Assembly (NCBI RefSeq): GCF_900090285.1
Contig: NZ_LT607754.1
Location: forward strand, 5,606,001 to 5,670,000
Origin: Micromonospora inositola
GTDB lineage: Bacteria; Actinomycetota; Actinomycetes; Mycobacteriales; Micromonosporaceae
DNA length: 64,000 nucleotides
Direction of reading: 5' to 3'
Shown: in pieces, positions 1 to 64,000 of the stretch
How the letters are laid out: each line of letters begins with the position of its first letter
How positions within the stretch are numbered: the stretch's first letter is position 1
Translations under genes and position numbers: made by a program
Notes under the pieces: generated by a model
Databases searched by the model: none
What the model saw: the letters and a program-made list of their open reading frames with translations, nothing else
Told to the model about the DNA's origin: nothing

Positions 1-84
1 GAACGTGCGCGACAGCTCAGCCGCCTGCGCGTCCGTGGGATAGAAGCGGTACTTGAATGCTCGCTTCACGCGCGTGGTCTTCAT
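1..84 (-). CDS. IS200/IS605-family TnpB (OrfB) transposase-associated protein, N-terminal fragment
   Basis: The 28 codons seen read inward from an ATG at 84 and run off the left edge. They contain the KRAFKYRFYPTDAQAAEL block, which matches the N-terminal helix-turn-helix region (YRFYPT..Q) of TnpB/OrfB proteins of IS200/IS605 and IS1341-type elements. TnpB proteins are RNA-guided DNA endonucleases that help the transposon persist; they are not the transposase itself. No tnpA is visible, and upstream DNA to position 235 lacks one, so this end looks like a TnpB-only element. Whether the gene is complete cannot be judged because the rest lies outside the window. Confidence 0.8.
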   Translation of the reverse strand, partial: MKTTRVKRAFKYRFYPTDAQAAELSRTF

Positions 85-111
85 GGCTTTCGAACTATCG
101 CATCAACCTGT

Positions 112-129
112 GACAACCTGCGGGTTGTC
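112..129. repeat. Hairpin near the tnpB end of the element
   Basis: GACAACC and GGTTGTC form a perfect 7-bp stem around a TGCG loop, 28 bases upstream of the tnpB start. IS200/IS605 elements end in subterminal hairpins rather than inverted repeats, and the end upstream of tnpB is expected about here. Calling it the element end is inference; no direct repeat or target site could be verified. Confidence 0.4.
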
Positions 130-235
130 GGGAGGGGGCTCGGGTCCACAGTGCCGGCGACCGGCCATCCCTGCCCTGCTCCTCAGGCGTGCGACTGCTT
201 CCGGCGCTGATGCGGGGTTTCTCAAAGGAGTTCCG

Positions 236-904
236 ATGAACGAACCGGTCGCCAGTGAGACGTACGCCGCCCAGATCCGTCGGCTCGCCGAGCTGACCTC
301 CCGGGTCGCCGCCCAGCGCGAGGAGGCGCACACCTGGTACGCGCAGCAGTGCGCCGCGGCCGACCGGGCGGTCGCCGAGGCCACCGCGCAGGTACGCCGC
401 GCCGAGGCGGAGGCGGCCGAGGCGCGGGAGCGGGTGGAGCGGGTCGACGCCGAGGCCGCGCACCTGTGGCAGGAGCTGCGGACCCGGCTGGGGGCGAGCG
501 CGCGGCGGCTGGGTGATCCGCCCGGTCCGGCCCGGGACGCGTCCGGTGACCCGGTGCCGCTGCTGCACGGGGTCCGGGAGCTGCTGGACCGCACCCGTCA
601 GCCGGGTGAGCTGCCGGGCTCGCTCAACCCGCTGCTGGTGCTCTGCGGGGTCGGCGGAGCCGTCGTCGCGTACGTTCTGGGGGTGGGGGCACGGGCGGTC
701 GGCGCCGGATCCGGCGGTGACCTGGCGGTCGGGATGCCGGTGCTGGGGCTGGTGGTGACGCTGCTCGGGCCGCTGGTGGGGTTGGCGCCGGCCCGGCTGC
801 TGGCCGACCGCCGGCACGCCGTCCTGGGCCCCCGCCCGATCACCGTGGTGCTGACCGCCGGCCTGGTGACGACGGTCCTCCTGCTCGCCCTCGCCCCCCG
901 CTGA
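236..904 (+). CDS. Coiled-coil membrane protein of unknown function
   Basis: This 222-aa protein was not recognised. The ATG at 236 was chosen because AAAGGAG sits five bases upstream; the longer frame back to 53 runs through the transposon end. Residues about 10-90 are Ala/Glu/Arg-rich with few helix breakers (AEATAQVRRAEAEAAEARER) and should form a long coiled coil. The C-terminal part has about three hydrophobic segments (roughly 135-155, 168-190 and 205-220) that look membrane-spanning. The architecture suggests a cytoplasmic or peripheral coiled coil tethered to the membrane. It is followed by a palindromic repeat and is convergent with the JmjC hydroxylase gene. No enzymatic motif is visible. 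Confidence 0.75.
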   Translation: MNEPVASETYAAQIRRLAELTSRVAAQREEAHTWYAQQCAAADRAVAEATAQVRRAEAEAAEARERVERVDAEAAHLWQELRTRLGASARRLGDPPGPARDASGDPVPLLHGVRELLDRTRQPGELPGSLNPLLVLCGVGGAVVAYVLGVGARAVGAGSGGDLAVGMPVLGLVVTLLGPLVGLAPARLLADRRHAVLGPRPITVVLTAGLVTTVLLLALAPR

Positions 905-938
905 CCGTCCCTCCCCCACCTCGCGGCACCCGCCTGCG

Positions 939-998
939 GTTGATCATGAAGTTATTGCCGTGACACGCCAGGCGGGTGACAACAACTTCATGATCAAC
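939..998. repeat. Palindromic intergenic repeat (copy 1) between convergent genes
   Basis: GTTGATCATGAAGTT at 939-953 is repeated exactly in inverted orientation at 984-998. Inner parts are also related: TTG.CGTGACACGCC faces GGCGGGTGACAA. The whole 60-bp unit lies between two convergent genes ending at 904 and 1034. A partial second copy occurs at 13776-13800, also at convergent gene ends. It could act as a bidirectional terminator or be a dispersed REP-like element. Confidence 0.75.
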
Positions 999-1033
999 GA
1001 GGCCCGGTGCGTGCTGCCGCGAGGTGAAGGTGG

Positions 1034-2305
1034 TCAGGCGGGGGTGAGGACGGCTTCCTTGAGGAGGCGACGGGCGAGGACGATGCGGTCGGCGTCGTCA
1101 TCGAGGCCCGGGAGGTCGCCGACCCGGCTGACCTCGCCGGCGAGGACGGCGCGCAGGGCCGGCTCGCAGGTGCCGGGCAGGGTGATGGTGCGGTCGAACA
1201 GGCGCAGCGCCACCTTCCCGTCCCCGGTCGGGGTGAGGTGCCAGCGCAGGCCGGCGCGGGGCGCCACCCGACTGTCGGCGTCCAGCGTGGCCAGGGCCGC
1301 GGCCTGCGCGAGGGGGCGGATCGGCGCCGGTCGGGCCGCCGGCCAGGCCCGGTCGCGCAGCCGGGCGGCGACCGCGGTCGGGTCGGCCCGCAGCAGCCAG
1401 TCGCGCAGCGCCTCGACCGTCTCGGTCAGCTCCGGCTCGATCGCGTCCGGGTCGGCGACGTCGGTGCCGAAGGGCAGCCCGGCGCGCAGCCGGGCGTCCT
1501 CGGCGGCGAGCGCGAGCAGCTCCTCGACCACGGCGTACCGCGTCAGCGCCCGGATGCCGACAGTCAGGTGCAGCGAGCTGGACTCCTGCGCCTGGGCGCT
1601 GTGCAGCCAGCCGCGTGGCAGATAGAGCGCGTCGCCCGGTTCCAGCACCACGTCCAGCGCGGCGGTCCCCTCGGCGGTGGCGGCGACCTCGTCGGCCCGC
1701 CCGCCCCAGGGCTGCTGCTCCAGCGGGTCGGGCAGCACCGGCGGGTGGATCCGCCAGTGCTTGCGGCCGTCCACCTGGAGCACGAAGACGTCGTGGGTGT
1801 CGTAGTGGGTGGCGAAGCCCTGGCTGCCCGCCGGGGTCAGATAGGCGTTGACCTGCAGCGGCTGCCGTAGCGCGGTGCCCAGGTCCCGGGCGAAGTCGAC
1901 CAGCGCGGGCCAGATCCGGTGCAGGCCCTGGAGCACCAGGGTCGCGCCGGCGGCGTACAGCTCCAGGACCTTCTCGTCGAGGACCTGGTCTGCGATCTCG
2001 GCGCCCGCGCCGCCGCCGCCGGTCCAGCGCGCCGCGGGCACGAGCTGGCCGTCCTTGGCCACCCGCAGGAACGGGGTACGCAGACCCCGCCGGCTGAGCA
2101 GCTCGTCGGCGTCGGCGGGGCTGAGCAGGTCGGTGAAGCCGCGCGGGTTGGGCAGCTCGGCGGCGCGGGAGAGCAGCGGCGCGGTGCCCCAGTGGGCGGC
2201 GGCGAACTTCGCCGGTTCCACCGAGATGCACCGGGCGAGGGCGTCGGTGGCGGAAGACGGGACCGCCGGGCGGCCACGGCCGCCCGGCGGGTCGAGGTGC
2301 GTCAC
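1034..2305 (-). CDS. JmjC/cupin-fold Fe(II)/2-oxoglutarate-dependent hydroxylase
   Basis: This 423-aa protein belongs to the cupin-like JmjC hydroxylase family (the PF08007/ROXA-like group). Members hydroxylate side chains of proteins or peptides using Fe(II), 2-oxoglutarate and O2. The likely facial triad is H167-Y-D169 in ATHYDTHD plus H235 in RGWLHSAQ, with K182 in GRKHWRIH placed to bind 2-oxoglutarate. The C-terminal 180 residues resemble the dimerisation/winged-helix extension of the ribosomal-oxygenase branch. The GTG start at 2305 lies only nine bases after the stop of an Asp/Gly-rich repeat peptide on the same strand, so the two are almost certainly co-transcribed. The proposal that the peptide is the substrate is inference; ribosomal protein hydroxylation is the alternative. 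Confidence 0.88.
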   Translation of the reverse strand: MTHLDPPGGRGRPAVPSSATDALARCISVEPAKFAAAHWGTAPLLSRAAELPNPRGFTDLLSPADADELLSRRGLRTPFLRVAKDGQLVPAARWTGGGGAGAEIADQVLDEKVLELYAAGATLVLQGLHRIWPALVDFARDLGTALRQPLQVNAYLTPAGSQGFATHYDTHDVFVLQVDGRKHWRIHPPVLPDPLEQQPWGGRADEVAATAEGTAALDVVLEPGDALYLPRGWLHSAQAQESSSLHLTVGIRALTRYAVVEELLALAAEDARLRAGLPFGTDVADPDAIEPELTETVEALRDWLLRADPTAVAARLRDRAWPAARPAPIRPLAQAAALATLDADSRVAPRAGLRWHLTPTGDGKVALRLFDRTITLPGTCEPALRAVLAGEVSRVGDLPGLDDDADRIVLARRLLKEAVLTPA

Positions 2306-2314
2306 GACGATCCG

Positions 2315-2605
2315 TCAGCTGGCGCTGCCGTCGGCGCCGCCGTCGCGCTGGCCCGGGGTCGCGCCGCCGTCGGCCGGACCCTCGGCGCCACCGTCCGCGC
2401 CACCGTCCTGCTGGCCCGGGGTCGCGCCGCCGTCGGCCGGACCCTCGGCGCCACGGTCGGCCCCTCGGTCGGCGCCACGCTCAGCGCCACGGTCTGCGCC
2501 GCCGTCGGCGCCACCGTCCTGCTGGCCCGGGGTCGCGCCACCGTCGGCCGGGCCTTCGGGGCCGCCGCCGCCGGTCGTCTGCATGTCGTCGTCGTTGAGT
2601 GCCAT
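2315..2605 (-). CDS. Repetitive Asp/Gly/Ala-rich small peptide, candidate substrate of the adjacent hydroxylase
   Basis: This 96-aa peptide starts at the ATG at 2605 behind GAGGGAG. After a short leader with an acidic patch (MALNDDDMQTTGGGG) it contains three near-identical units, EGPADGGATPGQ(Q/R)DGGADG(G/S), at residues 17-36, 54-73 and 75-94. Between the first two sits a run of GADRGAERGADRGADR. It contains no Cys, Trp, Tyr, Phe, His or Lys, an extreme composition that suggests a secreted, modified or disordered peptide rather than an enzyme. The stop at 2315 lies nine bases before the JmjC hydroxylase start. Gene order, size and leader-plus-repeats layout fit a RiPP-type precursor, but no modification has been shown, and other frames over this DNA are also open. 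Confidence 0.7.
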   Translation of the reverse strand: MALNDDDMQTTGGGGPEGPADGGATPGQQDGGADGGADRGAERGADRGADRGAEGPADGGATPGQQDGGADGGAEGPADGGATPGQRDGGADGSAS

Positions 2606-2833
2606 GGGTGCTCCCTCGGGTGTGCCGCCCCGCCGTACGTCGGGGTTTCGTCGTGGAGCGGGTGGTACCCCACGTGCGATCTTCTCTAACCACACGGTAG
2701 ACGTCGGAACCCGGCGACACGGACGGTTCGCCGGCCCCGAACCTGGGCCATCCGTTGCGGCAGCCCACGCCTGCGGGCGCAGACCGCTGTGCGGTGTCAG
2801 GATGTACCGGGAATTGGCCGGCAGGAGGGTCGC

Positions 2834-3583
2834 ATGGCGCAACCGGAGGTCGAGCCGCTGGAGCCGCTGTCCGAGGACTGGCAGCGCGGCCTGGCGGTGG
2901 TGGCGCACCCCGACGACCTGGAGTTCGGCGCGGCGGCGGCCGTCGCGCGCTGGACCGGGCAGGGCAAGGAGATCATCTACTGCCTGGTCAGCAGCGGCGA
3001 GGCGGGCATCGACGGGATCCCGCCGGAACGGACCCGGGCGATTCGCGAGCGGGAACAGCGCGAGTCGGCCGCCCTGGTCGGGGTGCCCACCGTGGAGTTC
3101 CTCGGCCTCCCCGACGGCCTGCTGGAGTACGGCGTCGCGCTGCGCCGCGAGATCGCCGCGGTGGTCCGCCGGCACCGCCCCGACGTCGTCATCACCAACA
3201 ACTTCCGGGACACCTGGGACGGGGCGTACGCGCTCAACCAGGCCGACCACATCGCCATCGGCCGCGCGGTGCTGGACGCGGTCCGCGACGCCGGCAACCG
3301 GTGGATCTTCCGGGAGCAACTGGTTGACGGCGTCGAGCCGTGGAACCGGGTACGGCAGGTCTGGGCGGCTGCCTCCCCGCAGTCCCGGCACGGGGTGGAC
3401 GTCACGGCGACCTTCGAACGGGGCGTGGCGTCGCTGCGGGCGCACGAGGAGTACCTGCGCGGGCTCGGGAACGGCGGCCTCGACCCGGAGGAGTTCCTGG
3501 AGGGGATCAGCCGGCCCGCCGGCACCCGTCTCGGGGTCCGCTACGGCGCCGCCTTCGAGGTCTTCCACTTCGACCTCTTCTGA
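2834..3583 (+). CDS. PIG-L/LmbE family zinc-dependent N-acetyl-sugar deacetylase
   Basis: This 249-aa protein starts at the ATG at 2834 behind AGGAGGGT. The family removes N-acetyl groups from GlcNAc-containing substrates; MshB in mycothiol synthesis and Mca are actinobacterial examples. The signature VAHPDDLEF near residue 22 supplies the zinc-binding His and Asp-Asp motif, and later NQADHIAIG supplies the third metal-ligand His. The length is typical. It stands alone, divergent from the repeat-peptide/hydroxylase pair across a 228-bp promoter region, so no substrate can be assigned. The true MshB is usually longer, and this looks like one of the generic paralogues. Confidence 0.88.
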   Translation: MAQPEVEPLEPLSEDWQRGLAVVAHPDDLEFGAAAAVARWTGQGKEIIYCLVSSGEAGIDGIPPERTRAIREREQRESAALVGVPTVEFLGLPDGLLEYGVALRREIAAVVRRHRPDVVITNNFRDTWDGAYALNQADHIAIGRAVLDAVRDAGNRWIFREQLVDGVEPWNRVRQVWAAASPQSRHGVDVTATFERGVASLRAHEEYLRGLGNGGLDPEEFLEGISRPAGTRLGVRYGAAFEVFHFDLF

Positions 3584-3735
3584 GCGGTCGAGTCGCGCCT
3601 CCGGGTCACGGCGCCTTGCAGGCATGGCGGTGGAGCCGACCTGCCGACTTCGGCGAGAGTCCGCGTGGGACAGGTGCGCTTCGGAAGGATCGGCCCCAGG
3701 GAACGTTCCGCACGCGAGCCGTCCGAGGTGCTGCC

Positions 3736-4935
3736 ATGTCCCAGCCGGCGAGTCATCCACGAGCCCCGTCGCGCACCTGGTACCGGCCGATGGTCGCCCG
3801 CCCCAGCGACGAGCCGTATCGGAGGGTGACTCCACTCGAGCTGCTCTTCGACCTGTGCTTCATGGCCGCGGTGCGGCAGGCCGCCGACCGGCTGCACCAC
3901 GACCTGGGCGAGGCCGACATCGGCCACGGGATCGGCCTCTACCCGGCGGTGTTCTTCGCGATCTGGTGGGCGTGGATGAACTTCACCACGTTCGCCTCCG
4001 CGTACGACCCCGAGGACGACGTCTACCGGCTCACCACCCTCGTCCAGATCGCCGGGGCGCTGGTGATCGCCGGTGGGGTGCCCCGCGCCTTCGACCACGG
4101 CGACTTCTCCGTCATCACGTACGGGTACGTGATCATGCGCCTGGCGATGGTCGGGCAGTGGTTGCGCGTCGCCCACAGCGACCTTGAGCGGCGAGCCACC
4201 GCCTTGCGCTATGCCGTGGGCATCATCGTGCTGCAGGCGGCCTGGATCGCCCGGCTGGCACTGCCCGACGGATGGCCCTGGCTGTTGCCCGGCTTCCTGG
4301 CGGTCGCCGTCGCCGAACTGCTGCTGCCGTTCTGGGCCCGGCGCCCCGCTCCGATCATCTGGCACCCGCGCCACATAACCGAGCGGTACGGCCTGTTCAC
4401 CATCATCGTGCTCGGCGAGTCGGTACTCGCCGCCAGCCTCGCCGTGCAGACGGCCTTCGACAGGGGGACCAAGGCGAGCACCCTGCTGTCGATCGCCGGT
4501 GCCGGTGTGGTGATCGTCTTCGCCATGTGGTGGCTGTATTTCGACCGTCCGGTCGAACACCTGGCAACCTCGCCGCGCGTGGCGCTGCTGTGGGGATACG
4601 GCCAGTACCTGATCTTCGCGTCGGCGGCCGCGCTCGGCGCGGGTCTGGCCGTCGACGTCGACTACCAGACCGGCGCGGCACACCTCGGGCGCGTCGCCGC
4701 CGGGTACGCGGTGGCCGCGCCGGTCGCCATCTACCTGATCGCCGTCTGGACGCTGCACATCCGCCCATACGAGCAGCTGAAGATGACCGTGCCGTACTGG
4801 GCCACCGCGGCGCTCGTGCTGCTCACCCCGCTCACACCCGCGCCGTCCCGCCTGGCCGCTCTGCTCCTCGCCGCCCTCGTCGCCACCACCGTCATCGCCA
4901 CCCGACGCGGGATGGGCGCGGCGACCGGTCACTAG
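3736..4935 (+). CDS. Low temperature requirement A (LtrA) family integral membrane protein
   Basis: This 399-aa polytopic protein starts at the ATG at 3736, preceded by GAGGTG. The N-terminal RRVTPLELLFDLCFMAAVRQ block is the LtrA family hallmark (VELFFDL), followed by WWAWMNFTTFASAYDPED. About ten hydrophobic segments cover the remainder, and RYGLFTIIVLGESVLA marks the second conserved block. Family function is unknown; the name comes from a Listeria mutant unable to grow in the cold. It is transcribed on its own, followed by the MscS gene on the same strand after about 160 bases. A small CCCCG-CTGT-CGGGG hairpin lies just after the stop. Confidence 0.88.
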   Translation: MSQPASHPRAPSRTWYRPMVARPSDEPYRRVTPLELLFDLCFMAAVRQAADRLHHDLGEADIGHGIGLYPAVFFAIWWAWMNFTTFASAYDPEDDVYRLTTLVQIAGALVIAGGVPRAFDHGDFSVITYGYVIMRLAMVGQWLRVAHSDLERRATALRYAVGIIVLQAAWIARLALPDGWPWLLPGFLAVAVAELLLPFWARRPAPIIWHPRHITERYGLFTIIVLGESVLAASLAVQTAFDRGTKASTLLSIAGAGVVIVFAMWWLYFDRPVEHLATSPRVALLWGYGQYLIFASAAALGAGLAVDVDYQTGAAHLGRVAAGYAVAAPVAIYLIAVWTLHIRPYEQLKMTVPYWATAALVLLTPLTPAPSRLAALLLAALVATTVIATRRGMGAATGH

Positions 4936-5092
4936 GTCCACCCCCGCTGTCGGGGCGGTGACCCAGCCTGCCGACGCGTGCCCGATCGCCGCGGGCCTTC
5001 GCGTGGCCTGGTCGTTTCCAGATGCACACCGCACGGTCGCAACTCCCGTGACAGGCTCGGACAGGACAACCTGCCCGAGGAGTTGGAGGAGC

Positions 5093-5125
5093 ATGAGCAC
5101 TACGGCTGCTTCGGTCGGCGCCTGA
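5093..5125 (+). CDS. Possible 10-codon leader ORF coupled to the MscS gene
   Basis: An ATG at 5093 has the best ribosome binding site of the region (GTTGGAGGAGC) and encodes MSTTAASVGA before a TGA. That stop overlaps the ATG of the channel gene (TGATG, 5123-5127). It could be a translationally coupled leader. It could also be the true N-terminus of the channel separated by a one-base frame error. The channel ATG has no good site of its own, which supports some role for the upstream start. Confidence 0.4.
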   Translation: MSTTAASVGA

Positions 5126-6135
5126 TGGTCTCGGTGGCGATCGTGCTGGCCTCGCTGGGAGCGGCGCTCCTGCTGGATCGGTTCACCGGCGTACTCGTCC
5201 GGCGAATCGCCCGCGGCCGCTACCAGTGGTGCCTGACGCCGTTGTATAAGGCCTGCCGACGTCCCGCGATCATGGTGCTGCTGCTCGCAGCGCTGTACTT
5301 CGCGATGCCGACAGGGCCGGACTGGTGGATTCGAGCAGTCCGCCACGGGGTCCAGCTGCTGCTGGTCGGCGGTACCGCGTGGCTGATAGTCAAGGCCCTG
5401 TACGTCACCGAAAGCATCATCTTCAGCCGGCTGCCGGAGGCGACGGTCTCGAACCGCCGCATCCGGCGCGCCCGCACCCAGATCCGGCCGGTACGGCGTC
5501 TCACCGCGACCGTCGTCACCATCCTGGCGATCGGCCTGATCATGGTCACCTTCCGGCCGGTACGCCTGTTCGGTCTGTCGGTGCTGGGATCGGCCGGAGT
5601 GGTCGGCGCGGTGATCGGGCTCTCCGCGCGGACCGCCCTGGGCAACGCCTTCGCGGGAATCCAGGTGGCCTTCGCCGACTCACTGCACGTCGGCGACGTC
5701 CTGGTGATCGAGGGTGAGTGGGGCCGCGTCGAGGAGTTGAAGCTGACCAACGTCGTCATCCGACTCTGGGACGACCGGGTGCTCATCCTGCCCACGACCT
5801 ACTTCACCGAACGCCCGTTCCAGAACTGGACCCGGAACGAAAGCCGGGTGGTCGGCCAGATCAAACTTCACGTGGACCACACGGCCGACCTGGACGACCT
5901 GCGCACCGAGGCCCGGCGGCTGGTCGAGGCGTCGCCACTCTGGGACCGGGACCAGTGGGTACTGCAGATGGTCGACGCAACCGCACAGAGCGTGGTCATC
6001 CAGATCCAGGCCTCCGCCGCCGACGGCCCGAGCGCCTGGGACCTCCGCTGCGACCTCCGCGAGGGCCTCATCCGCTACCTTCGGGATGAGCACCCGCAGT
6101 GGCTCCCCCGCACCCGCAGCGAATACAAGCCCTGA
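5125..6135 (+). CDS. MscS-family small-conductance mechanosensitive channel
   Basis: The 336-aa protein, read from the ATG at 5125, belongs to the MscS family, whose members open on membrane tension to release solutes during osmotic downshock. Four hydrophobic segments precede the pore helix. The pore-lining stretch and following beta domain are recognisable in LGSAGVVGAVIGLSARTALG and NAFAGIQVAFADSLHVGDVL (about residues 152-191), then EGEWGRVEELKLTNVVIRLWD. The C-terminus retains the typical soluble alpha/beta vestibule. The frame is open back to 4978, but that upstream part is poor in conserved features. Translation probably depends on the 10-codon ORF overlapping the start. The next gene follows on the same strand after 46 bases. 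Confidence 0.88.
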   Translation: MVSVAIVLASLGAALLLDRFTGVLVRRIARGRYQWCLTPLYKACRRPAIMVLLLAALYFAMPTGPDWWIRAVRHGVQLLLVGGTAWLIVKALYVTESIIFSRLPEATVSNRRIRRARTQIRPVRRLTATVVTILAIGLIMVTFRPVRLFGLSVLGSAGVVGAVIGLSARTALGNAFAGIQVAFADSLHVGDVLVIEGEWGRVEELKLTNVVIRLWDDRVLILPTTYFTERPFQNWTRNESRVVGQIKLHVDHTADLDDLRTEARRLVEASPLWDRDQWVLQMVDATAQSVVIQIQASAADGPSAWDLRCDLREGLIRYLRDEHPQWLPRTRSEYKP

Positions 6136-6181
6136 ACCTCCCGACAGCGGCACCCCCGACGAACCTCCAAGGGCGATCACG

Positions 6182-7018
6182 ATGATCCTGGTCGGCACCT
6201 CCGGCTGGCAGTACCGGGACTGGCGGGAGCGCTTCTATCCGGCGAAGCTGCCGCAGCGCCTCTGGCTGGAGCACTTCGCCGAACGGTTCGCCACCGTCGA
6301 GGTGAACAACGCCTTCTACCGGCTGCCCGAACGGGACACCTTCGTCGCCTGGCGGGCCCGCACCCCCGACGACTTCTGTGCCGCGGTGAAGATGAGCCGC
6401 TACCTGACCCACATCAAGCGGCTGCGTGAGCCGGCCGAGCCGGTGTCCCGGTTCCTGGACCGGGCCGGCGGGCTGGGCGACCGGCTCGGACCCGTGCTCG
6501 TGCAGCTCCCGCCGAACCTGCGCGCCGATCCCGACGCGCTCGACGCGACCCTGCGACTCTTCCCCGCCGACGTGCGGGTGGCGGTGGAGCCGCGGCACCC
6601 CTCGTGGTGGAGCGACGACACCCGGCGGGTCCTCGAACGGCGCCGGGCCGCGCTGGTCTGGGCCGACCGGCTGAGCCGGCCGGTGACTCCGCTGTGGCGC
6701 ACCACCGACTTCGGCTACCTGCGGCTGCACGAGGGGCGCGCCCGCCCGTGGCCGCGCTACGGCCGCGCCGCGCTGGCCGCCTGGGTACGCCGGCTGGGCG
6801 ACACGTTCGGCGACGGCGAGCCGGCGTACGTCTACTTCAACAACGACCCCGGCGGCGCGGCGATCGTCGACGCGATCGCCTTCGCCGACCTGACCCGGGG
6901 GGCCGGGCTGCCGGTCACCCGGACGCCGACGGCCCGCCCCACCGGTGCGGTGGAGCGGGCCGGCACGACGCCGGTCAGGGAATCATCCGGCCCAGGTCCT
7001 GCGGCATCTGGGACTTGA
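6182..7018 (+). CDS. DUF72 (YecE-like) family protein, copy 1
   Basis: This 278-aa protein belongs to DUF72, a TIM-barrel family without firmly assigned biochemistry, seen in the N-terminal GTSGWQYRDWRERFYP motif and FATVEVNNAFYRLP. The ATG at 6182 was chosen because family members begin almost directly at this motif; an ATG at 6086 inside the mscS end would add a poorly conserved 32 residues. The middle block VAVEPRHPSWW and the late VYFNNDPGGAAI are also typical. The last 44 bases overlap, tail to tail, the end of the DUF2267 gene on the other strand. A second, divergent DUF72 protein is encoded about 700 bases further on. Confidence 0.87.
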   Translation: MILVGTSGWQYRDWRERFYPAKLPQRLWLEHFAERFATVEVNNAFYRLPERDTFVAWRARTPDDFCAAVKMSRYLTHIKRLREPAEPVSRFLDRAGGLGDRLGPVLVQLPPNLRADPDALDATLRLFPADVRVAVEPRHPSWWSDDTRRVLERRRAALVWADRLSRPVTPLWRTTDFGYLRLHEGRARPWPRYGRAALAAWVRRLGDTFGDGEPAYVYFNNDPGGAAIVDAIAFADLTRGAGLPVTRTPTARPTGAVERAGTTPVRESSGPGPAASGT

Positions 7019-7403
7019 CGTCCTGCCACTCGCCCTGGGTCACGTGCTGGCGCAGGGTGTCCAGCACCACCTGCACCACCCGTTCCGTGCCGCCCTCCAC
7101 GTCGTACGGGAAGCCCTGGCGGACCTCGTAGAGAAAGTCGTCCCGGTTCAACTTCACCGGCACGTTCTGCGGGTCCCAGCCGTCGAAGTAGATGCCCCGG
7201 ACCAGGATCGGCAGCTGCTGGGCGAACTCGACGCTCTCCTGCACGGGCAGCCGGTCCCGCAACAGGTGCAGCACCGTGCGCAGCGCCGCGTAGGACTGGT
7301 TGCGGTGGTCCTTCCCCCAGCCGTACGCCTGCTCGATGTCCTTGAGCATCAGGTTCGTCTTGTCCATCGAGGACTCGACTGCGGAAATCAGCTGCTCAGC
7401 CAT
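6975..7403 (-). CDS. DUF2267 family protein
   Basis: This 142-aa protein starts at the ATG at 7403. DUF2267 proteins are small all-helical proteins of unknown role, common in actinobacteria and often near stress genes. Recognisable family features are YAALRTVLHLLRDRLPVQES followed by QLPILVRGIYFDGWDP and the C-terminal VVLDTLRQHVTQGEWQDV, which line the repeated helical domain. The start overlaps by eight bases the end of a short upstream ORF with an excellent ribosome binding site, which suggests coupled translation. The 3' end overlaps the DUF72 gene on the opposite strand by 44 bases. Confidence 0.85.
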   Translation of the reverse strand: MAEQLISAVESSMDKTNLMLKDIEQAYGWGKDHRNQSYAALRTVLHLLRDRLPVQESVEFAQQLPILVRGIYFDGWDPQNVPVKLNRDDFLYEVRQGFPYDVEGGTERVVQVVLDTLRQHVTQGEWQDVKSQMPQDLGRMIP

Positions 7404-7590
7404 CTGCCCACCCCCGTACGTCGGTTTCCCACCGTCGGTCGTCGGTGCGTCGCGGCGGCCCGCTGGGCCCCCGCCACAGCCGGATCGGGCTGAACCGACC
7501 TGGCCGCTCACCACGCCCGGGTGGGTCGGATGTGCCGACCACGTGCAGTACCCCGCCGCGGCGTCGATCCGATACGACCCGCACCGTCAT
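7396..7590 (-). CDS. Small basic protein of unknown function, upstream of and overlapping DUF2267
   Basis: A 64-codon ORF starts at an ATG at 7590 preceded by CAGGAGGTG, close to ideal in position and match. The product (MTVRVVSDRRRGGVLHVVGT...) is Arg-, Gly- and Pro-rich with no family I recognise. Its stop overlaps the DUF2267 start by eight bases, typical of coupled actinobacterial genes. The late part is low-complexity, so it may be a regulatory leader rather than a stable protein. The ribosome binding site is the main support. Confidence 0.45.
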   Translation of the reverse strand: MTVRVVSDRRRGGVLHVVGTSDPPGRGERPGRFSPIRLWRGPSGPPRRTDDRRWETDVRGWADG

Positions 7591-7694
7591 GGCCCACCTC
7601 CTGTCGGCCTCGCGGTCGCGTCGGTCGACGGACCGCACACACCGTCTATGCTGCGGGCCGAGGGGGTGAGCGGGCCTCACCCGACCTGGGTGAA

Positions 7695-8567
7695 TCAGTC
7701 CGCGCCGAGCAGCGCCTGCAACTGCTGGCCGTTGCGCTGGGCGTAGTCGCGGTAGCAGTTGTTCATCAGCACGTGCGTCTGCTCGGCCTCACCGGCCAGC
7801 TCACGCAGCTTCGGCGCCCAGTCCCGCAGCTCCCGCTCGGAGTACTCGTAACCGAACTTCTCGTGGATGTCCTTGCTGGTCCACCTGTCGCTGTGCCCGT
7901 GGAAGCGGACCACCGCGAGGTCCGCCGTCGCCGCCAGCACCGGGGGCACGGACGACCGGTGCCCCTGCGGCATGTCGACGCAGACGTACGCCAGGTGGTG
8001 CTGGCGCAGGAAGCCCAGCGTCTCGTCCCGGTTGGCCCCGTCGAACCAGGACGCGTGCCGGAACTCGAAGACCGGGCGCAGTGGGTCGCACCGCTTCGCC
8101 ACCTCGAGCAGGTACTGCTTGTTGTCCCGCTTGATGGTGAACCAGGGCGGGAACTGGAACAGCAGCGCGCCGAGCCGGCCCGCCTCGACCAGCGGGTCCA
8201 GGGCGGACAGGAAGCGGGTCCAGACCTCCTCGTACGCCTGCGGCGGCAGGTCGTCCGGGTAGACGTTCTTCTTGTCCGTCTCCGGGCGCAGGTCCTTGTA
8301 GAGCGCGCCTACCCGGGTCGGATGCCCGGTCAGCAGGCTGAACGCCTTGACGTTGAAGGTGAACCCGGGCGGGGTGCGGGCCACCCACAGCTGCGCCGTC
8401 CGCTCGGCGGGCGGTGCGTAGTAGGTGGCGTCCACCTCGACCAGCGGGAACTGTCGGGCGTAGTAGGCCAGCCGCTTCTCCGGGGTGTCCGCGGTCTGCG
8501 GATACCAGCCGGAGTCGAGCAGGGTCCGGTCGGTCCACGAGGCGGTGCCCACCTTTGTCTCACCCAT
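7695..8567 (-). CDS. DUF72 (YecE-like) family protein, copy 2
   Basis: This 290-aa protein is a second DUF72 member, clearly different from the one at 6182. It has KVGTASWTDRTLLDSGWYP at the N-terminus, FPLVEVDATYYAPP, FTFNVKAFSLLTGHP, VFEFRHASWF and, near the end, THVLMNNCYRDYAQRNGQQL. The last motif with the conserved Asn-Asn and Asp-Tyr-Ala is characteristic of the family's barrel core. It starts at the ATG at 8567 and is followed on the same strand by the small ORF and DUF2267 gene, so the three may form one transcript. The biochemical role of the family is not established. Confidence 0.87.
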   Translation of the reverse strand: MGETKVGTASWTDRTLLDSGWYPQTADTPEKRLAYYARQFPLVEVDATYYAPPAERTAQLWVARTPPGFTFNVKAFSLLTGHPTRVGALYKDLRPETDKKNVYPDDLPPQAYEEVWTRFLSALDPLVEAGRLGALLFQFPPWFTIKRDNKQYLLEVAKRCDPLRPVFEFRHASWFDGANRDETLGFLRQHHLAYVCVDMPQGHRSSVPPVLAATADLAVVRFHGHSDRWTSKDIHEKFGYEYSERELRDWAPKLRELAGEAEQTHVLMNNCYRDYAQRNGQQLQALLGAD

Positions 8568-8615
8568 GGGTGGAGTCCACCGCGCGTCGGACCGATCGGC
8601 AACTCGACGCGGCGC

Positions 8616-9014
8616 TCAGGCCGCCCGCCGCTCCCGGGTCTGCTTGCAGGCCACACAGGAGGTGGCGGACGGGAAGATCTCCAGCCGCTCCACCGGGATC
8701 GGCGCGGAACAGCCCTCGCAGAACCCGTAGGTGCCCTCGTCGAGCCGGGTCAGCGCGTGCTCGAACTGCGCGCGGCGGTCCAGGATGGTGCGCAGCAGGG
8801 ACTGCGCGGTGTCGCGCTCGGCGGTCTTGGTGCCGCTGTCGGCCTGGTCGTCGCCGGCGGTGTCGCCGACCTCCACCAGGCGCAGCACCTGGCTCTGCAG
8901 CACGGCCTGGTCGTACTCCGCGGTCAGCTCGTCGTAGCGCGACCGCAGGGACTGCCGGATCTGGTCGATCTCCGCCTGGGACCGGCCCGTGGCTACCGTG
9001 TCGTGGACGAGCAT
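8616..9014 (-). CDS. TraR/DksA-type C4 zinc-finger protein
   Basis: This 132-aa protein belongs to the DksA/TraR group, small proteins with a coiled coil and a C4 zinc finger that can insert into the RNA polymerase secondary channel. The finger CEGC...CVAC (17 residues between the two pairs) lies near the C-terminus, after GTYGFCEGC, a highly conserved block. The coiled coil spans about 10-90 with an acidic patch DDQADSGTKTAERD at the tip. The ATG at 9014 was chosen because AAAGGCAGG precedes it; an in-frame ATG 27 bases earlier is possible. Actinobacterial members are often stress-induced, and which polymerase or ppGpp function this one has is unknown. Confidence 0.85.
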   Translation of the reverse strand: MLVHDTVATGRSQAEIDQIRQSLRSRYDELTAEYDQAVLQSQVLRLVEVGDTAGDDQADSGTKTAERDTAQSLLRTILDRRAQFEHALTRLDEGTYGFCEGCSAPIPVERLEIFPSATSCVACKQTRERRAA

Positions 9015-9212
9015 CGCTGCCTGCCTTTCGTGGGGCCTCACATCGATCCGGGGCGGTGGGACGCCCCGGACCTGTCCGTCGGTGGCCCGGGTGAGATCAC
9101 CCGTGCTCTGTGAGCCGGGCGATTACCCACACCTGGAAAGGATCAAACCGACGATCTTTCGCCCCTCGACGTGCTGCCTGTCCGGTTCGCCGCCGCCGGC
9201 CCGCGGGTTCAC

Positions 9213-9842
9213 TCAGCCGGGCTCGACCACGGCCGGGTGGCGGGGGTCGTCGACCCGGACCACCACGTCGGCGAAGGAGGCCGGGGCGACCTCGTCGGCG
9301 TACCGGGCGAAGGCGGGCAGCGTCCAGCGCAGCTCCGGGTCGGTACGCCGGGCCAGCGCGGCCGGGGAGAGCGCCAGGTGCACGGTGACGTCGAAGGGCA
9401 GCCCGCCGCCGAGCAGCAGCGCCCCACTGACCAGCACCACGCCACCGGGCGGCAGCTCGACGTACCCGGCCCGGCTGGCCCGGTCGGTGGCGGCGTCCCA
9501 GAGCGACGGGAGCAGCCGGCCGGACCCGTCCGCGCCGGCCGGGTCGAGCACCTCCCGGCGCAGCCCGGTCTCGTCGACCCAGCCCTCGTAGTAGGCGTCG
9601 GGGTTGGTCCGGCCCTGTTCCAGCCGTACCGAGGCGGGACGGAGGAAGCCGGCGGCGAGCACGTGCAGCACCGGACGCCCGGCGGCGCGCAGCGGGTCGA
9701 CCAGGGCCGCGGCCAGCGCGTCGGGACCGGCGGCCGGTGGACCGTCGACGGCCACCCGCAGCCGGCCCGACACTGCGGTGCCGGCGAGCCGATCGGCCAG
9801 CTCGGCGACGAGTCGTTCGGACGTGATCGGACGGACGCGCAT
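9213..9842 (-). CDS. Uridine kinase-like P-loop protein with a degenerate Walker A motif
   Basis: The 209-aa product has the overall layout of actinobacterial uridine kinase-like proteins: an N-terminal beta strand and loop (LRVAVDGPP), HVLAAGFLRPASVRL, the DAYYEGWVDE region and a C-terminal VRVDDPRHP. The expected phosphate-binding loop GPPGAGK(S/T) is replaced by GPPAAGPDA at residues 34-42. The catalytic Lys and the following Ser/Thr are therefore absent. The rest of the fold appears intact and the frame is clean, so this may be a pseudo-kinase rather than a broken gene. It is unlikely to phosphorylate uridine. It is encoded between the DksA-like and winged-helix genes on the same strand. 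Confidence 0.72.
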   Translation of the reverse strand: MRVRPITSERLVAELADRLAGTAVSGRLRVAVDGPPAAGPDALAAALVDPLRAAGRPVLHVLAAGFLRPASVRLEQGRTNPDAYYEGWVDETGLRREVLDPAGADGSGRLLPSLWDAATDRASRAGYVELPPGGVVLVSGALLLGGGLPFDVTVHLALSPAALARRTDPELRWTLPAFARYADEVAPASFADVVVRVDDPRHPAVVEPG

Positions 9843-9892
9843 CCGACCATGGTGCCGGGCCGGCCCGGTGGGCGGCCAAGGACCCGGCCGGG

Positions 9893-10501
9893 TCAGCTGG
9901 TGCGGTCGATGGTGACGCGGGCGTCGTCGGCGAGCCGGTAGCCGACGCCGTAGACGGTGGTGACCAGGGGGACGTCCACGCCGACCTTGCCGCGTAGCCG
10001 CCGGACATGCACGTCCACCGTGCGGACGCCGGCGTGCTCGTAGCCCCAGACCGCGTTGAGCAGTTGCAGCCGGGTGAAGACCCGGCGCGGATGGGCGACC
10101 AGGTGCAGCAGCAGGTCGAACTCCAGTCGGGTCAGCGGCAGCGGCTCGCCGTCGCGCAGCACCGAGCGGGAGGCGGCCAGAATATGCAGGGTCGGGATGG
10201 TCGGCGCGAGGGGGCGGGACGGGGACCGGCCGGCCGGCACCGGGTCTGGGCGGCGCTCCACCGCGCCGGCGCCGCTGGAGATGACCGCGTCACCCCGTTC
10301 CAGCATCTCCCGGGCGGCCTCCAGCAGCCGGCGCGCGGGTGGGGTCAGGGACTCCTCGCAGGCGAGCGGGATGGACAGGGTCACCGTGAGCACGGGTGCG
10401 GCTGTGTTCGCGGGGCGACGCTGGCCGCCGGGGGGACGACCGGGAACCGCGGGTTGGGACGTATGCCATCCGGCGCGCGACGAGGCGGGGCTGACCGACA
10501 T
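9893..10501 (-). CDS. Orphan winged-helix (OmpR/PhoB-type) transcriptional regulator without a receiver domain
   Basis: The 202-aa protein starts at the ATG at 10501 directly behind GGAGGACC. Residues about 105-191 form an OmpR/PhoB-type DNA-binding domain: LTRLEFDLLLHLVAHPRRVFTRLQLLNAVWG, then RTVDVHVRRLRGKVG and TVYGVGYRL, which hold the recognition helix and wing. The first 100 residues contain no phospho-acceptor Asp, DD pair or Lys of a receiver domain and are Pro/Arg-rich. No sensor kinase is adjacent, so control is probably not by phosphorelay. The 281-bp leader upstream holds a TGTG...CACA pair that could be an autoregulatory operator. Similar receiver-less proteins are recurrent in actinobacteria, with mostly unknown targets. 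Confidence 0.85.
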   Translation of the reverse strand: MSVSPASSRAGWHTSQPAVPGRPPGGQRRPANTAAPVLTVTLSIPLACEESLTPPARRLLEAAREMLERGDAVISSGAGAVERRPDPVPAGRSPSRPLAPTIPTLHILAASRSVLRDGEPLPLTRLEFDLLLHLVAHPRRVFTRLQLLNAVWGYEHAGVRTVDVHVRRLRGKVGVDVPLVTTVYGVGYRLADDARVTIDRTS

Positions 10502-10606
10502 GGTCCTCCTTGGCTGGTCCGGGTATCTCCCCACGGCCCGGGACGCCGCTTCATCGATGCTTCCCGGCGCCTGTGCGAGGGTCAAGGGGCGGCTACGTTG
10601 CATGAA

Positions 10607-10626
10607 TGTGACAATTGACGAACACA
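10607..10626. promoter_or_regulatory. Candidate operator upstream of the winged-helix regulator
   Basis: TGTG and CACA flank a 12-base AT-rich centre containing ACAATTGACG, 106 bases upstream of the regulator start. The centre is notably less GC-rich than its surroundings. No protein-binding evidence exists; the short arms could arise by chance. Confidence 0.25.
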
Positions 10627-10782
10627 TCGGAGCCGCCCGCTCGCTCTCCGTGCGAGGCCAGATGATTACAGCAGAGCCGTCGGGATGGCCCGTTACGGGG
10701 GGGTCCCCGGCCGGTTCACATTGGCCGGTGGCGCCGCGGCGCCGCTGCTCACGCAGGGAGAACGCCGGGTGCGGCGCGGCGG

Positions 10783-11274
10783 TCAGCGGGGCGCCCGGCC
10801 GGCGGTGGCCGGGGGCGCGGCGGACGAGGGGCGGTGCGGCGGGGTGGGGCCGAGGGTGGGCAGCCCGGCGATGCGCCAGGCGGCGAACCCGCCCACGACG
10901 TCGGTGGCCCGGTGCAGGCCGAGCTCCCGGAGGGCGGCGGCGGCCAGCGAGGAGGTGTAGCCCTCCTGGCAGAGGATCACCACCGGCACGTCGTAGTCGA
11001 CGGCCTGGGGCAGCCGGGCCGGACAGCGCGGGTCGAACCGCCACTCGAGCACGTTGCGTTCCACGGCGAGGGCGCCGGGGACGGTGCCGTGCGCGGCGCG
11101 CTGGCCCGCCGGCCGGATGTCGACCAGCAACGCTCCCGACCGGTACGCGAGGTGGGCCTGCTCGGGGTCGAGCCGGCGCAGCCGGGCCCGGGCGGCGGCC
11201 AGGATCTCGTCGATGCCCCGGGAGCCGGCCGGCGCGACCGGACAGCTGTCGGTACGGGTCTGGGTGTGCGGCAT
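10783..11274 (-). CDS. Rhodanese-domain sulfurtransferase
   Basis: This 163-aa single-domain rhodanese starts at the ATG at 11274, behind GGAAGGAC. The fold is marked by GALLVDIRPAGQRAAHG, an oxyanion/entry region VERNVLEWRFDP, and the active-site loop VVILCQEGYTSS, where the Cys would carry the persulfide. It lies 62 bases downstream of the cysteine dioxygenase gene on the same strand and probably shares its mRNA. The pairing makes sense because cysteine dioxygenase removes cysteine thiol while rhodaneses handle persulfide sulfur. The C-terminal 25 residues are Pro-rich tail. The exact sulfur donor and acceptor cannot be told from sequence. Confidence 0.88.
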   Translation of the reverse strand: MPHTQTRTDSCPVAPAGSRGIDEILAAARARLRRLDPEQAHLAYRSGALLVDIRPAGQRAAHGTVPGALAVERNVLEWRFDPRCPARLPQAVDYDVPVVILCQEGYTSSLAAAALRELGLHRATDVVGGFAAWRIAGLPTLGPTPPHRPSSAAPPATAGRAPR

Positions 11275-11336
11275 CGTCGCGTCCTTCCGGGTGGATGTCG
11301 GGTCCGCGGGTGGGAGCGGTCGCGCGCCGGACGGGT

Positions 11337-11789
11337 TCACCACGCCACCCCGGCCTCGGCCACGTCCGCGATCAGGAGCCGCCCGTCGACGAGCCGGTAG
11401 CGGCTCATCCGGCGCAGCGCGGGCCGGTAGACGTGCACGCTGACCGCCGGCTGGTCACCCCGGTTGGTCACCACGTGCACGTGTCGGGCGCCGAAGCGCC
11501 GGCCGGCGCCCGCGGCGAGCCGGTGCGGACGCAGCCGGCCACCGCTGACCATCTCCTCGGTGAGGCTGCCGGCGACGACCAGGAAGGCGCCGGAGGAGCC
11601 GCCGTGGTCGTGCAGGTCGGTGCCCTGTCCGGGCAGCCAGCTCAGCGCCCAGACCTCGTGGTCGGGCCCGGCCGCGAGCCGCGCGTACCACCGCTGGGTC
11701 CGGTCGAAGCGCAGCGGGACCGACCAACCGACCGGGTCCGCGTACCGGGCGGCGACGGTGAGCAGGTCGGACGGCTGGGTGCTGGTCAT
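11337..11789 (-). CDS. Cysteine dioxygenase family protein (cupin)
   Basis: This 150-aa cupin starts at the ATG at 11789. Cysteine dioxygenase oxidises L-cysteine to cysteine sulfinate with a mononuclear Fe(II) held by three His residues. Here TDLHDHGGSSGAFLVVAGSLTEE gives the HxH pair and ARHVHVVTNRGD the third His, both in family positions; WLPGQGTDLHDH is the usual lead-in. The bacterial length is normal. The gene leads an apparent operon with a rhodanese. Its promoter region carries a CCTA-N9-TAGG element overlapping the probable -35, like CymR/Rrf2-type sulfur-metabolism operators. Related thiol dioxygenases (3-mercaptopropionate) cannot be excluded. Confidence 0.87.
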   Translation of the reverse strand: MTSTQPSDLLTVAARYADPVGWSVPLRFDRTQRWYARLAAGPDHEVWALSWLPGQGTDLHDHGGSSGAFLVVAGSLTEEMVSGGRLRPHRLAAGAGRRFGARHVHVVTNRGDQPAVSVHVYRPALRRMSRYRLVDGRLLIADVAEAGVAW

Positions 11790-11831
11790 GGGCGGTTGGT
11801 CCTCCCGGTGCGGAGCGGCGCGTGCCCCGTC

Positions 11832-11864
11832 ACTATAGGAGGTAAGCCCTATAGGTTTAGTAGG
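11832..11864 (-). promoter_or_regulatory. Promoter with Rrf2/CymR-like operator for the cysteine dioxygenase operon
   Basis: The element CCTATAGGTTTAGTAGG at 11848-11864 has CCTA-N9-TAGG arms, the same arm sequence and spacing as known CymR-type sites of cysteine metabolism. A second TATAGG unit lies just beyond. A -10-like TATAGT (minus strand, 11837-11832) lies 43 bases before the ATG, so the operator covers the -35 region. This is a clear AT-rich island in GC-rich DNA. Assigning an Rrf2 repressor is inference; no such gene is in the window. Confidence 0.55.
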
Positions 11865-11910
11865 TAATACCGGATGCTGGGACGGCGGCTCCGCGAGCCG
11901 CATCGGCCGG

Positions 11911-12288
11911 TCAGCGCAGCATTGGCGGGTCCACCCGGTAGCCGGGCACCGACGGCCAGCGCACGGTCAGCACCACCGACTCCCGCTCCGCGTACCAGGA
12001 ATGGTCGACGCCCCGGCCCCACACCACGTAGTCGCCGGGCGTGCCGAGCACCACCGCGCGGTCCGGCAGCTCCACCCGGAACCGACCGCTGATCAGCACC
12101 AGCAGCGCGGTGCGGCGCTCGCCGGTGGCCCATCGGGACCGGGCCTCCCCCGCCCGGTGCACGCCCCACTTCACCTCGACCTCGGTGCTGTGCCGGACGT
12201 CCCCCGGCGGCTTGAAGTGGCCGAGCAGCCAGCCGGCGTCGGCCGCCCCGTCCACACCCGCGTTGCCGACGTACACCGAATCGTCCAT
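11911..12288 (-). CDS. Small cupin-like protein
   Basis: This 125-aa protein starts at the ATG at 12288 behind GGGGAGGGA. The second half has the beta-rich rhythm of a cupin barrel (LLVLISGRFRVELPDRAVVLG, then GDYVVWGRGVDHSWYAERESVVLTVRW). The pattern SGRFRVEL...PGDYVVWG...HSW corresponds to the two cupin motifs, though only one metal-type His (DHSW) is obvious. Conserved actinobacterial proteins of this type are mostly annotated as hypothetical. It is separated from the cysteine dioxygenase operon by the promoter island and faces the ankyrin gene divergently. Function unknown. Confidence 0.7.
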   Translation of the reverse strand: MDDSVYVGNAGVDGAADAGWLLGHFKPPGDVRHSTEVEVKWGVHRAGEARSRWATGERRTALLVLISGRFRVELPDRAVVLGTPGDYVVWGRGVDHSWYAERESVVLTVRWPSVPGYRVDPPMLR

Positions 12289-12357
12289 CCGTCCCTCCCC
12301 GCGCCGGGCTGGCAAGCTACCAGGCACGGCCGGTCCGGGTCCCACTAACCTGGACGG

Positions 12358-12750
12358 ATGACCGACGATCTCGACGCGGAGACGCTCGCCTTCGCGCACC
12401 GGATGTTCGACCTGGCGCGCGGCGGGGCGACCGAGGAACTGGCCGGGTACGTCGACGCCGGCCTGCCGGTCAACATGACCAACGACAAGGGCGACACCCT
12501 GCTGATCCTCGCCGCGTACCACGCCCATCCGCCGACCGTGGCCGCGCTGCTGGCCCGCGGTGCCGACCACGCCCGGATCAACGACCGGGGCCAGACGGCG
12601 CTCGCCGCGGCGGTCTTCCGCAAGAACACCGAGGCGGTACGCGCGCTGGTCGAGGCCGGCGCGGACCCGGACCACGGCAGCCCCTCGGCGGTGGAGACGG
12701 CACGCTTCTTCGACCTGCCGGAGATGCTGGCGGCGCTCGGACGGAGCTGA
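12358..12750 (+). CDS. Ankyrin-repeat protein
   Basis: This 130-aa protein starts at the ATG at 12358. It has three recognisable ankyrin repeats of about 33 residues: GLPVNMTNDKGDTLLILAAYH, ADHARINDRGQTALAAAVFR and ADPDHGSPSAVETARFFD, each with the G-x-T-x-L-x-x-A hairpin and helix pattern, the last one degenerate. The N-terminal FAHRMFDLARGGATEELAGYVDAG matches the stand-alone ankyrin proteins common in bacteria. Such proteins mediate protein-protein contacts; the partner is unknown. The gene is followed by a DUF3500 gene on the same strand, 44 bases downstream with the start used here, so they may be co-transcribed. Confidence 0.87.
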   Translation: MTDDLDAETLAFAHRMFDLARGGATEELAGYVDAGLPVNMTNDKGDTLLILAAYHAHPPTVAALLARGADHARINDRGQTALAAAVFRKNTEAVRALVEAGADPDHGSPSAVETARFFDLPEMLAALGRS

Positions 12751-12794
12751 CGCACCGGCCGGTGCGCCGGCCGTCGGGGCGGTATACAGGGTCG

Positions 12795-13742
12795 GTGGAG
12801 GATCCCGTACCGGAGCAGATGCGCACGGCGGCCGGCGCCCTGCTGGCGGCACTCGACGAGTCGGGCCGGCGACGCGCCGGCCACGCCTTCGACGACGAGC
12901 CGGCCCGGCGGTGGCTGGAGTACCGGCCCCGCCCCCGGCCCGGCGTGCCCCTCGCCGACCTGGACGTGGCGGCCCGCAAGGCGGCACACCGGCTCCTCGC
13001 CACCGCGCTGAGCCCGCCGGCGTACGCGCAGGCGATGGCGATCATCGCCTTGGAGGAGGTGCTCGACCGGGCGGAGGGCTGGCGCCGCGGCCGGCACAGC
13101 GGCGACTACTGGGTCGCCCTCTTCGGCGACCCGGCCGCCGACGACCGGTGGGGCTGGCGGATCGAGGGGCACCACCTCTCGGTGAGCATGACCGTGGTCG
13201 ACGACCAGGTCTCCCCCGCCCCGCTCTTCTTCGGCGCCAACCCGGCCACGGTCCGGCACGCCGGCCGGCCGGTCTCCCGGCCGCTCGGCGTCGAGGAGGA
13301 CCTGGCCCGGGAACTGCTGGACGCGCTCGGTACGGCGGGACGGGCCGCGGCGGTCATCGCCGACGAGGCGCCCGCCGACATCATCAGCGCCACCCGGCCG
13401 ACCGCGCCCGGCCGGCTCGACCCGCTCGGGGTGCCGCGGAGCCGGCTCACGCCGACCGGCCGGGCGCTGCTCGACCGGCTCGTCGCCCTCTACCTCGACC
13501 GGCTCCCGCCGGAGCTGGCCGCCCGGGAGGCCGACCGGCTCGACGGCGGGGAGCTGCACTTCGCCTGGGCCGGCGCGACCCGGCCGGGGCAGCGGCACTA
13601 CTACCGCGTCCAGGCCGACGACCTGCTGATCGAGTACGACAACACCACCGACGACGGCAACCACGCGCACACCGTCCTGCGCCGCCCGGCCAGCGACTTC
13701 GGCGCCGACGTCCTCGCCGCCCACCACGCCACCGCCCACTGA
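12795..13742 (+). CDS. DUF3500 family protein
   Basis: A protein of about 315 aa of the DUF3500 family, recognisable by RWGWRIEGHHLSVSMTVVDD and PLFFGANPATVRHA, followed by a C-terminal YRVQADDLLIEYDNTTDDGNHAHTVLR block. The family has no established function; the paired His residues in the HH and NHAH segments could bind metal. The start is uncertain: GTG at 12762, GTG at 12795 and ATG at 12819 are in frame, and 12795 was chosen for its distance from CAGGG. It ends just before a partial copy of the palindromic repeat and converges on the DUF2231 gene. Confidence 0.82.
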   Translation: MEDPVPEQMRTAAGALLAALDESGRRRAGHAFDDEPARRWLEYRPRPRPGVPLADLDVAARKAAHRLLATALSPPAYAQAMAIIALEEVLDRAEGWRRGRHSGDYWVALFGDPAADDRWGWRIEGHHLSVSMTVVDDQVSPAPLFFGANPATVRHAGRPVSRPLGVEEDLARELLDALGTAGRAAAVIADEAPADIISATRPTAPGRLDPLGVPRSRLTPTGRALLDRLVALYLDRLPPELAAREADRLDGGELHFAWAGATRPGQRHYYRVQADDLLIEYDNTTDDGNHAHTVLRRPASDFGADVLAAHHATAH

Positions 13743-13775
13743 CCTCCGCCCATGCCACCCGCCCGTCCCGCACCG

Positions 13776-13800
13776 GTGATCATGAAGGTGGTGTCACGAC
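13776..13800. repeat. Palindromic-repeat family, partial copy 2, supplying a stop codon
   Basis: GTGATCATGAAGGTGGTGTCAC matches one arm plus inner part of the repeat at 939-998, in the inverted sense (there GTTGATCATGAAGTTGTTGTCACC). Only one arm is present. It lies between convergent genes and overlaps the DUF2231 3' end, so the repeat encodes that protein's last residues and TGA (13780-13782). Confidence 0.6.
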
Positions 13801-14301
13801 AGCCCGCGGACGGACGATCTCCACGGTGGAGCCGGGGATGTCAACCAGCGCCTCGAAGCCGCTCGGCTCGACCGCACGGCCCCGGTCGAACTGGCGCATC
13901 AGCCTGGCGCCCAGCCAGACCCCGACCGCGCCGACGGCCAGGGCGACCAGCTCGGTGGCGAGCAGCACGGCGGTGGCGCCGCGCTGCGGCGCGTGGGCCC
14001 GGATCAGGCAGGCGAGCAGGAACAGCCCCGCCATCGCGGCGTTGACCAGGTTGAAGGTGACCGCGGTACGGCGGGTCCGGCCGGCCCGGACGTCCCACAG
14101 GTCGACCATCCCGGCCATGGCGGCGAGGGCGGCCGCGACCAGCGCGGCGACCGCGCTCCAGTAGCCCACCTCGCCGAGGAAGGCGGGGCCGCCGGCGACG
14201 TCGGCCAGGTCGAACACCGCGGCACTGACGAACAGCCCGAACGGGAACGTCACCAGCATCGGTTGGATGGGGTGCCCCTGCACCCGCAGTCGGCTCTCCA
14301 T
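13780..14301 (-). CDS. DUF2231 family membrane protein
   Basis: This 173-aa integral membrane protein starts at the ATG at 14301. The N-terminal RVQGHPIQPMLVTFPFGLFVSA is the DUF2231 signature (GHP.HP.LV..P.GL), with the His-Pro pair conserved in the family, and four hydrophobic segments follow. Some DUF2231 proteins are fused to cytochromes or redox domains, but no heme motif occurs here. The last six residues (VVTPPS) and the stop derive from the palindromic repeat, so the natural C-terminus may have been altered by its insertion. It is convergent with DUF3500 and encoded just downstream of the GAF-ANTAR gene on the same strand. Confidence 0.85.
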   Translation of the reverse strand: MESRLRVQGHPIQPMLVTFPFGLFVSAAVFDLADVAGGPAFLGEVGYWSAVAALVAAALAAMAGMVDLWDVRAGRTRRTAVTFNLVNAAMAGLFLLACLIRAHAPQRGATAVLLATELVALAVGAVGVWLGARLMRQFDRGRAVEPSGFEALVDIPGSTVEIVRPRAVVTPPS

Positions 14302-14378
14302 CGGTTCCTCCCCAGTATCGGTGCAGCTCGCCAGTCCAAAGTGCTACCCGACCGCCAATGGGACGAAACGAACGCCGT

Positions 14379-15119
14379 TCAGCTCTCCCGGGGACGGGAG
14401 ACGGTGATCACCAACCGCTCGGCCACCTCGCGCAGCGGTATGCCCAACGAGGCGGCGGCGCTGCGGAGCACGTTCAGCGCCTCCGGGGCCGGGCAGCCGC
14501 GCTGGGTCATGATCACCCCGATGGCCTGCCCGACGACCCCCTCCTCCAGCAGGCTGGAGTCCAGCCGACCGGCCTGCGCCGCCTGTCGGGCCCGGTCCCG
14601 GACCGCAGCCAGCAGCAGCCCGGCGTGCTCGGCGAGGAGCATCGCGGTGAGCTGGTGCCGGGTGGTCAGCCCCGGCGCCGACTCGGCGTACAGGTTGATC
14701 GCACCGATCACCTGCTCGTCGACGTCGACCGGCGCGGAGATCACCCCGCGTACGCCCAGCCGGCGGGCCCGGGTGGTCCAGGCCGGCCAGCGCGACTCCT
14801 GCGCCAGGTCCTCGGCGATGACCATCTCGCGGCGGCGGATGGCGCTCATCGCCGGCGAGTCGGGGCCGTGCCGCAGGTCGTCCAGCTCGGCCAGCCGGGG
14901 CTCGGAGGCGGCCACGCCGGCCGGCTCGCCGGCCCGCAGCGCGGTGAACCCGCAGCAGGCCACCCCCGGTACGGCGTCCCGGGCGATCCGGACCAGCTGG
15001 TCCAGCGCCTCGTCGAAGTCGGTGACCGCGATCAGGCCGGCGGTCAGCTCCCTCAGCAGTGCCGCGGTCTCCAGCACGCCCAGCGCGTCGATGGTCGACT
15101 CCCGCGTGTCCAGGTTCAC
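14379..15119 (-). CDS. GAF-ANTAR domain RNA-binding antitermination regulator
   Basis: The protein is about 246 aa from a GTG at 15119, or 278 aa from a TTG at 15215. A GAF domain spans about residues 12-175 (TAALLRELTAGLIAVTDFDEALDQLV to YAESAPGLTTRHQL), and an ANTAR domain fills the C-terminus (EGVVGQAIGVIMTQRGCPAPEALNVLR, then IPLREVAERLV). ANTAR domains bind paired hairpins in nascent RNA and prevent termination; actinobacteria have many GAF-ANTAR pairs sensing small ligands or redox state. A 24-codon ORF (15190 to 15116) with GGGAGAGG upstream overlaps the GTG as GTGA, so translation may be coupled or the true N-terminus frame-shifted. The ligand is unknown. Confidence 0.85.
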   Translation of the reverse strand: MNLDTRESTIDALGVLETAALLRELTAGLIAVTDFDEALDQLVRIARDAVPGVACCGFTALRAGEPAGVAASEPRLAELDDLRHGPDSPAMSAIRRREMVIAEDLAQESRWPAWTTRARRLGVRGVISAPVDVDEQVIGAINLYAESAPGLTTRHQLTAMLLAEHAGLLLAAVRDRARQAAQAGRLDSSLLEEGVVGQAIGVIMTQRGCPAPEALNVLRSAAASLGIPLREVAERLVITVSRPRES

Positions 15120-15260
15120 CGGCTCGCGGTCCCCGCCCCCGGCGCGTACGACCACGCGGTGTCCCCGTCCGGCGTCATTGCCTGTGTCATCCCCGTTGCC
15201 TCTCCCTGACTTCAAAGCCTCGGGCTACTACCCTCGCAAACCAGGATCGAAACCGCGCAA

Positions 15261-15303
15261 AGGGGTCCCTTCCGGCGCGGCCGGCGCGCCGGAAGGGACC
15301 CCT
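15261..15303 (-). terminator. Strong hairpin terminator downstream of secA2
   Basis: AGGGGTCCCTTCCGGCGCG (15261-15279) pairs perfectly with 15285-15303 around a five-base loop, giving a 19-bp stem. It begins eight bases beyond the secA2 stop on the minus strand. The run of T is short, as usual for high-GC actinobacteria. It separates secA2 from the GAF-ANTAR gene. Confidence 0.85.
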
Positions 15304-15310
15304 GCGACGC

Positions 15311-17605
15311 TCAGCGGGAACCGGAGATGAGCCGCCGCCCGACGGAGGCGATCAACCGGTCCAGCTCCGAGCCGAACGGGTTGTCGTGCACCAGGTACGT
15401 CCAGGTGGCGCTCGGCCGGACCAGCTTCGAGGCGTCCGGCTCCCAGCCCTCCTCGAACTCGGTCTCCTCGAAGGTCGCGATGGTCCGCGTCTCGATCTCG
15501 GGGACCAGCGCGTTGAACGCGGGCACCGCGCTGCGGTGGAACTCGTCCAGCGGGTCGAGCCGGCCCAGCGCGCGCAGGTGCACGCCCTCCCGGACCTCGG
15601 AGAGCTCGGCCAGGTGGTCGGCCCAGAGCCGGTCCAGGTGGTAGAGGGCGATCGACCGGGCCGCGTCGGCGAGCAGGTCCTCGTCCATCTCGCCGGCCTT
15701 CTCCGGCACCCGCTCCAGCAGCATCAGCGCGGCGATGTCGCTGGTGAGCAGCCGCTCGCGCCGCTCGGCGAGGGCCTTGCGCTGCTGCTCGATCACCACG
15801 CTGTAGCGCCAGGTGTTGCGGTGGATCTCGTGGTTGACGCCCTCCGCGACCCGCTGGGCGTGCTCCACCGCGTAGTCCACCTGCGGGTCGGTGACCAGGC
15901 CGTCGGCGTTCATCCGCGGCGAGGCCGGGATGGCGTCGCCGGCGTGCCGGACCACCAGGTCGTCCTCCAGGCTGACGAAGAAGGCCGAGCCACCCGGGTC
16001 GCCCTGCCGGCCGGCCCGGCCGCGCAGCTGGTCGTCGACCCGGCGGCTGTCGTGGCGGCCGCTGCCCATCACGTACAGGCCACCCAGCTCGGCCACCCGC
16101 TCCCGGTCGGTCTGGTCGCTGCCGCCGAGCCGGATGTCGACGCCCCGGCCGGCCATCTGGGTGGAGACGGTCACCGCGCCGTACGCGCCGGCCTCGGCGA
16201 TGATCGCCGCCTCCTCGTCGTCGTTCTTTGCGTTGAGCACCACGCAGGGCACCCCCGCGGCCTGCAGCCCGGCGGCCAGCCCCTCGGACTCCTTCACGTC
16301 CAGGGTGCCGACCAGCACCGGCCGGCCCTGCTCGTGGCAGCGCTTGATCTCGTCGATCAGCGCCTCCTCCTTCTCGGCCCGGGTGGCGTAGATCCGGTCC
16401 GGCTCGTCCTCGCGGACGCACGGCGTGTTCGGCGGGATCACGGCCACCTCGAGGCCGAAGAACTCCCGCAGCTGGTCGCCGACGAGCACCGCGGTCGCGG
16501 TCATCCCGCAGACCGTCGGGTACAGCGCGATGTACGCCTGCACGGCGATGGTGCCGAGCACCTCGCCCTCGGCGGTCGCGTCCAGCCCCTCCTTAGCCTC
16601 GACCGCGGCCTGCAACCCGTCCGGCCAGCGGCGGCGCTGGGCGACCCGGCCGCGCATCTCGTCGATCAGCTCGACCGAGCCGTCCCGGACGATGTAGTCG
16701 ACGTCATGGTGCAGCAGGGCGTGCGCGTGCAACGCCACGTTCACCGCGGAGAGCTGCCCGACGTGCTCCTCGTCGTACAGGTCGATGCCGCCGAGCTTCG
16801 CCTCCATGGTGGCCAGGCCAGCCGCGGTGAAGGCGACGCTGCGGCCGTCCTCGGCGACGGTGTAGTGCTTGCCCTTGCGCAGCCCGCGCACCAGCGCGGC
16901 GGCGGCGTGCACCGGGTCCTGCTCGCCGGGGACCGCGCCGGCGAGGACCATCGGCACCCGGGCCTCGTCGATCAGGATCGAGTCGGCCTCGTCGACGATG
17001 GCGGTCCGCAGCGGCTGCTGGACCCGGTCGGCGATGTCGGTGACGAGCTGGTCGCGCAGGTAGTCGAAGCCGGCCTCGCTGACCGAGACGTAGGTGACGT
17101 CGCAGGCGTACGCGGCGCGCCGCTCCTCGGGGGTGGACGCCTCGTTGACCCAGCCGACAGTGAGCCCGAGCAGGGTGTAGACCGGGCTCATCCACTCGGC
17201 GTCGCGGCGGGCCAGGTAGTCGTTGACGGTGAGCACGTGGACCGGGCCGTTGCCCATCCGCACGTGCCCGTACGCGGCGATGGTGGCGGTGAGCGTCTTG
17301 CCCTCACCGGTGGCCATCTCGGCGACCTTGCCGGAGAGCAGCGCCATCGCGCCGAGCAGCTGCACGTCGTACGGCCGCTGGTCGAGGCCGCGGCGGGCGG
17401 CCTCCCGGCCGATCGCGCAGATCTCCTCGTACCCGGTGGCGGCGCCGGCGGCCTCGGTCAGCTCGGCGTCGTCGAGCCCCTTCAGCTCCTCCTCGCGCGC
17501 CTCGATGGCCGGCAGCAGCTTCTCCAGCGGGGCCAGCTCGACCGTCGTTCCCGGCCGCTGGAGGAACTGCCGGAACCTGCTCTTCAACCGTTGCGACACT
17601 CCCAT
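15311..17605 (-). CDS. secA2: Accessory Sec preprotein translocase ATPase SecA2
   Basis: This 764-aa SecA-type ATPase drives export through the Sec channel for a subset of proteins. Walker A is EMATGEGKT near residue 100, Walker B DEADSILIDEARVP, and TQMAGRGVDIRLGG and RDQLRGRAGRQGDPG-type motifs close the second nucleotide-binding fold. It ends at DRLIASVGRRLISG without the C-terminal linker and zinc-binding tail of housekeeping SecA1, and is shorter than SecA1 (over 900 aa), so SecA2 is the better call. The ATG at 17605 fits the conserved start; a TTG nine bases earlier is possible. A 19-bp terminator follows. The ABC exporter gene upstream is on the same strand, about 108 bases away. Confidence 0.92.
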   Translation of the reverse strand: MGVSQRLKSRFRQFLQRPGTTVELAPLEKLLPAIEAREEELKGLDDAELTEAAGAATGYEEICAIGREAARRGLDQRPYDVQLLGAMALLSGKVAEMATGEGKTLTATIAAYGHVRMGNGPVHVLTVNDYLARRDAEWMSPVYTLLGLTVGWVNEASTPEERRAAYACDVTYVSVSEAGFDYLRDQLVTDIADRVQQPLRTAIVDEADSILIDEARVPMVLAGAVPGEQDPVHAAAALVRGLRKGKHYTVAEDGRSVAFTAAGLATMEAKLGGIDLYDEEHVGQLSAVNVALHAHALLHHDVDYIVRDGSVELIDEMRGRVAQRRRWPDGLQAAVEAKEGLDATAEGEVLGTIAVQAYIALYPTVCGMTATAVLVGDQLREFFGLEVAVIPPNTPCVREDEPDRIYATRAEKEEALIDEIKRCHEQGRPVLVGTLDVKESEGLAAGLQAAGVPCVVLNAKNDDEEAAIIAEAGAYGAVTVSTQMAGRGVDIRLGGSDQTDRERVAELGGLYVMGSGRHDSRRVDDQLRGRAGRQGDPGGSAFFVSLEDDLVVRHAGDAIPASPRMNADGLVTDPQVDYAVEHAQRVAEGVNHEIHRNTWRYSVVIEQQRKALAERRERLLTSDIAALMLLERVPEKAGEMDEDLLADAARSIALYHLDRLWADHLAELSEVREGVHLRALGRLDPLDEFHRSAVPAFNALVPEIETRTIATFEETEFEEGWEPDASKLVRPSATWTYLVHDNPFGSELDRLIASVGRRLISGSR

Positions 17606-17713
17606 GAACGGCAACGGTACGCGAACCGAACCCGATTGTGCGGCCCGACCGGTCCGGGGCCGCCGGGGTGTCCGGATTCGGTCTCATCCGCCCAGCTCAG
17701 GGGCTTTTCGCGG

Positions 17714-19462
17714 TCAGCTGACGAGGAGCTGGTGGGTGGCGAGTTCGCGGTAGAGGGGGCTGGTCCCGGTCAGCTCGTCGTGGCTGCCGACGGCGACCAC
17801 CCGGCCGCCGTCGAGGACCACGATCTGGTCCGCGTCCACGACGGTGGAGAGGCGGTGCGCCACGATCAACAGGGTGCGCCGGACCGCCACCGCGTCGATG
17901 GCCCGCCGCAGCGCCGCCTCGTTGCGGGCGTCGAGGTTGCTGGTCGGCTCGTCGAGCAGCAGCACCGGCGGGCCGGCCAGCAGCGTCCGGGCGATGGCCA
18001 GCCGCTGCCGCTCGCCCCCGGAGAGCAGCACGCCGCCCTCACCGACCTGCACGCCCAGGCCCTCGGGCGCCCGCTCGGCCAGGTGCCCCAGGTTGACCTC
18101 GTCGAGGACGGCCCGGAGCCGGTCGTCCGGGGCGTCCGGCGCGGTGATCAGCAGGTTGTCCCGCAGCGTGCCGGCCAGCACCGGAGCCTCCTGCTCGACG
18201 TACCCGAGGCGGGCCCGCAGCGCGGCGCGGGGCAGGTCGCGCACGTCCACCCCGTCCAGGCGCAGGGTGCCCTCGGTGACCTCGTAGAAGCGTTCGACCA
18301 GGGCGAGCAGGGTCGACTTGCCGGCGCCGGAGGGGCCGACCAGGGCGGTCCGGGTGCCGGCCGGCACGGTGAAGCTCACCCCGTGCAGCACCGGCGGCCC
18401 GCCCGGGTAGCCGAACCCGACCCGGTCGAACTCGATCGCCGCCGGCCCGCCGACCGCCGGGGCCGCCGCCCGCCTGGGCCGCCGGTCGCCGGCTCCCTCC
18501 GCCGGTACGGCGAGGATCTCCTCGATCCGCGCGAGGGCCCCCAGCCCGCTCTGCAGCTGGGTGTACGCGTGCACCGCCTGCCCCAGCGGCAGCACCAGGA
18601 AGAACAGGAACATCACGAAGGCGACCAGGTCGCCGACGCTGATCGCCCCGGCGGCCACCCGGGCCCCGCCGACGGCCAGGACGAGCAGGAAGGCGCCCTG
18701 GAGGGTGACCGTGCTGGCCGGGCCGACCAGCGCCTGCACCCGGGCCACCCGCAGCCCCGCCGCGTACGCCTCGGCGGCGCTGCCGGCGACCGTGTCCGCC
18801 TCCCGCGCCTCGGCCCGACTGGCCCGGATGGTGCGGGCGGCCGAGATGGCCCGCTCGACGGCGGAGGTCATCTCGCCGACCCGTTCCTGGGCCCGGCGGG
18901 CCAGTCCGCGTACCCGGCGGGCGACGGTGAGGGCGAACCCGATGCCGACGCCGACGGCGGCCAGCGTCACCCCGAACAGCGGCGGGTCGAGCAACAGCAT
19001 CGCGGTCCCGGCGCCCAGCACCATCACGGCCCCGGTGACGGTCTCGAAGAGCCCGGAGGTGACCACCGCCCGCAGCAGGGTGGTGTCCGAGCCGACCCGG
19101 GAGAGCAGGTCGCCGGTGCGGCGGCGGTCGTACTCCGCGATCGGCAGCCGGAGCAGGTGCCCGGCGAGCCGGCGGCGGGTGCCCAGCACCAGCCCCTCCG
19201 CGGTCCGCTGCAGCAGGTAGTCGCGGAGCCCGCCGACCGCGGCGCCGGCCACCACGAGGGCCACCAGCGCGGCGACCAGCCCGGCGACCGGCCGGGCGGC
19301 GGTGACCCGGTCCAGCACCAGCCGGGTCAGCAGCGGCTGCCCGAGGGCCGCCCCGGCCCCGGCCAGCGACAGCGCGCCCACCACGGCGAGGGTGCCGCGG
19401 TGGGCGCGCAGGTACGGCAGCAGCGCGGCGAGCCCCGGTGGCCGGCCGGTGTCGATGGTCAT
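17714..19462 (-). CDS. ABC exporter, fused permease and ATP-binding protein
   Basis: This 582-aa half-transporter has six membrane helices in the first 320 residues and a C-terminal ATPase. Walker A is GPSGAGKSTLL, the signature LSGGERQRLAIA, Walker B PPVLLLDEPTSNLD and the switch His in VAHRLSTV. It belongs to the multidrug/lipid exporter group (ABCB-like) and should work as a homodimer, since no partner gene is adjacent. Substrate cannot be predicted. The upstream gene on the same strand is the zinc-type dehydrogenase (31 bases between its stop and this start), so co-transcription is likely. All conserved motifs are intact. Confidence 0.92.
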   Translation of the reverse strand: MTIDTGRPPGLAALLPYLRAHRGTLAVVGALSLAGAGAALGQPLLTRLVLDRVTAARPVAGLVAALVALVVAGAAVGGLRDYLLQRTAEGLVLGTRRRLAGHLLRLPIAEYDRRRTGDLLSRVGSDTTLLRAVVTSGLFETVTGAVMVLGAGTAMLLLDPPLFGVTLAAVGVGIGFALTVARRVRGLARRAQERVGEMTSAVERAISAARTIRASRAEAREADTVAGSAAEAYAAGLRVARVQALVGPASTVTLQGAFLLVLAVGGARVAAGAISVGDLVAFVMFLFFLVLPLGQAVHAYTQLQSGLGALARIEEILAVPAEGAGDRRPRRAAAPAVGGPAAIEFDRVGFGYPGGPPVLHGVSFTVPAGTRTALVGPSGAGKSTLLALVERFYEVTEGTLRLDGVDVRDLPRAALRARLGYVEQEAPVLAGTLRDNLLITAPDAPDDRLRAVLDEVNLGHLAERAPEGLGVQVGEGGVLLSGGERQRLAIARTLLAGPPVLLLDEPTSNLDARNEAALRRAIDAVAVRRTLLIVAHRLSTVVDADQIVVLDGGRVVAVGSHDELTGTSPLYRELATHQLLVS

Positions 19463-19492
19463 GCCAGCACCGTATCCGGCGCCGCCCAGCCG

Positions 19493-20581
19493 TCAGCCCG
19501 TGAGCACGACCTGCAACTCGGACCGGCGCCGCTCGGCCAGATCGGTCAGTAGCGCCGGCGCCTCCTCGAACGGCACCACCGCCGAGACCAGATGCTTGCG
19601 GATCAGGTCGCCGTACTGCCGGAGCAGCTCGATGGTCTCCGCGGAGAGCCGCTCCCGGTCCCAGGTCGGGGTGAGCCCGCGCGGCACCCGCCCGATCTGG
19701 GCGCAGCGCAGCGACAGGCCGTTGTGGTGGAACTCCTCGCCGAGCCGGACCTCGTCGGCACCCGCCTGGTAGAAGGCCAGGTCGATGACCGTGCCCTGGG
19801 GGCGGAGCAGACGCAGCGCGAGGTGCAGCGCCCAGGCCTGACCCCGGCACTGGAACACCACGTCGGCGCCGCGGTCGCCGGCGGAGTGGTTCCACCGGGT
19901 CTTGAGCACCAGCGCCGGGTCGTCGGCCTCCGGGTCGAGGGTCTCCAGGCCGAGCGCCTCGGCCACCTCCCGCCGCTGCGGGGTCGGGTCCAGCACCACC
20001 ACCGAGGCGGCCCCGTGCCGCCTCGCGAGCAGCGCGGTGAGCAGGGCGACGACGCCGCTGCCGACGACCGCGACCCGGCGGCCGCGCACGCCGTCGCCGA
20101 GCGAGCGCACGTCGGTGCCACACAGGTCGGCGGCGGCGTGCAGCAGGCCGTTGGCGCAGATCGGACCCATGTGCGCGACGTAGATGCCGAGCAGCGGGTC
20201 CAGGTCCTCGGGCAGCGGCACGAAGCGTTCGGCGACCGGGTCGGCGACGTACCCGGTGCGGTGGCCGTAGGTCATGGCGCCCACGGTCCCCACCCCGATC
20301 GCCGGGGTCCGGCTCTCCGCCACCCGGCCCACCTGCATGTAGCCGAGCCGGTCCACCGGGTAGGGCGTGCTCGCCTTCCCGGGCTGGAACAGGCCCAGGT
20401 CGGCGTTCCAGGTGACGTTGAGGTAGGGGTTGGTGCCCTTGACGTAGCTCAGTTCGGTGCCGGCGGAGACGCCGCTGTAAAGGGTCTCCACCCGGAACGT
20501 GCCGTCCCGCAGCTCGGCGGCGTCCCGCTCGACCAGCTCCACCCGCCCGGGGCCGCTGACCACCACGACCTTGTCACGCAT
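19493..20581 (-). CDS. Medium-chain dehydrogenase/reductase (threonine dehydrogenase-like)
   Basis: The 362-aa protein belongs to the MDR superfamily, with an N-terminal GroES-like domain (ETLYSGVSAGTELSYVKG) and a Rossmann domain around RRVAVVGSGVVALLTALLARRHGA that binds NAD(P). The classical catalytic zinc Cys of alcohol dehydrogenases is not evident: the usual GVCG/CGTD region reads YSGVSAGTE. The gene overlaps by eight bases the end of a Gfo/Idh/MocA oxidoreductase, and such pairs often act in sugar or cyclitol modification. The family in NCBI-style annotation would be zinc-binding alcohol dehydrogenase-like. The actual substrate is not predictable. Confidence 0.87.
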   Translation of the reverse strand: MRDKVVVVSGPGRVELVERDAAELRDGTFRVETLYSGVSAGTELSYVKGTNPYLNVTWNADLGLFQPGKASTPYPVDRLGYMQVGRVAESRTPAIGVGTVGAMTYGHRTGYVADPVAERFVPLPEDLDPLLGIYVAHMGPICANGLLHAAADLCGTDVRSLGDGVRGRRVAVVGSGVVALLTALLARRHGAASVVVLDPTPQRREVAEALGLETLDPEADDPALVLKTRWNHSAGDRGADVVFQCRGQAWALHLALRLLRPQGTVIDLAFYQAGADEVRLGEEFHHNGLSLRCAQIGRVPRGLTPTWDRERLSAETIELLRQYGDLIRKHLVSAVVPFEEAPALLTDLAERRRSELQVVLTG

Positions 20582-21605
20582 CGACGGTCACCCCCGCCGG
20601 CGGGGCGTCCGCCACAGCCGTCCGGGGCCGCGCGGCCGGCCCGGTGGGCAGCGACACGCTGCGGCCGGTCCGGGCGGACTCGGCCACGGCGAGGGCCAGC
20701 CGCTGGGTGCGCAGGGCCTCCGCGTACGGGACACGGACGTCGTCGCCGACCCCCCGCACCGCGTCGACGAAGGCCCGGTCGACGGCCGCCCGAGCGCCGT
20801 CCGGGTCGCCGGGCAGGTGCCGCTCGCCGTCCGCGTCGCAGATGGTCAGGCCGTCCTCGGCCAGCGACAGCGCCAGCCCGTCGGCGAGGATCTCCACGCC
20901 GGCCCGGTGCTTCCAGCCCAGCACGCACGCCGCGGCGAGCGTGCCGACAGCGCCGCCCTCGAAACGCAGCGTCGCCGCGGTGACCGAGTCGATGTCGGCG
21001 CCGTCGACCGGCGGCGGGGCTCCGTCGCCGTACGCGGTCACCTCGGTGGCCTCGCCGACCAGCGCGCGGATCAGGTCGAGCACGTGCGCGGCCTGCTCGA
21101 CCACCGGGCCGCCGGAGCGGTCCCGCCGGGCCCACCAGGCCACCGGCGGCACCTTGTCCAGCCAGGCGCCGTTGACCATCCGCACCGGACGATCGGCGAG
21201 CAGTTCCCGGGCCTGCTCGACCACGTGCAGGTAGCGCCAGTGGTGGCCGACCGCGGTGAGCAGCTGCCGTCGCTCCACCAGCTCGGCGATCCGCTCCGCG
21301 GTCTCCAGGTCCACCGCGACCGGCTTCTCCACGAACATCGGCACGCCGGCGGCGATCACCGCCTCCTCGACCGGCCCGTGCGCGAACGGCGGCACGCAGA
21401 CGTACACGGCGTCCGGACCGGCGGCGAGCAGCTCGTCCACGTCGACGAAGGCACGGGCGCCGTGCGTCCCGGCCAGCGCCTCCGCCGCGTCCCGGGTCAC
21501 GTCGGTCACCCCGAGCAGTTCCACGTCCTCGAAGCCGGTCAACACCCGGGCGTGGCGTTGCGCCACCCCGCCGGCTCCTACCAGTCCCACCCGGCACACG
21601 CGCAT
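20574..21605 (-). CDS. Gfo/Idh/MocA family NAD(P)-dependent oxidoreductase
   Basis: This 343-aa protein starts at the ATG at 21605 with a Rossmann nucleotide-binding loop, VGLVGAGGVAQRHARVL. The catalytic-type motif FVEKPVAVDLETAERI carries the conserved Glu-Lys-Pro of the family, and VGHHWRYLHVVEQARELL the His-containing loop. Members oxidise or reduce sugars, inositols and related polyols. Its stop overlaps the start of the downstream MDR dehydrogenase by eight bases, so the two are translationally coupled. It is divergent from gpgS across a 217-bp region, which hints at a link to sugar or glucosylglycerate metabolism. That link is inference only. Confidence 0.9.
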   Translation of the reverse strand: MRVCRVGLVGAGGVAQRHARVLTGFEDVELLGVTDVTRDAAEALAGTHGARAFVDVDELLAAGPDAVYVCVPPFAHGPVEEAVIAAGVPMFVEKPVAVDLETAERIAELVERRQLLTAVGHHWRYLHVVEQARELLADRPVRMVNGAWLDKVPPVAWWARRDRSGGPVVEQAAHVLDLIRALVGEATEVTAYGDGAPPPVDGADIDSVTAATLRFEGGAVGTLAAACVLGWKHRAGVEILADGLALSLAEDGLTICDADGERHLPGDPDGARAAVDRAFVDAVRGVGDDVRVPYAEALRTQRLALAVAESARTGRSVSLPTGPAARPRTAVADAPPAGVTVDA

Positions 21606-21822
21606 TCCACAGACCCTCTCGCCGCGGTTTTCCGCCTACCCGGACAGCTCTCCCCCTGCCGGCACTCCACCAAACCCGGCGGGTGCGCAATCAGACGTTC
21701 ACCCGTCGGGAACCCGCCGGTGCCCGGGACGTGATCAGGCTGTTAGGCATGATCCGGTTAGCGCGGGGCAGGTACTGGGAAAGCCAGTTCCCGCGTTTCC
21801 GCCACGACCTGGGGGTGTGCCC

Positions 21823-22836
21823 GTGCGGGATACAGAATCGATCGTCTCACCAGTGGTGGAGGCCTGGGCCACCTACCGCACCACGTCGGCCAACGACTGG
21901 CCGGCCCGCCGGCTGCTGCGGGCCAAGGGCGACAGCCGGGTCAGCGTGGTGCTGCCGGCCCGCAACGAGGAGGCCACCGTCGGCGCGATCGTGTCGACGA
22001 TCCGCGAGCACCTGATGGACCGGCTCCCCCTGGTCGACGAGCTGATCGTGGTCGACTCCCGGTCGACCGACCGGACCGCCCAGGTGGCGCGGGCCGCCGG
22101 GGCCGAGGTGGTCAGCCAGGACGCGATGACCCGGGGCCTGCCGCAGTTGACCGGCAAGGGCGACGCGCTCTGGGCCGGACTGGCCGCCGCCGAGGGTGAC
22201 GTGGTCGCCTTCGTCGACGCCGACCTGCGCGAGTTCCGGCCGCACTTCGTCACCGGACTGATCGGCCCGCTGCTGACCGACCCGTCGGTCGACTTCGTCA
22301 AGGGCTTCTACCACCGGCCGTTGGTCGGCGCGACCAGCGTGGAGGCCGACGGCGGTGGCCGGGTGACCGAGCTGATGGCCCGGCCGCTGCTCAACCTCTT
22401 CTGGCCGGAGCTGGCCGGCTTCGTGCAGCCCCTCGCGGGCGAGTACGCCGGCCGCCGGGACGTGCTGGAGCAGGTGCCGTTCGTCTCCGGTTACGGGGTG
22501 GAGACGGCGATGCTGATCGACCTGCTGGAGCTGGTCGGCCTGGACGCGCTGGCCCAGGTGGACCTCGGTGAGCGCAAGCACCGCCACCAGGACACCGCGG
22601 CGCTGGGCCGGATGTCCGCCCAGATCATGTTGACCGCCTGGTCCCGCCTGCAGCGCCGGGGCTGGGCCAGCCCGGGTACCACGCCGGCCGCCCTGCTCAC
22701 CCAGTTCCGGCGCGGCGGCTCCGAGGCGCTGCCCAACCTGGACCGCGAGATCGTGGTCAGCGACGTCTCGATCGAGGAGCGCCCGCCGCTGGCGCAGCTG
22801 CGGCACCGGGTGCCGCGGCGCAGGGTGGCGGCGTGA
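21823..22836 (+). CDS. gpgS: Glucosyl-3-phosphoglycerate synthase
   Basis: The 337-aa GT2/GT81-type glycosyltransferase transfers glucose from a nucleotide sugar to 3-phosphoglycerate, the first step towards glucosylglycerate and, in mycobacteria, methylglucose lipopolysaccharides. Diagnostic segments are SVVLPARNEEATVGAIV, the DxD metal site in VVAFVDADLREFRPH, VKGFYHRP, the conserved QPLAGEYAGRR and VDLGERKHRHQDT near the end. A GTG at 21823 behind GGGGG was chosen; a GTG six bases earlier also fits. A GT4 glycosyltransferase gene follows 130 bases later on the same strand. The residues and order are those of GpgS, so confidence is high. Confidence 0.88.
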   Translation: MRDTESIVSPVVEAWATYRTTSANDWPARRLLRAKGDSRVSVVLPARNEEATVGAIVSTIREHLMDRLPLVDELIVVDSRSTDRTAQVARAAGAEVVSQDAMTRGLPQLTGKGDALWAGLAAAEGDVVAFVDADLREFRPHFVTGLIGPLLTDPSVDFVKGFYHRPLVGATSVEADGGGRVTELMARPLLNLFWPELAGFVQPLAGEYAGRRDVLEQVPFVSGYGVETAMLIDLLELVGLDALAQVDLGERKHRHQDTAALGRMSAQIMLTAWSRLQRRGWASPGTTPAALLTQFRRGGSEALPNLDREIVVSDVSIEERPPLAQLRHRVPRRRVAA

Positions 22837-22966
22837 GGCCGCCGGCCGACGGTGGCGACGGCCGGTCCGGGCGACCGGCACGCAGCGGTGACGACCGGCC
22901 CGCGGGGCCGGTCGCTGGCACGCGGAGGGCCGACGGGGGCGCCGCCGAGGGAAGGAACCCGACACG

Positions 22967-24121
22967 ATGAGCCTCACCGTCCTGATGAACGCCGGCCCCT
23001 GGTTGTCCGTGCCGCCCCCCGGCTACGGCGGGATCGAGAACGTGGTGGCGACCCTGGTGCCCGAGCTGCGCCGGCTCGGCGTCCGGGTGGTGCTGGCCTC
23101 GGTGGAGAGCAGCACCCTGCCGGTCGACGAGAAGATCTCGGTCTTCCCGGACGGCCAGTTCCACGCCCTGCAGCGGCCGTACAACCAGGTCTGCGGGGTC
23201 TCCCAGGCGCACCTGAACGGGGTGGTGCGCGCGCTGCACACCCGTGACGACATCGATCTGGTGCACGACCACGTGGAGGCGGTCGGGCTGGCCACCATGG
23301 CCGCGATGGGCCCGGACGCCCCGCCGGCGCTGCACACCCTGCACTGGGACCTGGCGAAGCACCCGGAGCTCTACGGCAACCTGGACGGCGGCGACCGGGT
23401 TCGGGTCAACGGCGTCTCCGCCTCGCAGCTGGCCCGCGCCCCGCAGGCACTGCGGGACCACTCGGTGGGGCACGTGCACCTGTCCACCCCGCTCGCGGTC
23501 GACGCGGACCGCCGGGCCCCCGTCGACAAGGGCGACCACGTGATCATTCTGGGCCGGATCAACCCGGGCAAGGGGCAGGACCTGGGCGCCCGGCTCGCCC
23601 AGCAGGTGGGCTTCCCGCTGGTGCTGGCCGGCCCGGTCGGGCCGTACCACCGGCCGGAGGACCTGGCCGCGGCCGGCGACGAGGCCCGGCAGAACCCGGA
23701 CGTGCGGTTCTTCTACGACCAGGTGGCCCCGCACGTCGACGGCGACCTGGTCCGCTGGGTCGGCACGGTCGCCGGCCAGGAGCGCGACGACCTGCTGGCC
23801 GGCGCCCGCGCCTCGCTCTTCCCGCTGCGCTGGGAGGAGCCCGGCGGCACCGCCGTGGTCGAGTCCCTCGCCCTGGGTACGCCGGTGGTCTCCACCGCGC
23901 GCGGCTGCCTGCCCGAACTGATCGAACACGGGCGCACCGGACTGCTCACCACCGACGAGGAGGAGCTGGGCGAGCTGGTGCTGGCCGCCGGTCTGCTGGA
24001 GCCGGACGAGTGCCGCCGGGAGGCGGCCGCCCGGTTCACCCCGGCGATGATGGCGGAGCGGTACGTCGGGCTGTACGAGCGGGTCCGGCAGCTCGCCGCC
24101 CGCCCCCTGCTGCCGGCCTGA
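22967..24121 (+). CDS. GT4-family glycosyltransferase
   Basis: The 384-aa protein has GT-B fold features: an acceptor-side PPPGYGGIENVVATLVPELRRLG, DLVHDHVEAVGLATMAAM, the middle ILGRINPGKGQDLGARLAQQ phosphate-binding region and a donor-side EEPGGTAVVESLALGTPVVST with the E-x7-E motif. Such GT4 enzymes use nucleotide-activated sugars; acceptors vary widely. It is the gene after gpgS on the same strand, so an acceptor in the glucosylglycerate or glucan pathway is plausible but unproven. It starts at the ATG at 22967 after GGAAGGA. There are no membrane segments and no signal peptide. Confidence 0.87.
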   Translation: MSLTVLMNAGPWLSVPPPGYGGIENVVATLVPELRRLGVRVVLASVESSTLPVDEKISVFPDGQFHALQRPYNQVCGVSQAHLNGVVRALHTRDDIDLVHDHVEAVGLATMAAMGPDAPPALHTLHWDLAKHPELYGNLDGGDRVRVNGVSASQLARAPQALRDHSVGHVHLSTPLAVDADRRAPVDKGDHVIILGRINPGKGQDLGARLAQQVGFPLVLAGPVGPYHRPEDLAAAGDEARQNPDVRFFYDQVAPHVDGDLVRWVGTVAGQERDDLLAGARASLFPLRWEEPGGTAVVESLALGTPVVSTARGCLPELIEHGRTGLLTTDEEELGELVLAAGLLEPDECRREAAARFTPAMMAERYVGLYERVRQLAARPLLPA

Positions 24122-24224
24122 GCGCCGTTGCCGGCCTGGCCGCACCGTGAGGGGTGGCCGGGCCGGCGTTTGCCGCCCGCCGGAACGGGAAACCACGCCG
24201 TCCGTTCCAGGGTGAGGAGACGTC

Positions 24225-24689
24225 GTGACGAACTCGATGGCCCACTCCCGGGGCCGACGCAACCCGGCCGACGGCCGCGCCCCGGTACGTCGGGCGGCGG
24301 CCGCGGCCGGCGTGGTCCTCCTGATCGTCGGGGTGCTCGGCTTCATACCCGGGATCACCAGCAACTTCGACGACCTGTACTTCGCCGGCCACGAATCGGA
24401 CGCGAAGCTGCTCGGCCTGTTCCAGGTCTCGGTGCTGCACAACATCGTGCACCTGCTCTACGGCATCGCCGGCCTGGCGCTGTCCCGCACGGTCTCCGGC
24501 GCCCGGACGTACCTGATCGGCGGCGGCGCCATCTATCTGGTGCTCTGGCTCTACGGCGTGGTGGTCGACCACTCCAGCGGCGCGAACTTCATCCCGGTCA
24601 ACGGCGCCGACGACTGGCTCCACCTCTTCCTCGGGATCGGCATGATCGCCCTCGGCCTGGTCACCACGCGTGGCCTGGGTCGCCGCTGA
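24225..24689 (+). CDS. DUF4383 family membrane protein
   Basis: This 154-aa protein starts at the GTG at 24225 behind GTGAGGAG. It has four hydrophobic segments and the family motif VSVLHNIVHLLYGIAGLALSRT, plus DDWLHLFLGIGMIALGL, both typical of DUF4383. The paired His residues in LHNIVHLL and WLHL are conserved and may be functional, but no role is established. Actinobacteria often carry several copies. It is encoded between the GT4 gene and the STAS-HATPase fusion. Confidence 0.87.
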   Translation: MTNSMAHSRGRRNPADGRAPVRRAAAAAGVVLLIVGVLGFIPGITSNFDDLYFAGHESDAKLLGLFQVSVLHNIVHLLYGIAGLALSRTVSGARTYLIGGGAIYLVLWLYGVVVDHSSGANFIPVNGADDWLHLFLGIGMIALGLVTTRGLGRR

Positions 24690-24777
24690 CCAGGCCTGGG
24701 TGGGCGGCTGGTCCGGTTTGACCGGGCTGCGCGGCGGGTAGTTGGCAGGTCCGCGACGAGACGGAATCGAGGGGCTC

Positions 24778-25509
24778 ATGCCGACCCGGATCAGCTGCGA
24801 GGTCCGCGACGAGTCGCCGGTCACCCTCGTACGGCTGGCGGGTGCGCTCGACCTGGCGACCATGCGCACGGTGCACACCGTGCTCGACCGCTGCCTCACC
24901 GCCCAGCCGGACGCCCTGGTGGTCGACCTGGCCGAGGTCGACGTCACCGACCGGCTGGCGCTCTCCGTCTTCGCCGCCGCCGCGCGGCGGGCCGCCGACT
25001 GGCCCGCGGTGCCGATCGTGCTCTGCGCCCCGCCGCCGGCTGCCGCGGCCTGGCTCGCCGAGACGACCGCGTGCCGGGTGGTGCCGGTGCGGCCGGACTG
25101 CGCCGAGGCCACCGCGCTGGCCGGCGCGTCGGCGGCGCCGCGGCTGCGGGCCCGGCTGGAGCCGGTCGCCGGCGCCTGCCGGCGGGCGCGGGAGCTGGTC
25201 ACCGAGGCCTGCGGGCGATGGAACATCCCCGAGCTGACCGGCCCGGCCTCGCTGGTGCTGACCGAGCTGGTGAGCAACGTGGTCCGGCACGCCGGCACGC
25301 CGATGCAGGTGACGGTGACCCTGCGGCGGCCGTACCTCCAGGTGGCCGTGATGGACGGCAGTCGGGTCGCGGCGCGGGCCGCGACCGGGCAGGACCTGCG
25401 GGCAGAGGGGGGCCGAGGACTGCTGCTGGTCCGCGAGCTGACCCAGCGCTGGGGCAGCGCGCCGACGGGTGACGGCAAGGTCGTCTGGGCGATGCTACCG
25501 GCGAACTGA
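24778..25509 (+). CDS. STAS domain fused to an RsbW-type HATPase (serine kinase-like) domain
   Basis: The 243-aa protein fuses two partner-switching modules that are normally separate. Residues about 1-110 are a STAS (anti-anti-sigma) domain: ISCEVRDESPVTLVRLAGALDLAT and ALVVDLAEVDVTDRLALSVF. The usual Asp-Ser-Ser-Gly phosphosite is replaced by DRLALS. Residues about 135-243 are an RsbW/SpoIIAB-like ATPase with an N box LTELVSNVVRHAG (161-173), a DxG-type G1 box VMDGSR and the G2 box GGRGLLLV. The fusion might act in cis as a sensor or self-contained switch. A sigma-STAS fusion lies 2.1 kb away on the other strand, so the two could be cognate. Confidence 0.85.
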   Translation: MPTRISCEVRDESPVTLVRLAGALDLATMRTVHTVLDRCLTAQPDALVVDLAEVDVTDRLALSVFAAAARRAADWPAVPIVLCAPPPAAAAWLAETTACRVVPVRPDCAEATALAGASAAPRLRARLEPVAGACRRARELVTEACGRWNIPELTGPASLVLTELVSNVVRHAGTPMQVTVTLRRPYLQVAVMDGSRVAARAATGQDLRAEGGRGLLLVRELTQRWGSAPTGDGKVVWAMLPAN

Positions 25510-25596
25510 CCGAATTTTCCGCTCTCGCCTGGTTTTATGGGCAAGGGGCCGGGTAGGCGTGCCCGTCCTTTCTGTCGTCACGACGGGGTGAGAGAT

Positions 25597-27597
25597 ATGC
25601 CGAAGCGGGTAGTCACGGAGCCGGCACGAGACCGGGGGCCCGCGATCCTCGCGCCCGCCCGGTTCGGCGGCTATCCCGGCCCGGTCCGGACCGCCATCAG
25701 AGGCAGTTCGCTGCTCAAGCTGCTGGGTACGACAGACGCCAAGCTGATCGGTCTGCTCTATCTGGTGACGTCATTCGTCTTCTTCCTGATCGGCGGGGTG
25801 CTGGCGCTGCTGCTGCGGGCCGAGCTGGCCCAACCGGGCATGCAGTTCCTCTCCCCCGAGCAGTACAACCAGGCGTTCACCATGCACGGCACGATCATGC
25901 TGCTGTTCTTCGCCACCCCGCTGGTGTTCGCCTTCGGCAACTACATCGTCCCGCTCCAGATCGGCGCCCCGGACGTCTCGTTCCCCCGGCTGAACGCCTT
26001 GGCGTACTGGATGTATCTGTTCGGCGGGTCGATACTCATGGCCAGCTTCTTCACCCCGGGTGGCGCGGCGGACTTCGGCTGGTTCGCGTACACGCCGTTG
26101 AGCCTGTCCCAGCACAGCCCGGGCGTCGGCGGAAACATGTGGATCGTCGGGCTGGCCCTCTCCGGCCTCGGCACGATCCTGGGCGCGGTCAACATGATCA
26201 CCACGATCATCACCCTGCGCGCCCCCGGGATGACCATGTTCCGGATGCCGATCTTCACCTGGAACCTGCTGCTCACCAGCGTGCTGGTGATCTTCATCTT
26301 CCCGCTGCTGGCGGCGGCGCTCTTCGCGCTGGCGTCGGACCGGATCCTGCACTCGCACGTCTACGACCCGACCACCGGCGGGCCGATGCTCTGGCAGCAT
26401 CTGTTCTGGTTCTTCGGCCATCCCGAGGTCTACGTCGTGGCGCTGCCGTTCTTCGGCATCATCTCCGAGATCATCCCGGTGTTCGCCCGCAAGCCGATCT
26501 TCGGCTACACCGGTATCGTGCTCGCCACCATCGCGATCACCGTGCTGTCGATGACCGTGTGGGCGCACCACATGTTCGGCACCGGCCAGGTGCTGCTGCC
26601 GTTCTTCAGCATCCTGAGCTACCTCATCGCGGTGCCGACCGGGGTGAAGTTCTTCAACTGGATCGGCACCATGTGGAAGGGGCAGCTCACCTTCGAGACG
26701 CCGATGCTCTTCGCCATCGGCTTCCTGACCACCTTCCTGCTCGGCGGCCTGACCGGGGTGCTGCTGGCCAGCCCGCCGGCGGACTTCCACACCACCGACA
26801 CCTACTTCGTGGTGGCGCACTTCCACTACGTGCTCTTCGGCACAATCGTCTTCGCCGCCTTCGGCGGGGCCTACTTCTGGTTCCCGAAGATGACCGGGCG
26901 GCTGCTCGACGAACGCCTGGGCAAGGCGCACTTCTGGACCATGTTCGTCGGCTTCCACATGACCTTCCTGGTCCAGCACTGGCTGGGCAACGAGGGCATG
27001 CCCCGGCGGTACGCCGACTATCTGCCCACCGACGGGTTCACCACGCTCAACGCGATCTCCAGCATCGGGTCGTTCATCCTGGGCGCGTCCACGCTGTTCT
27101 TCATCTACAACGTCTGGAAGTCCTGGCGGTACGGCACGATGGTCTCCGTCGACGACCCGTGGGGCTTCGGCAACTCCCTGGAGTGGGCCACCACCTGCCC
27201 GCCGCCGCTGCGCAACTTCGACCGGATGCCCCGGATCCGCTCCGAGCGTCCCGCCTTCGACGCCAAGTACGGGCGGCTCGTCGCCGACCTCGGCCGGGAC
27301 CTGCCGCAGCGCACCACCAAGCCGCCACAGCGCTTCGCCGAGGAGCTGCATCTCGAGCCGCGCGTCCCCGAGTCGCCGGCCGCCGAGGGGGCGCACGGCG
27401 CGCGCAGGGCCGTCGAGTACCACCCCACGCCGCAGTCCGGCGCCCGCCCGGTGGAGGTCCCGGAGCCGGAACAGATTCGCCGGCCCAGCTTCGAGCAGAC
27501 CGACGCCCCGGCGGAGGAAGAAGAGCACGCCGAGCGGGCTCCGGAGAACGAGCGCTGGCGCCACCCGCACCGCCGCGATGACACCGAGGAGCACTGA
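25597..27597 (+). CDS. ctaD: Cytochrome c oxidase (aa3-type) subunit I
   Basis: The 666-aa protein is the catalytic subunit of the respiratory haem-copper oxidase and reduces O2 at the membrane. Haem and copper ligands are in place: [29 protein letters not shown] (His-Tyr CuB crosslink), [10 protein letters not shown] and [12 protein letters not shown], across twelve membrane helices. The C-terminal 110 residues are an unusual hydrophilic Pro/Glu-rich tail (ending [16 protein letters not shown]). No subunit II or III, CtaC, QcrABC or assembly gene is adjacent, although such genes are usually grouped in actinobacteria. It may therefore be a second copy supplying an alternative oxidase. A 14-bp terminator hairpin follows. 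Confidence 0.95.
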
Positions 27598-27609
27598 CCG
27601 GTACGCGAC

Positions 27610-27641
27610 GCAGGGCCGGCGCCTGACGGCGCCGGCCCTGC
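27610..27641 (+). terminator. Hairpin terminator downstream of ctaD
   Basis: GCAGGGCCGGCGCC pairs perfectly with 27628-27641 (14 bp) around a TGAC loop, beginning 12 bases after the ctaD stop. It may also serve the sigma-STAS gene ending at 27693 on the opposite strand. A T run is absent, as is usual here. Confidence 0.85.
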
Positions 27642-27692
27642 ATGTCGTCGGCCGAGTTGGTGCCGGCCTTGGTGCCCGGCGTCCGGGACGGA

Positions 27693-28829
27693 CTACTCGG
27701 CGTTGGCCGCTAGACCGGCCGCGCTGAGCGAGCGGCGCACGGCGGGCTGGACCCTGGTCAGCCGCAGCGGCACTCCCGTGCGGGCCGCGGCGTCCCGGCC
27801 GGCCATCAGCGCGGCGATCCCGCCCGCGTCGACGCCGCCCGCGCCGACCAGGTCCACCACCACCTCGCTGGGCTGCCCGGTCACCGCCTCCAGCATCGCC
27901 CGGCGCAACTGGTCCGCGCCGTCCCGGTCGACGTCGCTGCCGACCTCGACGACCACCCGGTCGCCGTTCTGCCGCACCGAGATCCTCGTCTTCACCGGCT
28001 CCGACTCGGCGGCCCCGTTCTGCCATGGCGGCGGGGCGTCGGCGAGCATCGCCTGGCGCAGCCAGGTCAGCGCCCGGGACAGCAGCCGGGACACGTGCAT
28101 CTGGGAGATGCCGAACCGGGCGGCGATCTCCGCCTGCGTCTGGTTGCCGTAGAAGCGCATCGCGAGGATCCGCCGCTCCCGCCAGGGCAGCCGGTGTAGC
28201 AGCCCGCTGACGGTCACCCGGTCGTCCACCGATTCCAGCGCGTTGTCCGACTCGCCGACCAGGTCGCCGAACTCGGCGGAACTCTCCCCGCCGACCGGCG
28301 CGTTGAGCGAGGCCGGGCTGTAACCCGCGGCCGACTCCAGCGCGGCGAGGATCTCCTCCTCCGGGGTCTCCAGCCGTTGGGCCAGCTCGGCCACCGTGGG
28401 CGCCCGGGACAACTCGCTGGTCAGCGCCGCCGTCGCCTGCCCCACCTCCAGGATCAGGTCGCGCAGCCGGCGGGGCACGTGCACGCCCCAGGTGCGGTCC
28501 CGGAAGTGCCGTTTGATCTCACCGACGATGGTGATCGCCGCGTACGCGGTGAAGGACCCCCGTTCCGGGTCGTACCGGTCGACGGCGTTGACCAGGCCGA
28601 GGCGGGCCACCTGCTCCAGATCCTCCAGCGGTTCCCCCCGACCCCGGTAGCGGCGGGCCAACCGCCCGGCGAAGGGCAGCGCGAAGCGGACCAGGTCGTC
28701 CCGTGCCTCCTGCCGCCGCTCCGGCGGCAGGCCTTCGATCCGTGCCGCGTACGCCAGCGCCGCCGCGTCGAGGTCCTCCAGGCCCCGATCGGTGGGTGGT
28801 GGTGTGGTTGTGGTGGTCTGTCCGAACAT
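27693..28829 (-). CDS. Alternative (SigB/SigF-type) sigma factor fused to a C-terminal STAS domain
   Basis: This 378-aa protein joins a group-3 sigma-70 factor to an anti-sigma antagonist. Sigma region 2 is at about 45-115 (RYRGRGEPLEDLEQVARLGL, SFTAYAAITIVGEIKRHFRD), region 3 follows (LSRAPTVAELAQRL), and region 4 helix-turn-helix is at 215-262 (QTQAEIAARFGISQMHVSRLLSRAL). Residues about 282-378 are a STAS domain (EVVVDLVGAGGVDAGGIAAL). Its usual phosphoserine motif DSSG reads DAGG, so it should not be phosphorylated. A sigma factor carrying its own antagonist could resist an RsbW-like anti-sigma factor. A SigB-like promoter pattern lies upstream, and the STAS-HATPase fusion is encoded 2 kb away. 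Confidence 0.9.
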   Translation of the reverse strand: MFGQTTTTTPPPTDRGLEDLDAAALAYAARIEGLPPERRQEARDDLVRFALPFAGRLARRYRGRGEPLEDLEQVARLGLVNAVDRYDPERGSFTAYAAITIVGEIKRHFRDRTWGVHVPRRLRDLILEVGQATAALTSELSRAPTVAELAQRLETPEEEILAALESAAGYSPASLNAPVGGESSAEFGDLVGESDNALESVDDRVTVSGLLHRLPWRERRILAMRFYGNQTQAEIAARFGISQMHVSRLLSRALTWLRQAMLADAPPPWQNGAAESEPVKTRISVRQNGDRVVVEVGSDVDRDGADQLRRAMLEAVTGQPSEVVVDLVGAGGVDAGGIAALMAGRDAAARTGVPLRLTRVQPAVRRSLSAAGLAANAE

Positions 28830-28849
28830 CCGCGCCTCCCTCAGGAAGG

Positions 28850-28871
28850 TCCCCCGCCCGGATTGGGAAAC
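28850..28871 (-). promoter_or_regulatory. Candidate SigB/SigF-type promoter for the sigma-STAS gene
   Basis: On the minus strand GTTT is followed after 14 bases by GGGA, like the GTTT-N14/16-GGGTA promoter of actinobacterial SigB/SigF. It sits about 20 bases before the ATG, with GAGGGAGG between, so the 5' leader would be very short. If real, the fusion would activate itself. The match at the -10 is partial. Confidence 0.3.
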
Positions 28872-29093
28872 CGGTCATGCGCGTGGTCGGGCCACGCACC
28901 GGGCCGGAAGTGGGTTACGTGACTGGCACGCCAGGAGCGACGACAGCCCGCTGGACAGCGTCATCTGGCCGTCGCAGCGAGCGGTGTTCCCGCTCCGTAG
29001 GTACTCAATCACGGACCGCGGTTTCGCGAGGATGTTTCGGCAGGGTTGGTGCCGGCCGGCGTGGACCCGTCCGCCGGACGTGGCGGAATCCGG

Positions 29094-30536
29094 TCAGGAG
29101 ACCAGCAACCCCTGGTGGGCGCCGGTGTCCCGGAGCACGTCCACGGCCTCGGCGACGCGCAGCGGCGGCGGGACCGGCAGGTCGTACGGCTGGTTGCGCA
29201 ATACCTCGGTGGCACGCCGGGTCGGCACCGACGTGACCGGGTAGCCCCGCGCGGACCCCCGGTCCAGCGACCGCCGCCGACGCCCGAACGCGGCCACCGC
29301 CAGCCACTGCGGCAGGCCGGCCAGCGCCGGGGACCGGACGCCCGGCGGCTCGGGCAGCACGTCCACCGAGCTGAACGGCTCGCTGCCGGCGAGCCACCAC
29401 TCCACCCCCTCCACCCGGCGTCGGGTCGCGTTCTCGCACCAGTACGGCACCATCCCGGCCCGGACCACCTGCCACGGGTCGAGCAGCCGCCCGCACTCCA
29501 CCACCAGCCGGTCGCCGGTCTTGCCGGCCCACCGCAGCCAGCGCCGGTACAGGTCGGCCGTGGCGGCGCTGAGCGCGTCGGGCTGCGGGAAGAGCACCTG
29601 GTGCAGCGGATGGCCATGCCGGCCGGTCCAGTCCCGGGCGCTGAGTTCGAAACCGGACTCCACGCCGTGCTCGGCGTGCCCCTGCGGCGTGGAGACCTCC
29701 GGCGGCTCCCAGTGCGCCCCGTCGCCGCCCGCGGAGCGGAGCACCTGGCGCAGCGCGTGCGCGTCCGGGTGGAAGTCCACCGGTTCGAGGCCACTGGCCG
29801 GGGAGCCGACCTGGAAGCTGTGGCCCCGACCCTCGTCGAGCACCGGCCAGGTGCGGGCGTCGCGCAGCAGCAGCACCGCCGCGCCGGGTTCGAGCCGGTC
29901 GGCCAGGAACCGCCCGTACGCCGCCGGCAGCCGCCGCCAGTGCACCGCGAGGGTCACGGTGGCGCCGGCGAGGGCGCCCCGGCTGGCGGGGCAGTGGACC
30001 TGCCGGACGTGCACGTCGGAGTTGCCGGCCAGCAGGCGGGCGGCCAGCGCGGCGCCGTGGTCGAGGGCGGCGCGCGGCCGGTCGACCGCGCCCCGGGTCC
30101 AGTGCGCGGTCAGCTCGAAGGAGGCCGGCAACCAGGGCACGCCCAGCGCCACCGCCAGGTGCGCGGCGGAGCCGTGCGCCGAGCCGAGCACCAGCCCGGG
30201 GTAGCGCCGCCGGGGGTACTGGTCGACGATCCAGCGGGCCACCCGCTCGGCGTCCACCTCGGCGGTCTGGGCGGGGGTGAGGGCGACCCGTCCGACGGCC
30301 CGGGCCGCCGCGGCCCGGCGGACCGGCTCCGGGGCGCCGGTGAAGCGGGACAGCGGGGTCGGGTGCCCGAGGTCGCCGCAGTCGTCGCCGCGCAGCGCCC
30401 GAGCGGTCGCCGCGACCAGGACCCGGGCGGTGCTGCCCGCCGCCACGACCCGGTCGCCGGCCAGCCCGGCGCCCTCCGCCGTGAGCCCCACCTGCACCTT
30501 CGGCACCGGCCCCACCTTGCCTCGTTCGCTCACCAC
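29094..30536 (-). CDS. Large hypothetical protein (480 aa) of unknown function
   Basis: The frame is long, has high third-position GC and appears intact, but I recognise no family. The N-terminal half reads like an alpha/beta domain with VVAAGSTARVLVAATARALRG and LVLGSAHGSAAHLAVALGVPWLP. The C-terminal half has mixed helices with Trp-rich segments (RLLDPWQVVRAGMVPYWCEN, VEWWLAGSEPF), and there is no signal peptide or membrane segment. The start could be the ATG at 30536 or the GTG at 30533. It is alone on its strand between the sigma-STAS gene and the CDGSH gene, with no obvious operon partner. Potential Asp/His metal ligands such as FELTAHW and VDFHPDAH are present but not diagnostic. Confidence 0.75.
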   Translation of the reverse strand: MVSERGKVGPVPKVQVGLTAEGAGLAGDRVVAAGSTARVLVAATARALRGDDCGDLGHPTPLSRFTGAPEPVRRAAAARAVGRVALTPAQTAEVDAERVARWIVDQYPRRRYPGLVLGSAHGSAAHLAVALGVPWLPASFELTAHWTRGAVDRPRAALDHGAALAARLLAGNSDVHVRQVHCPASRGALAGATVTLAVHWRRLPAAYGRFLADRLEPGAAVLLLRDARTWPVLDEGRGHSFQVGSPASGLEPVDFHPDAHALRQVLRSAGGDGAHWEPPEVSTPQGHAEHGVESGFELSARDWTGRHGHPLHQVLFPQPDALSAATADLYRRWLRWAGKTGDRLVVECGRLLDPWQVVRAGMVPYWCENATRRRVEGVEWWLAGSEPFSSVDVLPEPPGVRSPALAGLPQWLAVAAFGRRRRSLDRGSARGYPVTSVPTRRATEVLRNQPYDLPVPPPLRVAEAVDVLRDTGAHQGLLVS

Positions 30537-30678
30537 GCGGCCCGGCTTCCCGTCCCTATGCGGTCTAAACGGGGCATCCCCCCACGGGAAGGATCAATCC
30601 TCGGGTGCGCGGCGGCCGGGCGATCCGGACGCACCGGACCCACCCGCGCCCTGTCGCCGGGTTCCGCCTCAGGGGGCG

Positions 30679-30702
30679 GAAACCCCTGCTGGACGGGGTT
30701 TC
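30679..30702. promoter_or_regulatory. Inverted repeat upstream of the CDGSH gene
   Basis: GAAACCCC and GGGGTTTC form an 8-bp perfect inverted repeat with an 8-base spacer. The second arm contains the GTTT of a SigB-like promoter pattern (GTTT-N15-GGGC). It could be a repressor operator or an RNA hairpin in a longer leader; it lies 31 bases before the start codon. Confidence 0.35.
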
Positions 30703-30732
30703 GGCGACACCCGGGCGGGCACTTCACCGGCC

Positions 30733-30948
30733 ATGCGCGAGGACGAGGCGAGCACCGCGGCGGCGACCATCACCCCCTACCAGGACGGCCCGCTGCTGGT
30801 CCGGGGCGACTTCGCCCTCGTCAGGACCATCGAGTCGCGCCGTGGCACGGTTGCCCTCTGCCGATGCGGCAAATCGGCACTCAAGCCCTTCTGCGACGGC
30901 ACCCACAAGGCGATCAACTTCCGCGCACCCACCCACCGCGAACCCTGA
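30733..30948 (+). CDS. CDGSH-type iron-sulfur domain protein (mitoNEET-like)
   Basis: The 71-aa protein carries a single CDGSH domain whose 2Fe-2S binding sequence CRCGKSALKPFCDGTH (residues about 43-58) matches the consensus C-x-C-x2-(S/T)-x3-P-x-C-D-G-(S/T/A)-H exactly. These proteins are thought to handle redox or cluster transfer; a bacterial role is not settled. The ATG at 30733 has no clear Shine-Dalgarno. It may be leaderless behind a GTTT...GGGC pattern (30699 to about 30721) that resembles a SigB-type promoter. The gene converges on the pyruvate-oxidase-like operon. Confidence 0.88.
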   Translation: MREDEASTAAATITPYQDGPLLVRGDFALVRTIESRRGTVALCRCGKSALKPFCDGTHKAINFRAPTHREP

Positions 30949-31053
30949 CCCGCGACGTCGGCAGCGGGGCGGGACCGTGACGGCGGTCCGGTGCGGAGGA
31001 CTGGGGCTTCCCAGGCGATGGTGATCTCCCGGAAGTTGCCCTGGCCAGCACCC

Positions 31054-32817
31054 CTAAACGAGGTCCTCGGCCTCCACGCTCACCTGGGCCTCGAACATCT
31101 TCTCGCGGACCCGCCGGGCGGCCTCCCCGTCGGCGAACACCCCGCGCAGGTCGGCCAGCGCGGGCTCCGGCGGGTTCAGCGGCACGGCGGGATCGACCAC
31201 CGCCTCCAGCACGCTGGGCCGGTCCGCCGCGAGCACCTCGTCCCAGGCCGGGCCGACCAGCTCCGGCCGGTCGACCCGGACACCGTGCAGGCCGAGCAGC
31301 CGGGCCCAACCGGCGTACGGCACGTCCGGTCGCCGGTCACCCAGCTCGCCGGTCGGCCGCCGCCCGCCGCCCATCCCCGAGTGGTCCCGGTTGTTCAGCA
31401 CCAGGATCACCAGCCGCGGGTCCCGCCACTCCCGCCAGTGGTGCGCCACGGTGATCAGCTCGGCCAGTCCGTTGAGCTGCATCGCGCCGTCGCCGAGCAG
31501 GGCGAGCACCGGCTCGTCCGGACGGGCCAGCTTGGCGGCGACCGCGTACGGCAGGGCGCAGCCCATCGAGCCGAGCGTCCCGCAGAGCTGCGCGCGGACG
31601 CCCGGGGGCAGCTCCAGGTGCCGGGCGTACCAGTAGAGGACCGAGCCGACGTCGACCGCGACCGAGCCGTCCCGGGGCACCCGGGCGGAGAGCTCGTGGA
31701 GCACGAGCTGCGGGTTGACCGGCTCGGCCGAGGCGGCGGCCCGGTCGGCCGCGGCCTGCCGCCAGCGGTCCACCGAGCTCTCGACGACGCCCCGCCACTG
31801 CTGGTTGGGCCGGTCGGCGACCCGGCCCAGCAGCGCGGCCAGGGTGTCCGCGGCGTCGCCGACCAGCGGGACGTCCACCGGGTACCGGGTGCCGATCCGC
31901 CGTCCGTCGATGTCGATCTGGATCGTCCGCACCTGTCCCGGCATCGGGAAGTAGTCCGTCCACGGGTCGTTCGTGCCGACCAGCAGCAGGGTGTCGCAGC
32001 CCCCCATCAGCTGCGCGGCGGCGGTGGTGCCGACCTCGCCGAGAACCCCGGTGTGGAACGGCAGCCGCTCGTCCAGCACCGGTTTGCCGAGCAGCGAGGT
32101 GGCCACCCCGGCGCCGAGCCGGTTTGCCAGCGCCACGATCTGGTCGGCGGCGGCGTGCCCGCCCTGGCCGACCAGGATCGCCACCCGCTGGCCGCCGGCG
32201 AGCAGCGACGCGGCGGCGTCCAGGTCGGCGTCGTGCGGCAGCACCCGGGCCAGCGGCTCGCCCGGGGTCGCGGTCAGCACCCCCGCGGTCTGCGGCAGCA
32301 GGTCCGGCACCGCGGCTTCCTGCAACGCGCGGGGCAGCACCACGCAGGTCGGGCTGCGGGTGGCGGCGGCGGTGCGGAACGCCTGGTCGAGCAGTGCGGG
32401 CACCTGCTCGGGCATCCGCCCGTACCGGACGAACTGGTTGCAGACGTCGCCGAACAGCCGGCTCAGCCCGATCTCCTCGTGCGCGCCGCCGAGTGGACCG
32501 GTGACGTCCTCGCCCACGATCGCCACCACCGGCTTGCTGTCCAGCTTGGCGTCGTAGAGGCCGTTGAGCAGGTGCACGGCGCTCGGCCCCTGGGTGGCGA
32601 GGCAGACCCCGATCTCGCCGGTGAACTTGGCGTGGCCGGTCGCCATGAAGGCGGCGGTCTCCTCGTGCCGGGCCGGAATGAACTGCGGGTCCCCGCCGGC
32701 GCGGTCCAGCGCGCCCACCAGGGGGGCGATGGCCTCCCCGGGGTAGCCGAAGGCCCGGGGCACCCGCCAGGCGCGCAGCCGCTCCACCACCAGGTCGGCG
32801 ACCGTCCGGTCAGCCAT
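31054..32817 (-). CDS. Thiamine-diphosphate-dependent enzyme, pyruvate oxidase/acetolactate synthase-like
   Basis: The 587-aa protein has the three-domain layout of ThDP enzymes. The Pyr domain has catalytic Glu in PARHEETAAFMATGHAKFTGE and GVCLATQGPSAVHLLNGL, a central Rossmann-like domain holds GGCDTLLLVGTNDPWTD, and the PP domain shows LGDGAMQLNGLAELITVAHH and LVLNNRDHSGMGGG, the GDG-x(25-30)-NN cofactor motif. The closest named families are pyruvate oxidase (PoxB) and quinone-dependent pyruvate dehydrogenase, which make acetate and CO2 for respiration. Acetolactate synthase is an alternative but lacks a regulatory-subunit partner here. The start overlaps by eight bases the end of the upstream Vms1-like gene, so translation is coupled. 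Confidence 0.87.
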   Translation of the reverse strand: MADRTVADLVVERLRAWRVPRAFGYPGEAIAPLVGALDRAGGDPQFIPARHEETAAFMATGHAKFTGEIGVCLATQGPSAVHLLNGLYDAKLDSKPVVAIVGEDVTGPLGGAHEEIGLSRLFGDVCNQFVRYGRMPEQVPALLDQAFRTAAATRSPTCVVLPRALQEAAVPDLLPQTAGVLTATPGEPLARVLPHDADLDAAASLLAGGQRVAILVGQGGHAAADQIVALANRLGAGVATSLLGKPVLDERLPFHTGVLGEVGTTAAAQLMGGCDTLLLVGTNDPWTDYFPMPGQVRTIQIDIDGRRIGTRYPVDVPLVGDAADTLAALLGRVADRPNQQWRGVVESSVDRWRQAAADRAAASAEPVNPQLVLHELSARVPRDGSVAVDVGSVLYWYARHLELPPGVRAQLCGTLGSMGCALPYAVAAKLARPDEPVLALLGDGAMQLNGLAELITVAHHWREWRDPRLVILVLNNRDHSGMGGGRRPTGELGDRRPDVPYAGWARLLGLHGVRVDRPELVGPAWDEVLAADRPSVLEAVVDPAVPLNPPEPALADLRGVFADGEAARRVREKMFEAQVSVEAEDLV

Positions 32818-33934
32818 TGCCCCGCCCGGGGGTGCTGGCGTCGACGTAGCGCAGCACCGCGCCGACGCCGTCGGTGAGCTCGGGCGCCTCCTCCGGCGCC
32901 AGCACGGTCAGCTCGGCGTCGGTGCCGACCAGCGCCCGGAGCAGGGCGGCGTCGGCGCGGACCCGCTGCGGGTCGGCCACCGACATGTTCATCAGCTGCC
33001 CGGGGTCGGTGGCGATCTCCGTCGGCTCCGGGCCGATCCAGAGCTTGCCGTTGGCGGAGGCGTCGTCGACGATCAGCATCGTGTCGACCTGGTTGCGTTG
33101 CAGCGCGGAGACGACCGCATCCAGCCCCGCGCCGACGTCCTCCTGGACGCCGAACCGGTCCAGCGCGGTGGTGATCCGCTGATCGGCGACCTCGGCGATG
33201 GTCTGCACGGTGAGGTCGTCCATCGCCATCGGGTCGGCGCCGCCGGTCCGCGAGCCGGCGTCGGTGCGGACCAGCACGTCCTGCCAGCGTTCCGGGAGCT
33301 GCGCGGCGATCATGCCGGTGGCGCGGATGTCGCCGGCGACCACCACCACGTCGGCACCCACCTTCTCGGCCAGCTCGGCGGTGGCCGCGGCGGCGTCCCC
33401 GGCATTGTGGTGCCAGGCCTCCATCGCCGCCCGCTGGTAGCGGGACTGCGACCAGCCGCCGGGATTGACCTGGCGCAGTTGGTAGCTCTCCCGACCCTTG
33501 ACGTGCGCCTTCCGCGGCACCCCGCCGGCGCTGACCGCGATGGCGTCGGCGCCGGTGCGGTCGGCGAGCACCCGCACCCAGGCCACCTGCTCACCGCGTT
33601 GGGCGACCAGCGGCATGGTGTGCGGCAGGGTGGACCAGCTGGCCAGGTCCCGCAGCGGCGGCGCGGAGAGGTACTCGGAGAGCACCACCCGTCCGCCGGT
33701 GGCGAAGACGGCCAGACCGTAATCCCCCGCCATCGGGTCGTGCCCACGCACCACCCGCTCGACCGCGTCGATGTTCGCCGGGTCGGCGCCCTGCTCCAGC
33801 AGTTGGCCCTTGAGGGCCCGCCAGCGCAGGTCCAGCGCGGGACGGGAGTCGTGGGTGTCCCGGGAGGCGTCCAGATAGACCGAGCACCACGGCCCGGGAC
33901 GGTTGTAGAGCGGACGCAGGAAGGACAGCTGCAT
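32810..33934 (-). CDS. Vms1/Rv2629 (baeRF)-family release-factor-like protein
   Basis: The 374-aa protein resembles the eRF1-like, bacterial/archaeal Vms1-type family that includes Rv2629 of the mycobacterial dormancy regulon. The functional loop is at VNPGGWSQSRYQRAAMEAW (residues about 157-173), with the Gln in a GGWSQxRYQR setting where eRF1 has GGQ. A later LIVDDASANGKLWIGP and a C-terminal helix-rich region complete the fold. The family releases nascent chains stalled on ribosomes. It ends eight bases into the pyruvate-oxidase-like gene, and the two form an operon whose promoter lies in 33935-34052. A hypoxia or stress role is inferred from the mycobacterial homologue. Confidence 0.82.
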   Translation of the reverse strand: MQLSFLRPLYNRPGPWCSVYLDASRDTHDSRPALDLRWRALKGQLLEQGADPANIDAVERVVRGHDPMAGDYGLAVFATGGRVVLSEYLSAPPLRDLASWSTLPHTMPLVAQRGEQVAWVRVLADRTGADAIAVSAGGVPRKAHVKGRESYQLRQVNPGGWSQSRYQRAAMEAWHHNAGDAAAATAELAEKVGADVVVVAGDIRATGMIAAQLPERWQDVLVRTDAGSRTGGADPMAMDDLTVQTIAEVADQRITTALDRFGVQEDVGAGLDAVVSALQRNQVDTMLIVDDASANGKLWIGPEPTEIATDPGQLMNMSVADPQRVRADAALLRALVGTDAELTVLAPEEAPELTDGVGAVLRYVDASTPGRGNG

Positions 33935-34052
33935 GCTCGACCCCTTTCCAGCTCGGCCGCACGCATACCCGCGCCGTCCCGGATGTCACCTGGCGGCCAT
34001 CGCGTGACCGGTGTTCATTCACGTCGTCCAACCCGAGGAGCCGATACCATCA

Positions 34053-34623
34053 GTGAACAGAACGGGACTCTCGGTGGTGATCGTGGATACTGACCTCCAC
34101 ATCCGACGCGCGGTTCATCCGACGGAGCGGATCGTCACCGGGCGGGTGGTCCGGTTGCTGGAGGGCTACCCCCGCGAGGTGCGGGTGGGTCAGCCCGTGC
34201 TGGTCGCGGTGCTCACCGCGGCCGGCGTGATGGGGTTGCTGATGCTGCTGGTGCGGTCGCTGCTGAGCAGCGGCAGCGGTGCCGCGCGGCGCAGCTTCAA
34301 GGAGTTGAAGAAGGGGCCGGAGTTCCTGGTGACCCCGCTGCGGCTGCGCGACGGCGCGGACCGGCTGCTGGAGGTGGAGCTGCACGGGCACCTGCCGCAG
34401 AGTGCGCTGCACCCCACCGACCACGTGCAGCTCACCCTGCGCCCCCAGCGCGACCCCGAACTGCCGCCGCGGATCGAGCGGATCGTCAACCTGACCACCG
34501 GCCAGCTGCTCACCCCGCGTACCGCGACGGTCTGGTCCCACCTCGGTCCGCCCGCTGCTGCTCCAGGCGACGCTCGGCGCGCTGCTGCTGCTCGGGGTCG
34601 CCGCCTGGTCGGCGCTCGGCTGA
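34053..34623 (+). pseudogene. Small membrane protein gene with a one-base frameshift near its end
   Basis: The frame from a GTG at 34053 gives about 164 residues: an N-terminal part, a hydrophobic segment (LVAVLTAAGVMGLLMLLVRSL) and a soluble middle (ELKKGPEFLVTPLRLRDGAD...). Near 34545 the original frame loses sense. One base on, a good continuation appears: LVRPLLLQATLGALLLLGVAAWSALG then a stop at 34623, a transmembrane helix. Removing one G from the GG at 34545-34546 restores one protein of about 190 aa. The gene is therefore either frame-disrupted or carries a sequencing error. No family was recognised. GTG starts at 34011, 34074 and 34077 are also in frame. Confidence 0.6.
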
Positions 34624-34660
34624 GGTTTCCGCCCGGCCGGTCGCGGGCACCGGTTCGGCC

Positions 34661-35521
34661 ATGTTCGCCGGATTCACCCTCGAGGAGATCGACGTCGGCC
34701 CGGTACGGCTGCGGGTCCGGCACGGCGGTTCGGGGCCGCCGGTGGTGCTGCTGCACGGGCATCCGCGTACCCACGCGACCTGGCACCGGGTCGCCCCGCT
34801 GCTGGCCGACCGGCACACCGTGATCTGCCCGGACCTGCGCGGTTACGGCGGCTCGTCCAAGCCGCCGAGCGACCCGGCGCACACCACGTACGCCAAGCGG
34901 GCGATGGCCGCGGACGCGGTGGGGCTGCTCGACGCGCTCGGCCACGACCGGGCGGCCGTGGTGGGCCACGACCGGGGCGCGTACGTGGCGATGCGGACGG
35001 CGCTGGACCACCCGGCCCGGGTGTCGCGGCTCGGGGTGCTCGACGGGGTGCCGATCGGCGAGGCGCTGGCCCGCTGCGACGCCCGGTTCGCGGCCCGCTG
35101 GTGGCACTGGTTCTTCCTGGGCCAGCTCGACAAGCCCGCGGAGCGGGTGATCAACGCCGATCCGGACGCCTGGTACGGCGGCTCGCCCGCGGCGATGGGC
35201 GAGGAGGCGTACGCCGACTACCGTCGGGCCATCCATGACCCGGCCACCGTGCACGCGATGTGCGAGGACTACCGGGCCGGCCTGGGACCGGACCGGGCGG
35301 CGGACAACGCGGACCGGGCGGCCGGCCGGCGGATCGGTTGCCCGGTGCTGTTCGTCTGGTCCGAGCGGGACGACATGGTCGACCTCTACGGCGACCCGGC
35401 GGCGATCTGGCGGGACTGGGCGGACGATGTCCGCGCCGCGTCGGTGGACTCCGGGCACCACATGGCCGAGGAGGCGCCGGAGCGGCTCGCCGCGGTGCTG
35501 GCCGACTTCCTGGCCGGCTGA
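34661..35521 (+). CDS. Alpha/beta hydrolase of the haloacetate dehalogenase/epoxide hydrolase type
   Basis: The 286-aa protein is an alpha/beta hydrolase. VVLLHGHPRTHATWHRVAP gives the oxyanion loop HGHPR and VVGHDRGAYVAMRTALDHP holds the nucleophilic Asp. CPVLFVWSERDDMV contains the acid Asp and VDSGHHMAEEAPE the catalytic His. The Asp nucleophile plus HG(H)P(R) loop fits the haloacid/fluoroacetate dehalogenase-like group, which includes many enzymes of unknown substrate. Dehalogenation is not certain. It follows the frame-disrupted membrane gene by 37 bases on the same strand, so the two may share a transcript. A 22-bp tandem duplication spans the stop region. Confidence 0.88.
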   Translation: MFAGFTLEEIDVGPVRLRVRHGGSGPPVVLLHGHPRTHATWHRVAPLLADRHTVICPDLRGYGGSSKPPSDPAHTTYAKRAMAADAVGLLDALGHDRAAVVGHDRGAYVAMRTALDHPARVSRLGVLDGVPIGEALARCDARFAARWWHWFFLGQLDKPAERVINADPDAWYGGSPAAMGEEAYADYRRAIHDPATVHAMCEDYRAGLGPDRAADNADRAAGRRIGCPVLFVWSERDDMVDLYGDPAAIWRDWADDVRAASVDSGHHMAEEAPERLAAVLADFLAG

Positions 35522-35553
35522 GCGGCGCGGCCTGGCCGGCTGAGCGACGCGGT
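35510..35553 (+). repeat. Tandem 22-bp duplication over the hydrolase stop codon
   Basis: CTGGCCGGCTGAGCGGCGCGGC is followed directly by CTGGCCGGCTGAGCGACGCGGT; 20 of 22 positions agree. The first copy contains the real stop codon. Replication slippage is the simple explanation. Confidence 0.75.
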
Positions 35554-35596
35554 CCGGCAAGGTGACGGCGTAGGCCGGCGTGGGTCGGCCGGCCGG

Positions 35597-35935
35597 TCAG
35601 CCGACCGGGGTGAGGTTACGCGCCGGGGTCGAGGCGTCGTGCAGCAGGCCGCGCCGGCGGGCCCAGCGCTCGAAGACGAGGGTGGCGAACGGCGGCACCG
35701 CGCAGGCCAGCGCCAGCACGGTGGTCAGCAGGCGCCACCGGCGCAGCCGGGCCACCACGAGGACCAGGATGCCGTAGACCACGAAGAGCGCGCCGTGGAT
35801 CGGCCCGAAGACGTGCACGCCGATCTCGTTGGCCGGCGGGCCGTACTTGACCGCCATGCCGGCCAGCAGCGCCAGCCAGGAGCAGGCCTCGGCGATCGCG
35901 GCCGCCACGAACAGCCTGGTCATCTTCTCACGCAT
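35597..35935 (-). CDS. DUF3817 family membrane protein
   Basis: This 112-aa protein has three hydrophobic segments and the DUF3817 motif around EIGVHVFGPIHGALFVVYGILVLV, with the conserved GP.HG in the middle of the family. The N-terminal LFVAAAIAEACSWLALLAGM is the first helix and VLALACAVPPFATLVFERW the third. The family is widespread in actinobacteria with no assigned function. The start is the ATG at 35935. It is convergent with the hydrolase gene and divergent from the glutamate-cysteine ligase-like gene. Confidence 0.85.
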   Translation of the reverse strand: MREKMTRLFVAAAIAEACSWLALLAGMAVKYGPPANEIGVHVFGPIHGALFVVYGILVLVVARLRRWRLLTTVLALACAVPPFATLVFERWARRRGLLHDASTPARNLTPVG

Positions 35936-36042
35936 CGCATCTCCCCACCGGTCGCCGCCATGCTAGCCGGGGCGCGGGGCCGGGCCGGGCGCGCGGACGC
36001 CGGACGCGACGGGGATCACGAGGGCCGTGGCTGGGTAGGTAG

Positions 36043-36058
36043 AGGACCTTCGGGTCTT
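36043..36058. promoter_or_regulatory. TTCG-tetraloop hairpin in the leader of the glutamate-cysteine ligase-like gene
   Basis: AGGACC and GGTCTT pair across a TTCG loop (one G-T wobble), followed by CCCCGCC, 58 bases upstream of the start codon. TTCG loops are very stable in RNA. It might stabilise the leader or terminate the divergent transcript; no function is shown. Confidence 0.4.
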
Positions 36059-36115
36059 CCCCGCCCCGCCGCGACGTGCGAGGTTAGGGGAACCAGCGGT
36101 GACAAGGTGGTGACC

Positions 36116-37594
36116 ATGGGCGAGGACGTCGGTGCGCGGACCTTCAGCCGTGAGGACCGGGCCCGCTACCGGGAGAAGGTACGCCGCTGCCTCGACGTCT
36201 TCGCCGAGATGCTGCGCGAGTCGCGGTTCGACGTGGAGCGGCCGATGACCGGCCTGGAGATCGAGCTGAACCTGGTCGACGAGGACTCGCAGCCGGCCAT
36301 GCGCAACGCCGACGTGCTGGCCGCCATCGCCGACCCGAGCTTCCAGACCGAGCTGGGCCAGTTCAACGTCGAGATCAACGTGGCCCCGCGCCGGCTGGTC
36401 GGCACCGGCACCGCGCAGTTCGAGGAGCACGTCCGGGCCAGCCTGAACGCGGCCGAGGAGAAGGCCCGTACGGTCGACGCGCACATGGTGATGATCGGGA
36501 TCCTGCCCACCCTGCGCCCCGAACACCTGACCGCCGAGACTTTGTCGGCGAATCCCCGCTACAGGCTGCTCAACGAGCAGATCTTCGCGGCTCGCGGCGA
36601 GGACCTGCGGATCTCGATCAGCGGCGTCGAGCGGCTGGCCACCACCGCGGACACCATCACCCCGGAGGCGGCCTGCACCAGCACCCAGGTCCACCTCCAG
36701 GTCAGCCCCGCCCAGTTCGCCGACTACTGGAACGCCGCCCAGGCGATCGCCGGCATCCAGGTCGCCCTCGGCGCGAACTCGCCGCTGCTCTTCGGCCGGG
36801 AGCTGTGGCGGGAGACCCGGGTGCCGCTCTTCCAGCAGGCCACCGACACCCGCCCGGAGGAGATCAAGGCCCAGGGGGTACGCCCCCGGGTCTGGTTCGG
36901 CGAGCGCTGGATCACCAACGTCTTCGACCTGTTCGAGGAGAACGTGCGCTACTTCCCGGCGCTGCTGCCGGTCTGCGACGCGGAGGACCCGGCGGAGACC
37001 CTGGCGGCCGGGGACGTGCCGAAACTCGCCGAGATGCGGCTGCACAACGGCACCATCTACCGCTGGAACCGTCCGGTCTACGACGTGTTGAAGGGACGCC
37101 CGCACCTGCGGGTGGAGAACCGGGTGCTGCCCGCCGGCCCGACCGTGGTGGACACCATCGCCAACAGCGCCTTCTACTTCGGGCTGGTCCGCGCCCTGGC
37201 CGAGTCGGACCGGCCACTGTGGTCGCAGATGTCGTTCAGCGCGGCCGAGGAGAACTTCACCAACTGTGCCCGGCACGGCATCGACGCCCAGGTGTTCTGG
37301 CCGGGGCTGGGCTACCTGCCGGTGACCGAGCTGGTGCTGCGCCGGCTGCTGCCGCTGGCGTACGACGGGTTGGACCGGTGGGGGCTCGAGCCGACCGAGC
37401 GGGACCGGCTGCTCGGCATCGTCGAGCAGCGCTGCCTGACCGGGCGCAACGGCGCGACCTGGCAGGTGGAGACGCTGCACCGGTTCGAGTCCGCCGACCA
37501 CCTGGACCGGCCCGAGGCGCTGCGCGAGGTGGTCCGGCACTACGTGGAGCTGATGCACAGCAACCGCCCGGTGCACGAGTGGCCGCTGCCCTGA
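36116..37594 (+). CDS. Glutamate-cysteine ligase (GCS2) family enzyme
   Basis: This 492-aa protein belongs to the GCS2 carboxylate-amine ligase family, which joins Glu to an amine-bearing substrate using ATP. Recognisable parts are the N-terminal RPMTGLEIELNLVDE (substrate/ATP site) and GQFNVEINVAPRRLVG, then LGANSPLLFGRELWRETRVP and LRVENRVLPAGPTVVDTIAN. The ATG at 36116 lies behind AAGGTGG. True mycothiol-producing actinobacteria do not make glutathione by the classical route, and this version probably ligates other amines, so the substrate is uncertain. It is monocistronic: a TTCG hairpin sits in its leader, and the next gene converges. Confidence 0.85.
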   Translation: MGEDVGARTFSREDRARYREKVRRCLDVFAEMLRESRFDVERPMTGLEIELNLVDEDSQPAMRNADVLAAIADPSFQTELGQFNVEINVAPRRLVGTGTAQFEEHVRASLNAAEEKARTVDAHMVMIGILPTLRPEHLTAETLSANPRYRLLNEQIFAARGEDLRISISGVERLATTADTITPEAACTSTQVHLQVSPAQFADYWNAAQAIAGIQVALGANSPLLFGRELWRETRVPLFQQATDTRPEEIKAQGVRPRVWFGERWITNVFDLFEENVRYFPALLPVCDAEDPAETLAAGDVPKLAEMRLHNGTIYRWNRPVYDVLKGRPHLRVENRVLPAGPTVVDTIANSAFYFGLVRALAESDRPLWSQMSFSAAEENFTNCARHGIDAQVFWPGLGYLPVTELVLRRLLPLAYDGLDRWGLEPTERDRLLGIVEQRCLTGRNGATWQVETLHRFESADHLDRPEALREVVRHYVELMHSNRPVHEWPLP

Positions 37595-37604
37595 CCGGTG
37601 CGGG

Positions 37605-38180
37605 TCAGAGTGGCGATGGATCGTCGCGCAGCCGGCTGTAGAGCCAGCCGTCGCGCCAGGCGCCGGCCCGGAACTCGGCGGCCCGGATCACGCCCTCCAG
37701 CCGGAAGCCGGCCTTCTCCAGCGACCGCTGCTCGCCGACGTTCTCCGGGTGCGTGCCGGCCTGGACCCGCTGCACCGGGCTGTGCGCGAAGAGGTAGTCG
37801 CAGAGCAACGCCTGGGCCCGCCAGCCGATCCCCCGGCCGCGCCACTCGGGCAGCAGCGCGATGCCGATCTCCCAGTGCCGCGCCTTGCCGTCGTACGTGC
37901 CGGAGCGGTAGCTGACGAATCCCGCCGCGGCTCGCTCCGGCTCCGCCTGGACGATCAGCCGGCCGTCCTCCGGGCCGAGGTAGCCGTCCTCGGCGTACCG
38001 GCGGGCGGGCGCGCCCGGGTCCCGGAAGCCGGCCCAGTCCAGTCCGATCAGGCCCGGCTCGACGGCGAACCGGCGGAACATCGCCAGGTCCGGCTCGGCG
38101 ACCGGACGGAGCCGGACGACGATTCCGTCGGCCGCGTGGACGTGACCGACGACGGACGCCGACCCCTCACCGCTCTCCAT
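37605..38180 (-). CDS. GNAT-family N-acetyltransferase (RimJ/RimL-like)
   Basis: The 191-aa protein has the GNAT fold with the acetyl-CoA binding motif ALLPEWRGRGIGWRAQALL (pyrophosphate loop RGRGIG) and VQAGTHPENVGEQRSLEKAGFRLEGVIR, which is typical of the RimJ/RimL subgroup. The N-terminal ADGIVVRLRPVAEPDLAMFRRF starts the fold. These enzymes acetylate protein N-termini, antibiotics or small amines. The ATG at 38180 fits; the frame is open further upstream without conserved sequence. It ends 10 bases from the stop of the convergent glutamate-cysteine ligase-like gene. Confidence 0.85.
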   Translation of the reverse strand: MESGEGSASVVGHVHAADGIVVRLRPVAEPDLAMFRRFAVEPGLIGLDWAGFRDPGAPARRYAEDGYLGPEDGRLIVQAEPERAAAGFVSYRSGTYDGKARHWEIGIALLPEWRGRGIGWRAQALLCDYLFAHSPVQRVQAGTHPENVGEQRSLEKAGFRLEGVIRAAEFRAGAWRDGWLYSRLRDDPSPL

Positions 38181-38210
38181 CCCGCAGACGGTAGTCCGCC
38201 GCGCACCCCA

Positions 38211-38372
38211 GGTGGGCGGCTGGCCGAGACGAACGCCGAGGTTAGCCGCCGGCTGGCCGGCGGGGACGATCACGGCGGCGCCGCGCTACTCCCCGTCGCC
38301 GCCGAGTACGACGCGGCGGCGCGCGGCGTCGAGCCGCTGCCCGCGGACCTCTGGCACCGCCCGCCGGGCTGA
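38211..38372 (+). other. Possible C-terminal gene remnant without a start
   Basis: A plus-strand frame ends at 38372 with a natural-looking tail (LAETNAEVSRR...DLWHRPPG), but has no start codon or ribosome binding site and runs into the acetyltransferase gene. It could be what is left of a deleted gene between two minus-strand genes. Chance coding potential in GC-rich DNA is equally possible. Confidence 0.25.
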
Positions 38373-38403
38373 GCGTCCCTCCCGGACCGGCGTGGTCGGC
38401 GGC

Positions 38404-40133
<1,730 letters not shown>

Positions 40134-40137
<4 letters not shown>

Positions 40138-42470
40138 GCGGCAGCCTCCACGGAGTCGGTGGGAGCCAGCAGGGCGACGGGATAGGTGCTCAACAGATCA
40201 TGCATGAGCAGCTCAGAGCCACTGTAGACCCGCCCGGTGAACATGTCAGTGACCGAATGAACGGGAAGTGACAGGGTTGTGTCCCGCCAGCCGCCGGCCC
40301 GGTCCAGCCGCAGCGGCAGCCGGGTGGCCACCGCGATCGCGCCACCCCGGTCGAAGGCGACCGCGTGCCGCGCGGCCGGGCCGCGCGCCGGCACCGGGCG
40401 GTAGCCGGCGAACAGCTCGGGGCGGTCCCGGCGCAGCCGCAGCGTCCGGGAGACCACCAGCAGCTTCGCCGCGCCGTCGGCGGCCACCTCGGGCCGCCAG
40501 CCGCCGTCGAGCCGGGCCAGCAGGTCCCGTCGTACGGCGAAGTCGACCGGCCGGCGGTTGTCCGGGTCGACCAGCGAGTTCTCCCAGAGTTCGGTGCCCT
40601 GGTAGGTGTCCGGCACACCCGGCATGGCGAGCTGGACCAGCTTCTGGGCGAGCGAGTTGGACCAGCCGGCCGGGGTGACCCCGGCGGCGAACGCGGTGAT
40701 CTCGGCGTGCAGGTCCGGGTCGTCGTACATCCGGTCGACCAGGGCGTGCAGCTGGCGTTCGAAGGCCAGGTCGGGGTCGGCCCAGCTGGTGGAGAGCGAG
40801 GCCTCCCGGGCGGCCTTCTCCACGTACGCGTGCAGCCGGTCCCGCTCGATCGGCCAGGCCCCGACGGCGGTCTGCCAGAGCAGGTGCGCGAAGGCCGGAT
40901 CGGCCAGCGGCACGCGGGACATCCAGTCCGCCACCCGCTCGGCCCAGCGCCCGGGCAGCTCGGACAGCACGGCGAGCCGGGCCCGGACGTCCTCGCCGCG
41001 CTTGGTGTCGTGGGTGGAGAGGGTGGTCATGCTGGCCGGCCAGCGCACCTGCCGGGCGGCGGCGAACCGGTGGAACTCCGCCGGCGGCACACCGAAGTGG
41101 GCGGGGCTGCCGCCCACCTCGTTGAGCGCCACGAACCGGCTCCACCGGTAGTAGGCGGTGTCCTCCACGCCCTTGGCCATCACCGCGCCGGTGAGCTGCG
41201 GGAAGCGGGCGGCCAGCTCGTGCCCGGGGTCGCGCAGCCGGGCGGTGACCGCGTCCAGGATGGCGGTCAGGTCGGGTCGGCGCCGGCCCGCCTCCGACCG
41301 GGCGGCGGCCAGGTGCCGGGCGCCCTCCGGCGGGTAGCCGCGGTAGACCGAAAAGCAGGCGGCCAGCTCGGCCAGGGTCGCCCGGACCTCCTCGCGGGGC
41401 AGCTCGGGAACGAGCGCGGCGAGCCGGGTCAGCTCGGCGGCGAGCAGCCGGGTGGCGGCGGCCAGCTTGGTGTCGTGGGTGAGGTCCTGCCAGGAGGTGT
41501 GGTGGCCGGTCAGCCGGGCGTCGAGCGCGGTGAAGTCACCCTCGGCATCCGGGTCGACGAAGAGCCCGCAGACCGCGGCGAGGGCGTCGTAGCCGGTGGT
41601 GCCGTCGACCGGCCAGGCCGGCAGCTCCTCCCCGTACTCCAGGATCTTCTCCACCACCAGCCAGGCGGCCGGCGCGGCCGCGCGGAGCCGGGCCAGGTAG
41701 CCGGCGGGGTCGCGCAGCCCGTCCGGGTGGTCGACCCGGATGCCGTCCAGCTCGCCCGCGTCGGCCCAGCGCAGGATCTCCGCGTGGGTCGCGGCGAACA
41801 CCGCCGGGTCCTCCACCCGCAGGCCGGCCAGGTCGGACACGGCGAAGAACCGGCGGTACGTCAGCTCGGCGTCCCCGCGCCGCCAGGAGATCAGCTCGTA
41901 GTGCTGCCGGTCGTGCACCTCGCGCGGGTTGCCCGCACCGGTCCCGTCGGCGATGGGGAAGCGGTGCTCGTGGTAGCGCAGCTCCCCCTCGACGACCTTG
42001 AGGTCGTCGAGGGCGTCGGGGGTGTCGGCGAGCACCGGCAGCAGCAGCGGACCCAGGTCCCAGTCGATGTCGAACCAGTCGGCGTAGGCCGATTCCCGGC
42101 CCCGGCGCAGCACGTCCCACCAGGCCGGGTTGGCCTCCGGCCGGGCCACCCCGGCGTGGTTGGGCACGATGTCCACGACCAGGCCGAGGCCGGCGGCGCG
42201 CAGCGCCCGGACGAGGCGCTGCCGGCCGGCCTCGCCGCCGAGCTCCGGGTTGACCGCCCGGTGGTCGACCACGTCGTAGCCGTGCGCGGAGCCGGGCGTG
42301 GCGGTGAGCAGTGGTGCGCTGTAGAGGTGGGTGACGCCGAGGGCGGCGAGGTAATCGGCGACTCCGGCGGTGGCGTCGAGGCCGAAGCCGGGGCGGATCT
42401 GGACGCGGTAGGTCGACCCGACCCGCGTCGTCGCTGCCGTCGGCACGTCGGGTCGGGGGGTGTCGGACAT
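40134..42470 (-). CDS. treY: Malto-oligosyltrehalose synthase
   Basis: This 778-aa GH13 isomerase converts the reducing end of malto-oligosaccharides into a trehalose unit. It shows the TreY N-terminus TYRVQIRPGFGLDATAG, VDIVPNHAGVARPEANPAWW and DGIRVDHPDGLRDPAGYLARL around the nucleophile, WLVVEKILEYGEELP with the acid Glu, MTTLSTHDTKRGEDVRARL and the C-terminal QGTELWENSLVDPDNRRPVDF. Its start lies one base after the glgX stop, and its stop overlaps treZ by four bases, so the three enzymes are made together. Length and motifs are normal for actinobacteria. Confidence 0.93.
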
Positions 42471-42471
42471 G

Positions 42472-44589
<2,118 letters not shown>

Positions 44590-44909
44590 GTCGCTCCTTC
44601 GGCACATGATCATGAGCGCACCGGACGGGCGGGCCGCCGGTGCGCACGCCGCTAATGCCCCGTCGCCGGAGCGGCCAATCCACCCGATCGGAGGGCAACC
44701 GATATCCACCAACCTGCGCTGTCAGTGAACCTTTGGGTGTCCTCCGTCACGATAGGCCTTTTCGAGATGCGCGGGACCGCGCGATGCCCTTTGCTTGATG
44801 CGGACGCGTCCGCACGGGCGGGTCCGCCTCGGCCCCTCGGCCACCCCCACCCCCTCTTTCCGCCGCCACCGTTGCCGGCGCGACCCTTCGTGCATGGACG
44901 GAGATTGAT
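44590..44909. promoter_or_regulatory. Divergent control region between glgX and the GT4 glucan synthase
   Basis: This 320-bp gene-free stretch holds the promoters of both genes. A perfect 16-bp palindrome TGCGGACGCGTCCGCA lies at 44799-44814, about 97 bases before the plus-strand start. The segment 44698-44765 is less GC-rich (GATATCCACC, GATAGGCC) and may contain the core promoters. No conserved binding motif was recognised beyond the palindrome, and no regulator is adjacent. Confidence 0.55.
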
Positions 44910-46316
44910 GTGACCACCCTGCGGGTCGGCGAGCAGCCCGCCACCGCCACGGACCGGACCCACCGGCCCACCCTGACCTCCCGGCCCCAGCTCCCGCAGC
45001 AGAGCCCCGGTCCCGGCGTGCCCCCGCGGACCCGCCGCATCCTGATGCTCTCCTGGGAGTACCCGCCGGTGCTGGTCGGCGGGCTCGGCCGACACGTGCA
45101 CGCCCTGTCGGTCGCCCTGGCCGCCGTCGGCCACGAGGTCACCGTCGTCACCCGGCACGCCGACAGCGCCCCCCTGGAGGAGTACGCCGACGGCGTCCGG
45201 ATCGTCCGCGCCGCCGAGGACCCGGTCACCTTCCCGCTCGCCACCGGCTCCCTGCTGGCCTGGACGATGGCGTTCAACCACACGCTGACCCGGGCCGCCC
45301 TGCGGGCCGCCGAGTCCGGCTCGTACGACGTCATCCACGCCCATGACTGGCTGGTCGCGCACACCGCCATGACCCTGCGCGAGCACCTGGACGTGCCGCT
45401 GGTCAGCACCATCCACGCCACCGAGGCCGGCCGGCACCAGGGCTGGCTGCCGGAGGAGATGAACCGCACCATCCACGGCGTCGAGCAGTGGCTGGCCGCC
45501 GAGTCCGGCCGGGTGATCGTCTGCTCCGGGTACATGCGCGACGAGGTGACCGCCCTCTTCGGCGTGCCGCCCGCGCGGGTCGACGTGGTGCCCAACGGCG
45601 TCGAGCCGCAGCGCTGGCGGGCGCCGGCGGCCGCGGTCGCCGCCGCCCGGGCCCGGTTCGCCGGTGACGGCCCGCTGGTCACCTTCGCCGGCCGGCTGGT
45701 CTACGAGAAGGGCGTGCAGCACCTGCTCGCCGGCCTGCCCCGGCTACGCGAGCGGCACCCCGGACTGCGCGCGGTGATCGTCGGCGACGGGCCGTACAAG
45801 CCGGCCCTCGAGGCCGAGGTGCACCGGCTCGGCCTGGCCGGCGCGGTGAGCATGCCCGGCTTCCTCGGCGGGACCGACCTGCCCGCGGTGATGGCCGCCT
45901 CGGACTGCTTCGCGGTGCCGAGCATCTACGAGCCGTTCGGCATGGTGGCCCTGGAGGGCGCCGCGGCCGGTGCGCCCCTGGCGGTGGCGCGCACCGGCGG
46001 GCTCGCCGAGATCGTCGAGCCCGGGGTGACCGGGATGACCTTCGCCCCCCAGGACCCGGACGGGCTGAGCGAGGCGGTGCACGCGCTGCTGTCGGACCGG
46101 GAGCGGGCGCGCGCGCTGGCCCGCCGCGCCCGCACCATGGTCCACGAGCAGTACGGCTGGTCGGCCATCGCCGCCCGCACCGCCACCACCTACGCCGCCG
46201 CGATCGCGAAGGACCCCCAGTTCACCGCCGACCGCGCCGAGCAGCGGATGACCCTGGGCCCCGTCCTGCCCCCGCTGCCGGAGGGCAACCTGCTCGCCGC
46301 AGCCGGCCTGCGCTGA
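44910..46316 (+). CDS. GT4-family glucosyltransferase/glycogen synthase-like protein
   Basis: The 468-aa GT-B enzyme begins at the GTG at 44910 behind GGACGGAG. MLSWEYPPVLVGGLGRHVHALSV is the glycogen-synthase-type glycine loop, YDVIHAHDWLVAHTA the acceptor-side motif and GRLVYEKGVQHLLAGLPRL the phosphate region. PSIYEPFGMVALEGAAAGAPL gives the E-x7-E donor motif. It resembles actinobacterial alpha-1,4-glucosyltransferases of the Rv3032 type, involved in glycogen or methylglucose lipopolysaccharide, and sits divergent from the treXYZ operon. It is followed by a strong terminator. A sugar acceptor cannot be assigned by sequence alone. Confidence 0.87.
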   Translation: MTTLRVGEQPATATDRTHRPTLTSRPQLPQQSPGPGVPPRTRRILMLSWEYPPVLVGGLGRHVHALSVALAAVGHEVTVVTRHADSAPLEEYADGVRIVRAAEDPVTFPLATGSLLAWTMAFNHTLTRAALRAAESGSYDVIHAHDWLVAHTAMTLREHLDVPLVSTIHATEAGRHQGWLPEEMNRTIHGVEQWLAAESGRVIVCSGYMRDEVTALFGVPPARVDVVPNGVEPQRWRAPAAAVAAARARFAGDGPLVTFAGRLVYEKGVQHLLAGLPRLRERHPGLRAVIVGDGPYKPALEAEVHRLGLAGAVSMPGFLGGTDLPAVMAASDCFAVPSIYEPFGMVALEGAAAGAPLAVARTGGLAEIVEPGVTGMTFAPQDPDGLSEAVHALLSDRERARALARRARTMVHEQYGWSAIAARTATTYAAAIAKDPQFTADRAEQRMTLGPVLPPLPEGNLLAAAGLR

Positions 46317-46437
46317 GCCGTACGCGTACGCGCTGCCAACCCACCAGGAGGACAGCGAAAGAGGCGCTGTCGCCGCCGGGCCTCGACCTTCAATCGCCAG
46401 ACCCGCGGCCCTCGGTACGACGACCCGCCGAAACGCG

Positions 46438-46471
46438 GAAGGCCGCCGACCCGTGCGGGTCGGCGGCCTTC
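46438..46471. terminator. Bidirectional terminator between the GT4 gene and citrate synthase
   Basis: GAAGGCCGCCGACCCG pairs perfectly with 46456-46471 (16 bp) with only a TG at the tip. It lies between two convergent genes and ends 17 bases before the citrate synthase stop, so it can stop both transcripts. Confidence 0.9.
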
Positions 46472-46488
46472 GTCGTGGGACCGGAGGG

Positions 46489-47772
<1,284 letters not shown>

Positions 47773-48033
47773 GTGTTCCTCGCTTCGCCGGCAAGATCTT
47801 CGTTGAATTGCCTTCGCTTTTACCGTAATCGCGGTATCGGGGACACCGCTCGTCGTGGTTCCGCGGTGAGGTATGCGTCACCCGATTCCCGACTTGCCGG
47901 CTCGGAAACCCTGTGCATGGCCGTTCGCCCACCGCCCGGCAGCGGGCGTGGACGGGGGCGGCCGAGCGGGCGGCGCGCCGAGGACGCGGGGTCGGCCGGC
48001 GGCGAGAAGGGCCGGCCGGGCGGGGATCCGGCT

Positions 48034-50079
48034 TCAGGCGAGGGCGAGCCGACGCAGCGCGCCGCCGGCGCCCACCTGGTAGACGTCGAGGCGGTTGGCG
48101 CCAACGGTGAAGAGCCGGTCGTCGGGCAGCAGCGCCGCGAACCGCCGGCCGCCCGGGTCGGGCGGCACGACCGGGACGACCGCGCCGATCGTGCCGTTGA
48201 CCGCCACCGCCAGCATCGTCCCGTCCGGCACGGCGGCGGGCACGGTCCCCCAGACCAGGGCCGGCAGCTCGCCGTGGGCCGGGTCGACGGCACGGAACGC
48301 GGCGAGGTTCGCCACCTTCGCCGTACCGCCGGCCGGCCGCTCCCCCACCCGGGTGCCGATCAGCGGGCTCGGGGCCGGCCTGGCCGGCGGCGACGGCACC
48401 CCGCCGGTGATCGTCACCGGCTGGCCCGGGCGGTCGTAGAAGCGCTTGTCGGGGCGCTCGCGCGGGGCCTGCCGGGCGGACCGGCCGTCCATCCGCCAGG
48501 GGACCTTCACGTGGGTCTCGTCGGCGATGGTGGGCAGCAGGTCGACGTGCTCCCAGTTGCGGTCGTCCACCCGGCCGGCGCGCTGGCCGGGTTCCTTGAC
48601 GAACATCGGCACCCAGGCGACCTGGTCGGCGGCGTGGTTGATCGCGTCCATCCCGCGGCCCTGCCAGTCCCTCGTGAAGCTCACCCCGTGGTCGGCGGTG
48701 ACCAGGACGAGGGCCTGGTCGTAGAGCCCGGTGGCGCGCAGCGTGCGCAGCGTCTCGCCGATCAGCCGGTCGGTGTAGGCGAGCTGGGCGAGGTGCCGCT
48801 GCCGGGCCAGGTCCACCCAGCCGGCGCCGTCGTTGGGCAGGTCGTCCGGCGCCGCGTAGTGCTCTCCCGACGGCAGGTACGCCCACGGCGGGTGCGGCAT
48901 CAGCAGGTGCAGGAAGTGCAGGGTGGGGCGGGACGACGGGCGCAGCCCGGCCAGGAAGCTGGTGAACCGGGCCGGCTGGTTGTCGTTGAGGGTGTCCCAG
49001 CGGAACTTCGGGTCGGCCGGCACCGGCTCGGCGGCGTCCAGGCCGGCCTGGGCGCGGGTCAGCTCGCGGTAGGAGTCCTCCGGGTCGACCCGGCTGTCCA
49101 CCGGGGCGGTCACCTGGCGCAGCAGCCGGCCACTCTCCTGGACCAGCACGCCGAGTCCCCGCTCCGGCATGACCGGCTGCTCGCAGCGGCTGGGCGGGCA
49201 GAGCCGGGTGATGCTCTCCTCCGCCCTGACGTCGTACAGGCCGCCGAGGGCGGTGAAGAGGTTGTTCGGGTACTGCGAGTAGTGCGGGGCGAGCGGCTCG
49301 GCCGGGTAGCGGCCGGTGAGCATGGCCGGCAGCGCGTATGGGGTCCAGCCGCTGACCCCGGTGGCGTTGCGGTACCAGGTGGAACCCTGGGCCAGCTCGG
49401 CGAAGTGCGGGTAGCGGGCCGCGTCGATCTTCCCGTCCGGGCCGAGCAGCGAGACCACCGGCAGTTCGTCCAGGACGATCATGACCACCGGCGGGTGGGC
49501 GCCCGGGCCGGCCACCCCGGCGGCGCCGGCGTGCGCCCGAGGCAGCACCACCGCTGAGGCCGGCGAGGCGAAGAGGAACAGGCCGACGAAGACCGGCGGC
49601 CCGAGCGCCGCCACCCGCAGCACCCGGCCGGGCACCCGCCAGCGCCGGTTCGCGGCCGTCCCGAGCGCGCCGGCCAGGGCGGCGACCAGCAGCAGCGGTA
49701 CGCCCCGCAGCGGCGTGCCGTGCCGCCCGACCTGGACGGCGAGGGCGGCCAGCAGCAGCCCGACGAGCAGGCTGTGCACCGCCGCCCGGGTGGCCCGCCC
49801 GACGACCAGGCTGACCGCGCCGAGCAGCGCGAACGCCAGGGTCGGCACGATCGCGATCAGGGCCACCAGGAGCAGGATGTCGCCCCGCCCGGCGCGGTGG
49901 AACACGAAGAAGTCGGGGCTGCGGCCGAGCACGTCCAGCAGCGGCTGGGTGACCACCAGCCCGACCAGGCCGACCACTTCGAGCAGCCGGCCCAGCTCCG
50001 CCCGCCAGGGCCGACCCGGCCCCGCCGGGGCGGACGGCACGGGTCGGACGTCGGGCGGCGCGAGCGTGCCCTCAGCCAC
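48034..50079 (-). CDS. Membrane-anchored alkaline-phosphatase-superfamily (sulfatase-like) protein
   Basis: The 681-aa protein begins at the GTG at 50079, overlapping the methyltransferase stop by eight bases. Residues about 30-170 contain four to five hydrophobic segments. The C-terminal two thirds are an alkaline-phosphatase-fold domain: PPVVMIVLDELPVVSLLG (metal Asp), GSTWYRNATGVSGWTPYALPAML (Thr nucleophile region), VLVTADHGVSFT (Asp-His) and NHAADQVAWVPMFVKEPGQ, which match sulfatases and phosphoglycerol/phosphoethanolamine transferases. The active domain should face outside the cell. A true sulfatase would need a Cys-modified formylglycine, which is not seen, so a phosphotransferase or phosphodiesterase role is likelier. 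It is the last gene of a three-gene operon. Confidence 0.85.
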   Translation of the reverse strand: MAEGTLAPPDVRPVPSAPAGPGRPWRAELGRLLEVVGLVGLVVTQPLLDVLGRSPDFFVFHRAGRGDILLLVALIAIVPTLAFALLGAVSLVVGRATRAAVHSLLVGLLLAALAVQVGRHGTPLRGVPLLLVAALAGALGTAANRRWRVPGRVLRVAALGPPVFVGLFLFASPASAVVLPRAHAGAAGVAGPGAHPPVVMIVLDELPVVSLLGPDGKIDAARYPHFAELAQGSTWYRNATGVSGWTPYALPAMLTGRYPAEPLAPHYSQYPNNLFTALGGLYDVRAEESITRLCPPSRCEQPVMPERGLGVLVQESGRLLRQVTAPVDSRVDPEDSYRELTRAQAGLDAAEPVPADPKFRWDTLNDNQPARFTSFLAGLRPSSRPTLHFLHLLMPHPPWAYLPSGEHYAAPDDLPNDGAGWVDLARQRHLAQLAYTDRLIGETLRTLRATGLYDQALVLVTADHGVSFTRDWQGRGMDAINHAADQVAWVPMFVKEPGQRAGRVDDRNWEHVDLLPTIADETHVKVPWRMDGRSARQAPRERPDKRFYDRPGQPVTITGGVPSPPARPAPSPLIGTRVGERPAGGTAKVANLAAFRAVDPAHGELPALVWGTVPAAVPDGTMLAVAVNGTIGAVVPVVPPDPGGRRFAALLPDDRLFTVGANRLDVYQVGAGGALRRLALA

Positions 50080-51481
50080 CCACCACCGCCTGGTAGAGCG
50101 TCCGGGTGCCGGAGGGCAGCGCCGCGCGCCGGATGATCCGGCAGCGCGCCGCGAGCAGCCGCTCGAAGACGTCCCGGCGGTAGTCGGGGAAGAGCCCGTC
50201 CGGCTTGTTGGCCAGCAGCCGGCGGGCCATCGGGTCCTCGGGGTGGACGAACTCCACCACCAGCGCCGCACCGGGCTCGCCCAGCCCGGCGAGCTGGTCG
50301 ACCACCTCCACCAGTGGCACGTTCCGCCCGATCGCCAGGTGGTGCACCACGGCCAGGGCGAGCACCACCTCGGCTCGGGTCCGGTCGGCGAAGCCGGCCC
50401 GCTCGACGCCACGCCAGCCACCGCCGGGCGAGGGGTCGGCCAGGTCCATCACCAGCGGCAGGATCCGCCGCTCCCCCTCGGCCCGCAGCGCCCGGTAGAG
50501 CGCGTCGACCACCGCCGGGTCCTGCTCGATCGCGACCACGTACCGGGCGTGCCGGGCGGCGATCCGGGCGTACCGGCCGTCGTTGGCGCCCAGGTCGAGC
50601 ACCAGCGGCGGGCTGCCCGCGTCGGCCACCGCCTCCTCCACGAACCGCTCCTTGGCCAGCCGGTCCTGGGCCGAGTAGCCGCAGGTGCGCTGGTAGTCCG
50701 ACCAGTGGCTCCCGCCCGGCGGGCGATCCAGCCGGCGGACCAGCTTCTCGATACCGCGTACGGTCGCCGCCGCCAGCTCCCGCGAGTACCCGGCGTCGCG
50801 CAGTTGGGCCCGCACGTCGGTGGTGGTGGAGCGGGCGTGCCGCTGCTGCATCGCGCCGTGCAGGTGCACGTGAGTGAGCACGCCGGGCAGCAGCCGGCGG
50901 GCGCCCCCGAAGAACCGGCGCATCTGGTCCGGTTCGAGGCCGTCGACCCGGGCGCGCAGCCAGGGCTGGAAGTCCACGCCGAGGTGGGCCTGGAGCAGCA
51001 GCGGGTAGAGCAGGGTCTGGCAGAACTGCCGGTACCCGGCCCACGGCTCGCCCTCGCGGAGCGGCTCGAAGGAGCCGACGTCGATGAAGACCGGCGCGGC
51101 GCCCCGCCACTGGAGGTTGTACGCCGAGCCGTCCTTGGTGGTGAATCCGTGGTCGAGCGCGGCGCGCAGGATCTCCAGGTGCAGCAGCGCGGCGTCCCGC
51201 AGCATCCCGAACGACCACTCGTAGGGGTGCGAGACGAAGGGGATCCGCTGGTGCCGCAGCACGGCGGACCAGGGCGGCGTGGCGGTGACCTCCTCGGTGC
51301 CGCACACCTTTCCCTCGGCCAGCAGGTCGCGGAAGAAGCCGGTGGCCGCCAGGGCCCGCCAGTCCGCGGTCGCCCGGTGGTCGAGACCGCGCAGCACCTC
51401 GCCGTCGCGGTGGAAGACCCGGTTGGTCGGGTCCCGGAAGGATCCGGGGTCGGCCCGGAGGCCGGTGTCGGGGCGGGCCAT
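50072..51481 (-). CDS. SAM-dependent methyltransferase with a long N-terminal domain
   Basis: This 469-aa protein starts at the ATG at 51481. The C-terminal Rossmann domain has motif I PLVLDLGANDGRYARIAARHA and later RYVVAIEQDPAVVDALYRALR, a class I methyltransferase. Catalytic residues cannot be assigned. The N-terminal 280 residues (FVSHPYEWSFGMLRDAALLHL, APVFIDVGSFEPL, AGYRQFCQTLLYPLLLQ) match a conserved class found with this methyltransferase in surface-polymer loci. Its gene sits between a 48-aa membrane peptide and an alkaline-phosphatase-like protein, with an eight-base overlap to the latter. Modification of a cell-surface polymer is the simplest hypothesis. Confidence 0.83.
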   Translation of the reverse strand: MARPDTGLRADPGSFRDPTNRVFHRDGEVLRGLDHRATADWRALAATGFFRDLLAEGKVCGTEEVTATPPWSAVLRHQRIPFVSHPYEWSFGMLRDAALLHLEILRAALDHGFTTKDGSAYNLQWRGAAPVFIDVGSFEPLREGEPWAGYRQFCQTLLYPLLLQAHLGVDFQPWLRARVDGLEPDQMRRFFGGARRLLPGVLTHVHLHGAMQQRHARSTTTDVRAQLRDAGYSRELAAATVRGIEKLVRRLDRPPGGSHWSDYQRTCGYSAQDRLAKERFVEEAVADAGSPPLVLDLGANDGRYARIAARHARYVVAIEQDPAVVDALYRALRAEGERRILPLVMDLADPSPGGGWRGVERAGFADRTRAEVVLALAVVHHLAIGRNVPLVEVVDQLAGLGEPGAALVVEFVHPEDPMARRLLANKPDGLFPDYRRDVFERLLAARCRIIRRAALPSGTRTLYQAVVGG

Positions 51482-51498
51482 CGCCGGTGCCGGCCCGT

Positions 51499-51645
51499 TC
51501 AGCGGTGGTCGGTGGGCTGGCGCCGGAACCGGGCGACCAGCCGGCGCCAGTAGAGCTTGGCCGCCACCGCCGCTCCGGCCACCCCACCGACCACCGCCTG
51601 CACGATCAGGCTGCCGGACCCCGCGTCCAGGTAGGCCAGGTGCAT
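51499..51645 (-). CDS. Small membrane protein of the YLDxGSGS type
   Basis: This 48-aa protein starts at the ATG at 51645 behind GGGAG. It reads MHLAYLDAGSGSLIVQ then a hydrophobic Gly/Ala-rich helix and ends with a basic tail (YWRRLVARFRRQ). The AYLD(P/A)GSGS start followed by one membrane helix recurs in tiny proteins beside methyltransferase and phosphatase-like genes in many bacteria. Its stop is 17 bases before the methyltransferase ATG, and all three genes form one unit. Function unknown; it may anchor or assemble the other two at the membrane. Confidence 0.8.
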   Translation of the reverse strand: MHLAYLDAGSGSLIVQAVVGGVAGAAVAAKLYWRRLVARFRRQPTDHR

Positions 51646-51831
51646 CACCGGCCGCTCCCTTCCCTCGCCGTGATGGAGGCCGGCCACCATGAGGCATTTA
51701 GCCCTTTAAGCCGGACTTGTCTCCTTGACACCGTACGCCGCGCGAGCCGGTCGTGAAGGCCACACCGGTCACCGCGACCACGTCCGTTCCGTTCAAGACG
51801 ACCGGCCCCACCCACCTCTACCGTGACCGCC

Positions 51832-52230
51832 ATGACACCTCACTTCGACCTCATCGGCATGGCGGTCACCGAGATGGCGCGGACGCTCGACTTCTACCGG
51901 CGGCTGGGGGTGCCGGTCCCGGCCGGCGCCGAGCGCGAACCGCACGTGGAGGTGACCCTGGCCGGCGGCGTCCGGCTGGCCTGGGACGCCGTCGACATGA
52001 TCCGCACCTTCGACCCGGACTTCGCGCCGCCCACCGGCAGCCCCCGGGTGAACCTGGCGTTCCGTTGCGCCGACCCGGCCGAGGTCGACCGGTGGTACAA
52101 GGAGCTGACCGGAGCCGGGTTCCACGGCCACCTGCCGCCGTGGGACGCCCAGTGGGGGCAGCGGTACGCCGTCCTGCACGACCCCGACGGCAACGGGGTG
52201 GACCTGTTCGCGCCGCTGGCCGCCGACTGA
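51832..52230 (+). CDS. VOC/glyoxalase-fold protein
   Basis: The 132-aa protein belongs to the vicinal oxygen chelate superfamily (glyoxalase, bleomycin resistance, dioxygenases). It shows the paired beta-alpha-beta-beta-beta modules: FDLIGMAVTEMARTLDFYRRLGV, then RVNLAFRCADPAEVDRWYKELTGAGF and ending AVLHDPDGNGVDLFAPL, with the HDPDGN turn typical of the second module. Possible metal ligands are incomplete, so enzyme activity is uncertain. The ATG at 51832 was chosen; a GTG at 51823 is also in frame. It converges on an AraC-type regulator gene, and VOC/AraC pairs are common in actinobacteria. Confidence 0.85.
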   Translation: MTPHFDLIGMAVTEMARTLDFYRRLGVPVPAGAEREPHVEVTLAGGVRLAWDAVDMIRTFDPDFAPPTGSPRVNLAFRCADPAEVDRWYKELTGAGFHGHLPPWDAQWGQRYAVLHDPDGNGVDLFAPLAAD

Positions 52231-52241
52231 GCGGCGACCGG

Positions 52242-53012
52242 TCAGCCCCTCAGCAGCCGGGTCGGGGGCACGCCGGCCAGGTCGCGGACCTCCCGGGTGA
52301 GGTGGGCCTGGTCGGCGTAGCCGGCGCGGGCGGCCACCTCGGCCAGCGGCGTACCGGCCCGGGCCAGCGCGAGGGCGCGGCGCATCCGGAGGATGCGGGC
52401 GAGGGTCTTCGGGCCGTACCCGAAGAGGGGCTGGCAGCGGCGGCGCAGCGCGCGCTCGCCCAGGCCGACCTCGGCGGCCGCGGCGCCCACCGTGACGCCG
52501 TCCGCCAGTCGGGCGGCGACCCGCGCGCCGAGCGGGTCCGGGCCGCCGACGGCGCGCAGCCGCGCGACCGCGACCGCCGTCAGGGCGACGGCGATCAGCT
52601 CGACGTCGGCGGCGTCCGCGCCGATCGGATGGACGCCGCGCAACGAACCGGAGCGGCGGGCGGGCCGCTCTGCCGACGACCGTGCCGCGTCGATCCGGTC
52701 GGCCAGCGCGCCCGTGGCCGGCCCCCACAGGTCGGCCAGCGGGACGCGCTGGTCACGCACCTCGTCGGCGGGCACCCCGAGGACGGCCGGGCCGGTGCCG
52801 GGTGGCAGCCGCAGTCCGACCCACCGCTCCCGCGGCGAGCTGGCGGAGAGGTGGGCGACCCGATCCGGCCCGGCGACCAGCAGCCCGGCCCGGCTGGACC
52901 AGAGCAGGTCGACGCAGCCGTCCGGCAGCACCCGGGTCGACGCCCCGCCCTCGGCGACGCTGTGCCACACCACCGCCCCGGGGATCCCGATCGCGGCCCG
53001 CTCCCGGTACAT
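52242..53012 (-). CDS. AraC-family transcriptional regulator
   Basis: The 256-aa protein has an N-terminal DUF6597-like/cupin-type sensing domain (GAVVWHSVAEGGASTRVLPDGCVDLLW) and a C-terminal AraC DNA-binding domain: VGAAAAEVGLGERALRRRCQPLFGYGPKTLARILRMRRAL and LAEVAARAGYADQAHLTREVRDLAGVPP with two helix-turn-helix units. The DGCVDLLW segment is widespread in this subgroup. The ATG at 53012 was preferred to a GTG six bases earlier. It may control the adjacent convergent VOC gene, but that is only inferred from proximity. Confidence 0.87.
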   Translation of the reverse strand: MYRERAAIGIPGAVVWHSVAEGGASTRVLPDGCVDLLWSSRAGLLVAGPDRVAHLSASSPRERWVGLRLPPGTGPAVLGVPADEVRDQRVPLADLWGPATGALADRIDAARSSAERPARRSGSLRGVHPIGADAADVELIAVALTAVAVARLRAVGGPDPLGARVAARLADGVTVGAAAAEVGLGERALRRRCQPLFGYGPKTLARILRMRRALALARAGTPLAEVAARAGYADQAHLTREVRDLAGVPPTRLLRG

Positions 53013-53100
53013 CCCCACAGCCTGCCACCCGGCCAGGCCACCGGTCGACCACCAGGTCGCCGTCCCGGTGCGGACGACACCCCCGTGGTCGGGGCGGCCG

Positions 53101-54331
53101 TCAGGAGCGGCGGTGGTGCATGGCGAGGCGGAGGAGGGCGAAGCGGAGGGCGGTGGCCGCCAGGTTGGCGGCGACCAGCACCGCCAGCTCCAGCGGGCGG
53201 GGCGGGGCGGCGGTCGCGGCGCGCAGGACCGCCAGCGAGCCGCTGGTCAGCGCCAGGCCGAGAGCGAAGGCGAGCAGACCCTGCAGGTGGTGGCGGGTGG
53301 CGTGCCGGCGGCCGGAGATGCCGAAGGTGAGCCGGCGGTTGGCGGCGGTGTTGGCCACCGCGGTCACCAGCAGGGCCAGCAGGTTCGCCGCCTGCGCCCC
53401 CAGCGCGCCCCGGGTCGCCAGGAAGAGCGCCAGGTACGCCAGCGCGCTGGCCACCCCGACCGCGGCGAACCGGGCGAGCTGCCGGGGCAGTCCGGCCGGC
53501 ACCTGCGCCGGCGCCGTGGTCAGCGGCGCCCGACCGAGCTGCTCGCGCAGTTCCGCCAGGGGCAGCGCCCCGCTGACCAGGGCGCGGGCCAGCCGGCCGA
53601 TGCCCCGCAGGTCGGCCAGGGCGGTGGCGACGATGTCCACCCGGCTGTCCGGGTCGTCCACCCAGTCCACCGGCACCTCGTGGATCCGCAGGCCGGCCCG
53701 TTGGGCGAGGACCAGCAGCTCGGTGTCGAAGAACCAACCGGTGTCCTGCACCAGCGGCAGCAGCCCGGCCGCCACGTTCGCGCGGATCGCCTTGAACCCG
53801 CACTGGGCGTCGGAGAAGCGCACCGCCAGGGTGCCGCGCAGGAGGAGGTTGTAGCCGCGGGAGATCACCTCCCGTCGGGCGCCCCGGACCACCTGGCTGG
53901 GTCCGCGCCAGCCGGGTGCCGATGGCCAGGTCGGAGTGGCCGGAGATGAGCGGCGCGACCAGCGGCAGCAGCGCCGCCAGGTCGGTGGAGAGGTCCACGT
54001 CCAGGTACGCCAGCACCGGCGCCGGGGACGCCGACCAGGCGGCCCGCAGCGCCCGGCCCCGCCCCTTTGCGTCCAGGTGCCGCACTCCCACCTCGGGCAG
54101 CTCCGCGGCGAGCGCCTCGGCCACCGCGAGGGTGCCGTCGACGCTGGCGTTGTCCGCCACGGTGATCCGGAACGGGTACGGGAAGTGCTCGGTCAGGTGG
54201 GCGTGCAGCCGCCGGACGCAGGGACCGAGGTCGGCCTCCTCGTTGTAGACCGGCACCACCACGTCCAGCACCGCCGCAGGCGTCGTCCGCCGGGCCCGCA
54301 CCGCCGCCCGGGGAGCACTCGGGAGGGTCAT
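53101..54331 (-). pseudogene. Frameshifted GT2 glycosyltransferase-GtrA fusion
   Basis: Two overlapping frames are two halves of one protein. The first (from the ATG at 54331) gives VLDVVVPVYNEEADLGPCVRRL, YLDVDLSTD and HSDLAIGTRLAR of a dolichyl-phosphate-mannose-synthase-like GT2 enzyme. The second, from about 53902, continues with VVRGARREVISRGYNLLLRG, the usual next GT2 block, and a C-terminal GtrA domain with four helices (LARFAAVGVASALAYLALFLA). One extra base in 53899-53902 (GGGT on the plus strand) separates them; deleting it yields about 409 aa. The start overlaps the GT39 remnant stop as ATGA. This may be a genuine frameshift or a sequencing error. Confidence 0.78.
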
Positions 54332-55399
54332 CGCTCAGCCCGCTTTCCGCTGGTCAGGTCGTAGACGGTGACCCCGTCGACGGTCTTCGCGGTGAAGTTC
54401 TCGGCGACCCAGGAGGCGATCTCCTGGGAGGCGGAGCTGCCCCCGTTGGCCCGGAACCCACCGCCGCCGACGAAGTAGTGGATCTCCCCGTCGGTGACGT
54501 ACCGCTGGAACTGGGCGAGCGTCGGCGACGGGTCGCTGCCGTTGAAGCCGCCGATCGCCATCACCGGCCGCCGGGTGGCGAGCTGGTAGCCGGAGGCGTT
54601 GTTCGAACCGATCGTCGCCGCCACCCAGGTGTAGGCGTCGGCGTCGGCCGCCAGCAGGGACTTCAGCTCGGCGCTCGGCTCAGGGGCGTCGAGCAGCCCG
54701 CCCATGCCGCCGCCGCGCTGCGAGCGGCCGTCGCCGCCGGGGAACTGCCCCTGCGCGCCGCCGGGGAGGCCCGGGAACTGCCCGTTCTGCCCGGTCCCGC
54801 CGTTCTGGCCGCCACCGGGGAGGCCAGGGACCTGGCCGTTCTGCCCACCGCCCGGGAAGCCAGCGAGTTGGCCGCCGCCGGGGAACTCCATGCCGCCCGG
54901 CAGCCGGCCGCCGGGGAACCCGCCCCGGCCGGGACCGAAGGCGCCCTGCACCAACGGGCCGCGCCTGCGGCACCAGGATCGACCAGCTGCTCAGCCCGAA
55001 GATCCGTACCGAGAGGGCCATCAGCCAGAGCGAGGCCGGGGTCTTGTCGACGGTGATCGAGTTGGCCGCGTCGGACGAACCGTAGAAGAACGCCGTCCAG
55101 CTCTCCGAGCCGGCCTGCCCGGCGGCCGAGTAGAACGAGTTTGCCCAGCCCGAGGCGCCGAGGCTCCACAGGTAGAGCAGTCCGGTGGCGAACAGGAGGG
55201 CCAGCAGGGCCGGCCGCGCCCACCGGGGGTGGTCCCGGGCGGGCTCGGGCGGCGTACGGTCGCCGTCGGCGCGGGCGGGTTCGGGCACGGCCGCGGTGGG
55301 CTTCGGCGACGGGGCGGCGTCCGGCGTGGGCGCCGCGGCGGGCGCCGGTGCGGGTGACCCGGTCGCGGGCGCGGTCAGCAGACTCTCTGTTCTGTCCAT
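54328..55399 (-). pseudogene. GT39-type (ArnT-like) glycosyltransferase gene with an internal deletion
   Basis: The N-terminal part from the ATG at 55399 gives a Pro-rich stretch, a first membrane helix and SWTAFFYGSSDAANSITVDK through MALSVRIFGLSSWSILVPQA, the usual start of GT39 enzymes. Then, near 54962-54972, the frame changes and directly enters the C-terminal Gly-rich linker (VQGAFGPGRGGFPGG) and extracellular domain (YTWVAATIGSNNASGYQLATRRPVMAIGGFNGSDPSP). Normal members have some 400 more residues, with most of the membrane helices, between these blocks. So about 1.1-1.3 kb appears deleted and the ORF is out of frame. The gene cannot make a working transferase. Confidence 0.82.
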
Positions 55400-55444
55400 G
55401 CCGGCCAGCCTCGGCCAGGCCGCTGGCCCGGCCCCGTGAACGAC

Positions 55445-56956
55445 CTATGCGTCGGCTGTGGAAGCCGGCAGCCACACCATGAAGACCGTGTGGCCGGGGC
55501 GGCTGACCACGTCGACCCGGCCGTGGTGGGCCTCCACCACGGCGGCCACGATGGCCAGGCCGAGGCCGGTGCTGCCGTGCGCCCGGGAGCGGGAGCTGTC
55601 CCCGCGGGCGAACCGCTCGAAGACCTCTTCCTGCAGCTCGGGCGGGATGCCCGGCCCGTCGTCGGCGACACTGAGCTCGACCCCGCCGGCGACCGGGGCC
55701 AGCCGGGTGGTCACGGTGGTGCCGGGTGGCGTATGCACCCGGGCGTTGGCGAGCAGGTTCGCCACCACCTGGTGCAGCCGGGCCGCGTCCCCGGTCACGG
55801 CCATCGGCTCGTCGGGCAGGTCGAGCTGCCAGCGGTGCTCCGGGCCGGCCGCGTGGGCGTCGCTGACCGCGTCGACGACCAGCGCGGTCAGGTCGACGGG
55901 TTCGGCTGCCAGGGGCCGGCCGGAGTCGAGCCGGGCCAGCAGCAGCAGGTCGTCGACGAGGCTGGTCATCCGGGTGCTCTCCGACTCCACCCGGCGCAGC
56001 GCGTGGGCCACGTCCGGCGGCACCCGGTCCCGGCCGCGCCGGGCCACCTCGGCGTACCCGCGGATGGCCGCGAGGGGGGTACGCAGCTCGTGGCTGGCGT
56101 CGGCGACGAACTGGCGTACCCGCATCTCGCTGGCCTGCCGGGCAGCCAGCGCGGCGGCGACGTGGCCGAGCATCCGGTTGAGCGCGCCGCCCACCTGGCC
56201 CACCTCGGTCCGCGGGTCGGTGTCGGCCTCCGGCACCCGGACCGACAGCGCCACCTCGCCCCGGTCCAGCGGCAGCTCGGTGACCCGGCTGGCGGTCGCG
56301 GCGACCCGGTTCAGCGGGCGCAGGGTCGCCCGGACGATGAGCGCGCCGAGACTGCCGGCGATCAGCAGCCCGGCGGTGACCACACCGGCCTGGGCGACGA
56401 TCATCCACATGACGGTCTCCTCCACCCCGGAGAGGGGGATGGCGACGCCGAGCACGTCGCCGTTGGCCTCCCGATGGGCCACCGCGCGGTAGTCACCCCG
56501 GTCGTCGAGCTCGACCGTGCGCGGCTGCCCGTCGGGGGGCAGCGCGGCAAGTGTGGTGACGTCGGCGGCGGGAACCTGGTCCACTCCTCCGGCCTCGGCT
56601 CGGCTCGTCGCCGTCGTCGCCCCGTCGGCGGCCATCCGCATCGCGATCGAGCCCGGCGGGAAGCCGCGTGGCGGCTCCAGGGCTGCCGGCCCGGTGCCGG
56701 GGCCCGGCCGCCGCGGATCGCCGGACTGGCGGAACCAGGGCGGCAGGTCACCGGTGCGTCGGTCGCCCATGGTGAGCTGGTTGTCGACCTGGGCGATCAG
56801 GAAGTGTCGCAGGGCGACCGTGGTGAGGCCGCCGATGCCGATGCTGACCAGGGCGAGCAGCGCCACCACGGAGAGCACCAGCCGGCGGCGCAGCGACCAG
56901 CCGGCCAGCCGACGCCGCAACCGCCCGGGCCGGTCACTCCGCGGGCTTGAGGACAT
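55445..56956 (-). CDS. Two-component sensor histidine kinase
   Basis: The 503-aa protein has an N-terminal membrane helix (RRLVLSVVALLALVSIGIGGL), an extracytoplasmic region to about residue 180, a second helix (MWMIVAQAGVVTAGLLIAGSL) and a HAMP domain. The HisKA box is VADASHELRTPLAAIRGYAEV, and the ATPase has N box HQVVANLLANARVHTPP, G1 VADDGPGIPPELQEEVF and G2 GSTGLGLAIV. It overlaps the end of the response regulator gene by 23 bases. In many actinobacteria this system sits beside GT39/GT2 genes, as here, where those are decayed. The signal is unknown. Confidence 0.95.
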   Translation of the reverse strand: MSSSPRSDRPGRLRRRLAGWSLRRRLVLSVVALLALVSIGIGGLTTVALRHFLIAQVDNQLTMGDRRTGDLPPWFRQSGDPRRPGPGTGPAALEPPRGFPPGSIAMRMAADGATTATSRAEAGGVDQVPAADVTTLAALPPDGQPRTVELDDRGDYRAVAHREANGDVLGVAIPLSGVEETVMWMIVAQAGVVTAGLLIAGSLGALIVRATLRPLNRVAATASRVTELPLDRGEVALSVRVPEADTDPRTEVGQVGGALNRMLGHVAAALAARQASEMRVRQFVADASHELRTPLAAIRGYAEVARRGRDRVPPDVAHALRRVESESTRMTSLVDDLLLLARLDSGRPLAAEPVDLTALVVDAVSDAHAAGPEHRWQLDLPDEPMAVTGDAARLHQVVANLLANARVHTPPGTTVTTRLAPVAGGVELSVADDGPGIPPELQEEVFERFARGDSSRSRAHGSTGLGLAIVAAVVEAHHGRVDVVSRPGHTVFMVWLPASTADA

Positions 56957-57689
56957 ACCCCGCGCCGCGCAGCGTGTGGATCATCGGCCCGCGGCCCGCG
57001 TCGATCTTCTTCCGCAGGTACGAGATGTAGAGCTCGACGACGTTGGCCTGCCCGCCGAAGTCGTAGTTCCAGACCCGGTCGAGGATCTGCGCCTTGCTCA
57101 GCACCCGGCGCGGGTTGCGCATCAGGTAGCGGAGCAGCTCGAACTCGGTCGCGGTGAGGGTGATCAGATCGCCGCCCCGGCGTACCTCGTGGCTGTCCTC
57201 GTCCAGGCTGAGGTCGCCGACGGTGAGCACGGCGTCCTCCCGGGTGGCGACCGCGAAGCCGGACCGGCGCAGCAGCGCGCGCAGCCGGGCGATCACCTCC
57301 TCCAGGCTGAACGGCTTGGTGACGTAGTCGTCGCCGCCGACGGTGAGCCCGGCGATCCGCTCCTCCACCGCGTCCCGCGCGGTGAGGAAGAGCACCGGCA
57401 CGGTCGGGGTCTGCTCGCGCAGCCGGCGCAGCACCTGGAAGCCGTCCAGGTCGGGCAGCATCACGTCGAGCACCACCGCGTCGGGCTGGAACTGCCGGGC
57501 GGTGCTCAGCGCCGCCATCCCGTTGCCGGCGCTGCGGACCTGCCAGCCCTCGTAGCGCAGGGCCATCGAGAGCAGGTCGGTCAATGTCGGCTCGTCGTCG
57601 ACCACCAGCACCCGCACCGGTTCGCCGTCGGGTCGGCGCAGCTCGATCCGGCCCTGCGCGGCCTGCCCGTCCATGACCATGTCCCCCAT
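56934..57689 (-). CDS. OmpR/PhoB-family response regulator
   Basis: The 251-aa protein has a full receiver domain: VRVLVVDDEPTLTDLL with the acidic pair, VVLDVMLPDLDGFQVLRRLR holding the phospho-acceptor Asp, TARDAVEERIAG and VTKPFSLEEVIARL with the conserved Lys. A winged helix follows: LTATEFELLRYLMRNPRRVLSKAQILDRVWN and VVELYISYLRKKIDAGRGP. The start at 57689 (ATG) has two further in-frame ATGs at 57680 and 57674. The histidine kinase gene overlaps its 3' end, so the pair is one operon led by the regulator. Targets may have included the adjacent, now disrupted, glycosyltransferases. Confidence 0.95.
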   Translation of the reverse strand: MGDMVMDGQAAQGRIELRRPDGEPVRVLVVDDEPTLTDLLSMALRYEGWQVRSAGNGMAALSTARQFQPDAVVLDVMLPDLDGFQVLRRLREQTPTVPVLFLTARDAVEERIAGLTVGGDDYVTKPFSLEEVIARLRALLRRSGFAVATREDAVLTVGDLSLDEDSHEVRRGGDLITLTATEFELLRYLMRNPRRVLSKAQILDRVWNYDFGGQANVVELYISYLRKKIDAGRGPMIHTLRGAGYVLKPAE

Positions 57690-57962
57690 CGTGGGTCGCT
57701 CCGCTGTGCCGGGCCTGTCCCGATCCTGTGTACCAGCTGTGCGGCCCCGCCGGGGCGCCCTCGCGCGCGAGGCCCGACCCGGCCGGGCATCGACTCCGGG
57801 CCGGGGAGCTGGCGGTGTCGACGCGCTCGCGGAGAGCCGCCTCGGTGCCGATCATGTCCGGCCCGTATCGGGTGGCGCCGGCGCGGCCCGGCACGCCCGA
57901 CGCACAGCGCGGCCACAGGTCCGACCCACGTGCCCTCCAGCCGGGGCGCGCAGGCTGCCGAC

Positions 57963-58565
57963 ATGAGCCTGAACGGGACATTCGAGGTCCGCTGGTGGTG
58001 GCGGGACCGGCCGGTGCGGGTGGCGGTGACCGAGCGGACGGCGCTGCCGGCGGCCCGGCGCGCGGTGGCGGGCAAGCTGGCTGCGCTGCGCACCGCCGAG
58101 GCGGAGCTGGCCGGGGCCCACCGCGCCGCCGGTCGCGCGGTGCCGGTCGGCCCGCTGCTGCGGGACCTGGTGGCGGTGGCGCTGGGCGCGGCCGCGGCCA
58201 ACGGCGGCGCGGTGGACCCGACCGCCGTCGGTTCCCGGATCGCCGCCGCCGGACCGGCGCCGGACGGCGGCTGGCCGGTCGTGGTCGACGGCGGACCGGT
58301 CGCGCTGGCCGGTGGCGCCCTGGTCACCGCCGATCCGCTGCGGGCGGACGGCGGCGGGGTGCGCGATCCACGTACCGGAGGGGCGCCGGCCTCGCCGTGG
58401 GCGGCGGTGACGGTCGCCGCGCCGGACGCGGCGCGGGCCGCGATGCTCGCGGTGGCCGCGCTGGTCCGCGGTCCCGACGGCCCGGAGTGGCTGGCCGGGC
58501 AGGGTGTTCCGGCCTGGCCGGTGGCGCGCCCGGCGGCCCTTCCGCAGCCCGCTACCCGGTGGTGA
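57963..58565 (+). CDS. ApbE-like (FAD:protein FMN transferase-related) short protein
   Basis: The 200-aa product resembles part of an ApbE-type flavin transferase: AVDPTAVGSRIAAAGPAPDGGWPVVVDGGPVALAGGALVTADP followed by VRDPRTGGAPASPWAAVTVAAPDAARAAMLAVAALV. The VRDPRTG turn and following VTV...A..A helix are its best marks. ApbE normally has about 300-350 residues, a signal or lipobox, and a VDLGGDxxVxG core, largely missing here. So it may be a shortened paralogue or an inactive remnant with an intact frame. It starts at the ATG at 57963 with no clear Shine-Dalgarno. Confidence 0.6.
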   Translation: MSLNGTFEVRWWWRDRPVRVAVTERTALPAARRAVAGKLAALRTAEAELAGAHRAAGRAVPVGPLLRDLVAVALGAAAANGGAVDPTAVGSRIAAAGPAPDGGWPVVVDGGPVALAGGALVTADPLRADGGGVRDPRTGGAPASPWAAVTVAAPDAARAAMLAVAALVRGPDGPEWLAGQGVPAWPVARPAALPQPATRW

Positions 58566-58648
58566 CTTGCCGGGCATGTCCATCGACGACGGTCACCCCG
58601 GTCATCCTCGGCACCACCCGCGCCGCCCCGGCCTGACCCGCGGCGCCG

Positions 58649-58882
58649 TCACTCGGTCGCGCCGAACGGGTCGGTCCGGACGAAACGCATCGTCCAGGTG
58701 CCGTACCCGTCCCGGTGGTCCCGCTCGTAGAGGTGGTCCGGCCCGCCGCCGGCCGACGCCGCGGCGTGGTCGGGGTGGCGCATGATCCACCGCTGCGGCG
58801 GCGCGCCGTCGGGGTCGGCCGGCAAGTCCCGGACCAGGTCGTGGGCGGGTCCGCCGACGAACCGTACGCGCACCTCAGCCAC
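58649..58882 (-). CDS. Small conserved-looking hypothetical protein
   Basis: The 77-aa product starts at a GTG at 58882 after GGAGGG. It begins AEVRVRFVGGPAHDLVRDLP and ends WTMRFVRTDPFGATE. The FVGGPAHDL start followed by a DHLYERDH segment is reminiscent of short actinobacterial proteins of unknown function. It has an alternating polar/hydrophobic pattern like a small beta-rich domain and no membrane segment. The ribosome binding site and codon bias support it; the family is not recognised. Confidence 0.6.
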   Translation of the reverse strand: MAEVRVRFVGGPAHDLVRDLPADPDGAPPQRWIMRHPDHAAASAGGGPDHLYERDHRDGYGTWTMRFVRTDPFGATE

Positions 58883-59061
58883 CCGCACACCCTCCGTCCC
58901 CGGGCCGGCACCAGTCGGCACCGCGCCCCTGGAGGGGAAGCTACCCCGCCGCGGCCGGCCCCGGCCGGCAAACCCGCGGCGGTTTGCCCAGCTCGGGCCC
59001 GGGGTACCGCGTCCTGAAGCACCGGGATCGGGCCGGGCGGGACGAGGACGAGGAGTGGTCG

Positions 59062-60009
59062 ATGAGGACGCTGGGCGGGCGGTACGAGCTCGAACAGCGC
59101 GTCGGCATCGGCGGGATGTCGGAGGTCTGGCGGGCCCACGACCTCGTGCTGGACCGGACGGTCGCGGTGAAGCTGATCTCGCCCAGCCTGGACGACGAGG
59201 CGACGTCGGTGGAGCGGATCCGGCTCGAGGCCCGGTCGGCCGCCCGGCTGGTGCACCCGAACGTGGCCAGCGTGCACGACTTCGGCACCGCCACGATCAT
59301 GCCCGGCCGGGAGGCGCCCTACATCGTGATGGAACTGGCCGAGGGGGAGACGCTCGCCGCCCATCTGCGGGAGGGCCCGTTGGACTGGCGGATCGCCGTC
59401 CGGGTCTGCGCCGAGGTGAGCGCCGCGCTGGCCGCGGCGCACGCGCACGACATCGTGCACCGCGACGTGAAGCCGGCCAACGTGATCCTCACGCCGTCGG
59501 GCGTGAAGGTCCTCGACTTCGGCATCGCCACCTCGGCCGGCGCGACGGACCACACCCCGGAGAACATCGTGGTGGGCACCCCCGCCTACCTGGCCCCGGA
59601 GCAGCTGGACCGGCAGCCGGCCACCCCCGCCGCGGACATGTACGCCCTCGGCGTGCTGCTCTACTACTGCCTGACCGGCCGCCTGCCGTACGCCGCCAGC
59701 AGCACCACCCAACTGCTAGGCGCGCGGAAGCGGCAGGCGCCGGAGCCGCTGCCCGACATCAAGGGGCTGCCGGCGGAGGTCGCCGACCTGTGCCGGCGCT
59801 GCCTGGCCGACGACCCGGCCCAGCGCCCCAGCAGCCTGATGGCCGCGCTGCTGCTCGCCGAGGTGGTGGACGCCCGGGTCTACGTGCCGATGCTGACAGC
59901 GACGCCCCGGCAGCGGACCGCGCCGCTGTCCCCGTGGACCGACCGGGCGGCCGCCGAGGCCACCGAGGCGATGGCCGTCGACCGGCAGCCCACGGAGTGG
60001 GCCAGCTGA
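59062..60009 (+). CDS. Serine/threonine protein kinase (PknB-like catalytic domain)
   Basis: The 315-aa protein is a Hanks-type kinase: G-loop RVGIGGMSEVW, the ATP-anchoring Lys in VAVKLISP, catalytic loop IVHRDVKPANVILTPSG, DFG in VKVLDFGIATSAG and PAYLAPEQL. No membrane helix or PASTA repeat follows, so it is a soluble kinase with a short Thr/Pro-rich tail. The ATG at 59062 has GAGGAG upstream. An OsmC-type gene follows after 77 bases on the same strand and may be co-transcribed. Substrates cannot be predicted. Confidence 0.93.
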   Translation: MRTLGGRYELEQRVGIGGMSEVWRAHDLVLDRTVAVKLISPSLDDEATSVERIRLEARSAARLVHPNVASVHDFGTATIMPGREAPYIVMELAEGETLAAHLREGPLDWRIAVRVCAEVSAALAAAHAHDIVHRDVKPANVILTPSGVKVLDFGIATSAGATDHTPENIVVGTPAYLAPEQLDRQPATPAADMYALGVLLYYCLTGRLPYAASSTTQLLGARKRQAPEPLPDIKGLPAEVADLCRRCLADDPAQRPSSLMAALLLAEVVDARVYVPMLTATPRQRTAPLSPWTDRAAAEATEAMAVDRQPTEWAS

Positions 60010-60086
60010 GTCCTCCCCCGGGCCCCGGCCCGGTTTCACTCGGCGGGGGCCGGGTAGCCGGGCGGGTGAGTGACGGGAGGAACGCG

Positions 60087-60512
60087 ATGCCGGATCCGAG
60101 TTCCTGGCTGCACGAGGCCACCGCGACCGCCGCGGGCGGTCACGTACGCACCGACGACGGCGGCCTCTCCACCGCCCTGGCGTCGCCGCTGGCGGCGCAC
60201 TGCACCGGATTGAGGCCCGAGCAACTGCTCGCCGCAGCGTTCGCGTCCTGCCTGCACCACGCGGCGGTGGAGGCGGCCGGCAAGATCACCGACGAGGCGC
60301 ACACGGTCCAGGTGACCGCGGAGGCCAAACTGGGCCGCGACAACGACGGCCGGTACCGGGCCGACGTGCATGCCGAGATCTCCTCGGCCGGGCTGACCCG
60401 GGAGCAGCTGGCCGACCTGGTCGCCTACGCCGACCGGCTCTGGCCGTTCTCCAGCGGCGACAACAGCCGGCACCGGCTCACCGTGACGCCGGCGGAGAAC
60501 GGCCGGCACTGA
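60087..60512 (+). CDS. OsmC/Ohr-family protein lacking the second redox cysteine
   Basis: The 141-aa protein begins at the ATG at 60087 behind GGGAGG. OsmC/Ohr proteins reduce organic hydroperoxides with two cysteines. The first is present as C55 in AAAFASCLHHAAVEAAG, with Glu/Arg sites (LRPEQLL, residue 42-48) conserved. The second Cys, expected in a VCPYS-type motif near residue 119, is replaced: ADRLWPFSSGDN reads WPFS. Without it a peroxidase cycle of the Ohr type should fail, so it may use another thiol (C39 is a candidate) or serve elsewhere. It follows the kinase gene on the same strand. Confidence 0.85.
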   Translation: MPDPSSWLHEATATAAGGHVRTDDGGLSTALASPLAAHCTGLRPEQLLAAAFASCLHHAAVEAAGKITDEAHTVQVTAEAKLGRDNDGRYRADVHAEISSAGLTREQLADLVAYADRLWPFSSGDNSRHRLTVTPAENGRH

Positions 60513-60525
60513 GCCGCCGGGGTCG

Positions 60526-61473
60526 TCAGCGGAAGCTGGCGGTCACCGCCCGGTGGTCGCTGTCCGGGGTGCGTAGGACGCCGGCCGCGGTGGGGGTGAG
60601 TCCGCGGTAGAGCACGTGGTCGGGGCGGGTCACCGGCAGCTCCGCCGGCCAGGTGAAGCCGAAGCCCTGCCCGGCGTCCGCCTGCGCGTCGCGCAGCAGC
60701 CGGGTGAGCGGCACGAAGACCCGGTCGGTGGGGGCGGTGTTCAGGTCGCCGAGCACGACCAGCCGCGGGGCGTGGTCGTGGCGGACGGTGGAGGCCAGCG
60801 CGGCGAGGGTCTCGTCCCGGGTGGCGGTGTGGCCCGCCCGGGCGGAGCCCAGGTGGACCACGTAGACCACCAGGTCGCCGCCCGGGGCGGCGACCACGGC
60901 GCGCAGCGCCCGGGTCCAGCCCAGTGCGGTGTCCACGCCGGTGGAGTCCCGGATCGGCCACCGGCTCCACAGGGCGACGGTCGACACGGCGGCCCGGTGC
61001 GGGTACCGCTGGCGCAGCGCGGCGTCGACCCGGTCGTCGTCGTCGACCTCCTGCAGCGCGATCAGGTCGGCGCCGGAGCCGGCGAGCGGGTCGACGGTGG
61101 CGGCGGGGTCGGGATTGCCGGACCGCAGGTTCTGGCTGGCGACGCGGATCGCGGCCGGGCCGGCCCCGCCCGCCGGCGGGAGCCACGCCCCGCCGTAGAG
61201 CGCCGCCCAGACGACCGTCGGGAGCAGCACCGCGGCGAGCGCCCGCCGGGACCGGCGCAGCAGCGCGGCGAGCCCGAGCAGCGGTACGCCGAGGCCGAGC
61301 AGCGGGGTGGCGCTGTCGAGCAGGCTGCCGAAGCCGTGCACGTTGGGAACCGCGCGGTGGCCGGCGAGCAGCGCGGCGAGCAGGACGGCGAGCAGGCAGA
61401 CGATCATCCCCCGCCGGTCCCGGCGGCCGCTGGGTTCACCGCTCGCCCGCTCGCCGATCACGCGCTCCGTCAC
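60526..61473 (-). CDS. Membrane-bound endonuclease/exonuclease/phosphatase (EEP) family protein
   Basis: The 315-aa protein starts at the GTG at 61473. It has three hydrophobic segments in the first 110 residues, then an EEP domain: RVASQNLRSGNPDPAATVDPLA with the Asn ligand, DLIALQEVDDDDR with catalytic Glu, VVYVVHLGSARAGHTATRDETLAAL, RLVVLGDLNTAPTDR with Asp-Asn, and RTPDSDHRAVTASFR with the terminal Asp-His. The active site appears complete. Such proteins cleave phosphodiester bonds of nucleic acids or lipids, and a membrane anchor suggests an extracytoplasmic role. The frame is open to 61626 without conserved sequence. Confidence 0.87.
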   Translation of the reverse strand: MTERVIGERASGEPSGRRDRRGMIVCLLAVLLAALLAGHRAVPNVHGFGSLLDSATPLLGLGVPLLGLAALLRRSRRALAAVLLPTVVWAALYGGAWLPPAGGAGPAAIRVASQNLRSGNPDPAATVDPLAGSGADLIALQEVDDDDRVDAALRQRYPHRAAVSTVALWSRWPIRDSTGVDTALGWTRALRAVVAAPGGDLVVYVVHLGSARAGHTATRDETLAALASTVRHDHAPRLVVLGDLNTAPTDRVFVPLTRLLRDAQADAGQGFGFTWPAELPVTRPDHVLYRGLTPTAAGVLRTPDSDHRAVTASFR

Positions 61474-61804
61474 CGTCCACAATCGTATCGAGCGGGGGCG
61501 GCGGGGGCGGCCCGATGGCGGCACCGGGGCGGCGGGGACGGACCGGTACCTCCGGCGGACCGGCGACCGACAGGTCGTGGGGTCCCGCATGGGCCGAACG
61601 GAGGAGGTCGGTGCATCCCGCACCAAAGATGATCTTCCGCCTGATTCACCCTGCTAGTTCGGTTATAAGCGACAAACCCGAAAAACGAAGAGGGCCGGTT
61701 TCATGGTTGACCGAGAGTAATTTCCGCGCGGATCATGGCAAATTGTGGCGCATGCCACCAACCGGCCCGATGGCAAGCGGCGGGAAGCTTTCTAGCCTCG
61801 GCGG
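61474..61804. promoter_or_regulatory. Gene-free region upstream of the lysozyme-fold protein, with a possible promoter
   Basis: This 331-bp stretch includes the most AT-rich part of the window at 61630-61760. On the plus strand TTGACC (61704) precedes GATCAT after 18 bases, a possible promoter. GTGGC-GCAT-GCCAC forms a 14-bp hairpin at 61744-61757. I looked for a c-di-AMP riboswitch, known upstream of wall hydrolases, and did not recognise the conserved blocks. Nothing else is evident. Confidence 0.35.
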
Positions 61805-62644
61805 GTGCATCCCGACGACTCCCCCGCGCAGAAGCAGACCGAGGCGACGCCCCCTGGCCGTCCCACCGATGTCGCATCAGCCGAAAGGACGATCGGGCGG
61901 CACCGGGCCCCGGAAGCGCCGCGCCGCCTCGCCTCGACCCCGGCCCGGGTCGCCGTCGCCACCGGCGTGACCTGCTGTCTCGGCCTGGTCGCCGTCGTCG
62001 GCGCCCGGGACATCGGCCAGCGCCACGAGCCCGTACGCGAGGTGATGGCGGACCGGGCGGCGGCCGCCGCCGAGGCGGAGCAGCGCGCCTCCCGGGACTT
62101 CCAGCGGACCGCCCCGCCGGTCGCCGTGCCGGTCACCCCGATCCCGGCCGCCACCCCGATCCCGCGGCCGACGAAGAAGGCCCCGAAGAAGCCGGTCCCG
62201 CCGAAGCACCCCCGACCGGTCGCCGGCCTGGACCAGCGCCAGATGGACAACGCCAAGGTGATCGTCGACGTCGGTCGGGACATGAAGCTGCCACGCCGGG
62301 CACTGATCGTGGCCATCGCCACCGCGATGCAGGAGAGCAACCTCTACAACCTGGCCAGCGACGTGCTGCCGGAGTCGTACGACTATCCGCACCAGGGCAG
62401 CGGCGCCGACCACGACTCGGTCGGGCTGTTCCAGCAGCGGCCGAGCAGCGGCTGGGGCACCGTCGCCGAGCTGATGCGCCCGGCGTACGCGGCCCGGGCG
62501 TTCTACGCGGCGCTGGCCGAGGTGCCCGGCTGGGCGGACCTCAGCATCACCCAGGCCGCCCAGGCCGTGCAGGTCTCCGCCTTCCCGGACGCGTACGCCC
62601 AGCACGAGCAGCGGGCCACCACCGTGGTCGACGCGCTGATCTGA
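61805..62644 (+). CDS. Secreted/anchored lysozyme-fold protein (transglycosylase-like)
   Basis: The 279-aa protein starts at the GTG at 61805. A cytoplasmic Arg/Pro-rich start, one membrane segment at about 47-66 (VAVATGVTCCLGLVAVVGA) and a Pro/Lys-rich linker (PIPRPTKKAPKKP) precede a C-terminal domain with IVAIATAMQESNLYNLASDVLP, DHDSVGLFQQRPSSGWGTVAELM and AQAVQVSAFPDAYAQHEQ. The helical layout with Glu in MQESNL and the GLFQQRPS-GWG block is typical of actinobacterial proteins related to lysozymes. It probably acts on peptidoglycan outside the membrane. The Glu is present, but activity is unproven. Confidence 0.83.
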   Translation: MHPDDSPAQKQTEATPPGRPTDVASAERTIGRHRAPEAPRRLASTPARVAVATGVTCCLGLVAVVGARDIGQRHEPVREVMADRAAAAAEAEQRASRDFQRTAPPVAVPVTPIPAATPIPRPTKKAPKKPVPPKHPRPVAGLDQRQMDNAKVIVDVGRDMKLPRRALIVAIATAMQESNLYNLASDVLPESYDYPHQGSGADHDSVGLFQQRPSSGWGTVAELMRPAYAARAFYAALAEVPGWADLSITQAAQAVQVSAFPDAYAQHEQRATTVVDALI

Positions 62645-62651
62645 GCCGCGG

Positions 62652-63203
62652 TCAGGCCGCACTCCGCTCGGACGGCGGCTCGACCGGGGCGTCAGTGGCG
62701 GCGGTCGCCACCCGGGTCGCCGGCACCCCGTTGCCGGGCACCGCCGCGGCGGCGGTCGGAGTGTCGGCCGGCACCGGATGCACGGTCAGGCCGGCGAGGA
62801 GATCGTCGACCCGGGCCTCCCGCCGCCGGCGGGCCAGCAGCGCCGCCTCGAAGTCGCGGCGCGCCTGCACCGCCTCGGCGTACGCCCGCTCCCGGACCAG
62901 CCGGGCCTCGGCGCGGGCGGCGTCGAGTTCGCCACGGGCCAGCGCCAGCAGCCCGTCCGCCTCCCGCTCCACCGCCGTCGCGCCGGTCCGCACGGCCGCC
63001 ACGTCGCCCGCGTCCGGCGCGCCCCGCCGGTCGAGCAGATCGCAGAGGTGGGTCGCCTCCTGCCGGATCTGGTCCCACTCGCGACCGGCCCCGGCGGCGC
63101 TCTCCGCCCGGGCCGCGAGTCGGGTCAACCGGATCCCCAGCTCGTCCAGGCAGGAGTCCACCTGCCGCTGGTCGTAACCGGTCTCAACGACGGAGAACCT
63201 CAT
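62652..63203 (-). CDS. DivIVA-like coiled-coil protein
   Basis: The 183-aa protein starts at the ATG at 63203. The N-terminal MRFSVVETGYDQRQVDSCLDEL resembles the short membrane-sensing domain of DivIVA-type proteins (GYD..QVD.FL). A long Ala/Glu/Arg-rich coiled coil follows at roughly 15-140 and a Pro/Ala-rich tail ends the protein. DivIVA and its relatives mark curved membranes and organise polar growth and wall synthesis in actinobacteria. Its stop is eight bases from the stop of the lysozyme-fold gene, convergent with it. Because it is shorter than true DivIVA, a different local scaffold role is likely. Confidence 0.75.
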   Translation of the reverse strand: MRFSVVETGYDQRQVDSCLDELGIRLTRLAARAESAAGAGREWDQIRQEATHLCDLLDRRGAPDAGDVAAVRTGATAVEREADGLLALARGELDAARAEARLVRERAYAEAVQARRDFEAALLARRRREARVDDLLAGLTVHPVPADTPTAAAAVPGNGVPATRVATAATDAPVEPPSERSAA

Positions 63204-63375
63204 ACTGTCGCCCCCCAGGCAGCTGATGTTTCTTCCCCACCTGCCGATCCTGAGGGCTGCCGGCGACCGCCGAGGCGGTTCGAGGAAAATGTTCAGCATC
63301 CGAGGGCGGTCGACGACCGGCGACCGCGCGTGGACAATCCCCGGGGAGCCGGGCGGCGATCCGGACGAACGAGGC

Positions 63376-63822
63376 TCAGGAACGCTTGGGCAGCACGACC
63401 ACCCGGCCGAAGAACTCGTCGATGCGCCGCACCACGTCGTTGAAGTCGTCCAGGTCGATCGGCTTCGTCACGTACGCGTTGGCCTGCAGCGTGTAGCTGC
63501 CGACGATGTCGGTGTCCGCGTTCGACGTGGTGAGCACGACGATCGGAATGGTGCGCAGGTCCTCGTCCCGCTTCACCTCGCCGAGCACCTGCCGGCCGTC
63601 CATCCGGGGCATGTTCAGGTCGAGCAGGATCACGTCGGGGCGGCGGGCCTCGGTGTGCCGACCCTCGCGCCGGAGGAACTCCATCGCCTCCTGGCCGTCG
63701 TTGACCACGTCGATGACCTTCTCGACGTCGGAGTCCTCGAGGGCCTCCTCGATCATCAGGACGTCGCCCGGGTCGTCGTCCACCACCAGGATACGAACGG
63801 GGCTCGGGCTGCCTGGACCCAT
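63376..63822 (-). CDS. Single-domain response regulator (Rcp1-like)
   Basis: This 148-aa receiver-only protein has VRILVVDDDPGDVLMIEEAL (acidic pair), PDVILLDLNMPRMDGRQVL with phospho-acceptor Asp, IPIVVLTTSNADTDIVGSYTLQ and NAYVTKPIDLDDFNDVV with conserved Lys. The LTTS...SY.L.AN pattern and length match the Rcp1 group of regulators that work with phytochrome-type or related kinases. There is no DNA-binding domain. It is downstream of, and on the same strand as, a STAS-domain gene at the right edge. No kinase is in view. Confidence 0.93.
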   Translation of the reverse strand: MGPGSPSPVRILVVDDDPGDVLMIEEALEDSDVEKVIDVVNDGQEAMEFLRREGRHTEARRPDVILLDLNMPRMDGRQVLGEVKRDEDLRTIPIVVLTTSNADTDIVGSYTLQANAYVTKPIDLDDFNDVVRRIDEFFGRVVVLPKRS

Positions 63823-63895
63823 GGGGGTTTACCTGCTTCGTGTCGGTGGCGGAACGGGACCTCTCGGTCACCTGCTGGCGGGGAAATCTAGCCGA

Positions 63896-64000
63896 TCAGG
63901 GGCGGAACGGCGAGGCCGGCTCGGGCGTGTCCGCGTCGTATCGGAGCACCTCGGCGAGCCCGGTCACCTGCAGCACCCGCGCCACCCGCCCGCCGGCCCC
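63896..64000 (-). CDS. C-terminal end of a STAS-domain (anti-anti-sigma-like) protein, cut by the window edge
   Basis: Thirty-four codons run in from the right edge and stop at 63896. The residues GRVARVLQVTGLAEVLRYDAD match the last helix of STAS domains. The full gene lies outside the window. It is upstream of the Rcp1-like regulator (73 bases between), so they could be co-transcribed in one signalling operon. Confidence 0.65.
   Translation of the reverse strand, partial: GAGGRVARVLQVTGLAEVLRYDADTPEPASPFRP

Follow-up and report, generated by a model that had tools for sequence, protein, structure and literature searches.

A conserved pair of an Asp-repeat peptide and a NO66-type JmjC oxygenase looks like a widespread peptide-modification system of actinobacteria

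JmjC enzymes have a precedent for acting on RiPPs in BipG, given in the covered parts of its description as the JmjC ornithine gamma-hydroxylase of the biphenomycin RiPPs (PMC12707348). The covered parts of Bregman et al. 2025 (PMC12710340) report bacterial homologues (~30% identity) of RRE-JmjC fusions in RiPP-like contexts, and define the RRE as three strands then three helices in a winged helix. Hydroxylation of Asp to aminomalonate in a graspetide cluster is attributed to SmaO/SmaX as cited in PMC13097080, in the portion of that source covered here.

The window, the 64,000-nucleotide stretch of Micromonospora inositola DNA analysed here, contains a short minus-strand operon in which a small repetitive peptide gene precedes a JmjC gene. 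Its features are as follows.

2665..2690, minus strand: SigB/SigF-type promoter motif GTTAGA-N14-GGGTAC, with GGGTAC starting 65 nt before the ATG
2315..2605, minus strand: Asp/Gly/Ala-repeat peptide, 96 aa, proposed precursor and substrate; a corresponding ORF is 5′ of the enzyme in nearly all homologues
2561..2605, minus strand: leader-like N-terminal segment MALNDDDMQTTGGGG, with an acidic motif common in the peptide ORFs
2501..2557, minus strand: repeat unit 1, EGPADGGATPGQQDGGADG
2390..2446, minus strand: repeat unit 2, EGPADGGATPGQQDGGADG
2327..2383, minus strand: repeat unit 3, EGPADGGATPGQRDGGADG
1034..2305, minus strand: NO66-type JmjC Fe(II)/2-oxoglutarate oxygenase, 423 aa, proposed peptide hydroxylase
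1541..1858, minus strand: JmjC_2 domain with H167, D169, H235 and the invariant K182, from a PF08007 match and alignment
1037..1270, minus strand: C-terminal small domain, candidate leader-binding (winged-helix) domain from predicted secondary structure (block pLDDT 92–98)

The peptide gene begins with ATG, with the sequence GAGGGAG at 2611–2617 (minus strand), and there is a nine-base gap between its stop codon and the GTG start of the enzyme gene (2305); the ORF coordinates thus agree with the initial annotation, in which a 96-aa peptide ended nine bases before the enzyme. That annotation also described three near-identical 20-residue units. There are indeed three copies, of the form EGPADGGATPGQ[Q/R]DGGADG and starting at residues 17, 54 and 75, but the unit quoted is 19 residues long. 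Copies 1 and 2 are separated by the divergent stretch GADRGAERGADRGADRGA, copies 2 and 3 have a spacing of 21 residues (TRF period 63 nt), and differences among the three are almost solely at third codon positions. The composition bears out the reported lack of Cys, His, Lys and aromatic residues, although the absence of His is not a family trait, as 93 of 123 distinct cores contain it. The window peptide matches no NCBIfam model, and among four other peptides compared with NCBIfam one matched adhesin models only, far below their cut-offs; the 96 database relatives of the window peptide are named ‘hypothetical protein’, in one case ‘BatC protein’, or not at all. An acidic leader-type motif ([DES][DES][DE][IMTV] with T/S/R/V within three residues) is present in 153 of 172 peptide ORFs when searched for anywhere in the ORF, at least two of these matches lying outside the leader. 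The family therefore has the conserved N-terminal leader and variable or repeated core of a RiPP precursor, with the motif in these 153 ORFs and two repeat types described below. Micromonospora pattaloongensis (L104/L173) encodes a 222-aa peptide with long GADRGVERGADAGADV repeats, a repeat expansion, and with an Arg/Glu-containing stretch resembling that of the window peptide.

The JmjC-type identity of the enzyme is confirmed by a PF08007 match of 104.6 bits (cut-off 22, E 3.6e-30), and H167, D169 and H235, previously noted as intact, are invariant across 45 aligned homologues. Neither the window enzyme nor the 45 aligned enzymes match any NCBIfam model. The nearest solved sequence is human NO66, and the predicted fold is of the NO66/MINA53/YcfD type over nearly the full length, C-terminal domain included. 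In this domain predicted strands (E346-349, E356-359, E364-368, E373-377) precede helices (H378-388, H404-416), an order that fits the RRE definition only roughly. A profile of the domain does not match a ten-sequence PqqD profile (hhalign probability 1.2%), and PF05402 is not among the matches of 38 family members. RREs are divergent in sequence, however, and likeness to the PqqD profile is supporting rather than obligatory. We propose from the predicted structure that the C-terminal domain may hold the peptide leader.

We collected 220 loci with enzyme homologues from the window genome and its relatives, samples of the class and phylum, named genomes and chosen stretches; those from named genomes are the best 80 of 353 and 40 further stretches were hand-chosen, such that the loci are not a random sample. 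Removal of loci with identical DNA over a 440-base stretch of the enzyme gene leaves 188 non-redundant loci, and six with fewer than 350 bases upstream were set aside from the peptide counts. Scoring of peptides ignored the leader: an ORF that stops close to the start of the enzyme gene counts when its final 70 residues contain at least six D[GASTP] dipeptides and 12% Asp. By this rule a peptide ORF lies directly 5′ of the enzyme at 98/99 loci with at least 60% enzyme identity (the miss, L052, is masked by N), at 49/49 loci at 43–60%, at 21/23 at 34.4–43% (the misses being L175 and L187), and at 3/11 below 34.4%, where L191 meets the rule but by eye is not a repeat. None of 728 random places in the collected loci does so. 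The cut-off of 6 dipeptides replaced an initial 7 once genuine peptides with 6 had been found, the null maximum being 5; at 7 the counts are 94/99, 46/49, 20/23 and 3/11. In the least selected set, 30 loci from the phylum search, 28 have the peptide, L204 lacks it, and L216 is cut by a contig end.

A small precursor gene is thus conserved beside its putative modifying enzyme, and the locus counts bear out the co-occurrence of peptide and hydroxylase subfamily that the initial annotation suggested looking for in related genomes. Rather than hydroxylases kept without the peptide, homologues down to ~34% identity nearly always carry it. The peptide is absent at distant paralogues of 30–37% identity (L175, L176, L177, L192, L195 and L196), and L193, L194 and L197 fail the rule but carry other short Asp-containing ORFs. 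At L187 (the same locus as L204) the enzyme groups with the paired enzymes, and the neighbouring ORF is acidic and non-repeat. The enzyme itself is patchy, with matches in 42/296 phylum genomes at E ≤ 1e-20, and in 52/246 class and 142/249 order genomes at E ≤ 1e-30. When the 246 class genomes were searched for a DGGADG-type DNA pattern, 33 of the 38 with at least three same-strand matches (tallied by eye) also had the enzyme at E ≤ 1e-30. The five without it are G417, in which three listed sites are far apart, G451, in which two listed sites are 48 bases apart, G313, G345 and G442. Plasmids contain solely partial enzyme matches of less than 60% identity, 37 of the 39 records being from Streptomyces. 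The pairing is old, and the comparison of sequences places the system much more widely than the window. Because the pair recurs in many actinobacteria, it looks like a widespread and previously undescribed peptide-modification system; no description of an Asp-repeat/JmjC pair was found in the open-access literature searched.

The peptide frame is under purifying selection and does not vary randomly between relatives, the other outcome that would have counted against it. Among 1612 same-length pairs of peptide genes, which share ancestry and are not independent, so that the counts are descriptive, 46249 codon differences are synonymous and 13612 are not, where random mutation gave 1753 to 5712; differences at codon positions 1, 2 and 3 number 6936, 4564 and 53903. 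The parse for this test left out 12 repeat-bearing loci (six at contig ends, one masked, five with a different leader or start). Of 162 peptide start codons, 157 follow a Shine-Dalgarno-like run. As far as sequence can show, the conserved pairing and purifying selection support the earlier suggestion that the peptide is the substrate of the enzyme, which we consider very probable.

Within the cores, Asp is almost absolutely conserved. Forty-seven distinct repeat units from 85 distinct peptides have three invariant Asp residues, though the search pattern left Asp free, and vary at positions 9, 10, 12 and 13 (mostly T/N, P, Q/H/K/R). Of 1105 residues directly before GG[AS], 1093 are Asp and none is Glu; of 845 in a second context, following Ala, 830 are Asp and 11 Glu. 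Only A, D and G are common to all 123 distinct cores, and only A and D to the last 45 residues of all 172 wider peptides (Gly is in 171); one core (L154) consists of Asp, Gly and Ala alone. Repeat type 1 comprises DGGADGGA/EGPADGGATPGQHDGGADG cores, with enzymes closer to that of the window, and type 2 comprises DADGTDGDATDGDA-like cores (DADGTDGDA...), with more distant enzymes and leaders such as LTDEDIKTT and VVDEDIETV. Repeat type follows the enzyme tree with 9 label changes, compared with 33.4 in shuffles; the labels are mechanical, those of L166 and L186 being doubtful and L096 and L216 scoring ‘none’ solely through contig ends. At the type 2 locus L217 the enzyme shows full identity, over the query, to that of Salsipaludibacter albus, and its next named relatives, by comparison of the enzymes only, are from a Nitriliruptoraceae bacterium (73%) and from Nocardioides and Aeromicrobium species (~57–62%).

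Asp is the sole residue bearing a functional side chain that all of the cores contain, and Glu rarely takes its place, for which reason Asp hydroxylation is the likeliest chemistry. We regard Asp as the probable modified residue and lean, somewhat less firmly, towards its beta carbon as the site. Beta-carbon hydroxylation of side chains is the reaction of ribosomal oxygenases and of FIH. Our preferred reading is therefore a minimal RiPP-like operon in which the JmjC enzyme would bind the peptide and hydroxylate its repeated Asp residues, most likely at the beta carbon; we think it probable on the basis of the conserved operon, selection, the catalytic residues, the predicted NO66-like fold, Asp conservation and the Suc_Fer-like neighbour discussed below.

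Some other chemistry on the peptide, whether ring formation, desaturation, or hydroxylation of Pro, Gly or Ala, is an unlikely alternative and the best surviving of those we considered. The RiPP chemistry of 2-oxoglutarate enzymes is varied, and the covered part of PMC13097080 mentions a two-step cascade from Asp to aminomalonate. Gly and Ala, too, occur in nearly all cores; Pro is missing from 4 of 123, and 28 of 172 peptides have none in their last 45 residues. For Gly or Ala hydroxylation by the JmjC_2/NO66-type family we know of no precedent.

Upstream of the peptide gene, GTTAGA-N14-GGGTAC is the single match in the window and does not occur in 100 shuffles. A looser form of the motif is found at 14/46 loci compared with 196/18400 random windows, nine of the 14 being from Micromonosporaceae and not independent, and five from other families; GGGTA[CGT] occurs 5′ of the peptide at 21/47 loci compared with 514/9400 random. 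The motif is similar to SigB-type promoters in Streptomyces coelicolor (PMC8346170) and to the SigF consensus of mycobacteria, GGWWT-N16-17-GGGTAY (PMC7693655), as given in the covered parts of the respective sources. The operon therefore has an upstream GTT-type −35 and GGGTA −10 of a putative SigB/SigF-type promoter; no sigma-70-type promoter or terminator was found in 850–2850. Between the 3′ end of the operon and a convergent ORF there is an inverted repeat (window 939–998, arms GTTGATCATGAAGTT[A/G]TTG) with a folding z of −4.28, and the arm sequence has seven matches in the genome, two of which are this hairpin.

A SigB/SigF-type motif is also what would be expected if the peptide were a stress hydrophilin, a very hydrophilic, Gly-rich, disordered protein produced in response to osmotic or desiccation stress, with the enzyme at most tuning it. 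The composition of the cores (~36% Gly, ~15% Asp, few bulky hydrophobic residues) is in keeping with hydrophilin criteria. Charge alone would allow Glu, however, and the near-invariance of Asp with so little Glu argues against such a role; nor do hydrophilins require a dedicated oxygenase. We consider this explanation improbable. Slightly more so is the view that the enzyme is a ribosomal oxygenase acting on a ribosomal protein, as NO66, MINA53 and YcfD do, and the peptide an independent operon neighbour: ribosomal oxygenases are its closest folds and sequences, but the peptide lies ahead of the enzyme throughout the phylum as sampled, repeat type tracks enzyme clade, and class genomes with clustered repeats usually hold the enzyme. 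A chance or spurious peptide frame is rejected by the 0/728 null and the codon test.

Returning to the reading of a peptide hydroxylated by its neighbouring enzyme, a third gene is present in a subset of the operons. A Suc_Fer-like gene lies directly 3′ of the enzyme at 43/50 loci at 43–60% identity, 19/23 at 34.4–43% and 3/11 at lower identity, and at 0/95 at 60% or more, the window's locus included, as counted with a profile of eleven Suc_Fer-like proteins at loci with at least 900 bases downstream. The three third-gene proteins tested all match PF06999 (E 1.4e-15 to 2.5e-18); a search of the window's genome for PF06999 gave no match. The family includes thioredoxin-fold [2Fe-2S] proteins, among them those of the Apd1/Aim32 type. 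One third-gene protein was compared with the class sample: 31 of its 32 best matches adjoin the enzyme (by eye, the exception being in G455), and weaker matches, also by eye, are elsewhere in many class genomes. The literature searched yielded no role for Suc_Fer-like proteins beside a peptide hydroxylase. Among the 25 largest neighbour clusters at 53 loci (ORFs of at least 90 residues, flanks of ~1.5 to 6 kb) no protease or exporter was recognised, and no further neighbour stood out across families at these loci, neighbours conserved in Micromonosporaceae being left unannotated; leader removal and export could be by unlinked proteins.

We envisage a precursor made on the ribosome and induced under stress, its short acidic leader followed by a core of several Asp-Gly-Gly-Ala copies. 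The NO66-type JmjC enzyme would bind it through the leader and hydroxylate many of the repeated Asp residues, giving a poly-(3-hydroxyaspartyl) peptide. The Suc_Fer-like protein would then reduce iron, either that of the enzyme or that bound to the peptide. Hydroxyaspartate is an Fe(III) ligand of siderophores, and for this reason, together with the presumed redox partner, we favour metal chelation as a function; that the product chelates iron or another metal under stress, with this reductive role for the Suc_Fer-like protein, is a tentative suggestion. More doubtful still is the full proposal of a stress-induced ribosomal metallophore or metal buffer, patchy over the actinobacterial phylum, in which one JmjC enzyme makes the poly-(3-hydroxyaspartyl) peptide and a Suc_Fer-like partner releases or supplies iron. 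The acidic non-repeat ORF at L187/L204, the missing third gene at 60% identity or more, the lack of a recognised protease or exporter among the neighbours covered, the negative PqqD comparison and the patchiness count against our best explanation, as does the naming of the nearest solved relatives as His/Arg hydroxylases of ribosomal proteins.

Several paralogues have other short ORFs or genes alongside. In a genome of the same taxonomic order as the window, a 62-aa peptide (L194:1683-1871) ending in tandem VIADNDPSDPVL x2 precedes a 34% paralogue and is a candidate for another precursor of the JmjC enzyme superfamily, and ORFs ending in GGDSDGTDSSSDFI (L193) and GAVADNDGND (L197), each just upstream of a 32–34% paralogue, are possible single-core precursors. 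At L175 (G142, of the same genus as the window) a frame adjoins a 37% paralogue upstream; by eye it reads like a SagB-type oxidoreductase, presumably another RiPP-like setting. Of 8000 candidates scored against the window enzyme, 6095 proteins are at E ≤ 1e-40, paired and unpaired together, and the system may show the role of a large group annotated as ‘cupin’ or ‘NO66’. For actinobacteria it would be a simple, old peptide-modification system of one repetitive substrate and one enzyme, which may hydroxylate many Asp residues within one peptide. The initial annotation mentioned neither the third gene nor the second repeat type, nor did it include how widely the system is distributed or the comparative evidence favouring Asp over Pro or Asn. 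On present evidence we would call this a new family of RiPP-like systems built on an enzyme superfamily already known; only with confirmation of the chemistry would it be a new class, and if the metallophore proposal is true, iterative hydroxylation of Asp in a repeat peptide would define that class.

Among described systems, BipG is alike as a JmjC enzyme acting on a ribosomal precursor peptide but differs, by the covered description (PMC12707348), in its ornithine target and multi-enzyme antibiotic cluster, whereas the operon here has two or three genes and its peptide a repetitive Asp core. SmaO/SmaX resemble the proposed system, by description, in peptide Asp beta-hydroxylation in a RiPP context, and their target is near the N-terminus of a graspetide precursor (PMC13097080, portion covered). 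The PF08007 proteins with RRE-like folds of Bregman et al. 2025 belong to the same Pfam family as the window enzyme, and the covered parts of that paper (PMC12710340) mention neither an Asp-repeat precursor nor a Suc_Fer partner, nor a distribution among actinobacteria. The three third-gene proteins tested match the Suc_Fer family (PF06999), and such proteins are here sited beside a putative peptide hydroxylase. NO66, MINA53 and YcfD (PF08007) share with the window enzyme a predicted fold over nearly its full length and the HxD...H iron site, but whereas they are described, in entry titles, as His/Arg hydroxylases of ribosomal proteins, the window subfamily is paired with a small Asp-repeat peptide.
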